DNA of 39,092 nt, from the NCBI GenBank assembly GCA_945892755.1, contig CAMDDO010000022.1:1-39092 (forward strand), in the 5' to 3' direction. The position numbers were made by a program, and so were the translations under genes. Below the pieces are notes generated by a model. The model was given only the letters and a program-made list of their open reading frames with translations, ran no database searches and was not told the origin of the DNA. Every line of letters begins with the position of its first letter. The stretch's first letter is position 1. This document shows positions 1-39,092 of the stretch, one piece after another. The stretch comes from Rhizobium sp. Q54. Its GTDB lineage: Bacteria > Pseudomonadota > Alphaproteobacteria > UBA828.

Positions 1-618
1 TGGAAAGAGGCTATTTTTCGAGGTAGCCTTAGGTTTTGGAACGGAGGCGGGAAATTCATAGATGATTTTTAAAAGAATTTCACAAAATTGGATGAGACGT
101 TCTGCTTCTTTGCGCTCCATCATTGTAATCTCGTGATTGGCTTCATTACCCTTTGTTCTAATGTGATCAACCCAACCCTTTGCATCGGGCGGGACAAACC
201 CATTATCGGATAGATATTGAACATACTCAACGAAGGTCTGGCCCTTCGGAGCTTTTTTTGCAACGGCAATATGCATCAATAATTTACGGCAGCATAAAAC
301 AGATGCAGTTGGCGCATTGGCAGACATGCAACGGCGGGCCTCTTGATAAATTCCGTCGACTCCGGTCTCGGTTACATAGCGAACGGAACTCCCAAAACTC
401 GCGCCAGGATATTGTTTTATATCGTCAACGAAATCTATAAATGTTGGCTTATTGCAAGCATGACATATGTAGATTTTTCCTGCTTGATGTATAATATCAT
501 TTGTTTTAATATTATTGGACGTAAAATATCCGGAATTAGAAGAAATATTATTATCACAGTGTCCGCATTTATACCCATATGATCCAATTGATTTGGTATC
601 GGACCAATTATAAGTCAT
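1..618 (-). CDS. DUF4145 domain protein, 3' end beyond window edge
   Basis: An open frame begins with ATG at 618 and stays open for 206 codons to base 1 without a stop, so the C-terminus lies outside the window. GGAG sits 8 nt before the ATG. The N-terminus carries two CxxC pairs (C18/C21 and C52/C55) that look like a zinc ribbon. Residues about 88-190 match what I know of DUF4145: an ARRC motif at 94-97, CRKLLMHIA at 110-118, VPP then WVDHIR at 142-154, KGNEANHE at 156-163, and IYEFP at 186-190. DUF4145 often occurs in or beside restriction and other defence genes, but its function is not settled. The gene is AT-rich with codons such as AAT, ATA and TTA, unlike everything to its right, which suggests recent transfer. 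No partner gene is visible on this side; it would have to lie to the left. Confidence 0.82.
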   Translation of the reverse strand, partial: MTYNWSDTKSIGSYGYKCGHCDNNISSNSGYFTSNNIKTNDIIHQAGKIYICHACNKPTFIDFVDDIKQYPGASFGSSVRYVTETGVDGIYQEARRCMSANAPTASVLCCRKLLMHIAVAKKAPKGQTFVEYVQYLSDNGFVPPDAKGWVDHIRTKGNEANHEITMMERKEAERLIQFCEILLKIIYEFPASVPKPKATSKNSLFP

Positions 619-833
619 TATTATATCTCCAGAATTACCTCAGTTGCCCTATTTCTCAGATTGAGTCGCCGGGATGCATGGTGTTAATGCCATCTTTGCG
701 AAGTCCGAGTCAGAGAGTGTGCTTGTTCGTTAGGCTGAACTCAACCTTCCTTTCGGAGTGCTGGTCAAGGATTGAGGGGTGGTACGAGCCCTGGCCGCGT
801 GCGTAGTGGCGCCAGCAAGGACGCGAGCCCTCT
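619..833. other. Gene-free junction between AT-rich and GC-rich DNA
   Basis: This 215-bp stretch separates the AT-rich DUF4145 gene from the GC-rich hydrolase gene. Base composition rises from left to right. I see no tRNA fragment, no clear direct repeat and no recognisable transposase remnant. The left part should contain the promoter of the DUF4145 gene, and the right part the end of the hydrolase transcript. It is the likely edge of an inserted segment, by inference from composition only. Confidence 0.4.
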
Positions 834-1715
834 CTACACCTCCCCAATCTGCCCGAGGATCGCCAGGCACAGCGGGCTCGTCTTGTCCATGTAGCCTTCG
901 AGCACTGTGAAGTGGTTGCGCCCGGGCAAATCGAGCGCGCTTCCGGTCAGCCCGTTCGCGGTCCAGGCGCCGAGGAACTCACGCGATTGCCGATGGAACT
1001 CGGCTGACTCATCCCCGCCCAGCGTCACGATCAGCGGGCCCGCGCGGCGCGGCAGATGGTGGATCGGGCTGTTGCGCGCGATCTCTTCCGCGTTCAGGCG
1101 CAGCTTCGGTTGCAGCCAGGAGAATTGGAACGGCTCGAGATCGAACAGGCCGCTGATCGCGCAGCCGGCCTTGATCAGGTCGGCGGGCAGGCCATAGTCG
1201 CCCGCCCAGTCGGTCGCCATCAGCATCGCGGTCAAGTGCCCGCCGGCCGAATGGCCCGAGACGGTCAGGCGCGCCGCGTCGCCGCCGAAGCTCGCGGCGT
1301 TGCGATAAAGCCAGGCCACCGCCGCGCGGTTCTGGCGCACGATCTCGCTCATCGTCACCGCCGGGCAGAGCGCGTAGTTGTTGACCGCGACGGTCACGCC
1401 GGCATCCACCAGGCCCTCCGCCACCAGGCTGAATTCCTTGCTGGAGAGCGAATGCCAATAGCCGCCATGGATGAACATATGGATCGGCGCGCCCTCGCGC
1501 TGCGCGGGGTAGAGGTCGAGATGCTCCGCCTTGGTCGGCCCGAACGGCACGTCGAGGCGCGGCGCAAGCTTGGCGCGCACGCGCGCGCTGTTCTCCAGGA
1601 AGAACTTCACATAGACGCCGAAATCCGGCACCGAATTCTCCACGTCATATTGCGCGTCGAGCTCGGCCTGGGTCGCGAAATCGCGGTAGAGCATGGCGTC
1701 GGTCCTGTTCGTCAT
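834..1715 (-). CDS. Alpha/beta hydrolase, arylformamidase (KynB/BNA7-type) family
   Basis: This 293-aa protein has the alpha/beta hydrolase fold. The oxyanion-hole motif HGGYW is at residues 83-87, typical of kynurenine formamidase-like and carbamoyl or esterase-like members. The nucleophile elbow GHSAGG places the catalytic Ser at 156; D235 and H268 (in RNHFT) complete the likely triad. There is no signal peptide, so it should be cytosolic. It lies downstream of the ring-cleaving dioxygenase pair on the same strand, so a role in hydrolysing an amide or ester of an aromatic compound is plausible, but the substrate is inferred. A 220-bp gap with a foldback element separates it from that pair. 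The start is uncertain: an internal ATG at codon 8 (1694) has AGGA about 8 nt upstream, while the first ATG has a weaker site. Confidence 0.8.
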   Translation of the reverse strand: MTNRTDAMLYRDFATQAELDAQYDVENSVPDFGVYVKFFLENSARVRAKLAPRLDVPFGPTKAEHLDLYPAQREGAPIHMFIHGGYWHSLSSKEFSLVAEGLVDAGVTVAVNNYALCPAVTMSEIVRQNRAAVAWLYRNAASFGGDAARLTVSGHSAGGHLTAMLMATDWAGDYGLPADLIKAGCAISGLFDLEPFQFSWLQPKLRLNAEEIARNSPIHHLPRRAGPLIVTLGGDESAEFHRQSREFLGAWTANGLTGSALDLPGRNHFTVLEGYMDKTSPLCLAILGQIGEV

Positions 1716-1735
1716 TCACTTGTTCGTCATTCCGG

Positions 1736-1902
1736 CCCCTCACCTTCCCACTGCTTCGCGTCGTGCGCTTCGGCGCACGCCGCGCGTGCGACGGGCCCCT
1801 TCCTCTCCCGCAAGGGGAGAGGGGGAGAGGCGCGCTGTCTTTTCCCTCTCCCCCTTGTGGGAGAGGGAGGGGCCCGTCACGAAGTGACGGGAGGGTGAGG
1901 GG
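1736..1902. repeat. 167-bp foldback intergenic element
   Basis: The ends are near-perfect inverted repeats: CCCCTCACCTTCCC at 1736-1749 and GGGAGGGTGAGGGG at 1889-1902, one mismatch. Inside, ACGGGCCCCT at 1791-1800 pairs with AGGGGCCCGT at 1868-1877, and two smaller hairpins of the CCTCTCCC/GGGAGAGG type lie between. Such CTCTCCC-rich palindromes are common dispersed intergenic repeats in alphaproteobacteria. It fills most of the gap between the dioxygenase alpha gene and the hydrolase gene and could attenuate or stabilise transcripts. Confidence 0.75.
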
Positions 1903-1935
1903 TAGGGGCACCGAAGCGCCAGAATCGACCCCGCG

Positions 1936-2748
1936 CTACAGCTTGAATTCGACGACCGCCGCGCCCGCGCCATAGGTCGGCCCATAGCCGTGGACCTCCG
2001 CGCCTTTGAAGCGCCCGCCGAGCGCGCCCATGATCCAGGCGAAATGCTTGAAGCCCATGTCGACGCGCGCCGCCTTGGCGTAGTCCGCGCTCAGGCGCTC
2101 GGCCTCGCTCGCCGAACCCTTCTCGAACAGGCCGAGCATGCGGCGGTTCCATGCGTCGTCGGCCTCGCTCGCGACATGGTCGGCGGCCAAGTCGATCTCG
2201 TTCCGGAAGATCGTGCCCGAGAGGCCGCCAATGCCGATCACCGCGGCGCGCTTGTTTTGCGCGGCGATTTTTTGCGCGGCCATCGCGGCGATTTTCGCGG
2301 TGGTCGGGAAATCGTGATAGAGGTTGTTGGCGCCGATCACGATCGGCACCTTGGCGCCGGCATTGAGAAAGCCCGAAGCCACGATGGTGCCGCTGTCGAT
2401 CGGGAAATCGTCATAGTCGACGCCCTTGGCCGCGATGCCGATGGCGCGGCAGCCTTCGACGCAGGCCTCGGCCAGCGCGCGATCGACCGGAATGTCGTAG
2501 GGCAGATCGCCATAGTCGTACCAGTTCTCATCGACATGAACGCCGGCGACCCGCGCGCGGGTCTGCCACAGCTCGTCGAGCACGGCGATCCATTGGGTCG
2601 AATAGATCAGCAGCACGTCGGGCTTGGAAGCGGCCAGGGCGCGCCCGGCCTTTTTGTAGCCGGCGACCAGCGCGGCCCAAGGCGCATTGTCCGGGCGGAG
2701 CGTCGGCAAAGGCGAGCCCGGCACCAGAAACGCCGCGACGATGGTCAT
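1936..2748 (-). CDS. amnA: Class III extradiol dioxygenase, non-catalytic alpha subunit (AmnA-like)
   Basis: This 270-aa protein belongs to the LigB-like extradiol dioxygenase superfamily and is homologous to the gene just upstream. It lacks the iron ligands: the HPPH segment near the N-terminus of the partner is replaced by GSPLP, and the HSPHW motif by YSTQW. That is the pattern of the alpha subunit of 2-aminophenol 1,6-dioxygenase, which is structural and pairs with the catalytic beta subunit; its length fits (alpha about 270 residues). A conserved VHGYGPTYG segment near the C-terminus mirrors LHGYGTVIG in the partner. The gene follows the beta gene after 24 nt with GGGGAG before its ATG, so the two are co-translated. 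The assignment to aminophenol rather than another catecholic substrate rests on resemblance to this heterodimeric type. Confidence 0.78.
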   Translation of the reverse strand: MTIVAAFLVPGSPLPTLRPDNAPWAALVAGYKKAGRALAASKPDVLLIYSTQWIAVLDELWQTRARVAGVHVDENWYDYGDLPYDIPVDRALAEACVEGCRAIGIAAKGVDYDDFPIDSGTIVASGFLNAGAKVPIVIGANNLYHDFPTTAKIAAMAAQKIAAQNKRAAVIGIGGLSGTIFRNEIDLAADHVASEADDAWNRRMLGLFEKGSASEAERLSADYAKAARVDMGFKHFAWIMGALGGRFKGAEVHGYGPTYGAGAAVVEFKL

Positions 2749-2772
2749 GCCCGAAACTCCCCGCGCCCGCCG

Positions 2773-3708
<936 letters not shown>

Positions 3709-3821
3709 TCAGACTAGTCGAACGCGGGCCGCGATGCATAGCGCGAGCCGGCGCTTTATCGCGGGCGGGCGGGCGACTATGCTGGCAAGGGGCGACAATC
3801 GCCGCCCGGGGGAGCCTCGCC

Positions 3822-4295
3822 ATGTCTCGCCGCCTTGTCGTCGCCGTCGCCGTCGTCGCCTGCCTTGCCTGCCTCGGTGGGCTCATTTCCGGGCTTTTGC
3901 CCGCCTCGGCCCGGGCCGGCGAGGCGCGCCCCGCCACGCTCTACAAGGATCCCCAATGCGGCTGTTGCACTGAATATGGCCGTTATCTCGAAGCCAATGG
4001 TTTCACCGTCACCGTGGTCGACAGCACGGCGGAAATCGACGCTCTCCACGCGCGTTACAGGGTGCCAGCGCATCTCGAAGGTTGCCACTCGACCGTGATC
4101 GACGGCTATGTCATCGAGGGTCATGTGCCGGTCGCCGCGATCAATCGATTATTGGCCGAAAAGCCGTCAATCCCGGGCCTTTCGCTGCCCGGCATGCCTG
4201 AAGGTTCGCCCGGCATGAGCGGCCACAAGCAGGGCGCCTTTCCGATCTTCGTGATCAGCGACGAAGTCGAGCCGCCGCTTTTCGCCATCGAGTAA
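3822..4295 (+). CDS. DUF411 periplasmic metal-binding-type protein
   Basis: The start is ATG 3822, led by GGGGGAG, rather than an in-frame upstream start that would add 54 arginine-rich residues. The 157-aa protein opens with MSRR and a hydrophobic stretch (about residues 5-32) that looks like a signal peptide with cleavage near ASARA. The mature part begins ATLYKDPQCGCC, with C46, C48 and C49, and later LEGCHS (C88), the hallmark of DUF411. The fold is thioredoxin-like, and family members are often encoded near copper resistance genes, so periplasmic copper handling is a reasonable guess. Here there are no copper genes beside it. A Gly/Met/Pro-rich linker (about 120-134) precedes the conserved FPIFVIS end. 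Confidence 0.85.
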   Translation: MSRRLVVAVAVVACLACLGGLISGLLPASARAGEARPATLYKDPQCGCCTEYGRYLEANGFTVTVVDSTAEIDALHARYRVPAHLEGCHSTVIDGYVIEGHVPVAAINRLLAEKPSIPGLSLPGMPEGSPGMSGHKQGAFPIFVISDEVEPPLFAIE

Positions 4296-4300
4296 CGCAC

Positions 4301-4315
4301 GGCCGGCCGCCGGCC
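4301..4315 (+). terminator. GC-rich hairpin after the DUF411 gene
   Basis: GGCCGG and CCGGCC pair around a 3-nt loop six bases after the stop codon. No T-run follows, so intrinsic termination is uncertain. The next 200 bases are non-coding and lead to the response regulator gene. Confidence 0.3.
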
Positions 4316-4527
4316 CAACCGCGCGCGGGCGGCTTGGCCCGGCGCGGCCGGGCGGTCCTTAAGGCATTCCTAATCCTGCATTAGGGCGACCTTAGGACAA
4401 AATGCCGACCATGAGGGCGTTCGAGCGACCTATGCCGCCGCGCCGAGCGGGTTTCGACGCGGCGCCCGACCGGCGTCGGCGTGCCGGGCGGTCTTATTCT
4501 CAACACGCTCGCGAGGACTGAGTGACC

Positions 4528-4971
4528 ATGGCGACCGGGACCGAGTCCATCCGGAGCGCACCGCTTGCGGGCCTGCGCGTCATGATCGTCGACGATCAGC
4601 GGGCGATGCGCGCCATCCTGCGCGAGCTCTTGCACAAGATCGGCATCCACGAGGTGCTCGAGGCCGCCAATGGCGAGGAGGCGCTGCATCTGCTCGCCCA
4701 GCTCGCGATCAAGAAACAGAAGCCCGACGTCATGCTGTGCGATCTCCACATGGAGAAGATGGACGGCATGGAGCTGGTCAACCGCATTCGCCGCGGCAAG
4801 GTCGAAGCGATCGATCGGCACATCCCCATTTTGCTCCTGACTGGCGAAAGCGACATCATGATGCTCGAGGTTGTCCAGCAGGTCGGCGCGACCGATATTC
4901 TTCGCAAGCCGATCTCCGCCGGCGCCCTTGCCAAGTCGCTCGGAAGCGCGGTCGGTGTCGCCGCCGAATAG
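4528..4971 (+). CDS. Single-domain response regulator (CheY-like receiver)
   Basis: This 147-aa protein is a stand-alone receiver domain. D22 and D23 (in VDDQ) form the acidic pocket, D72 (in LCDLHM) is the phosphorylation site, T105 (in LLLTGES) and K127 (in LRKPIS) are the signalling residues. There is no output domain, so it must act by protein contact, as CheY or DivK do, or as a phosphate relay. No histidine kinase is adjacent. An in-frame GTG at 4522 is an alternative start: GAGGA at 4513-4517 lies 4 nt from the GTG and 10 nt from the ATG, and I prefer the ATG. It is convergent with the formaldehyde dehydrogenase gene, 25 nt away. Confidence 0.88.
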   Translation: MATGTESIRSAPLAGLRVMIVDDQRAMRAILRELLHKIGIHEVLEAANGEEALHLLAQLAIKKQKPDVMLCDLHMEKMDGMELVNRIRRGKVEAIDRHIPILLLTGESDIMMLEVVQQVGATDILRKPISAGALAKSLGSAVGVAAE

Positions 4972-4996
4972 AAGCGCCGAACAGCAAGCGCGTCGC

Positions 4997-6106
4997 CTAA
5001 AAAACCACCACGCTCCTGATCGCCTCGCCCTTGTGCATCAAGTCGAACGCGTCATTGATGCGCGTCAGGGGCAAAGTGTGCGTGATCATCGGATCGATCT
5101 CGATTTTCTTGTCCATGTACCAATCGACGATGCGCGGCACGTCGCTCCGACCCTTGGCGCCGCCGAACGCGCTGCCGCGCCAGACCCGGCCGGTGACCAG
5201 CTGGAAGGGGCGGGTCGAAATTTCCTGGCCGGCGCCGGCGACGCCGATGACGGTGCTTTCGCCCCAGCCCTTGTGGCAGCATTCGAGCGCCTGACGCATG
5301 GTTTTCACATTGCCGATACACTCGAAGGAATAATCGGCGCCGCCCTTGGTCAAATCGACCAGATAGGGGACGAGATCGCCCCCAACCTCATTCGGATTGA
5401 CGAAGTGGGTGAGGCCGAAGCGGCGCGCGAGCGCCTCGCGCTTCGGGTTGAGGTCGACGCCGACGATCATGTTGGCGCCGACCAACCGGCAGCCTTGCAC
5501 CACGTTGAGCCCGATGCCGCCCAAGCCGAACACCACGACATTGGCGCCGGCTTTCACCTTGGCCGTGTTGATCACCGCGCCGATGCCGGTGGTGACGCCG
5601 CAGCCGATATAGCAAATCTTGTCGAAGGGCGCGTCCTCGCGTACCTTGGCCAGCGCGATCTCGGGCACCACGGTGTAATTGGCGAAGGTCGAGGTGCCCA
5701 TATAGTGCAGAACCGTCTCGCGCCCGAGCTTGAAGCGGCTTGAGCCATCGGGCATCAGGCCCTTGCCCTGGGTGAGGCGGATCGCTTGGCAGAGATTGGT
5801 CTTGCCGCTCGTGCAGTAATCGCATTCGCGGCATTCCGGCACATAAAGCGGGATCACGTGATCGCCCTTCTTCAGGCTTTTCACGCCGGGCCCGCACTCG
5901 ACCACGATGCCCGCGCCTTCATGGCCGAGAATGGCGGGAAACAGGCCCTCCGGGTCATCGCCCGAAAGCGTGAACGCATCGGTGTGGCAAATGCCGGTCG
6001 CCTTGATCTCGACGAGCACCTCGCCGGCCTTCGGGCCTTCAAGCTCGACCGTCTCGACGCTGAGTGGCGCGCCGGCTCTATGCGCGACTGCTGCCTTGAC
6101 TTTCAT
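4997..6106 (-). CDS. frmA: S-(hydroxymethyl)glutathione dehydrogenase / class III alcohol dehydrogenase
   Basis: This 369-aa zinc alcohol dehydrogenase oxidises S-hydroxymethylglutathione, the adduct of formaldehyde and glutathione, to S-formylglutathione with NAD+, and can also act on S-nitrosoglutathione. Catalytic zinc ligands are visible as C40 (in GICHTD) and H62 (in LGHEGAG); the structural zinc lobe has C92, C95, C98 and C106. The Rossmann motif FGLGGIG follows. The whole length matches the family. GGAGGGA precedes the ATG. It stands alone; the S-formylglutathione hydrolase that normally acts next is not in this window. It is divergent from the VOC gene over 114 bp. Confidence 0.95.
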
Positions 6107-6220
6107 GGACGTTCCCTCCGCTTCCGTTCCGTCACATTAGACGGTGTTCCGCGTTGGAACAATTGGACGCCGGCCCGCGGGCTGACCTAATTTAGCGCCG
6201 AACAAGAAGGGGAGCGGATC

Positions 6221-6808
6221 ATGGCCAAATCCAAGGCGACCAAGCCACCGAAGAAGCCGATGGCGCCGCGCAAGAAGGCTGGCATGCCCGGCATGAGGGG
6301 CGTCGATCATATCGGTCTCACCGTGCCGAACGTCGATCAGGCGGTCGAGTTTTTCGTCAACGTGCTCGGCTTCGAGGAGTTCTACAATCTCGGCACGTTC
6401 AGCCATTCCAAGGGCACCTGGATGAAGCAATATCTGAATGTTCATCCGCGCGCCAAGATCACCAATATGCGCATGATCCGTTGCGGCGCGGGGCCGAATA
6501 TCGAATTGTTCGAATACGAGGCGCCCGGCAAGCGCCGGCAAATGCCCAAGAACAGCGACAATGGCGCGCACCATTACGCGATCTATGTCGATGACATGGC
6601 GAAGGCGATCAAGCATCTGAAGAAGCACGGCGTGAAGATCATGGGCAAGCCGACGCTTAATCAGGGCAATGCCGAGGACGGCGAATATTGGTGCTATTTC
6701 CTGGCGCCCTGGGGCCAGCAATTCGAGGTCGTGTCCTGGCCCAAGGGGCGCGCCTATGAGAAATGGTATACGCGCCATCTCTGGGACACGCGCAACCCCG
6801 CAGCGTGA
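6221..6808 (+). CDS. VOC family (glyoxalase/bleomycin resistance fold) metalloprotein
   Basis: This 195-aa protein has a 25-residue Lys/Pro-rich N-terminal extension, then two beta-alpha-beta-beta-beta units. The four likely metal ligands of a VOC enzyme are present: His in VDHIGLTV, Glu in NIELFEYE, His in AHHYAIYV, and Glu in FEVVSWP. Members isomerise, epimerise, or cleave rings; the reaction here cannot be read. AAGGGGAG precedes the ATG. The gene is single, flanked by a divergent formaldehyde dehydrogenase gene and a convergent CoxL-like gene. The basic N-terminal tail is not part of the usual fold. Confidence 0.85.
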   Translation: MAKSKATKPPKKPMAPRKKAGMPGMRGVDHIGLTVPNVDQAVEFFVNVLGFEEFYNLGTFSHSKGTWMKQYLNVHPRAKITNMRMIRCGAGPNIELFEYEAPGKRRQMPKNSDNGAHHYAIYVDDMAKAIKHLKKHGVKIMGKPTLNQGNAEDGEYWCYFLAPWGQQFEVVSWPKGRAYEKWYTRHLWDTRNPAA

Positions 6809-6830
6809 GGGCGTAGCACGAAGACCTCGC

Positions 6831-6874
6831 TTTCGTCGTCATGGCCCGGCTTGAGCCAGGTCATGACGACGAAA
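6831..6874. terminator. Bidirectional hairpin between convergent genes
   Basis: TTTCGTCGTCATG at 6831-6843 pairs perfectly with CATGACGACGAAA at 6862-6874, and the inner parts (GGCT/AGCC) also pair, giving a long stem. It lies between the VOC stop (6808) and the CoxL-like stop (6888), and its A and T ends would give a U-run in either direction. It also resembles the dispersed GTCATG-type palindromes of alphaproteobacterial intergenic regions. Confidence 0.75.
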
Positions 6875-6887
6875 AATCAAGGCGCTC

Positions 6888-9296
6888 CTAGTCAGCGGCC
6901 TTCTTCTTGGCGTTCTGGATCAATTGCCAAATCTGATTGGGCCGGAGCGGGAGTTCGGCAATCTCGATGCCGAAGGGCGAAAGCGCGTCGCATACGGCGT
7001 TCGTGATCGTGCCGGGCACCGAGCTCGGCCGGCCTTCGCCAATGCCGCGACTGCCGAGTGGCGTATAGGGGCAGGGCGTTGGCGCGTGGGTCACCTTGAT
7101 ATCGGGTACGTCGGCGGCGTTGGCGAGCTTGTAATTCTCGAAATCGGCGGTCAGCTGCTGGCCATTTTCGTCATAAATGAATTGCTCGAATAGCGTGTTC
7201 GAGAGGCCTTGGATCACCGCGCCCTGCATCTGGCCCTCGACGATTTGCGGGTTGATGATCTGGCCGACATCTTCCGACGTGGTCCAGTTCAGGATTTTGA
7301 ACTGGCCGGTCCTGATATCGACCTCGACCTTGGCGCAATCGGCGTTGAAGCAGATCATCGGCTTGGCCGCCTCGAAGAACGCGGTGTGTTCGAGGCCGCC
7401 CGATTCGCCCGCCGGCATGTTGATCGGCGCCATGATGATGCGCTCGACCATCTCGCGGAAGGTCTTCCGGATGTTCGAATTCTTCTTGTAAACGATCTCG
7501 CCGTCGGCGAACTCGAAATCATCCTGCGTCGCGTTCTCGATCTTCAGATCGTGGATCATGAACCGCGAAATCTTCTGCTTCAATTCGGCGCAGGCCATGA
7601 CGGCGGCGCTGATGAAATAGGATCCCGCGCGCGCGCCGATCGTGCCCGAGCCGAACGGCGTCGTGCCGGTGTCGCCGGTCGTGACCACGATATCGCTCGG
7701 GTGGATGCCGAAAGCGCCGGCGACCGCTTGGGCGACCGTCGTCTCATGGCCCTGGCCTTGCGGCGCGTCGCCCTCGAACACGATCACCTTGGCGCGCGGG
7801 TCGACGCGCACGGTCGCCGCGCCATAGCCGGGTTGGCTTTCCATCGGCACCAAAAGCTCGGATGCCACGCCGGATAGCTCGACGCCGAGGCCGAAGCCGA
7901 TGCCCAAATAGCGGCCCTGCTTGCGCGCCGCCTCCTGTTCGCGGCGAAAGCCCTTGAGGTCGACCTGGGCCATCAAATTGTCCCAGACCTTCAGAAAATC
8001 GCCCGAATCGAAATATTCGCCGGTGATCGAGGTATGCGGCAAATGCGCGACCAGGTTCTTGCGGCGAAAATCGGCCGGCTCCATGCCGCATTTTTTCGCC
8101 ACGAGGTCGATCGCGCGTTCCATGGCGAAGCGGGTCGGCAGCTCGCCAAACGCGCGCGCCGGCGAGAGCGCCGATTTGTTGGTGACCGCGACCTTCAGCT
8201 TCACGTCGCCGATCGGCCAGTCATAGGCATTCGGCAGCTCGACCGAGCCGAGGAAGGGCATCAGGAAGCCCCAATAGACGCCCTCGCAACCATCGCCGCA
8301 ATCGGCGATGCCGCGATTGCGCATGGCGAGCAGCTTGCCGTCTTTCGAGGCCGCGATCTCTATGTCGTGGATTTGGTCGCGCTCCTGGCTCACCGCCATC
8401 AGGTGCTCCTGACGCGATTCGACCCAGCGGATCGGCCGTTTCAGCTCGCGCGCCAGATAGGCGACCAGGATCGGCTCGCGATAGAACGGCGCCTTGACGC
8501 CAAAGCCGCCGCCTTGGTCGCGCGGCGCGATGACGCGCACCTTCTCGGCCGGGATGTCGAGAATGTCGGAAAGGGCGAGCCGGTCGATATGCGGCCGCTG
8601 CGTCGTCACATGGGCAATCAGGCCATCCGAATCATCCCATGACATCAAGGCGCCGCGCGTTTCCATCGGCGTCATGCCGCAGCGATGGGTACGGAAGCGC
8701 TGGCGCACCACCACATCGGCGCTCTTGAAGATGCGCTCGACCTCGGCGTCGTTCTTGGCGCGCGAGGCATCGTCCGCGCCGCCGGTGAACGTCATTTCGA
8801 AGATGATGTTGTCGTCCCATTCCTCATGCACGCGGTTCGATTTGTCGGCGAGCGCCTTTTCGGGATCGCCGATATAGGGCAGGGGGTCGTATTCGGCCTG
8901 AATCAATTCGGCGGCATCCTCGGCGACATATTTGTCGCGCGCCACGACGACCGCGATCGGCTCGCCGTGAAATTTCACCTTGCCGACCGCGAGCGGCCAA
9001 TGCCTCGGGTATTTGGCGACCAAAGCGGGCTGCACGACCGGTTGCGGCATCGGCTTGATTTTGTTCTTGATGTCCTCGCCGGTCAGGACGGTCACCACGC
9101 CGGGCAGTTTTTTCGCGGCGCTGACGTCGATCTTCTTGATCCGCGCATGGGCCTGTTCGCTGCGCACGAAAACAAGATGCAACGCGCCCGGCATGCTCAG
9201 ATCGGCGAGATAGCGGCCTTTGCCGGTGAGCAGGCGATGGTCTTCCTTGCGGTTGTATTTGGCGCCAACCCAATTGGTGCCGGTCTTGGTGGTCAT
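6888..9296 (-). CDS. Molybdenum hydroxylase large subunit (CoxL/XDH family, variant active-site loop)
   Basis: This 802-aa protein is the molybdopterin-cytosine-dinucleotide binding subunit of a xanthine dehydrogenase/CO dehydrogenase family enzyme. The N-terminal domain has the usual ARI and GEPIAVV segments. The cofactor loop is QGGGFGVK (261-268), a second cofactor stretch is QGQGHE (513-518), and the catalytic Glu is E754 in GIGEG. The active-site loop that reads AYRCSFR in CO dehydrogenase and GAGRPE-like in many relatives is ARAFGELPT (380-388) here, so it is not a CO dehydrogenase and the substrate is probably an organic compound. I chose ATG 9296 because AGGAAGGGA precedes it; a longer frame to 9383 would run into the small-subunit gene and is arginine-rich. 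It is the last gene of a four-gene run. Confidence 0.88.
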   Translation of the reverse strand: MTTKTGTNWVGAKYNRKEDHRLLTGKGRYLADLSMPGALHLVFVRSEQAHARIKKIDVSAAKKLPGVVTVLTGEDIKNKIKPMPQPVVQPALVAKYPRHWPLAVGKVKFHGEPIAVVVARDKYVAEDAAELIQAEYDPLPYIGDPEKALADKSNRVHEEWDDNIIFEMTFTGGADDASRAKNDAEVERIFKSADVVVRQRFRTHRCGMTPMETRGALMSWDDSDGLIAHVTTQRPHIDRLALSDILDIPAEKVRVIAPRDQGGGFGVKAPFYREPILVAYLARELKRPIRWVESRQEHLMAVSQERDQIHDIEIAASKDGKLLAMRNRGIADCGDGCEGVYWGFLMPFLGSVELPNAYDWPIGDVKLKVAVTNKSALSPARAFGELPTRFAMERAIDLVAKKCGMEPADFRRKNLVAHLPHTSITGEYFDSGDFLKVWDNLMAQVDLKGFRREQEAARKQGRYLGIGFGLGVELSGVASELLVPMESQPGYGAATVRVDPRAKVIVFEGDAPQGQGHETTVAQAVAGAFGIHPSDIVVTTGDTGTTPFGSGTIGARAGSYFISAAVMACAELKQKISRFMIHDLKIENATQDDFEFADGEIVYKKNSNIRKTFREMVERIIMAPINMPAGESGGLEHTAFFEAAKPMICFNADCAKVEVDIRTGQFKILNWTTSEDVGQIINPQIVEGQMQGAVIQGLSNTLFEQFIYDENGQQLTADFENYKLANAADVPDIKVTHAPTPCPYTPLGSRGIGEGRPSSVPGTITNAVCDALSPFGIEIAELPLRPNQIWQLIQNAKKKAAD

Positions 9297-9316
9297 GGCT
9301 CGGTCCCTTCCTGCGT

Positions 9317-9787
9317 TCAGCGCGTGCGCTTGGCGGCGTCGCGTACGGCGTCGACGATGTGGGCATAGCCGGTGCAGCGGCACAGATTGCCGATCAGGCC
9401 GGTGCGGATTTCGTCATCGCTCGGATTTGGGTGCTTTTTCAAAAATTCGTCCATGTTCATCAAGATGCCGGGCGTGCAAAAACCGCATTGAAGCGCGTGA
9501 TGGTCGTTGAAGGCCTGTTGCAGCGGCGACAGCTTGCCGTCCTTGGCAAGGCCTTCGACGGTGGTCACCTCATGACCATCGGCTTGCGTTGCCAGCATGA
9601 GGCATGATTTCACCGCGGCGCCATCGAGCTGCACCGTGCAGGCGCCGCAGACGCCCTCGTAGGTGCAACTGATATGCGTGCCGGTCAATCCGGCGACCTC
9701 GCGGATGAAATCCGAGAGCAGGAGACGGATCGGCACGCTCTGTTCGAAGATTTCGCCGTTGATCGTGATTTTGACGGTTTTGTTCAT
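9317..9787 (-). CDS. Molybdenum hydroxylase small subunit, two [2Fe-2S] clusters (CoxS family)
   Basis: This 156-aa protein carries electrons from the molybdenum site to FAD. The plant-ferredoxin-type cluster is bound by the Cys residues of CTYEGVCGAC plus a later Cys in SCLML; the second cluster by CGFC and CRC in the C-terminal helical domain. Order and length match CoxS. The start is ATG 9787, with AAAGGA upstream, rather than the longer frame to 9865, which overlaps the medium-subunit gene. It lies 28 nt after the medium-subunit gene and 20 nt before the large-subunit gene. Confidence 0.93.
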   Translation of the reverse strand: MNKTVKITINGEIFEQSVPIRLLLSDFIREVAGLTGTHISCTYEGVCGACTVQLDGAAVKSCLMLATQADGHEVTTVEGLAKDGKLSPLQQAFNDHHALQCGFCTPGILMNMDEFLKKHPNPSDDEIRTGLIGNLCRCTGYAHIVDAVRDAAKRTR

Positions 9788-9815
9788 GGCTATGAATTCC
9801 TTTCGGCGCGGCGCG

Positions 9816-10697
9816 TCATTTGCCGGCGGCGCGGGCGAACGCGCTGGCCAGCACATCGGCGCCAAGCGTGCGGATCAAATTCTTGCGATAGGTGCTATCG
9901 GCCCAATGATCGCTCTGGGTTTCGATCTCGGAGGCGGCTTTGTCGAGCGCGGCGGCGAGCCCGGGATCGCCCGCTTTCTTTCCGGCGAGGGCGGCCTCGG
10001 CGCCCTTGGCGCGCTTCGGTCCCGTGGCAAGCCCGCCGACCGCCAAGCGTGCCTTGGCGATCGCGCCGCCGCCATCGAGCTCGAGATAGACCGCGACGCC
10101 GATGACCGGCAACGCATCGGTCACCACGCCCCATTTCTTATAGGCGCTACCGGCCTTGGCTGGCGCCGCCGGCAGCGTGACGGCCAGCAGCACTTCATCG
10201 TCCGCGCGCGCGGTCTCGAGCGGGCCCTTGATGAAGTCGTCGACCATCACCGCGCGCTTTTTGCCTGTCGCGGAAAGCAACTCCATCGACGAGCCGACCG
10301 CGAGATTCGCCGCCGGCATGCAGGCCGCGACATAGTTCCAGCAAAGACTGCCGCCGATCGTGCCGCGGTTCCTGACCTGTCGGTCGCCGACATGCTCGGC
10401 CGCGTCAGCCAGCGCGCCATAGGCGGTCTTGAGATTGGGATCGCTCATGATCTCGACATAGCGCGTCATAGCGCCGATCCGTATGCCACCGCCACCCGCG
10501 CTGACGCCCTTGAGTTCCTTGAGCGCCTGTAAATCGATCACGCAGCGCGGCCTAACCAGGCGCGACTTCACCGCCTGCATCAGGCTCTGGCCGCCGGCGA
10601 GGAACATCGCCTCGCCCGCCTCATATTTGCCGGCGGCCTTCAATGCCTCGTCTACCGAGGTCGGGCGCACATAGTCCTCGATGATCGCTGGATACAT
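9816..10697 (-). CDS. Molybdenum hydroxylase medium subunit, FAD-binding (CoxM family)
   Basis: This 293-aa protein is the flavin subunit of the molybdenum hydroxylase. The two FAD contacts of the family are visible: AGGQSL near residue 34 and TIGGSL near residue 113. The C-terminal CO_deh_flav_C-like domain follows. GGGGAGA precedes the ATG. Gene order is medium, small, large on the minus strand, the usual order for CoxMSL operons. No cofactor-insertion gene (CoxD or XdhC type) is present in the window, so maturation must be encoded elsewhere. Confidence 0.92.
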   Translation of the reverse strand: MYPAIIEDYVRPTSVDEALKAAGKYEAGEAMFLAGGQSLMQAVKSRLVRPRCVIDLQALKELKGVSAGGGGIRIGAMTRYVEIMSDPNLKTAYGALADAAEHVGDRQVRNRGTIGGSLCWNYVAACMPAANLAVGSSMELLSATGKKRAVMVDDFIKGPLETARADDEVLLAVTLPAAPAKAGSAYKKWGVVTDALPVIGVAVYLELDGGGAIAKARLAVGGLATGPKRAKGAEAALAGKKAGDPGLAAALDKAASEIETQSDHWADSTYRKNLIRTLGADVLASAFARAAGK

Positions 10698-10751
10698 GGT
10701 CTCTCCCCGTCGTCACGCGGCGCGCGAGCGCGCCTATGAATATCTCGCAAA

Positions 10752-11666
10752 TCAGCCGGCGAAGCGCGGCTCCGGCACGCCGCGAACGCCAAGCCCGGTG
10801 ATCTTGAACAAGCCACCCGCCAGAAATTGCGGTTTGACTTCTTTCGTGAACAGCTCATGCACCGCCGGGTGTTTCACGCGTGCCATCGAGGTCACGTAAA
10901 GCTCATCGAGCTTGGGCCCGCCGAACATTACGCTCGTGATGTTGCGCACCGGCATGCCGATCCGCCGCTCGACCGAGCCATCGGGCGCATAGCGGATCAA
11001 TTCGCCGCCGATCACCATGGCGTTCCATACATAGCCCTCGGCATCGACGGTTGAGCCGTCATAAACGCCGCGCTCGTCCTTGCACGAGGCAAAGTCGCGC
11101 TTGTTCGAGACGGTGCCCGTCTTGATATCATAGTCATAGGCCCACATGACGTTCTGGAACGTATCGGCGAAATAGAACGTTTTGTCGTCCGGGCTCCAGC
11201 ACGGGCCGTTCGAACAAATGATGCCGCCTTCGATCTTCGTTACCTTCAGGTCGGGGTCGAGCCGGAACAGACCGCAGGCTTTGAGTTCTTCCTTGTCATC
11301 CATGCCACCGGCGAAAAAGCGGCCGCGCCGATCGCATTTGCCGTCGTTCAGGCGCGTGCGCGGCTGGTCGGCATCGACCAACTGAATCAAATCGTATTTG
11401 CCGGTCTTGAAATCGAAAAAATAAAAGCCGTCGTCCATGGCGAGAACGGCGTTGCTGTTCTTGCGCAGCGCCATCGAGCCGATGTCCTTGTCGACCGTCC
11501 AATTTTCGACCTTGCCCGACTTTGGATCGAGCCGCCAAATCGCCGGCTTGCCGACCCGCCGTCCGGTGCAATCCAGCCAATAGAAGCGCTGTTCCTCGAC
11601 GTCCCAGATCGGGCCTTCGCCCAAAAGGTTCTCGCAATCCAAAAGGCACTCGATCTTGACCGTCAT
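10752..11666 (-). CDS. SMP-30/gluconolactonase/LRE family lactonase
   Basis: This 304-aa six-bladed beta-propeller belongs to the regucalcin/gluconolactonase family, metal-dependent hydrolases of lactones. Metal ligands fit E17 (in GEGPIW), N153 (in CSNGP) and D203 (in VYDGSTVDAEG); N107 and D108 (in RLNDGK) would contact substrate. It has no signal peptide. It is the first gene of the run leading to the CoxMSL-like subunits, 54 nt upstream of the medium subunit, so it may open a lactone made or used by the hydroxylase, which is inference. The upstream 163 bp (11667-11829) separates it from the divergent amidotransferase gene and should hold both promoters. Confidence 0.88.
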   Translation of the reverse strand: MTVKIECLLDCENLLGEGPIWDVEEQRFYWLDCTGRRVGKPAIWRLDPKSGKVENWTVDKDIGSMALRKNSNAVLAMDDGFYFFDFKTGKYDLIQLVDADQPRTRLNDGKCDRRGRFFAGGMDDKEELKACGLFRLDPDLKVTKIEGGIICSNGPCWSPDDKTFYFADTFQNVMWAYDYDIKTGTVSNKRDFASCKDERGVYDGSTVDAEGYVWNAMVIGGELIRYAPDGSVERRIGMPVRNITSVMFGGPKLDELYVTSMARVKHPAVHELFTKEVKPQFLAGGLFKITGLGVRGVPEPRFAG

Positions 11667-11829
11667 ACCCGCGCCTATCCGATTATTGTTCCTTTAGCCC
11701 GCGATCCTGCCTGAGCTTCGTAGGGGAGCGCAAACTAGACTGTTACGGTCGATAAACCAAGAGGTCTTACCCCTCGACGCGGCGAGCGCTTTGACCTAAA
11801 TGAACCGGGTGTCGAGACGCACGGAGCCT

Positions 11830-12579
11830 ATGCGAGTCATGCGGATTCTAGTCATTCAGCACCATTCGAACTCGGGCATGGGCCATTTGCTTCAGCCGGC
11901 CGCCGAGCGAGGTGTCGAATGGTCCTATGTGTTTCCGCTCGAGCGAGGCGACTCGATCCCCTCCAGCCCCGGTGGCTATGACGGCCTGGCGATCTTCGGC
12001 GGCACGCCGCATGCCAATGACGATGCGACCTATCCGCATTTGAAGGATATCGCGGCGCTGGTCGGGGCTTTCCATCGTGATGAGAAGCCGGTGCTCGGCA
12101 TTTGCCTGGGCTCGCAGTTGGTGGCGCGCGCCTTTGGGGCGCGCGTCTATAAGGCGCCGCAATCAGAAATCGGGTTTTACCCGGTTCGACTCAGCGCGGC
12201 AGCCAAACATGATGTCCTGCTAGGTGACGGCGTGCCCAATCAGCTTCACCTCATTGAATTCCATTACGACACGTTCGATTTGCCTTCGGGCGCGACCTTG
12301 CTCATGACCGGGGCTGATTACGCGCCTGTTCAAGCCTTTCGCATGGGCGCGACGACCTATGCGTTTCAGCCCCATTTCGAGGCGACACCAACCCAGGTAC
12401 AGGAATGGCTGGTCGGCTCGCGTCTCTGGGTCGAGGCCGAACATCCGCGCGTTCCAGCGCGCATTGGCGATGAGCTTGCGCGCCACGGCCCCGGTGCACA
12501 AGAATTTGCGCAGCGGGTCGGCGGTGCTTGGTTTGATCTGGTAGCCGCGCGGAGCCATCCGCGAAAAGGGAGACAATAA
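11830..12579 (+). CDS. Class I glutamine amidotransferase-like protein
   Basis: This protein is about 246-249 aa and has the GATase1 fold of GMP-synthase-like and YfeJ/YLR126-type proteins. Counting from the Met at 11839, the triad is C89 (in GICLGSQL), H179 and E181 (in QPHFEA), all present, so it should hydrolyse an amide such as glutamine or a gamma-glutamyl compound. There is no synthetase domain and none next door, so the ammonia acceptor, if any, is unknown. Start codons at 11800, 11830 and 11839 are all possible; GGAG lies 3 nt before 11830. The stop codon TAA overlaps the ATG of the next gene by one base (TAATG), which implies translational coupling. Confidence 0.85.
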   Translation: MRVMRILVIQHHSNSGMGHLLQPAAERGVEWSYVFPLERGDSIPSSPGGYDGLAIFGGTPHANDDATYPHLKDIAALVGAFHRDEKPVLGICLGSQLVARAFGARVYKAPQSEIGFYPVRLSAAAKHDVLLGDGVPNQLHLIEFHYDTFDLPSGATLLMTGADYAPVQAFRMGATTYAFQPHFEATPTQVQEWLVGSRLWVEAEHPRVPARIGDELARHGPGAQEFAQRVGGAWFDLVAARSHPRKGRQ

Positions 12580-13049
12580 TGGCTGCGATCAAAACGCTTG
12601 GTCTCGATCATCTTGTGCTCCGTGTGGCCAATGTGCAGCGCTCGATCACCTGGTACAGAGCCGCGCTTGGGTGCACGCTCGAGCGCGTGCTGCCTAGTTT
12701 CGGGCTCTATCAATTGCGCACCGGGCGCACCTTGATTGATTTGGTCGACATCGAAGGGCCGGTCGGCAAAATGGGCGGCGCCGCGGCCGGCGCCAAGCGC
12801 CGCAATCTCGATCATTTCTGCGTTCAACTCGAAACCTTCGACGAAAAACAGATCGTCGCCTACCTCAAGAAAAAGCGCATTGCACCGGGCAAGGTCGAAC
12901 GGCGCTATGGCGCGCTTGGCCATGGACCCTCGATGTATCTGACCGATCCGGACGGCAACACGGTCGAGCTCAAGGGGCCGCCGGACACGGATCAGACCGA
13001 GCGCATCAAGGGCGCGCGCTATCCCGGCCGAAAGCGCCGCGCCCGTTGA
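12579..13049 (+). CDS. VOC family protein
   Basis: This 156-aa single VOC protein has two beta-alpha-beta-beta-beta units. The first begins LGLDHLVLRV with a ligand His; the second begins NLDHFCVQL with another His, and the end has the family signature DPDGNTVELKG with a ligand Glu. It resembles the small fosfomycin-resistance/virulence-type VOC proteins, but no specific reaction can be assigned. AAGGGAGA lies before the ATG, within the previous gene. Its TGA stop overlaps the likely TTG start of the ABC ATPase-like gene. Confidence 0.87.
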   Translation: MAAIKTLGLDHLVLRVANVQRSITWYRAALGCTLERVLPSFGLYQLRTGRTLIDLVDIEGPVGKMGGAAAGAKRRNLDHFCVQLETFDEKQIVAYLKKKRIAPGKVERRYGALGHGPSMYLTDPDGNTVELKGPPDTDQTERIKGARYPGRKRRAR

Positions 13050-14011
13050 CGCCAGACACGGCGCCCTGCATCGCGGTTCGGGACCTGACCGTCCGTATCG
13101 GCGGCGAGGTCATTCTCGACGGGGCGAGCTTCAGCGCGCCCAAAGGCGCCATGACCATGTTGTTGGGCGATAGCGCCGCCGGCACCGCGACCGCGATCAA
13201 GGCGATCGCCGGGCTCGAGCGCCTTCAGGCCGGAACGATTGAGGTCGAGGCGCGGGATGTCACCAAGGTCAAGGCCGGACGTCGCAACGTCGCGGTCGTG
13301 TTCGAAAGTCATGCGCTTTTCCCGCACATGACCGTGTTCGAGAACGTGGCCTACCCCCTGCGCGTGGCCAAACTCGATCGCGCGGCGATCGAGGTGCGCG
13401 TGACGGAGGTCGCCCGCTTGCTCGGTTTCGCTCATGTGCTCGATAGCCTCCCGCGCGACGTTTCAGAGGGGCTGAAGCGCCGGGCGGGGCTTGCGCGCGC
13501 CGTGGTGCGCGAGCCGGCGGTGTATTTGTTCGACCGCGCGCTCTCCAGTCTCGATGATGATTTCCGTGGTGCCGCGCGCGAAGTGATCGCTTTTTTACGT
13601 GAGCGCTTCAATGCCTCCATCATCATGCCGACCAACGATGGCGCCGAAGCCATGCGCCTGGCCGATTGGTTGGTGGTGATGGCGGATGGCCACGTGCTTC
13701 AAGAGGGCGCTTCGGCCGAACTCCGCGCTCATCCGGCGACGCTCGACATCGCATCGCGCGTCTGTGTACCAGCACTTGTTCTTCGCGACGGCGGAATTGT
13801 CGCGATCGAGCCCGAAGGTGTTCGCGTTCAGGTCGTCGATGGGCCGAGCTTTTTGCTGCCGGTCGTGGTGGGCGATCTGGAAATTGGTGAGCGAGTGACC
13901 CTTGCGGCGATGCCGGCCGGGTTCAAACCAGGCGGCTGGGCATCCGTGCCACCAGAGGCTTTGCTGCTCTTTGATTCAAGCGGTACGGCGATGTCCCGGC
14001 GCCAGCCTTAG
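13046..14011 (+). CDS. Degenerate ABC ATPase-like protein (MalK/PotA type, catalytic motifs lost)
   Basis: This 321-aa protein aligns end to end with ABC ATPases of the MalK/PotA type, including ALFPHMTVFENV and a C-terminal TOBE-like part (about 240-321). Every ATP-handling motif is altered. Walker A reads GDSAAGTAT (41-49), losing Lys at 47 and Ser at 48. The Q-loop Gln is E87. The signature LSGGQ is VSEGL (139-143). Walker B LFDR has Arg164 where the catalytic Glu belongs. The H-loop His is N197. The frame is intact, so it is not decayed and may serve as a scaffold or sensor. The start is TTG 13046, overlapping the previous stop as TTGA; no later good start exists before Walker A. No permease gene is adjacent. 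Confidence 0.85.
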   Translation: MTPDTAPCIAVRDLTVRIGGEVILDGASFSAPKGAMTMLLGDSAAGTATAIKAIAGLERLQAGTIEVEARDVTKVKAGRRNVAVVFESHALFPHMTVFENVAYPLRVAKLDRAAIEVRVTEVARLLGFAHVLDSLPRDVSEGLKRRAGLARAVVREPAVYLFDRALSSLDDDFRGAAREVIAFLRERFNASIIMPTNDGAEAMRLADWLVVMADGHVLQEGASAELRAHPATLDIASRVCVPALVLRDGGIVAIEPEGVRVQVVDGPSFLLPVVVGDLEIGERVTLAAMPAGFKPGGWASVPPEALLLFDSSGTAMSRRQP

Positions 14012-14078
14012 GCGCCGATTGACGGCGCGCGCCGGGGCTGGGCAAGGTAATGACATCAGGGCATGGGAAGGACAGAAA

Positions 14079-14525
14079 ATGGCAAAAATCGGCGCGAAGG
14101 AAGTTATTGGGCGCTTCCTCGAAGCGATCAAGGCGGCGGACGGCAAGACGATGATGAGTCTGATCGCCGAGGATGCCGCCGTGGTGCTGCCAGGCACTTA
14201 CAAGGTGCCGTGGTCAGGGCGTTGGGAGGGTCATGCCAGCATCGCCCAATGTTTCCGGCTGGTCGGCGAATTTCTCGATATTCGCGGCCATGACGTGAAG
14301 CTGATCTTCGGCGAGGGCGAGCACGTGTTGGTTTTCATGTATGAGACCACGGTGGCGCGCAATACGGGGCGCGTTCTGCACCAAGACACCGCCTGGTTGT
14401 TCCGCGTGACGAGCGGCAAGATCGTGTTCTGGCAAGCGTTCGAGGATACCGAACAAATCAATTGGGCTTGGGACGACAGGGCCCGCGCGTGGGACGATGC
14501 AAGTCGGCGCGTCAAAGCCAAATAG
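14079..14525 (+). CDS. NTF2-like / SnoaL-like domain protein
   Basis: This 148-aa protein has the cone-shaped alpha+beta NTF2-like fold pattern: an N-terminal helix (VIGRFLEAIKAADGKTMMSL), then AEDAAVVLPG, and a C-terminal sheet ending in VFWQAFEDT. Family members include ketosteroid isomerases, polyketide cyclases and small ligand-binding proteins, so the reaction is unknown. AAGGA lies 9 nt before ATG 14079. It follows the ABC-like gene by 67 nt and looks like the last gene of the 11830-14525 cluster. Confidence 0.82.
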   Translation: MAKIGAKEVIGRFLEAIKAADGKTMMSLIAEDAAVVLPGTYKVPWSGRWEGHASIAQCFRLVGEFLDIRGHDVKLIFGEGEHVLVFMYETTVARNTGRVLHQDTAWLFRVTSGKIVFWQAFEDTEQINWAWDDRARAWDDASRRVKAK

Positions 14526-14581
14526 TCGCCGGCGAGTCGGTCGAAGCGAAGGGGCGCTGGATTCCGAGGAACCCTGATCTC

Positions 14582-14761
14582 CTACCCGCAGAAGAACGTG
14601 GTGAGATCCACCATGATGGCGGCGCCGCGTTCGTACCAAAGGTAGAGCGCGAGCCCGCCGACCGACGCGATGACGCCGCCAAGAACCAGCCACATCGCTT
14701 GCACCGGCACGCGCGTGCCGAGACGAAAAACGGGCTTGGTTTCTGAGATCTGGTCCAACAC
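14582..14761 (-). CDS. Small single-pass membrane protein behind the MFS gene
   Basis: A 59-codon frame begins with GTG at 14761, three bases after the TGA stop of the MFS gene, and ends at TAG 14582-14584. It reads VLDQISETKP at the start, a hydrophobic stretch at about residues 22-43 (MWLVLGGVIASVGGLALYLW), then a short tail rich in acidic and hydrophobic residues. The tight spacing suggests translation by ribosomes finishing the transporter. Tiny proteins encoded next to MFS carriers exist, and this may be such an accessory subunit. No strong ribosome binding site is visible, so expression is inferred from spacing and the membrane segment. Confidence 0.5.
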   Translation of the reverse strand: MLDQISETKPVFRLGTRVPVQAMWLVLGGVIASVGGLALYLWYERGAAIMVDLTTFFCG

Positions 14762-14764
14762 GGG

Positions 14765-16063
14765 TCAATAATGCGCCGTGGCAGGACTGGGCGCAAGACG
14801 CGACACGGGCACCTCGCGGATCGGCCAATTGCATAGGGCCGCGAACAGGCCGAGCCCTATCGAAGCCCACCACATGATTTCGTAATTGCCCGTGAGGTCG
14901 AACAGCAGCCCGCCGCCCCAACCGCCTACGAAGCTGCCGAATTGATGGCTCAAGAAAACAATGCCGTAAAGCATCGACATGTTGATCGGACCAAACATAT
15001 AAGCCACGAGACCGCTGGTTAACGGCACGGTACCGAGCCAGAGGAAGCCGAGCGCAGCGGAGAACGCGAGCACCGAGCCGGCCGAGAGCGGCAGGACAAG
15101 GAACAACACGAAGACGCCGGCCCGCAACAAATAGAGCAGGGTCAGCATGTCCTTGCGCTTGTACCGCCCGCCAAGCCAACCCCATAGGACCGCGCCAGCG
15201 ATGTTGAAAAGGCCGACCAGGCCGATCGCCCAACCGCCAAGCTCGGGCGGGGAAATGCCTTTGCCGAATAGCGTCAGACCAATGCCTGCATCGGAAATAT
15301 AGGCGGGAAGATGCGTACCGACGAAACTGACATGGAAGCCGCAGACAAAGAATCCGAGCGTGAGAAGCAGGAAGCCTCGAACCGCGAAGGCCTCGCTCAG
15401 CACCTCGCGAATGCTCTGCGTGATCGGCGCTTTGACGTTCCATGTGGCGCCGGTCTTCGGTTCGCGCAATCCGATCGCCAATGGCAACATGAGGAGCGAG
15501 GTTGCCGCGAGAATCCACATCGTGATGTGCCAATCGCCGAGCCGATCCTGCGTGACGCTCGCGAGCGGTACGATGGCGAACTGACCGAACGAACCGCCGG
15601 CTGTTGCCACGCCGAGCGCGAGCGATCGTCTGGCGGGCGGGCTTGCGCGCCCGACCGCGCCGAGGATCGGTCCGAAGCCGGCGGCGGCAAGGCCGGCACC
15701 GGTCAGAATGAGGCCGACCGTGAGCTGCGCGCCACTCGCCGCGGCCGCGACCAGGGCCATGCCGAGGACATAGACCAATGTGCCACCGGCGACCGTCCGA
15801 GCGGCCCCAAAACGGTCGGCAAGGCCGCCGACGAACGGCGAAAGAATGCCCATCACCAACAACGAGAGCGCGATGCCCAATGACCACAATTCGCGGCCGA
15901 CGCCGAGTTCAGCGGAAACCGGCTTCAGGAAAATTCCGAAGCTCTGGCGCGTGCCAAGGCCGATCGTGAGGATGAGTCCGCCGCAAAGCACCGGCAGCCA
16001 GAAACTACGGGTCATCGCGTCGTCTCTGACTTCACGAGCATCACCGCTTCGTATGACGGACAT
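14765..16063 (-). CDS. Major facilitator superfamily transporter (OFA/monocarboxylate-like)
   Basis: This protein of up to 432 aa has about 12 hydrophobic segments. The loop between segments 2 and 3 has GGLADRFGAART, the MFS motif A, and the second half repeats it as GWLGGRYKRKD. The N-terminal RQSFGIFLKPVSAELG resembles the oxalate/formate and monocarboxylate carrier groups, so an organic anion is a likely substrate. An internal ATG at codon 17 (16015) is a plausible alternative start, immediately before the first membrane segment. Neither start has a strong ribosome binding site. It is divergent from the thiolase operon over 144 bp, which suggests uptake of a compound that operon degrades. 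Confidence 0.87.
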   Translation of the reverse strand: MSVIRSGDAREVRDDAMTRSFWLPVLCGGLILTIGLGTRQSFGIFLKPVSAELGVGRELWSLGIALSLLVMGILSPFVGGLADRFGAARTVAGGTLVYVLGMALVAAAASGAQLTVGLILTGAGLAAAGFGPILGAVGRASPPARRSLALGVATAGGSFGQFAIVPLASVTQDRLGDWHITMWILAATSLLMLPLAIGLREPKTGATWNVKAPITQSIREVLSEAFAVRGFLLLTLGFFVCGFHVSFVGTHLPAYISDAGIGLTLFGKGISPPELGGWAIGLVGLFNIAGAVLWGWLGGRYKRKDMLTLLYLLRAGVFVLFLVLPLSAGSVLAFSAALGFLWLGTVPLTSGLVAYMFGPINMSMLYGIVFLSHQFGSFVGGWGGGLLFDLTGNYEIMWWASIGLGLFAALCNWPIREVPVSRLAPSPATAHY

Positions 16064-16207
16064 AGTACAATATAGGTTAGCGCCACGCTCGCCGCCAACT
16101 GGGTCGGGCGGTCGCGCGCACGGCAGGCTGGCGGGCCGGGGCGCGCCGCACCGATTGCGACACCAGGTCCGCCTGCCTATAGTTCACCGAGCAGAGGGAG
16201 GCCCCAT

Positions 16208-17407
16208 ATGCGCAAAGTCATGGTCGCCGGCACCGGTATGACCGAATTCGGCAAGTTCATGGACGCGACCGTCCGCGCGCTGACCGAGAGCGCGGTGGCG
16301 AAGGCCTTGGCCGACGCCGATACCAAGGTCGGCGAAGTCGACATGGTGTTCTTCGGCAACGCCGCGGGCGGGCTCTTGAACGGCCAGGAATGCGTGCGCG
16401 GCCAAGTCGCGACGCGCCATATCGGCCTGTTGGGCAAGCCGATCATCAATGTCGAGAACGCGTGCGCCTCGTCCTCGACCGCGTTTCATCTGGCATGGCT
16501 TGCGGTCGCCGCCGGCCAGTGCGAGATCGCCATCGCGATCGGCGCCGAGAAGATGTCTAACGAGGACAAGACCGTGCCGATGAAGGCGCTCGAGGCGGCG
16601 GCCGATCGCGCCGAGCTCGAGATGCTGAAAACGCGCATCACGCCCGACGGCTCGGGCACCGGCTCGGTTTTCATGGACCTCTATTCCGATCTGGCCAAGC
16701 GCTACATGCAGCGCACCGGCACCACCGCGCGCGATTTCGCGGCGGTCTCGGCCAAGCAGCGCAAGGCAGGCGCGCTCAACCCGATCGCCCAATTCCGAAA
16801 AGAAGTGACGGTCGAAGAGGTGCTGCAAAGCCGGATGATCGCGCCGCCCTTGACGCTCATGATGTGCTCGCCGATCGGCGACGGCGCCGCCGCGCTCGTG
16901 CTGATGAGCGAAGACTATGCCGCGCGGAAATCGATCCAGCCGGTCGAGGTGCTGGCCTGCGCGATCCGCTCGGGGCAGGGCGATGAGCCGGACGCGCCGG
17001 CCTGTGCCACGATGGCCGCGAGGGCTGCCTATGAGCAGGCCGGCATCGGCCCCGAGGATTTGAGCGTCGCCGAGATTCATGACGCCGCCGCGCCGGCCGA
17101 ATTGATTCTTTCCGAGCAACTCGGGTTCTGTAAACCGGGCGAGGCGGTCAAATTGCTGCGCTCGGGCCGCACGTCGCTCGGCGGCGCCATGCCGATCAAC
17201 CCGAGCGGTGGATTGATCTCCAAGGGCCACCCGGTCGGCGCGACCGGGGCCGCGCAGCTCGTCGAGCTCTGCGATCAATTGCGCGGTCGCTCGGGCCCAC
17301 GTCAGCGCGAGGGTGCGCGGCTTGCCTTGGCAGAAAATGGCGGCGGCTGGATCGGCAATGACGCGGCGACCGCGAGCGTTACCATCCTCGGCGCCACCAA
17401 ACATTAG
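16208..17407 (+). CDS. Thiolase family protein (SCP2-thiolase-like)
   Basis: This 399-aa protein has the thiolase fold and would cleave a 3-ketoacyl-CoA with CoA, or run in reverse. The nucleophile is C86 in ENACASSS; H291 in EIHDAAAP and H341 in SKGHPVGATG complete the SCP2-thiolase-like active site. The C-terminal Cys loop of classical thiolases is absent: the end reads ENGGGWIGNDAA. GAGGGAGG precedes the ATG. It is first in a three-gene run with an enoyl-CoA hydratase and an acyl-CoA dehydrogenase, so it likely closes a beta-oxidation-like breakdown of a specific acid. Confidence 0.9.
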   Translation: MRKVMVAGTGMTEFGKFMDATVRALTESAVAKALADADTKVGEVDMVFFGNAAGGLLNGQECVRGQVATRHIGLLGKPIINVENACASSSTAFHLAWLAVAAGQCEIAIAIGAEKMSNEDKTVPMKALEAAADRAELEMLKTRITPDGSGTGSVFMDLYSDLAKRYMQRTGTTARDFAAVSAKQRKAGALNPIAQFRKEVTVEEVLQSRMIAPPLTLMMCSPIGDGAAALVLMSEDYAARKSIQPVEVLACAIRSGQGDEPDAPACATMAARAAYEQAGIGPEDLSVAEIHDAAAPAELILSEQLGFCKPGEAVKLLRSGRTSLGGAMPINPSGGLISKGHPVGATGAAQLVELCDQLRGRSGPRQREGARLALAENGGGWIGNDAATASVTILGATKH

Positions 17408-17451
17408 TCGCGGCCCTACCGCATGCGGCTGCACCAAGCGGAGGGCTTATC

Positions 17452-18237
17452 ATGAGCGACGTGGCGATCTTGAGTGAGACGAGCGAGGGCGTTGGCCTTC
17501 TCACCATCAATCGGCCGAAGACGCTGAACGCGCTCGACGTGCCGACCCTGCTTGAGCTCGAGGCCGCGTTCTGCCGGCTGGAGAAGGATCCCGCCGTCAG
17601 GGTGGTAATCATCACCGGCGCCGGCGATCGCGCCTTTGTCGCGGGCGGCGATATCGCCGATCTCAATTCGCGGCGTGGCCTCCGCCATTACGAGGAATTT
17701 GCCGAAATCATCCACCGCGTGTTTCGCCGTGTCGAGGCGTGCGACAAGCCGACTATCGCGGCGGTCAATGGTTGGGCGCTTGGCGGGGGCGCCGAGCTTA
17801 TGTTGTGCACCGACATCCGCTTGGTTGCCGACAACGCCAGGATCGGCGTGCCCGAGATCACGCTTGGCCTGTTCCCGGGCGCCGGCGGCAGCCAACGCCT
17901 GATCCGGCAAATCCCGCTATGCCGGGCCAAGGAGATGATGTTCACCGGCGATCGGATCACGGCCGAGGAGGCGGTGGCGCTCGGGCTCGCCAACCGCGTC
18001 GTAACGCAGGCGAAGTTGATGGACGAGGTCAAGGCGCTCGCCAAGCGGATCGCGGAAAAGTCGCCGCTCGTGTTGAAGCTTTTGAAGCGCGCCATGCGAG
18101 ATGGCCTCGAGATGCCGCTGCAATCCGCGCTCGCGCATGAGCAGGCCGTGATCGGCCTGGTGCTCGATAGCGATGATGCGCATGAAGGCTGCAGCGCCTT
18201 CCTCGAAAAACGGCCGGCGCAGTTCAAGGGCCGTTGA
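17452..18237 (+). CDS. Enoyl-CoA hydratase/isomerase family protein
   Basis: This 261-aa crotonase-fold protein probably hydrates an enoyl-CoA. The two catalytic acids of enoyl-CoA hydratase are present: E115 in GGGAELML and E135 in VPEITLGL. The oxyanion hole is formed by AGGDIADL (64-71) and ALGGG (109-113). The proline-glycine stretch LFPGAGGSQRL is typical of true hydratases. GGAGGG lies before the ATG. It ends 3 nt before the acyl-CoA dehydrogenase ATG, so the two are translated together. Confidence 0.92.
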   Translation: MSDVAILSETSEGVGLLTINRPKTLNALDVPTLLELEAAFCRLEKDPAVRVVIITGAGDRAFVAGGDIADLNSRRGLRHYEEFAEIIHRVFRRVEACDKPTIAAVNGWALGGGAELMLCTDIRLVADNARIGVPEITLGLFPGAGGSQRLIRQIPLCRAKEMMFTGDRITAEEAVALGLANRVVTQAKLMDEVKALAKRIAEKSPLVLKLLKRAMRDGLEMPLQSALAHEQAVIGLVLDSDDAHEGCSAFLEKRPAQFKGR

Positions 18238-18240
18238 GCG

Positions 18241-19413
18241 ATGGATTTTCGCTTGAGCGAAGAGCAGACCATGATCGTCGAAACCGCACGGCGGATTGGC
18301 GCCGATTTCGGCCTCGATTATTGGCGCGATCTCGACGAGCGCGGCGACTATCCCAGCGCGATGTGGTCGGCGATCTGCAAGGCCGGGCTGTGCGGCGTCG
18401 CGCTGCCGGCCGAGCAGGGCGGTGTGGGCCTTGGCATGATCGAGATGGCGCTCGTCATCGAAGCGCTAGCGGCTTCGGGTGCGGGCTCGACGGTCGCGCA
18501 GCTATTCATGCTCAATCCGATTTTTGGCGGTGTCGCGGTCTCGAAATACGGCACGGACGCGATGCGTCGTACGCTCTTGCCCGGCCTCTGCGATGGCACG
18601 GTACAATTCTGCATGGCGCTGACCGAACCCGATGCCGGCACAAATAGCCTCGAGGTGAAAACCTTCGCCAGCGCCGAGGGCAATGGCTGGCGGCTCAATG
18701 GCCGCAAGATCTGGATTTCGGCGGTGCCGGCCGCGCAAAAGATGCTGGTCGTCGCGCGCACCAAAAAGCGCGAACAGGTCACGCGCAAGGCCGACGGCAT
18801 CTCGCTTTTCCTGATCGACGTCGTGCGCGATGGCCTAACCCACCAGCCGATCGCGAAGCTCGGCACACGCTGCGTGCCGGCGAGCAATGTCTATTTCGAT
18901 AATGTCAACGTGCAGGGCGATGAGTTGATCGGCACGCTCGACGGCGGCTGGCGGCAATTGCTCGATGTGCTTAACACCGAGCGCATCGTGACCACGGCCG
19001 GCCTCATCGGCACGGTCGAGCTCGCGTTGAAGCTCGCGGTCGACTATGCCAATGAGCGGCGCGTCTTCGCCGGCAAGCCGATCTCGTCCTATCAGGGCCT
19101 GCAATTTCCGCTCGCCCAGGCTTTTGCCGAAGCAGAATGCGCGCGGGTGATGAATTACAAGGCCGCGACGCAATGCGATCAGGGCCTCGACTATGGCAGC
19201 GAGGCCAACATCGGCAAATTGATCGCGGCCCAAGCCTGCGCGGACGCCACCGAGCGCGCCATGCAGGCCATGGGCGGCATGGGTTATGCCAATGACACCC
19301 ATGTCGAGCGGCTATGGCGCGATTGCCGGCTGTTCCGCTTCGCGCCGATTTCGGAGGAGATGATCCTCAACTATATCGCCCAACACGATCTCGGCATGGC
19401 GCGCTCGTATTAG
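18241..19413 (+). CDS. Acyl-CoA dehydrogenase family protein
   Basis: This 390-aa flavoprotein introduces a double bond into an acyl-CoA, or acts on a related ester. The FAD/substrate segment FCMALTEPDAGTNS and the WISAVPAA flavin-contact strand are present, as is GGMGYANDTHVERLWRDCRLFRFAP near the C-terminus when read in parts. The position of the usual catalytic Glu (IYEGTSE) reads FAPISEE, so the base may come from elsewhere; some long-chain and terpenoid-type relatives share this. It follows the hydratase gene with only 3 nt between. No 3-hydroxyacyl-CoA dehydrogenase or CoA ligase is in the run. Confidence 0.9.
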   Translation: MDFRLSEEQTMIVETARRIGADFGLDYWRDLDERGDYPSAMWSAICKAGLCGVALPAEQGGVGLGMIEMALVIEALAASGAGSTVAQLFMLNPIFGGVAVSKYGTDAMRRTLLPGLCDGTVQFCMALTEPDAGTNSLEVKTFASAEGNGWRLNGRKIWISAVPAAQKMLVVARTKKREQVTRKADGISLFLIDVVRDGLTHQPIAKLGTRCVPASNVYFDNVNVQGDELIGTLDGGWRQLLDVLNTERIVTTAGLIGTVELALKLAVDYANERRVFAGKPISSYQGLQFPLAQAFAEAECARVMNYKAATQCDQGLDYGSEANIGKLIAAQACADATERAMQAMGGMGYANDTHVERLWRDCRLFRFAPISEEMILNYIAQHDLGMARSY

Positions 19414-19484
19414 GGTGCGCCCTTCGGGCTTGGCGTACGCCGCATGGGCGGCCGTGCGCAGTGGCGTGTCCTGACAGCTGGGTA

Positions 19485-20309
19485 TCAGATCATTGCGTCG
19501 ATGAAACGCTGATCCATCTCGCGCGCAGGTTGGTCGCAGCCGGCGGTGCCGACGATTTTGGCCGGTATGCCGGCCACAGTCGTGCACCGCGGCACGTCTT
19601 CCAGCACGACGCTGCCGGCACCGACCCTCGAATATTCGCCGATCTCGATATTGCCAAGGAGCTTGGCGCCGGCACCGAGCATTGCGCCGCGTCGGACCTT
19701 GGGGTGCCGGTCGCCGGTCTGCTTGCCAGTGCCGCCGAGGGTCACCTCATGCAACATGGACACGTCGTCCTCGACCACCGCGGTCTCGCCGATCACCACC
19801 GATGTCGCGTGGTCGATCATGATGCCGCGGCCGATCCGCGCCGCCGGGTGAATATCAGCGCCGAACACCTCGGAGACGCGGGCCTGCAGGAACAATGCCA
19901 TGGGCCGACGCTCGTTAGTCCACATCCAGTGCGCCACGCGATAGGCTTGCAGCGCCTGAAAGCCCTTGAAATAGAGTAGGGGTTGGATCAACCACTGGCA
20001 GGCCGGATCGCGTTCCTTCACCGCCATCAGATCGGCGCGCACGGCATTGCCGATATCGGGATCGGCGCTGAACGCCTCGTCGAATGGCTGGCGCAGCAAC
20101 ATGGCCGGCACCTCCGCGCTCCCGAGCTTCTGCGCCAGGTGGAAGGTGAGCGCGCTTTCGAAGCGCTCGTGGTTCAGGATCGTGGCGTGCAGGAAGCTCG
20201 CCAAGGTCGGCTCGCGCGCCGCCATATCGGCGGCCTCGGTGCGGACGGTGAGCCAGATCGGGTCATGAACGGCGAGTTTGGCGGTCGTCTTCTGCATGGG
20301 ATTTTGCAT
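19485..20309 (-). CDS. cysE: Serine O-acetyltransferase
   Basis: This 274-aa enzyme acetylates L-serine with acetyl-CoA to give O-acetylserine, the substrate of cysteine synthase. The N-terminal helical domain (about 15-150) leads to a left-handed beta-helix with hexapeptide repeats; the active-site segment IDHATSVVIGETAVV is clear. The C-terminus ends in Met-Ile, and a terminal Ile is what cysteine synthase binds in the CysE-CysK complex. Length matches the family. GGGGAT precedes the ATG; a second Met at codon 5 is possible. It stands alone, after a 71-bp gap from the acyl-CoA dehydrogenase gene on the other strand. Confidence 0.95.
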   Translation of the reverse strand: MQNPMQKTTAKLAVHDPIWLTVRTEAADMAAREPTLASFLHATILNHERFESALTFHLAQKLGSAEVPAMLLRQPFDEAFSADPDIGNAVRADLMAVKERDPACQWLIQPLLYFKGFQALQAYRVAHWMWTNERRPMALFLQARVSEVFGADIHPAARIGRGIMIDHATSVVIGETAVVEDDVSMLHEVTLGGTGKQTGDRHPKVRRGAMLGAGAKLLGNIEIGEYSRVGAGSVVLEDVPRCTTVAGIPAKIVGTAGCDQPAREMDQRFIDAMI

Positions 20310-20417
20310 GCGATTATCCCCGGTCGAACGTACTGGTTGACGCTATCCTAATAGATGGCGCGCCGGCGCGTCGATTCAATTGGGAGTCTTGGGCAGATGC
20401 CTAGGTCAACTTTCGGG

Positions 20418-21227
20418 CTAAGGTGCCTGGTCCTGAACCAGGCGCTCGACAAAGTCGCGCAGCATACCGCCCTCGCACCCGCCGGCCTTGCGGGCCATGC
20501 GGTTGACGCGCGAAATAACGCCGGTCTGCCAAGATGAACGCGCATCGCCAATCCGGGCTGACGTAGCAGCAACGGTCGCGCCGATCACCCCCATGTCATC
20601 GAGCAGAGGCAGGCGACTTACCCCAGCCTCGTCAATGCCGATACCGGCGTCGTTGAAGAAGGCGGCAAGCGGTGGCCCCTTGACGATATGATCCGATTTA
20701 CCGGCGAGCAGCGCGCCATGGGAGCCTGTGACAATGACACGCCCAAGATCACTAGGTTCCATGAGCGCGGCTGAATCAATACCCCAGACTTCGGGTTCGC
20801 CCCGCATGGCGCGAAGACAGGTGCGTGCTTCGACATAGGCTGGCGGCTCGATCGCATGCGCCACCGCCGCGCGCATCAGCTCGGCCGCCGCCATGATCCG
20901 CTGTCCCACCGCGCAACCAAGCGCGGCGGCGGTCTTGCTGACGCAACTGACGATGCCGCGTTGAGCAATATCGGCGCCGTCGGCGATGCGGGCCGAGAGG
21001 TGGCTCACCGTGAGCGCTGGAATGCCAAGCCGATCAAGATAGAGGAGGGAGGCGATTCCTGCCGCTTCTATGCCGATGCCGGCATCATTGAAACTGACGC
21101 CCAGCACGCCGGCCTTGGCGGCGAGGTAACCAGGGTAAAGCCCGCCATGCGAGCCCGTGATCACGATCCGGCCGCTATGGCGCGGTTCGAATTGCGTGGC
21201 GCTATCGAGGATGAGGATTTCCGGCAT
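20418..21227 (-). CDS. Unrecognised protein with internal tandem duplication, in ABC operon
   Basis: I do not recognise this 269-aa family. It is built of two similar halves: residues 8-109 and 151-254. Both start with DSA, then EP, then [IV]-x-TGSHG (24-28 and 167-171), then FNDAGIGI (46-53 and 191-198), an acidic residue and AG, LD near a Gly, TV, then SARI-x-D (78-83 and 223-228) and G-[IV]-[IV]-S. The conserved His, Asn and Asp in both halves look like a site repeated twice, so an enzyme or ligand-binding protein is plausible. It has no signal peptide and no membrane segment. It lies 18 nt after the LivF/UrtE-like gene and is the last gene of the ABC operon, so a role in handling the imported solute is inferred. 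Duplication with short linker (110-150) is certain; function is not. Confidence 0.85.
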   Translation of the reverse strand: MPEILILDSATQFEPRHSGRIVITGSHGGLYPGYLAAKAGVLGVSFNDAGIGIEAAGIASLLYLDRLGIPALTVSHLSARIADGADIAQRGIVSCVSKTAAALGCAVGQRIMAAAELMRAAVAHAIEPPAYVEARTCLRAMRGEPEVWGIDSAALMEPSDLGRVIVTGSHGALLAGKSDHIVKGPPLAAFFNDAGIGIDEAGVSRLPLLDDMGVIGATVAATSARIGDARSSWQTGVISRVNRMARKAGGCEGGMLRDFVERLVQDQAP

Positions 21228-21245
21228 GAGGCCGGGCCCGATGAG

Positions 21246-21953
21246 CTACGCCGCACCCATGCCGACGAATTCAGCGATCAATTCGGGGTTTTCAAGTTGG
21301 TCCGGCGTGACCTCGCCGGTAATCTGGCCGCGCTGGATGATCAGCACACGTTGCGACAACGCGGCAATGAACTCCAGGTTCTGCTCGACCAGAACAATAG
21401 TGAGGCCGCGCTGATCGCGCAGGCGTTTCAGGATCTCGACGATTTCCTCGATGATTGATGGCTGAATGCCTTCGGTCGGCTCGTCGAGCAAGAGGAGCTT
21501 TGGCCTGCCACAGAGCGCGCGGGCCAGCGCAAGGATTTGTTGCTCGCCGCCGGAGAGGACGCCGCCGGCGCGGTCGAGCAAGGGCTTCAGCCGCGGGAAC
21601 TCTGTGAGCGTCTCCTCGATGATTGCGGCCTCGTCGGTCTTATGTACGGCGAAGCCGAAGCGAAGGTTGTCGAGCACGCTCAGATTGGGAAAGATATCGC
21701 GACCCTGCGGCACATAGCCGATGCCCATGCGGTTGCGCCGGAACGACGCCTCGCGCGTGATCTCCTTGCCGTTGAACTCAACCTGCCCACCGGTCGCGCG
21801 GAGCAGGCCGATCAGCGTCTTCAGCAGCGTCGTCTTGCCCATGCCGTTATGGCCGAGAATGCCGACGAACTCGCCATCCTTCACAGCGAAATTGACGCCG
21901 TGAAGTATTGGGATGCGGCCATAGGCGGCGCGTAGGTCGGTGACGCTCAACAT
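21246..21953 (-). CDS. urtE: ABC transporter ATP-binding protein, UrtE/LivF type
   Basis: This 235-aa ATPase powers the importer. Walker A is GHNGMGKTT, the Q-loop lies in YVPQGRDIFP, the signature is LSGGEQQ, Walker B is LLLLDEPTEG, and the switch region is VEQN in place of the usual His, as in LivF proteins. The run TEGIQPSII after Walker B is typical of UrtE, so I favour the urea/amide branch over amino-acid LivF. It starts 3 nt after the stop of the partner ATPase gene. The alternative, a branched-chain amino acid transporter, is not excluded. Confidence 0.87.
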   Translation of the reverse strand: MLSVTDLRAAYGRIPILHGVNFAVKDGEFVGILGHNGMGKTTLLKTLIGLLRATGGQVEFNGKEITREASFRRNRMGIGYVPQGRDIFPNLSVLDNLRFGFAVHKTDEAAIIEETLTEFPRLKPLLDRAGGVLSGGEQQILALARALCGRPKLLLLDEPTEGIQPSIIEEIVEILKRLRDQRGLTIVLVEQNLEFIAALSQRVLIIQRGQITGEVTPDQLENPELIAEFVGMGAA

Positions 21954-21956
21954 GAT

Positions 21957-22682
21957 CTATACCGAATGTTTGCCCAGATAGACATCACGCACCTGCTGGT
22001 TGTTCATGATGTTGATCATGGTGTCCTCAACCAGGATTTGGCCCTGATGAAACACGGTCACCTTTTGCGCGATCGCCTTGATGAACTGCATATCATGCTC
22101 GACCACGATGAGCGCGGCCTGGCGGTTGATCTCGCGAATCAATTCGGTGGTACGCCCGACCTCATCGCCGGTCATGCCCGCGGTCGGCTCGTCAAGCAGG
22201 ATCAGCTTCGGCTCGCCTGTCAGCACGATGCCAAGCTCGACCCATTGCCGCTCGCCATGGGCAAGCTGGCCGACCAGCTTTTTGGTCGCATGGCCGAGAC
22301 CGACGCGCTCAATGATCTGATCGGTGATCCGGTTAGCCTCGCGCGTCTTGTGATGGCGACGCGCCGAAAGCCAGATGTTCTCATGCACGCTAAGGCCGTC
22401 GAACACGCTCGGTACCTGGGTCTTGATACCGATGCCGCGACGCGCGATCTGGAAGGTGATATCGCTGGTGATGTCGGCGCCGCGGAAAAACACCTGACCG
22501 GTGCTCGGCTTATATTGTCGCGTGAGGCATTTGAAGAATGTGCTCTTGCCGGCGCCATTGGGACCGATCAGGCAGCGCAGTTCGCCTTCCTTCATTGAAA
22601 AATCGACATTGTTGACCGCAACCACGCCGCCGAAGCGCATGGTCAGGCCGCGGGTCTCGAGAATGATTCCGTCTTCGGCCAT
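21957..22682 (-). CDS. urtD: ABC transporter ATP-binding protein, UrtD/LivG type
   Basis: This 241-aa ATPase pairs with the 21246-21953 product. Walker A is GPNGAGKST, the signature is LAHGERQ, Walker B is LILLDEPTAGM, and the H-loop is VEHD. The signature with His instead of Gly (LSHG-like) and the run TAGMTGDE are features of UrtD rather than LivG. I chose ATG 22682, which lies 7 nt after the permease stop; an upstream in-frame ATG at 22760 would overlap the permease gene and add an unrelated N-terminus. Confidence 0.87.
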   Translation of the reverse strand: MAEDGIILETRGLTMRFGGVVAVNNVDFSMKEGELRCLIGPNGAGKSTFFKCLTRQYKPSTGQVFFRGADITSDITFQIARRGIGIKTQVPSVFDGLSVHENIWLSARRHHKTREANRITDQIIERVGLGHATKKLVGQLAHGERQWVELGIVLTGEPKLILLDEPTAGMTGDEVGRTTELIREINRQAALIVVEHDMQFIKAIAQKVTVFHQGQILVEDTMINIMNNQQVRDVYLGKHSV

Positions 22683-22689
22683 TGCGCGC

Positions 22690-23844
22690 TCAGCCCTTCG
22701 TTCTGTCGCCGGCGGTCGGCCCGAGCACGCCGAGGAGACGTTCCCCGAACGCGCGAACATGGACGTTACCGGGCGCCGGCAATTGCTCCGCCAAGTTCAG
22801 GACGGCGCCTGCGATCGCGCGCCGGTATCGACCGCCTTGCTCGCGCCAATCGCGCAGGGTCGGCACAATGCCTTGGGGAATTGCCAGCACGAAAATCATC
22901 ACGATCAGCCCGAAGATCAAATAGGTGTTCAACCCGCCGCCGGAGGCGCCAGTGCCGAGGATGAACGAAACATAGAGTAGCACGACGCAGCCGATCATCG
23001 GGCCCAGCAATGTGCCGACACCGCCAACCAGCACCCACATGATAATCTGCGCGGCGAGCGAGAGGTGAAACGCGTTCGGGCTGATGAAGTTCTTGTAATT
23101 GATCGACAGGCAACCGGCGAGGCCGGCGATCGCCGCGCCGATCACAAAGACCGTGAGCTTGTAGAGGCGCACGTCATAGCCGAGAAGCTCGGCACGTAGT
23201 TCGTTTTCCTTCACCGCGACGACGACCCGGCCGAAGGTCGAGCCGAGCAGCATCTTGAGGCCGACATAGGTGGCAATCAGCAGGCCCATGGAGAAGTAGA
23301 AAAGATGATTGGCGCTCAGAAGCGCCTTGGGGTCGCCGGGCCAGTTGAACTTGCGGATCGATGAGATGCCGTTGAAGCCCATCAGGCGGGCCTTGCCGAT
23401 GCTGTACTCGTCGCCTGACGTCGAATTGATGAAGTAATAGAGCGCGAGCGTGACCGCGAGCGTGATGACCGCGACATAGACGTCGTTCAAGCGGCCGAAG
23501 AACATGAAATAGCCAAGGATCGCCGCGAATATCGCGGGAATGATCATGGCCAGGAAGAAGGGCGCCGTGCTCTCGCCGATATTGCCAACCGATATCGCAT
23601 AAGCGTAGCCGCCGAGCCCGAAGAACATCGACTGACCGAAGCACATGATCCCGCCAAAGCCCCAGATGAAGGCCATGCTGAGGGCGAGGACGATCATGCT
23701 GACGTAATAGCGGACCTGCAGCAGCAATAGCGGGTCATCCAACACCGGCAGGATGAAGAGCAGCACCACCATCACGCCGGCCACCGCCCAAGTGCCGTGG
23801 CGGTTCGAATCGAAGCGCCAGCCGGAGGCCAAGAGGCCCGTCAC
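22690..23844 (-). CDS. urtC: ABC transporter permease, UrtC/LivM type
   Basis: This 384-aa inner-membrane protein has about 9-10 hydrophobic segments. The cytoplasmic ATPase-contact loop ENELRAELLGYDVRLYK is the LivM/UrtC signature. I place the start at GTG 23844, not the longer frame to 23946: GGAG lies 6 nt before the GTG, and GTGA overlaps the stop of the upstream permease gene, a standard coupling arrangement. The C-terminal cytoplasmic tail (about 40 residues) is longer than usual and charged. Confidence 0.86.
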   Translation of the reverse strand: MTGLLASGWRFDSNRHGTWAVAGVMVVLLFILPVLDDPLLLLQVRYYVSMIVLALSMAFIWGFGGIMCFGQSMFFGLGGYAYAISVGNIGESTAPFFLAMIIPAIFAAILGYFMFFGRLNDVYVAVITLAVTLALYYFINSTSGDEYSIGKARLMGFNGISSIRKFNWPGDPKALLSANHLFYFSMGLLIATYVGLKMLLGSTFGRVVVAVKENELRAELLGYDVRLYKLTVFVIGAAIAGLAGCLSINYKNFISPNAFHLSLAAQIIMWVLVGGVGTLLGPMIGCVVLLYVSFILGTGASGGGLNTYLIFGLIVMIFVLAIPQGIVPTLRDWREQGGRYRRAIAGAVLNLAEQLPAPGNVHVRAFGERLLGVLGPTAGDRTKG

Positions 23845-24710
23845 GTCGATCTCCGGAAGTATCGCCCGGTGATCCCGGTCGGGAAGATGCGTAGCAGGAT
23901 CACCGCGGTAATCAGCAGGAAGACCTGGCCGAGGATCGGCGTCCATTGGAAGGAGATGATCTGGCGTACGGCCCCGAAGACACCCGAGGCCAGCACGGTG
24001 CCGGTAAAGGCCGCCGCGCCGCCGGTGATCACGGTAATGAACGCCTGCGCGACATAGGACACGCCGATGGTCGGAATCACCGTGTTGAGTGGCGCGAGAA
24101 TGGCGCCGGCGAGGCCAGTCAATGCGGCGCCGATCGCGAAAGTGACCATGTAGACGCGCGGCGGGCTAACGCCAAGGCAGGACGCCTGACTGGGGTTCTG
24201 CATGGTGCCGCGCGCGATCAGGCCAAGCTTGGTGCGGCGCAAGACGACGAAGATGGCGAGGTAGATCACCACGGTGAACGCGATCATCACGAGCGTATAG
24301 GTCTTCTCGCTATAGTCGCCGAAGGAATAGGAGCCGAGCGGCGTTTGGACGCCGCGCGTGACATTGCCGAAGATCCAGGTAATCACGCCGATCAGGAACA
24401 GGCTGAGGCCCCAGGTGGCGATCAGCGTATCGATCATACGGCCATAGAGGAAGCGTATGAGAATTCGCTCGAAGACCAGGCCGATCAGGCCAACGAGGAT
24501 CGGCGCGATGATGAGCATCGCTACCCACAGATTGATGCCGAATTGCTCGGTGCACACGATAACGACATAGCCGCCGAGCATCATGAATTCGCCATGCGCG
24601 AAATTGATCACGCGCATCATGCCGAAAATCACCGCTAGACCAGCGCCCATCAGCGCCAGCGTCGCAATGCCGCTCAGCACCTGAATGATCTGAATGCCGA
24701 CGAGATCCAT
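23841..24710 (-). CDS. urtB: ABC transporter permease, UrtB/LivH type
   Basis: This 289-aa inner-membrane protein has about 8 hydrophobic segments. MRVINFAHGEFMMLGGY near the N-terminus is the LivH/UrtB signature, and GTMQNPSQASCLGVSPPRVY is the ATPase-contact loop. It lacks the long N-terminal extension that some UrtB proteins have. The gene overlaps the next permease by 4 nt (GTGA). It begins 62 nt after the binding-protein gene, with a strong hairpin between them. Confidence 0.88.
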   Translation of the reverse strand: MDLVGIQIIQVLSGIATLALMGAGLAVIFGMMRVINFAHGEFMMLGGYVVIVCTEQFGINLWVAMLIIAPILVGLIGLVFERILIRFLYGRMIDTLIATWGLSLFLIGVITWIFGNVTRGVQTPLGSYSFGDYSEKTYTLVMIAFTVVIYLAIFVVLRRTKLGLIARGTMQNPSQASCLGVSPPRVYMVTFAIGAALTGLAGAILAPLNTVIPTIGVSYVAQAFITVITGGAAAFTGTVLASGVFGAVRQIISFQWTPILGQVFLLITAVILLRIFPTGITGRYFRRST

Positions 24711-24723
24711 GGATCAAATCTAG

Positions 24724-24755
24724 AATAGGGGGAGGGCTGAAGCCCGCCCCCTATT
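24724..24755 (-). terminator. Hairpin between binding-protein and permease genes
   Basis: AATAGGGGG and CCCCCTATT pair as the outer stem, with GGGCT/AGCCC inside and one mismatch, around a 2-nt loop. It follows the binding-protein stop by 17 nt in the operon and lies just before the permease start. Such hairpins after the first gene usually protect the binding-protein message from decay or cause partial termination, giving an excess of binding protein. Confidence 0.7.
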
Positions 24756-24772
24756 TCGACCCCTCGTAGTGC

Positions 24773-26023
24773 CTAGATTTGCGGCGTGAATTGCTCAGCC
24801 GTCTCCGGATTCTTGGTCAAATCGCAACGATCCTTCACATCGTCCGGGCGGAGCTGGTTGATGGTCTGGAACACCTTCCAAGAACCGCCCTCGACCTTGG
24901 CGAGGTGGACGTCCTGGGTGCAGTGCATGCTGGCCGGGTCTATGGTCAGCTTGCCCGAGGGGCCTTCCCATGACATGCCGCTTGCGAGCGCCTTCAAGAC
25001 CGCCTCGCGCTCGATCGTGCCGGCCTTTTTGACCGCCTCGGCCCAGAACCAGGTGCCGATATAGCTGCCACTGCCGACCGAATTGAGGTAGGGCGCCTTG
25101 TCGGGCCCGCCGAAGCGATCCTGGAAGCGCTTGACGAATGCCTTGTTGGCCGGTGTCTCGAGTTCTTGGAAATAGGGCTGCGCCGAGACGATGCCATCGC
25201 ACTCCTCGGGCTTCAGCGACTTGTGCTCATTGCCGACGCCGAAGGTGAAGGAGACCATCGGGATCTTGCTGAGCATGCCGGCCGCCGCCCATTGGCGGTA
25301 GAAGCTGATGTGCGCGCCGCCGACCAAGCAGGTGTAGAGGAAGTCGGGCTTCGCGGCTTGGATCTTGGAAATCTCGGGCCCGAATTCGGTGACGTCGAGC
25401 GGGAAAAGATTCTTCGCCAGCCATTCGCCGCCATGTTCGGTGACGTATTTCTTGCCCCAATCGCCGATGATCTGCGGCGCGTTGTAGTCGGCGCCGATGT
25501 AGTAGACCTTCTTGCCGTAATTCTTCATGCCGTACTCGACCACCGGATCGCCCATCTGGAGCGGCGTCGCGCCCGAGACGACATTGTTCATGTCGCACAC
25601 GCCACCTTCATAGATCACCGAATACCAGAGCATGGTCTTGTTCTCGCCGAGGATCGGCCGGATCACCTCGCGCGAGGCGCTGGTGATGGCGCCCTGCACG
25701 ACCGCGACCTTCTCCTTCAGCGCGGCTTCCTGCGCGTATTGCGCATAGAGTTCCATGTTCGACTGGGGATCGTAGGAGATCAGGCGGATTTTCTTGCCGA
25801 GCAAGCCGCCCGCCGCGTTGATTTCTTCGACCGCGAGCGTCGCGCACATGGTCATCGGCGTGCCGTAAACATCGAGGCCGCCCGATTGGTCGAACAGACT
25901 GGCGATAACGATCTCATCATCGGCGCGCGCGATGCGCACATTGCCCATGAGGCCTGCGGCCGTGATCGCCGCCGCCGACGCGGCCGAGGTCGCGAGGAAC
26001 TTACGTCTGGTGATCGAACCCAT
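24773..26023 (-). CDS. urtA: ABC transporter substrate-binding protein, urea/short-chain amide type (Peripla_BP_6-like)
   Basis: This 416-aa protein binds the solute in the periplasm. The N-terminus has a Tat signal, TRRKFLA with R6 and R7, followed by an Ala-rich hydrophobic stretch and cleavage near IARA. The mature part has the type 1 binding-protein fold: SLFDQSGGLDVYG, EEINAAGG, and Q-loop-like DPQSN. The segment HCTQDVHLAKVEG near the C-terminus is like those in UrtA, FmdD and AmiC. GGGAGGGA precedes the ATG. It is first in the operon, and the 266 bp upstream (26024-26289) is free of genes and should hold the promoter; I saw no clear sigma-54 site there. No urease or amidase gene is near, so urea itself is uncertain. 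Confidence 0.86.
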   Translation of the reverse strand: MGSITRRKFLATSAASAAAITAAGLMGNVRIARADDEIVIASLFDQSGGLDVYGTPMTMCATLAVEEINAAGGLLGKKIRLISYDPQSNMELYAQYAQEAALKEKVAVVQGAITSASREVIRPILGENKTMLWYSVIYEGGVCDMNNVVSGATPLQMGDPVVEYGMKNYGKKVYYIGADYNAPQIIGDWGKKYVTEHGGEWLAKNLFPLDVTEFGPEISKIQAAKPDFLYTCLVGGAHISFYRQWAAAGMLSKIPMVSFTFGVGNEHKSLKPEECDGIVSAQPYFQELETPANKAFVKRFQDRFGGPDKAPYLNSVGSGSYIGTWFWAEAVKKAGTIEREAVLKALASGMSWEGPSGKLTIDPASMHCTQDVHLAKVEGGSWKVFQTINQLRPDDVKDRCDLTKNPETAEQFTPQI

Positions 26024-26289
26024 TCTTTATTCCCTCCCTGGAAGACACCTTGTTGAATGACTGTGTATCTCGCGCCGGCGCCGTAAGGCTACATCAGCGC
26101 AGCATGCCCGCTTGCTCCATCCCCGAGCAAACAGGGAACACTTTACCGTATTCCCAAGCTGATCCAAGCCCGCAAGCCGGTCAATCGGAATTCACACCGA
26201 GGTCGGGCACCATGTCTGCGATCGCCGATGCGCTCGTCGGCGCAACGATAGGGCGGCAAGAATCCGGGAAAATCAGGGCCAAAGGATGA

Positions 26290-27291
26290 TCAAGGGATAA
26301 GCAGAGTCGAACCATGGGTGCGCCTTGCCGCGATCGCTCGATGAGCGTCCGCGGCGTCTTTGAGCGCGAAGGTCTGGCCGACCTCTACCCGCAAAATCCC
26401 GCGGACGATCAAATCGAACAGTGACTCGGCGGCCGCCACCAATTCGGCGCGCGTCGCGATGTAATCGAGTAGCCCAGGCCGGGTGAGGAAAAGCGAGCCA
26501 CGGTCGGTCAGTGCGCTGAGCGGCACGGGATCGACCGGGCCCGACGCCTGGCCGAACAGCACCATGACGCCGCGTCGCGCCAGGCAATCGAGCGAGCGCG
26601 TGAAGGTGGCCCGCCCGACGCTGTCATAGACCACCGAAACGCCGGCGCCGTTGGTCAGCTCGCGCACGCGGGCGACAAAGTCCTCCCGGCTATAGTCGAT
26701 CACATGGGCGCAACCGTGGCGGCGCGCGAGTGCGGCTTTCTCAGGCGAGGACACTGTACCGATCACAGTCGCACCCAAATGCGCCGCCCACTGCGACATG
26801 AGGAGGCCGCAGCCGCCTGCCGCGGCGTGGAGCAAGATGGTTTGGCCGGGTTCGACCCGGAAGCAACGGCGCAGCAAATACTCGGCCGTTAAGCCCTTCA
26901 GCATCACCGCCGCACCAGTTCGTTCCGAGACACCGCTTGGCAATCTCACCAAGACATCGGCGGGCATCAGCCGCTGCTCGGCATAGGCGCCAAACGGTAG
27001 TGCGGCATAGGCCACACGATCGCCCGGCGCGACAACATCGACCCCCGGCCCGACGGCATCCACCACGCCGGCTCCCTCAAGACCGAGGACCGCCGGATAA
27101 ACAAGGAGATCCGCGGCACCTGTATCGCCGTAGGCGCCGTGCCCTTCGCGCAAATATGTGTCGACGAAGTTGAGGCCGATCGCGCCGTGGCGCAGCAGCA
27201 CCTCACCCCGGCCTGGCACGCCGACGTCGACCTCTTCAAAGCGCAAGACCTCCGGGCCACCGGCCTTGTGCTGCCGAATCGCCTTGACCAT
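26290..27291 (-). CDS. NADPH:quinone reductase-like, zinc-free MDR family
   Basis: This 333-aa medium-chain dehydrogenase lacks zinc ligands and has the quinone reductase pattern: GLNFVDTYLREG, then LGLEGAGVV, and the nucleotide-binding AAAGGCGLLMSQWA. It would reduce a quinone or an enone using NADPH. ATG 27291 is preceded by GGGGGA; an upstream in-frame ATG at 27336 gives a 15-residue extension without a better site. It is divergent from the NTF2-like gene at 27528. It could detoxify quinones from aromatic catabolism, but nothing in the window ties it to a pathway. Confidence 0.9.
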   Translation of the reverse strand: MVKAIRQHKAGGPEVLRFEEVDVGVPGRGEVLLRHGAIGLNFVDTYLREGHGAYGDTGAADLLVYPAVLGLEGAGVVDAVGPGVDVVAPGDRVAYAALPFGAYAEQRLMPADVLVRLPSGVSERTGAAVMLKGLTAEYLLRRCFRVEPGQTILLHAAAGGCGLLMSQWAAHLGATVIGTVSSPEKAALARRHGCAHVIDYSREDFVARVRELTNGAGVSVVYDSVGRATFTRSLDCLARRGVMVLFGQASGPVDPVPLSALTDRGSLFLTRPGLLDYIATRAELVAAAESLFDLIVRGILRVEVGQTFALKDAADAHRAIAARRTHGSTLLIP

Positions 27292-27527
27292 AATCCCCCC
27301 AATGCTGTGACCAGCCTCCAAGGTTGGCGGCGCCACACTAACACGAAGCGGAGAGCGCGCGGGGTCTTGCCGCCGCGGCTCGAACGGGGATAGATCGCCA
27401 CGCTATCATTTGCCCAATCGCGCCGACCAGCAGTACCGCTCGTGAAGAACGGAAGGGCGAGTGTGCTGGGTCATGTGACTGAATGCGCAGGAGGTCCTGC
27501 GTCCATCATGTGGAGGAGATCGCCAAC

Positions 27528-27998
27528 ATGGCAAAGCTGACTCTGGCTCAACGACTCGCCCGTCTCGAAGCCGTCGAGGATATTCGCCGACTGAAGCACC
27601 AGTATTGCTTGTACTGCGACCAGGGCTACGACCCGGACGGACTCATCAGTCTGTTCATCAAGAATGCCGTATGGAACGGCGGGCCGTTCGGCAAATACAC
27701 CGGACACAAGGAAATTCATAAGTTCTTCAGCGGCGTGAGCAAGCAGATCGTTTTCGCAGCCCACCTAGTGCTCAATGAAATCATCGATGTCTCGGCGGAT
27801 TGCAAATCGGCCAAGGGAGAGTGGTGGCTGATCATGCCGTGTACGGTGCGCACGGAGTCAGGAGCCGAGGAGGCTCGCTGGCTCAACGCCTACTACAAGG
27901 ACAAGTACGTCTGTGAGCGCGGGAAATGGAAATACAAGTCACTTGATCTTGATCTGAAATTCTTTGAACCGCACCGAAAGGGCTGGGCAAAGACCTGA
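27528..27998 (+). CDS. NTF2-like / SnoaL-like domain protein
   Basis: This 156-aa protein starts with a helix LAQRLARLEAVEDIRRLKHQY followed by CDQGYDPDGLISLF, a pattern of SnoaL_4-type proteins such as LinA-like dehydrochlorinases and hydroxylating dioxygenase small subunits. Reaction unknown. GGAGGAG lies 8-10 nt before the chosen ATG 27528; the upstream in-frame start at 27483 lacks such a site. It is 170 nt upstream of the ABC binding-protein gene on the same strand and may share its promoter. Confidence 0.8.
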   Translation: MAKLTLAQRLARLEAVEDIRRLKHQYCLYCDQGYDPDGLISLFIKNAVWNGGPFGKYTGHKEIHKFFSGVSKQIVFAAHLVLNEIIDVSADCKSAKGEWWLIMPCTVRTESGAEEARWLNAYYKDKYVCERGKWKYKSLDLDLKFFEPHRKGWAKT

Positions 27999-28168
27999 TT
28001 GGCCCGTAGGTTAGGGTCATAGAATCATGCTGAAGGGACAATACGATGGGTGGGCCCTTGCAGCGGCGAGCCGGGGTTTGGGATCGCCTCACGCCAGGAC
28101 GTCCGCCTATCGCGGGAGGCGCTTCTTCGAGTAGAATTAGCAGTGCAACAGCTCTTTGGGAGGAATGC

Positions 28169-29491
28169 ATGACACGTAAGGACAAGACCCCGACCGACAG
28201 CGCCGAGCCGGCTGCGCGGAAGGGCGTGAATCGTCGTACAATGTTGAAGGGCGCGGCAGCTGTGGCTGGCGTTGCCATCGGCTCGAAGGCGATCACGGGT
28301 TTCCCAACAATCTGGGCGCAGGAAATCAAGGACATCACTCTCACTCATGTGGGTATGTCCTATTCGACGATCATCGAGATCGCCAAGCAGGCGAGCAAGG
28401 ACCTGGGCTTCAAGGTCGAGATGGCGGTGACCGACCATCCTGGCTTCGTCACCCGCGTCACCACCCAGCCCGAATCGGTCGACGTGGCCGATGGCGAAAT
28501 TCGCCAACGCCTGCAGATGGTGCCACGCGGCGTGCTGCAAGGCGTCGAGACCAAGAAGATCAAGCTGTGGGACAAAGTCACGCCGATCTATACGAAGGGC
28601 GAGTTCGCCGGCAAGCCGACGTCGCGCAGTGGCGTGTCGCCTTTCGAAGTGATGTACCTCGACAGCAAGGAAGGCACCAAGTTCCACGACGGTGCGACCG
28701 AGTGGGCGACCATGCTGCCCGGCGTTTACAACGCCGATACGCTTGGCATGCGCCCCGACCTGATCACGCGCCCGATCGATTCCTGGGCGGAACTGGTCAA
28801 CCCCGAGTTCAAGGGCAAGACCGCGATCCAGGATATTCCCGAGATCGGTATCCTTGACGCCGCCATGGCGCTGCAGGCCGCCGGCAAGGTGAAGTACAAT
28901 GACATGGGCGAAATGACCAAGGAAGAGATCGACGCGACGATCGAAGCCTTGATCGAGCTCAAGAAGGCCGGTCACTTCCGCGCGCTGTGGAACACCTTCG
29001 ACCAGTCCGTACAGCTGATGGCGGCCGGCGAGGTGGTCATTCAATCCATGTGGTCGCCGGCGGTCACTGCCGTGCGTTCTCAGGGCAAGGCCTGCCAATA
29101 CGTCCCGCTCAAGGAAGGCTATCGCGGCTGGGGCAACGGCATCTCGCTGATGAAGCATCTCTCGGGCAAGAAGCTCGATGCGGCTTACGAATACCTGAAT
29201 TGGTACCTCTCTGGTTGGATGGGCGGCTTCATCGCGAAGCAGGGCTATTACATTTCGGTGCCCGAGACCGCCAAGGCCTTCATGACCGATGACGAGTGGG
29301 GCTATTGGTACGAGGGCAAGGCGGCTCAGAATGACATCACCAATCCGACGGGCGACAAGATGGAAAGCGCCGGCGCCAAGCGCGACGGTGGCTCTTACGA
29401 AGACCGCTTCAGCAAGATCGTGGTCTGGAACACGTTCATGAAAGAGGCGGTCTACATGAATAAGCGGTGGAACGACTTCCGCACCGCTTGA
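28169..29491 (+). CDS. ABC transporter substrate-binding protein, polyamine/iron type (PotD-like)
   Basis: This 440-aa periplasmic protein begins with a Tat signal: NRRTMLKGAA with R22 and R23. The mature part has the SBP_bac fold of spermidine/putrescine-type binding proteins, including SWAELVNPEFKGKTAIQDIPE and a C-terminal half rich in aromatic residues. GGGAGGA precedes ATG 28169, which I prefer to the earlier in-frame ATG at 28046. The gene is followed by a 9-bp stem hairpin and two permease genes. The solute cannot be read; polyamines, amino-sugar compounds and iron-type ligands are all known in this class. Confidence 0.87.
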   Translation: MTRKDKTPTDSAEPAARKGVNRRTMLKGAAAVAGVAIGSKAITGFPTIWAQEIKDITLTHVGMSYSTIIEIAKQASKDLGFKVEMAVTDHPGFVTRVTTQPESVDVADGEIRQRLQMVPRGVLQGVETKKIKLWDKVTPIYTKGEFAGKPTSRSGVSPFEVMYLDSKEGTKFHDGATEWATMLPGVYNADTLGMRPDLITRPIDSWAELVNPEFKGKTAIQDIPEIGILDAAMALQAAGKVKYNDMGEMTKEEIDATIEALIELKKAGHFRALWNTFDQSVQLMAAGEVVIQSMWSPAVTAVRSQGKACQYVPLKEGYRGWGNGISLMKHLSGKKLDAAYEYLNWYLSGWMGGFIAKQGYYISVPETAKAFMTDDEWGYWYEGKAAQNDITNPTGDKMESAGAKRDGGSYEDRFSKIVVWNTFMKEAVYMNKRWNDFRTA

Positions 29492-29509
29492 ACGCGTCTG
29501 GTCAAGGGT

Positions 29510-29530
29510 GGGGCGGCCTTAGGCCGCCCC
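29510..29530 (+). terminator. Hairpin between binding-protein and permease genes
   Basis: GGGGCGGCC and GGCCGCCCC pair perfectly around TTA, starting 18 nt after the binding-protein stop. A short, not T-rich, tail follows. It probably stabilises the upstream message or allows partial termination. Confidence 0.65.
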
Positions 29531-29575
29531 GCCTGTCATTTAATCTCCAGCTTTAGCGGTTTCCGACGGTCCAGG

Positions 29576-30454
29576 ATGCAGTCGTCAACGCCCGCACGAC
29601 GGGGGCGGACCTATTTTCAGGTCGCGCCCCTAACGATCGCCCTTTTTGTATTCGTGGTGATTCCGCTCATCATGATTCTAACGGTGAGTTTCTTCACCTT
29701 CGACTTTGTCATCGGCGCTCAGCCAAGTTTCATTTTCGACAACTTCGTCGAAGTTCTGACCGACAGCAACACGCTTAGCCTTTACGGCGCGACGCTGAAA
29801 TTCGCGGCGATCGTTTGGGCGCTCACGCTCTTCATTGGCTTTTGGATCGCGTATTTCCTGGCCTTCCATATCCGCAATTTGCTGATCGCCATTGGGCTGT
29901 TCTTGCTCTGCACCGTGCCGTTTTGGACCTCGAACGTGATCCGCATGATCTCGTGGATTCCACTGCTTGGGAAAGAGGGGCTGATCAACCAAGCCCTGAT
30001 GGGGATCGGCATCGTCAACGAACCCGTCGAATGGCTCCTGTTTTCGGAGTTCGCGGTCATCCTCTGTTACGTCAATCTATTCACCCTTTTCATGATCGTG
30101 CCGATCTTTAACTCGATGGCACGGATCGACCGCTCGTTGGTCGAGGCCGCACGCGATGCCGGCGCCGGTCGCTTGCGCATCATGACCGAGGTCATCGTGC
30201 CGCTTTCAAAAAGCGGCATTGCGCTGGGCTCGGTGTTCGTGGTCGCGCTGACCATGGGCGATTTCTTCGTGGTCAAGATCATGGGTGGCGGCCGTTCCGC
30301 CAACGTCGTTTCGGCGATGTTCGATGATATCGGCATCCTCAACTACCCGCACGCCGGTGCTCAGGCCGTCGTACTTCTGATTGTCGTCACCCTGATCGTT
30401 ACCGCCATCATGCGCGTTGTTGATGTGCGCAAGGAACTGGCGCAGGCGCGCTGA
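29576..30454 (+). CDS. ABC transporter permease, PotB-like
   Basis: This 292-aa inner-membrane protein has about 6 hydrophobic segments. The cytoplasmic ATPase-contact (EAA) loop VEAARDAGAGRLRIMTEVIVPL is clear. It would form one half of the import channel with the next gene product. The ATG is preceded by a poor ribosome binding site (AGG overlapping the start), so translation may depend on the upstream hairpin region or a different start. Confidence 0.88.
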   Translation: MQSSTPARRGRTYFQVAPLTIALFVFVVIPLIMILTVSFFTFDFVIGAQPSFIFDNFVEVLTDSNTLSLYGATLKFAAIVWALTLFIGFWIAYFLAFHIRNLLIAIGLFLLCTVPFWTSNVIRMISWIPLLGKEGLINQALMGIGIVNEPVEWLLFSEFAVILCYVNLFTLFMIVPIFNSMARIDRSLVEAARDAGAGRLRIMTEVIVPLSKSGIALGSVFVVALTMGDFFVVKIMGGGRSANVVSAMFDDIGILNYPHAGAQAVVLLIVVTLIVTAIMRVVDVRKELAQAR

Positions 30455-30466
30455 GGAGTCGCAGTC

Positions 30467-31321
30467 ATGGCCGGGCGCACCACCCATAAGAAGCGCGAAT
30501 GGACGTTCTACGTTCTCGCGGCGTTTTTCGTGCTCTTTGTCATCTTCCTCTACGGCCCGATGTTCTCGATCTACGTGCTCTCGTTCCAGGGGCCGAATGC
30601 CGGTCTGACCTTTCCGATGCAAGGCTTTTCGCTCCACTGGTTCGCGGCCCTGTTCGGGCAGGCGCGCACCGGCGATATCGGCGGAGCCTTTGGGCGATCG
30701 ATCCCACTTGCGATCATTGTGCTGAGCCTGACGGTCGTCATCTCAGTTTCGGCCGGGCTTGCCTTTCGCAGACGGTTCTTCGGCGCCACGCCGCTTTTTT
30801 ACGTCGCGGTCGCGAGCCTGATCGTACCGGGTCTCGTCCTCTCAATCGGCATCGGCCAGGGCTTTACGGTCCTTGGCCTGAGGACGGCATGGTGGTCGTC
30901 CGCGCTCGGCGCGCACCTCAGTTGGACATTGCCCTTCGGCCTTCTGATTATGTTCGCGGTTTTGGCGCGCTTTAATCCGGCTCTCGAAGAGGCCGCGCGC
31001 GATCAAGGCGCGACCAATGTTCAGGTGCTGCGCTATGTCGTCATCCCGATCCTGTTTCCGGGCATCATCGCGGTCGCCTTGTTCGGTTTTACGCTCTCCT
31101 ATGACGAATTTCCGCGCAGTTGGGTAACGGCGGGGACCAAGAACACGCTCCCGCTCGAAATATGGACGATGGTCACCAACATCACATCGCCCGCGCTTTA
31201 TGCGCTTGCGACCGTGACGACAGCCATTTCGTTCATCATCATCGCGGTGTCGCTCGGCGCCATCGCGATGATCCAGCGACGGCGTAGCGGGCAGCCAAAG
31301 CGCAAAACGGCTGGTGGTTGA
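30467..31321 (+). CDS. ABC transporter permease, PotC-like
   Basis: This 284-aa inner-membrane protein has about 6 hydrophobic segments and the EAA loop EEAARDQGATNVQVLRYVVIPI. GAGGAG lies before the ATG, 12 nt after the previous stop. It pairs with the PotB-like permease. The ATPase subunit that should bind both EAA loops is not encoded here: the next gene is a dioxygenase. A distant ATPase is therefore needed. Confidence 0.88.
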   Translation: MAGRTTHKKREWTFYVLAAFFVLFVIFLYGPMFSIYVLSFQGPNAGLTFPMQGFSLHWFAALFGQARTGDIGGAFGRSIPLAIIVLSLTVVISVSAGLAFRRRFFGATPLFYVAVASLIVPGLVLSIGIGQGFTVLGLRTAWWSSALGAHLSWTLPFGLLIMFAVLARFNPALEEAARDQGATNVQVLRYVVIPILFPGIIAVALFGFTLSYDEFPRSWVTAGTKNTLPLEIWTMVTNITSPALYALATVTTAISFIIIAVSLGAIAMIQRRRSGQPKRKTAGG

Positions 31322-31383
31322 GCGGGCAGGGCCGGCAACTCTCGGCTCGTCAGCGGCAGTGTGCGGTGCTCGAGGAGGGTGAG

Positions 31384-32220
31384 ATGCCGAAGCGGCTTAG
31401 CTTTGAGGCGATCGAGCGGTACCGGGAGCAAGGTTTCTACTTTCCCGTTCGGGTCATGACTGCCGCGGACGCAACCGCTACGCGTCAAAAGCTCGAGGCC
31501 GCTGAGGCCGCACTATCCGACAAGCTCAAGGGCGCCTTTCGGCACAAGCCCCATCTCCTGTTCACCTGGCTCGATGCCATCGTGCGGCGCCCGGCCATTC
31601 TCGACGCCGTTCAAGATCTGATCGGGCCAAACCTTCTTTGTTGGTCGTCGCTCTTTTTCAACAAGGCGCCGCAATCCAAGACTTATGTGTCTTGGCATCA
31701 GGACGCGACCTATTGGGGCCTGAGCAGCCCCGACGTGGTCACCGCGTGGGTCGCGCTCAGCCCGAGCACAGTTGAGGCCGGTGCTATGCGGGTGGTTCCC
31801 GGCACGCATGCGCGCGAACAAATACCCCATCGCGAAACCTTCGCGCCGGACAACATGCTCACCCGTGGTCAGGAGGTTGCCGTCGAGGTCGATGAAACTC
31901 AGGCCGTCGATATCGTGCTTCAACCTGGCGAAATGTCGCTCCATCACGTCAAATTGGTTCATGGCTCCCCACCCAACCGCTCGGCCGATCGGCGCATCGG
32001 CTTTGCCGTGCGGTACATCCCCCCGCATGTACGCCAGCTTGTCGGGCGCGATAGCGCGCTCCTCGTGCGTGGCGTGGACGAGTACGGCCATTTCGATCTC
32101 GAGCGCTCGCCGCGCGCCGATCTCGACGACGACGCCTTGGCGTTGCATGAGGCGGTTGCCGAGCAACATGCCCGCATACTCTATGCCGGCACGGGGCGGC
32201 AGGACGCCAAGACCTTTTAG
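31384..32220 (+). CDS. Phytanoyl-CoA dioxygenase (PhyH) family Fe(II)/2-oxoglutarate oxygenase
   Basis: This 278-aa protein has the double-stranded beta-helix iron site: H105 and D107 in SWHQDATYW, and H193 in LVHGSPPN as the third ligand. R203 or R204, in SADRRIGFAVRY, would hold 2-oxoglutarate. It should hydroxylate an aliphatic carbon or a C-P/C-N adjacent carbon, depending on substrate. GGAGG lies before ATG 31384; an upstream TTG frame (31318) overlaps the permease stop and is less likely. It sits directly behind the PotBC-like permeases, so the transported solute may be its substrate, by inference. Confidence 0.88.
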   Translation: MPKRLSFEAIERYREQGFYFPVRVMTAADATATRQKLEAAEAALSDKLKGAFRHKPHLLFTWLDAIVRRPAILDAVQDLIGPNLLCWSSLFFNKAPQSKTYVSWHQDATYWGLSSPDVVTAWVALSPSTVEAGAMRVVPGTHAREQIPHRETFAPDNMLTRGQEVAVEVDETQAVDIVLQPGEMSLHHVKLVHGSPPNRSADRRIGFAVRYIPPHVRQLVGRDSALLVRGVDEYGHFDLERSPRADLDDDALALHEAVAEQHARILYAGTGRQDAKTF

Positions 32221-32290
32221 CGGCCTTCCTGATACCCCTAATCTTTTCCGTGTATCCGGCCAAAGCGCCGCTTGAGCGAGACATAGAACA

Positions 32291-33628
32291 ATGACGGACC
32301 CAGGCGGCGCGGGGACGATGTTTGGGGCCGACCCGTTCTGGCTCTCGGCCGGGATTTTGATCGTGACCTATGTCGTGATCATGACCGAGCGGCTCAATCG
32401 CGCCGTGGTCGCGTTGCTCGGCGCGGGCGTCATGATCATCACCGGCGTGCTGTCGCAGGAGCAGGCGATCCGGGGCGTCGACTTCAACACCATCGGCCTC
32501 TTGACCGGGATGATGATCATCGTCGCGATCACACGGAAGACCGGCGTGTTCGAATATGTCGCGATCCAGGCCGCGCGGCTCGGCCGCGCCAGCCCCGCCC
32601 GCATTCTCCTGCTTTTGGCGGTGGTCACGGCGCTCCTTTCGGCGATGCTCGACAACGTCACCACGGTGCTGCTGATCGCGCCGGTTACGCTGTCCTTGAC
32701 GCGCGAGCTTCGGGTTCCGCCCTATCCATTTCTGTTCGCCGAAATCCTCGCCTCCAATATCGGCGGCACGGCGACTCTGATCGGCGATCCGCCCAATATC
32801 CTGATCGGCTCTCTGGTAGGCATTTCGTTCAACCAGTTCATCATTCATTTGGCGCCAGTCGTGGTTGTCGTGCTGGCGGTGCAATGCCTGATGATCCACG
32901 CCCTTTGGGGCCGCTCGCTCCATGCGACGGCAGACGATCGCGCTCGGGTGCTGGCCCTCAATGCCAAGGACACGATCAAGGACCGCACGCTGCTCAGGCT
33001 TTCGCTCGCCGTCACGGCGGCCGTGGTGATCGCGTTCGTGCTGGCGCGGTTGATCGATTTGGAGCCGGGCACGATCGCCATGCTGGGTGCCGCCGTGCTC
33101 CTGATGCTCGACAATTATCACCGCCGTGCCGAGGAACAGGCCCATGGCGTGCATGAAAGCTTCACTCAGGTCGAATGGATCACGATTTTTTTCTTTGTCG
33201 GCCTGTTCATCGTGGTCGCCGGTGTCGAGCATTCCGGCGTGCTCGGCTGGTTCGCCGATCGGCTGACTGCGGCGACCGGCGGGTCGCAGGATGCCACGGC
33301 CTATGCGATTCTTTGGTCCTCGGCGCTGCTTTCGGCGGTGATCGACAATATCCCGTTTGTCGCCACCATGATTCCGGTGATCAAGACTATGGCACCGGCG
33401 ATGGGCGGGCCTGAACAGCTCATGCCGCTGTGGTGGGCGCTCTCGCTCGGCGCCTGCTTCGGAGGCAATGGGTCGCTGATCGGGGCGTCGGCAAATTTGA
33501 CCGTCGCCGGCATCGCCGAGCGCGCCGGCGTCCCTTTCCGTTTTTTGACGTTTCTGAAATACGCCTTCCCGATGATGCTGGTCAGCATCGCCATTGCGCA
33601 GCTTTATATCTGGCTGCGCTATTTCTAA
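32291..33628 (+). CDS. ArsB/NhaD superfamily permease (SLC13/P-protein-like)
   Basis: This 445-aa inner-membrane protein has about 10-12 hydrophobic segments. It carries the ion transporter signatures SAMLDNVTTVLLIAPV and NIGGTATLIGDPPNILIG, repeated in the second half as SAVIDNIPFVATMIP and GGNGSLIGASANL. It resembles bacterial relatives of the P protein and of NhaD-type antiporters, so it may exchange Na+/H+ or carry an anion; specificity is unknown. Its TAA stop overlaps the TAG stop of the convergent monooxygenase gene by 4 bases (CTAA). Confidence 0.87.
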   Translation: MTDPGGAGTMFGADPFWLSAGILIVTYVVIMTERLNRAVVALLGAGVMIITGVLSQEQAIRGVDFNTIGLLTGMMIIVAITRKTGVFEYVAIQAARLGRASPARILLLLAVVTALLSAMLDNVTTVLLIAPVTLSLTRELRVPPYPFLFAEILASNIGGTATLIGDPPNILIGSLVGISFNQFIIHLAPVVVVVLAVQCLMIHALWGRSLHATADDRARVLALNAKDTIKDRTLLRLSLAVTAAVVIAFVLARLIDLEPGTIAMLGAAVLLMLDNYHRRAEEQAHGVHESFTQVEWITIFFFVGLFIVVAGVEHSGVLGWFADRLTAATGGSQDATAYAILWSSALLSAVIDNIPFVATMIPVIKTMAPAMGGPEQLMPLWWALSLGACFGGNGSLIGASANLTVAGIAERAGVPFRFLTFLKYAFPMMLVSIAIAQLYIWLRYF

Positions 33629-34830
33629 AGCGCCGGGCTATCGGCGGATAGGCCAAGCGCGGCGCGGCCAAAGGCGGTCGCGTTGACCTCCCAGTTCATC
33701 GTGATGTGCGCGTTGATCGCGTGCGCATCCCGGAAATAGCGCTCCATCGGGTTATTGGTATAGAGGGCGCCGCCGCCGGCGACGGCATAGAGTGCATCCA
33801 CGCCGCGCGTGCAAAGCTGGCTCGCGAAGGCGCCGTCCCGCCGATAGCGTGTGCGCTGTCCCATGTTCGGGTACTCATGCGCGGCGGCGAGGCGATACAT
33901 TTCCGCCGCATCGTTTTGGAGCAAGATGCGCGCGGTGTCGATGCAGGCGCCGGCCTCGGCGACCCTGAGCTGCATGGCCTGATGATCGGCGAGGCCGCGT
34001 CCGGTGGATTTGGCGGCCCGCGTCTTGGTCTCCGTGACGTAGCTATCGTACATGCCCTGCGCATTGCCGATCGCGGCGCCGCCTTGCACGAAGCCGAACG
34101 CGGCATAGGTCGGGATACGATAGAGCGGCGAGTCATGCAATTTGGCGCCGGGGGCTTGACCCATTTTGGTTTCCTCGACCGTCAGCGCCCGATGCGCAGG
34201 CACGAAATGATTGTCGAGCTTGACATCGATACTGCCGGTGCCGCGCAGGCCAATCACATGCCAATTGTCGATGAGTTCGTAATCGGCCTTCGGCAGCATG
34301 AACATGATCATCACCGGCGGCTCGCCGGCACGATCGGGCTCTAGGAACGCACTGCACATGTGCCAATCCGAGCCGGGCACGCCGCTCGCAAACGGCCAGC
34401 GCCCACTCACACGATAGCCGCCGGCATCGCGCGTCGCGCGCCCGAGCGGGAAAACCAAGGATCCACTTAGAAGGGCTTCGGGCTTCCGGCCCCAGATTTC
34501 CTCCTGCATGTCGTGAGGCCAACTGCCGATCATGAAGGCATGCATGCAATACTGAGCAAGCACCCAGCCGGTCGAGGCACAACCTTGGGCAACCGTGCCG
34601 CAGACATCCATCAGGGCGCCAAAATCGAGCTCAGCCCCGCCATAGCGCGCGGGCTGCAAAACGCGGTTGACGCGGAGCGCGCGGATTTCGGACAGGGCCA
34701 CCTCTGGCAGTCGCCGTAGCGCTTCCGTTTCGTTCACGCGCTCGCGCGATTTGTCTCTGAGCGCGCGCGCGCCCTCGATCAAGGCATCACGCGTAAGCCC
34801 TGGATTTTTGGCCGCTTCTGTTGCCGCCAT
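33625..34830 (-). CDS. Flavin-dependent monooxygenase, acyl-CoA dehydrogenase fold (HsaA/HpaB-C2-like)
   Basis: This 401-aa protein has the acyl-CoA dehydrogenase fold of group D flavin monooxygenases such as HsaA and the C2 component of p-hydroxyphenylacetate hydroxylase. The strand GRWPFASGVPGSDW and the segment GLRGTGSIDV, which contacts flavin in this group, are visible. It would use reduced flavin from a partner reductase and O2 to hydroxylate a phenol or oxidise a heteroatom; no reductase gene is adjacent. AGGAGG lies 14 nt before ATG 34830; a TTG start at 34854 would put that site inside the gene. It is convergent with the ArsB-type permease. Confidence 0.87.
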   Translation of the reverse strand: MAATEAAKNPGLTRDALIEGARALRDKSRERVNETEALRRLPEVALSEIRALRVNRVLQPARYGGAELDFGALMDVCGTVAQGCASTGWVLAQYCMHAFMIGSWPHDMQEEIWGRKPEALLSGSLVFPLGRATRDAGGYRVSGRWPFASGVPGSDWHMCSAFLEPDRAGEPPVMIMFMLPKADYELIDNWHVIGLRGTGSIDVKLDNHFVPAHRALTVEETKMGQAPGAKLHDSPLYRIPTYAAFGFVQGGAAIGNAQGMYDSYVTETKTRAAKSTGRGLADHQAMQLRVAEAGACIDTARILLQNDAAEMYRLAAAHEYPNMGQRTRYRRDGAFASQLCTRGVDALYAVAGGGALYTNNPMERYFRDAHAINAHITMNWEVNATAFGRAALGLSADSPAL

Positions 34831-35395
34831 GACGCGTCTCGATGCCTCCTGCAATTCTCATCGCACCACTAAGTGCGCTTAAAGCCAGCGGGCACGATAA
34901 TGGCGGGCGCCAAGGCACGCAAATACCTCAATTACCTCAATGGCCCGCGGTCGCGCTGGGAAGGTGGCGTCCTCGTGTTGCCGTGGCGCGTCGGGCCCCG
35001 CCTTGCCATCGAGGAAGCGGCGGACCCCGTTCAAACGAAAGCGAGCCCACGGGATTGCCACGGCGTCCCTCGGATTGTCACGCGCCCTCCCTTTTTCCGG
35101 TCGGCGTGGCGCTCGGCTCTCGCCGCATCACAATACGCGCCGTGCGGCAAATTTCGACCGATCATGTAGCGCAACCTCGGGAATTAGCTTTGAAAACCAT
35201 GTGGCGCCCGGCGCTCAGGCAATGTTGACGGAGCGATTCGCGTCGCCCAACTGTGGCGAGAATATGGCGACCGTTTAGTGCAATCTAACAGTCCACAGAA
35301 CGGTTTCAGGCTTTCCACAGTTCGATCCACAAGATTCTGATAGCGTTCCTGTCAGCGAGGTTGCTTTGCGTCTCAAGCGGCGCGAGCATATTCGG
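34831..35395. other. 565-bp stretch without a recognised gene
   Basis: Several short frames cross this stretch, but none has a credible start or a recognisable motif. The left part should contain the promoter of the monooxygenase gene (minus strand). At 35292-35331 the hexamer TCCACA occurs three times in the same orientation (35292, 35314, 35326), a pattern that loosely resembles DnaA boxes but lacks the full consensus. Base composition is closer to AT at 35260-35370 than around it. Confidence 0.5.
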
Positions 35396-35626
35396 ATGAA
35401 CAAGGCGAGCGCGATCATGATTGACGTTGCAGAGCCAATCGATCTTGACCGGGTAGTCTTCGATCCTAATTACCGGCGCGACGTGATCGACTACCTGAAT
35501 CGTAAATCAGATGCCGTCCCGGCCCGCAGATTCACTTGGTCGACGCGTGGCCGCCAAAGCATGTCGGCCGCATCGATCCGCGGCGGTCGAGAAGCGAGCA
35601 TCGCGGTCGCCCAGGCGAAGTCCTGA
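35396..35626 (+). CDS. Small hypothetical protein
   Basis: This 76-aa frame starts at ATG 35396; an in-frame TTG at 35366 would add 10 residues. The only suggestive part is DLDRVVFDPNYRRDVIDYL (17-35), an amphipathic helix-like segment. The C-terminal half is basic and Ala/Ser-rich. There is no strong ribosome binding site and I do not recognise a family. It precedes the DUF1028 gene by 21 nt and may be a decayed or spurious gene. Confidence 0.4.
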   Translation: MNKASAIMIDVAEPIDLDRVVFDPNYRRDVIDYLNRKSDAVPARRFTWSTRGRQSMSAASIRGGREASIAVAQAKS

Positions 35627-35647
35627 GGCCGAGAGCGCTATCGCGGC

Positions 35648-36355
35648 GTGGCGATCCGACTTGCGACATTTTCGATCGCCGCCCGCGATCCAGTAACCGA
35701 ATTCCTAGGCACGGCGGTATCGACCAAAGTTCCGGCGGTCGGTAGCCTCTGTCCCTTTATCCGTCATCGCGTCGGTGCGGTGTGTACGCAGGCTTGGGTC
35801 AATCCAAGTCTGGGCCCGCGCGTTCTCGATCGGCTTGAGAGAGACCAAACGGCAACCGAGGCGCTTCGGTCCGTGATGGCCGGTGAGATCGATTGCGAAA
35901 TTCGCCAGGTCGGTGTGGTCGATGCGAGCGGCCGTGCCGCGGCATTCACCGGAAACGCCACCGACGCCTGGGCTGGTCATCGGACCGGCGCGAACTACAG
36001 CGTACAGGGTAATATGCTGGTCGGCGGAGCGACGATTGATGCCATGGCCAAGTCATTCGAAGGCACGGTCGGCCTCGATTTGGCTGAGCGCATGATGCGC
36101 GTGCTCGAGGCCGGTCAAGCGGCCGGAGGCGACCGCCGCGGTCGGCAATCCGCGGCACTCCTGGTACGCGGTCCCGAAGTCTATCCTTTGGTCGATCTCA
36201 GGGTCGATGAACATCCCGACCCAGTCGCCGAGCTGCGCCGCATCTTCGAGGTCGCGAAGCGCGAATTGTTCCCCTTCATTGCCGCTCTGCCTACCAAGGA
36301 ACGACCGGCTGGCGATTTCGCCCGCGTCAGGGCCGCCATGGTGCCGAAGTCCTAG
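35648..36355 (+). CDS. DUF1028 family protein
   Basis: This 235-aa protein matches DUF1028: the N-terminus FSIAARDP, then AVSTKVPAVGSLCPFIRH, VGAVCTQAWVNPSLGP, and GNMLVG in the middle; the C-terminal tail has PLVDLRVDEHPDPVAELRRI. The fold is Ntn-hydrolase-like by what is known of the family; its reaction is not established. The start GTG 35648 is chosen because the conserved part begins nine codons later. Its TAG stop overlaps the TAG stop of trkH as the palindrome CTAG. Confidence 0.87.
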   Translation: MAIRLATFSIAARDPVTEFLGTAVSTKVPAVGSLCPFIRHRVGAVCTQAWVNPSLGPRVLDRLERDQTATEALRSVMAGEIDCEIRQVGVVDASGRAAAFTGNATDAWAGHRTGANYSVQGNMLVGGATIDAMAKSFEGTVGLDLAERMMRVLEAGQAAGGDRRGRQSAALLVRGPEVYPLVDLRVDEHPDPVAELRRIFEVAKRELFPFIAALPTKERPAGDFARVRAAMVPKS

Positions 36356-37803
36356 CCGCGCCAGAAGCGCCGGGTAAAGAGCACGAGCACCGTGAAGAGC
36401 TCGAGCCGGCCGAGCAACATGGCGAAGGAAAGCAGCCAGAGCGCACCGTCCGGCATGGCCTTGAATTGGCCGCCGCCGTTGATCGGGCCGAGCCCGCCGC
36501 CGGTGTTGCCCAGTGTCGAGGCGGCGGCCGAGAAGCTGGTCAGAAGATCGAAGCCGAACGCCGCCAGCGCGATCGCGATCAGGACGAATGCAACCACGAA
36601 AGCGACGATCAACAGCAACGCGGAGTAAGCGACCGATTCCGGCACGGACCGCTCGTTGTACATGATGCTCTCGGCGGAATGCGGGTGATTGAGCCGGTGC
36701 ACGTGGCCGCGCAGAACGCTGATCAGCATGTTGAAGCGGAACGCCTTGATGCCGCCGGTGGTCGATCCCGTGCAGGCGCCGACCAGCATGGCGAGCAATA
36801 GGATGACTTCCGCCAAACCGCCCCAGGCCACGTAATTCGTCGAGGCCAGTCCGGTGCTGGTGATGAGCGAGACAAAGATGAATCCCGAATGCCGGAATGC
36901 GGTACCGGCATCGGTGCCGAGGCCAAAATGATTCCACAGGCCGAGGACGGCGATGCCGCCAAGGCACATCCAGAAGAAGAGTTGTACTTGCTGGTCAGAA
37001 AAGATGACCCGCCAATCGCGCTTGAGCAGCGTGCGGTAGAACAAGACCATTGGCAGGCCGCCGAGGAACATGAACAGCGTGCCGATCGCGTCGATGGAGA
37101 GCGAGTCATAGTAGGCAAACGACTGGTCATGGGTCGAGAAACCGCCGGTCGAGATCGTCGCCATGCCGTGGCTGATCGCGTCGAAGAACGACATGCCGGC
37201 GGTCCAATAGGCGATGACGCACAACGCGACCAGGCCGAGATAGACGGAGATCGTCATGACGGCGATCTGGGTCGCGCGCGGCAGCACCTTCTCGCCTTGA
37301 TCGGATGATTCGAGACGGAAGAGCTGCATGCCGCCGACCCGGAGGAACGGAAGCACGGCGAGCGCGATGACGATGATGCCGGCGCCGCCGAACCCCTGCA
37401 GAAGGGCGCGCCAGAGCAGGATGCCGGCGGGCATCTGGTCGAGATCGGTGAGCGTGGTCGCTCCGGTCGTGGTCAGTCCCGACATCGCCTCGAAATAGGC
37501 GGCGGTATAATTCATATCGAGCCCGGCGAAGGTGAAGGGGAGGGCGGCGAAGGCCGGCAGGATCACCCAGCTCAGCGTGGTCAGGAGAAAGGCCTGCCGG
37601 CGATCGAGCGCGAAGCGCTTGCCGCGGTTGGCCAGCATCAGCATGCCGCCGAGGATGATGGTGACGCCGGCCGATACCATGAAAACGCGCCAGTCTTCGT
37701 TGCCGTCGCCGGCATCGACCATCGCCGGGATCGTCATGCCGAGGCCGAGCGGCAACAGCAGCACGCCGATGACGTAGAAGACGGGCCCGAGCTTGGGGGT
37801 CAT
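36352..37803 (-). CDS. trkH: TrkH-type potassium uptake channel
   Basis: This 483-aa inner-membrane protein is the channel subunit of the Trk K+ uptake system. The four pore loops of the selectivity filter are visible: GLTTTGATTL, ATISTGGFST, ITSTGLASTNY and STLGNTGGGLG. About 10-12 hydrophobic segments fit the 8-transmembrane plus 4 half-helix layout with extra N-terminal helices. GAGG lies 7 nt before the ATG. The cytosolic NAD-binding partner TrkA is not in this window. It is convergent with the DUF1028 gene. Confidence 0.93.
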   Translation of the reverse strand: MTPKLGPVFYVIGVLLLPLGLGMTIPAMVDAGDGNEDWRVFMVSAGVTIILGGMLMLANRGKRFALDRRQAFLLTTLSWVILPAFAALPFTFAGLDMNYTAAYFEAMSGLTTTGATTLTDLDQMPAGILLWRALLQGFGGAGIIVIALAVLPFLRVGGMQLFRLESSDQGEKVLPRATQIAVMTISVYLGLVALCVIAYWTAGMSFFDAISHGMATISTGGFSTHDQSFAYYDSLSIDAIGTLFMFLGGLPMVLFYRTLLKRDWRVIFSDQQVQLFFWMCLGGIAVLGLWNHFGLGTDAGTAFRHSGFIFVSLITSTGLASTNYVAWGGLAEVILLLAMLVGACTGSTTGGIKAFRFNMLISVLRGHVHRLNHPHSAESIMYNERSVPESVAYSALLLIVAFVVAFVLIAIALAAFGFDLLTSFSAAASTLGNTGGGLGPINGGGQFKAMPDGALWLLSFAMLLGRLELFTVLVLFTRRFWRG

Positions 37804-37883
37804 GCCGCGCCTCGGATCTGCTCAATTTGTCGGCCAGACAGGACGCCCGGCCGGCGGCGTAGGGCGGATCGAGCGCGGGGATG

Positions 37884-37959
37884 TGGTGCCGGCAGCAGGA
37901 ATTGAACCCGCGACCCCCTGATTACAAATCAGGTGCTCTACCGACTGAGCTATGCCGGC
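37884..37959 (-). tRNA. tRNA-Thr(TGT)
   Basis: The 76-nt minus-strand sequence folds as a cloverleaf: acceptor GCCGGCA/TGCCGGC, D-arm GCTC/GAGC, anticodon stem CCTGA/TCAGG with loop TTTGTAA (anticodon TGT at 37924-37926), T-arm GCGGG/CCTGC with TTCAATT, and an encoded CCA end. It reads ACA codons for threonine. It lies between trkH and rlmB. Confidence 0.96.
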
Positions 37960-38052
37960 CCCGCGCGGCCGGTTGCCCTTGAACTCGACCGGCGCGAACG
38001 TAATCCGGGCCGCCGGTGAGGTACAAGCCCTGGGGTCGCAAGGCACGGCTCT

Positions 38053-38862
38053 CTAGCGGTTTGCGGCGACGTAGAGCGCGATCGCCGCCGCGTTCGATAC
38101 GTTCAGGCTGCGAATCGGGCCACGAGTCGGGATCGTGGCCAGCTGGTCGCAGGCCTCGCGCACCAATCGGCGCAGGCCGGCGCCCTCCGCGCCGAGCACG
38201 AGGGCTACCTTTTCGTGGTCACTAACCGCGTCCGAGATCAGTGTCGTTGAATCCTCGATAAGCCCTATACACCAATAATTTAGGTCCCTAAGTTCAGAAA
38301 TCCCACGAGCAAGATTGACGACTCGCGCGAGCGGCACGAGATCGAGCGCGCCGGAGGCCGCCTTGGCCAATGCGCCAGTGAGCTCGGCCGAATGGCGCTC
38401 CTGCATGACCAAGGCTGCGGCGCCAAATGCCGCCGCTGAACGAAGGATCGCGCCGACGTTGTGCGGGTCGGTGACCTGATCGAGCACGATGACCGGACCG
38501 GAGCCGCGCGCGCAGGCTTCGTCGAGCCCGAGCTCGGGCAGCGCCGCGGCGTGAAGCGCCACGCCCTGGTGGACGGCGCCATGGGGCAGGGCCCGATCGA
38601 TCTCAGCCCGATCGGCCGGGGCGGCCGCGGCCAAAACGACGGCACCGGTTGATCCGTCCGGCGGGGCCGGCGACCGGCGTAGCGCCTCCAGCGCTTCGCG
38701 CGTCGCTAGCAGCCGGAGTGCACGGCGTTCGGGATTGGCGAGCGCCGCCGCGACGGCATGGTAGCCATAGAGCCAAAGCCCGCCTCCCGGGGATGCGAAC
38801 GTGGCTCCGCCGCGCGAACTTGCTGTCGCACGGCGGGTTCGGTCACGATGGTTGCGGCTCAT
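38053..38862 (-). CDS. rlmB: 23S rRNA (guanosine-2'-O-)-methyltransferase, TrmH/SpoU family
   Basis: This 269-aa enzyme methylates a ribose 2'-OH, in RlmB G2251 of 23S rRNA, using S-adenosylmethionine. The N-terminal substrate domain has [17 protein letters not shown]; the C-terminal SPOUT knot has [25 protein letters not shown] and [14 protein letters not shown]. Close relatives that act on tRNA cannot be fully excluded. ATG 38862 is chosen; a GTG at 38901 would extend it by 13 residues and lie inside the likely promoter. No ribosome binding site is visible before the ATG. Confidence 0.9.
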
Positions 38863-38872
38863 GGCGGTGACG

Positions 38873-38901
38873 ATTATAGTGGGAATGATAGATGTTCCCA
38901 C
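38873..38901 (-). promoter_or_regulatory. Putative rlmB promoter with inverted repeat
   Basis: On the minus strand a perfect TATAAT lies at 38878-38873, 10 nt before the rlmB ATG. Directly upstream is an inverted repeat, GTGGGAA-N9-TTCCCAC (38879-38901), which spans the spacer and the weak -35 GTGGGA. The repeat could be an operator. If the -10 is real, the transcript would start within a few bases of the ATG, giving an almost leaderless message. Confidence 0.45.
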
Positions 38902-38959
38902 TGGTTCTGAGACGTCGGGGCGCCGGCGACTTGGAAGCGGTGCGGCTTGCTATCATTCG

Positions 38960-38987
38960 TTGACATCTCAGAGGGATTGCCCATAGT
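38960..38987 (+). promoter_or_regulatory. Putative promoter of tRNA-Tyr
   Basis: A perfect TTGACA (38960-38965), a 16-bp spacer and CATAGT (38982-38987, 4 of 6 to TATAAT) lie about 36 bp upstream of the tRNA-Tyr gene on the same strand. Confidence 0.5.
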
Positions 38988-39023
38988 GCGCCCTTTCGCG
39001 GCAAGCGGCTGCCAGGCTGGTAC

Positions 39024-39092
39024 GGAGGGGTGGCCGAGTGGTTAAAGGCAGCAGACTGTAAATCTGCCGACGTCAGTCTACGAAGGTTCGAA
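39024..39092 (+). tRNA. tRNA-Tyr(GTA), truncated by window edge
   Basis: The visible 69 nt start with GGAGGGG, then D-arm GGCCGAGTGGTTAAAGGC, anticodon stem CAGAC/ATCTG-like with loop CTGTAAA (anticodon GTA at 39058-39060), a long variable arm of class II type, and the start of the T-arm AGGTTCGAA. The 3' acceptor strand lies beyond the window. A long variable arm with GTA is typical of bacterial tRNA-Tyr. Confidence 0.95.

Follow-up and report, generated by a model that had tools for sequence, protein, structure and literature searches.

The strongest result of this analysis is the genome co-occurrence of a tandem DUF1805-like gene with genes for thiamine-diphosphate (ThDP) enzymes, and a functional link of the encoded protein to this ThDP module is very likely. 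The gene was studied in a stretch of 39,092 nucleotides from Rhizobium sp. Q54, the whole of which is here referred to as the window. As the best explanation of the data as a whole we tentatively favor a diverged tandem DUF1805 enzyme which would be a companion of the ThDP module and would have been recruited here to an Urt-like operon.

Gene structure and internal duplication

The gene and its two halves have the following positions:

20421..21227, minus strand: CDS of the tandem DUF1805-like protein, 269 aa, ATG start, stop codon at 20418-20420
20856..21227, minus strand: N-terminal DUF1805-like half, residues 1-124
20421..20837, minus strand: C-terminal DUF1805-like half, residues 131-269

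An earlier note on this DNA had described a two-fold internal repeat in the product of 20418-21227, and this was borne out by BLASTP, shuffling and hhalign, all of which gave significant results. Half 1 and half 2 shared 44% identity across 110 residues (BLASTP, E 1e-24) and reached a Smith-Waterman score of 201, compared to 30 ± 5 with a maximum of 53 in 1000 shuffles. The alignments of the two halves matched each other with a probability of 100 and an E of 1.4e-39 in a profile-profile comparison (hhalign). Half 1 carried the motifs ITGSHGG, FNDAGIGI..AGI and SARIAD; in half 2 these were VTGSHG, FNDAGIGI..AG and SARIGD.

Fold and relationship to DUF1805

AlphaFold (AF2) modelled the whole chain with a pLDDT of 95.3 and a pTM of 0.90, and half 1 alone with a pLDDT of 96.2. 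The top solved match of both models was 1qw2 (TA1206, DUF1805), with Z 7.9 and 95/102 residues for the whole model (next Z 5.5) and Z 8.0 and an rmsd of 2.2 over 74 of 102 residues for half 1 (next 5.9); this match comes from VIA re-alignment, and a Z near 8 calls for caution since it can reflect a common arrangement. TA1206 has been listed with DUF1805 (PMC9425974). Foldseek by itself gave no match at E<=0.001, and no significant match was found with sequence profiles against the PDB. The second-ranked structure, SteA (9hmy), was rejected due to its low Z of 5.5-5.9.

On the sequence side, PF08827 (DUF1805) was weakly matched by 33 of 37 homologues with a best E of 3e-8. Members with reported bit scores stayed below the curated cut-off of 29.5 bits, reaching up to 28.0 bits; the member with E 3e-8 probably lies above it. 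For the window protein itself no DUF1805 match was obtained in Pfam, and the Pfam and NCBIfam searches with it yielded nothing meaningful. When 279 alphaproteobacterial genomes were searched with PF08827, none of them (0/279) contained a hit above the cut-off, and the top four places were taken by genes of the tandem family. Together, the model match to 1qw2 and the PF08827 matches argue for a diverged tandem DUF1805 protein. With fold and profile methods agreeing, this relationship is very likely, although the sub-threshold profile scores, like the Z near 8, call for caution. The two halves may be arranged as an intramolecular pseudo-dimer.

The protein had previously been called unrecognised. 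This holds as far as families of known function are concerned, to none of which the whole protein could be matched, but each half turned out to be a diverged DUF1805 domain. A DUF1805 structure has been available since 2004 (1qw2), and our literature search on DUF1805, COG3377 and YunC found no reported function; in the library searched, DUF1805 is named by two papers, both of which leave its function unassigned. DUF1805 members of methanogens have been reported to be linked to Trm11 (PMC9425974).

Several other similarities were rejected or weak. The Y-family polymerase model (IMS, PF00817) was matched by 27 of 37 members through one short patch of 30 to 55 residues; VIA aligned 47 residues for Y-family DNA polymerase, and the full polymerase domain was not matched. 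In one homologue (L036:2526-3374) this patch exceeds the IMS cut-off (24.6 vs 23.2 bits), a possible source of misannotation. The 2-phosphosulfolactate phosphatase ComB (PF04029) was hit by one single-domain relative with E 0.18 and 11.3 bits against a cut-off of 26.4. Weak matches in 307-aa ORFs covered the first two strands only and were regarded as a generic nucleotide-binding-fold resemblance (cf. DepH).

Conserved residues

Six motifs were located in the alignment of 68 members:

21141..21152, minus strand: SHGG motif of half 1, S26 invariant (68/68), H27 in 65/68
21072..21089, minus strand: NDAGIG motif of half 1, D48 in 63/68, Asn in 5 rows
20979..20996, minus strand: SARIAD motif of half 1, R80 in 64/68
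20715..20723, minus strand: SHG motif of half 2, H170 in 68/68
20637..20654, minus strand: NDAGIG motif of half 2, D193 in 68/68
20544..20561, minus strand: SARIGD motif of half 2, R225 in 62/68

The His, Asn/Asp and Arg motifs, already recognized in the earlier note, are kept in both halves of this protein, for which no function has been described. Constant across all 68 members were S26, H170 and D193, while H27 was replaced by Tyr or Asn in three. In each half of the AlphaFold model the motifs come after predicted strands 2, 3 and 4. Half 2 additionally carries R205 and S231, for which half 1 lacks a conserved counterpart of the same type, with D86 at the place of S231; this indicates that the halves have specialised. 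Judged from the alignment, half 2 seems to be under tighter constraint than half 1, and the two halves may share one composite site.

Distribution of the family

In the 84,980 species genomes that were scanned, 38 relatives were found, mostly from alphaproteobacterial metagenome bins, with single relatives labelled as Thiotrichales, SAR324, Brevibacterium and Burkholderiales. A plasmid collection added copies from haloarchaea, Rhodococcus, Rhizobium and Aminobacter, most of them annotated as hypothetical proteins. Single-domain relatives were present in a Burkholderiales locus (L039) and in the genomes G513 and G624, which suggests that the tandem form arose by duplication and fusion from a single-domain ancestor. 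One further copy (G200:C181:22509-22889) consisted of one half only, in a 133-aa frame with a TAG stop within the match, and is perhaps a decayed tandem gene.

Co-occurrence with the ThDP module

The tandem DUF1805-like gene was found in 30 of 289 alphaproteobacterial genomes. An orthologue of an acetolactate-synthase-like (ALS-like) gene was present in 25 of the 289, 23 of which carry the tandem gene as well. For E1alpha (E<=1e-100) orthologues were found in 23 of the 289 genomes, and all 23 carry the tandem gene. Fisher's test gave 9e-26 for ALS-like and 3e-28 for E1alpha, values which are uncorrected and ignore phylogeny; the co-occurrence spread over 15-16 families. In some genomes (G080, G195 and G131) the genes were on separate contigs or distant from each other, yet co-occurred. 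Conversely, an ALS-like or E1alpha orthologue was present in 23 of the 30 genomes with the tandem gene, and the window genome has neither of them.

These counts bear on the idea of a general metabolite-repair or housekeeping protein which clears a side product near catabolic operons. The varied contexts of the gene (ThDP, OiaX/OiaK, beta-oxidation, GMC and plasmid replication genes) would fit such a role. A housekeeping gene, however, is not expected to track the ThDP module almost perfectly (E1alpha 23/23), and we consider this explanation highly improbable.

Gene neighborhood

We surveyed the genes within 8 kb (<=8 kb) of the tandem gene in 71 unique loci, some of which were short, so that the numbers of neighbors given here are minimum values. 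One or more ThDP genes (ALS-like and/or E1alpha/E1beta) were present in 45 of the 71 loci. An ALS-like gene, 58-100% identical to one query, was found in 40 loci, E1alpha and E1beta in 32 each, SDR in 25 and the TRAP genes DctM and DctP in 15 and 14 loci, respectively. Neighbors of the acid-catabolism type comprised DctP/DctM, IclR, SDR, GD_AH and MR_MLE; other neighbors varied and included beta-oxidation genes, plasmid genes and P450. Since across alphaproteobacteria the tandem gene travels mainly with ThDP enzymes and is found behind a urea-type transporter in the small lineage of the window only, a step of carbon degradation is likelier than a role devoted to a single imported amide.

Two loci (L094 and L115, genomes G102 and G208) contained two E1alpha/E1beta pairs on either side of the ALS-like gene. 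In three loci of one clade (L010, L016 and L019) a 2-isopropylmalate-synthase-like gene (HMGL + LeuA dimer domain) was located within 3 kb (<=3 kb). Sulfoacetaldehyde acetyltransferase (Xsc) was rejected as the identity of the ALS-like partner, as it reached 275.5 of 676 bits and was not the best match.

In 22 of the 40 loci with an ALS-like gene this gene was at most 60 nt away from the tandem gene, in 19 of these on the same strand, an arrangement like that of ilvB-ilvN. IlvN/IlvH is the small regulatory subunit of acetolactate synthase. By analogy, the tandem protein could be a non-catalytic partner of the ThDP enzyme: it would bind a hydroxy- or oxo-acid and serve as a regulator or scaffold, and its small chain without a recognised catalytic domain would suit this role. 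Against it, 7 of the 30 gene-carrying genomes, the window's included, had no ALS-like orthologue, and the tandem gene is also placed with OiaX/OiaK-like genes. Furthermore, the fold match is to DUF1805 with no match to an ACT domain, and the invariance of S26, H170 and D193 (68/68) is the pattern expected of an active site. A purely regulatory or scaffolding protein is therefore rather unlikely.

The Urt-like operon

In the window the tandem gene is flanked by the following genes:

19485..20309, minus strand: cysE-like serine O-acetyltransferase gene, downstream; downstream place kept in L002 and L003
21246..21953, minus strand: UrtE-like ATPase gene, 18 nt upstream (TIGR03410, 277.9 of 285.8 bits)
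21957..22760, minus strand: UrtD-like ATPase gene, best matched by TIGR03411; the true start is probably internal
22690..23946, minus strand: UrtC-like permease gene (TIGR03727/TIGR03408)
23841..24710, minus strand: UrtB-like permease gene (TIGR03622/TIGR03409)
24773..26023, minus strand: UrtA-like solute-binding protein gene (TIGR03669/TIGR03407)

The spacing of 18 nt behind the UrtE-like gene (21246-21953, minus strand) was confirmed. All five Urt-like genes had NCBIfam best matches below the curated cut-offs (UrtA-archaeal 318.9 of 494.8), so that urea or an amide as the solute is not implied.

Partly from this spacing, the earlier note had proposed a hydrolase or ligand-binding protein for the imported solute, which could be e.g. 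an amidase or lactonase. Apart from the 18-nt spacing, such a role could be supported by locus L002, in which the gene order is as in the window, and by L092, in which the same transporter is 2.5 kb off. However, these are the only two of the 71 other homologous loci with an Urt-like substrate-binding gene within 8 kb (<=8 kb), and both form a single clade with the window and L003 (support 93/84), the contig of L003 beginning inside the gene. As a general rule, a link to the Urt-like transporter was not supported: it is lost in related genomes, an outcome which the earlier note itself had named as speaking against its reading. Additionally, no amidase, formamidase, urease, hydrolase or lactonase match was found in the Pfam, NCBIfam and PDB sequence searches. 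Due to the missing family match and the clade-specific transporter link the Urt/amide hydrolase was rejected, and a hydrolase or binding protein for the transporter's solute is regarded as very unlikely. A lactonase step may nevertheless occur in apionate-like clusters.

The best ALS-like protein in the window genome showed 28% identity, and no E1alpha was found there at E<=1e-75. The Urt association, seen in one clade only, is thus a local recruitment or retention.

In L002 genes for a CoA-ligase and an SDR intervene between the tandem gene and cysE. These are missing from the corresponding ~0.1 kb of the window (20310-20417), and their orthologues (89-90%) are located on contig C3 of the window genome (716-3242).

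Apionate-type loci

The haloarchaeal plasmid copies and a rhizobial-type copy (G462) adjoin genes for a RuBisCO-like protein and a DUF1537-type kinase. For two loci (L069 and L090) the best NCBIfam models were those for OiaX and OiaK, enzymes of the 3-oxo-isoapionate route, with 446-536 of 700 bits and thus below the cut-off. In five loci (L066, L068, L069, L073 and L090) the homologues adjoin OiaX-like, OiaK-like and PGDH_C oxidoreductase genes; judged from their gene content, these loci appear to represent an apionate-type pathway with one extra gene. TRAP genes were also present in three haloarchaeal OiaX/OiaK-type loci. The D-apiose cluster described in PMC11747546 lists no tandem DUF1805-like protein.

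From a chemical point of view both contexts may be related. The compound 3-oxo-isoapionate is a hydroxylated analogue of acetolactate and is formed by an alkyl migration resembling that of ketol-acid reductoisomerase. As a lead, the ThDP and Oia contexts would therefore both handle 2-hydroxy-3-oxo acids.

Proposed function

We propose to place an acid-base enzyme ahead of a regulatory partner, a hydrolase for the transporter's solute and a repair protein. The chain holds two fused copies of a diverged DUF1805 domain of the YunC/TA1206 type. The His and Asp residues would perform acid-base chemistry, with H170 and D193 of half 2 as the invariant candidates, and Arg might bind the carboxylate of the substrate. 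The substrate would be a branched or 2-hydroxy-3-oxo acid, either acetolactate-like or 3-oxo-isoapionate-like, and the protein, working next to a ThDP or OiaX-type step, could be an isomerase, an epimerase, a decarboxylase or a lyase. In the window lineage, where the ThDP partners are absent, the gene would have joined an operon for Urt-like import, whose substrate is presumably a related acid; genes of the beta-oxidation type lie close by.

Activity on a hydroxy- or oxo-acid is possible, yet somewhat doubtful. The same degree of doubt applies to a new two-DUF1805 enzyme family that catalyzes an acetolactate-like or branched sugar-acid step in an undescribed ThDP catabolic pathway and is reused in other operons. 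DUF1805 has no known enzymatic activity, so that the catalytic role is guessed from the conserved residues. Moreover, the neighbors vary (beta-oxidation, plasmid genes, P450), so that a single reaction may not fit all members.

The tandem version provides a first strong functional lead for DUF1805-type proteins. If the proposal is true, a function could be assigned to these proteins, and alphaproteobacteria would possess a ThDP-based route of acid catabolism with a related use in haloarchaea.

Comparison with known systems

The five adjacent genes of the window fit Urt models best and in this respect resemble UrtABCDE urea transporter operons. They differ in scores below the cut-offs and in a companion gene which is neither a urease nor an amidase. 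With IlvB-IlvN acetolactate synthase the system shares a small gene adjoining an ALS-like gene in many genomes, but the tandem protein has no ACT match and its gene also occurs without the ALS-like partner. The D-apionate/3-oxo-isoapionate pathway (OiaK kinase, OiaX RuBisCO-like decarboxylase) is similar in that homologues adjoin OiaX-/OiaK-like and 6PGDH-C-like genes, whereas the window shows no such cluster.

With DUF1805 (PF08827, COG3377; TA1206, Bacillus YunC) the protein has in common the region RG-x-IS..N..A..LG...GM and the fold that each of its halves adopts. The gene contexts of the tandem protein differ from those of DUF1805. In its usual form DUF1805 is a single short domain of ~100 residues, whereas the window protein consists of two fused domains of ~125 residues each, with GSHGG and NDAGIG motifs.
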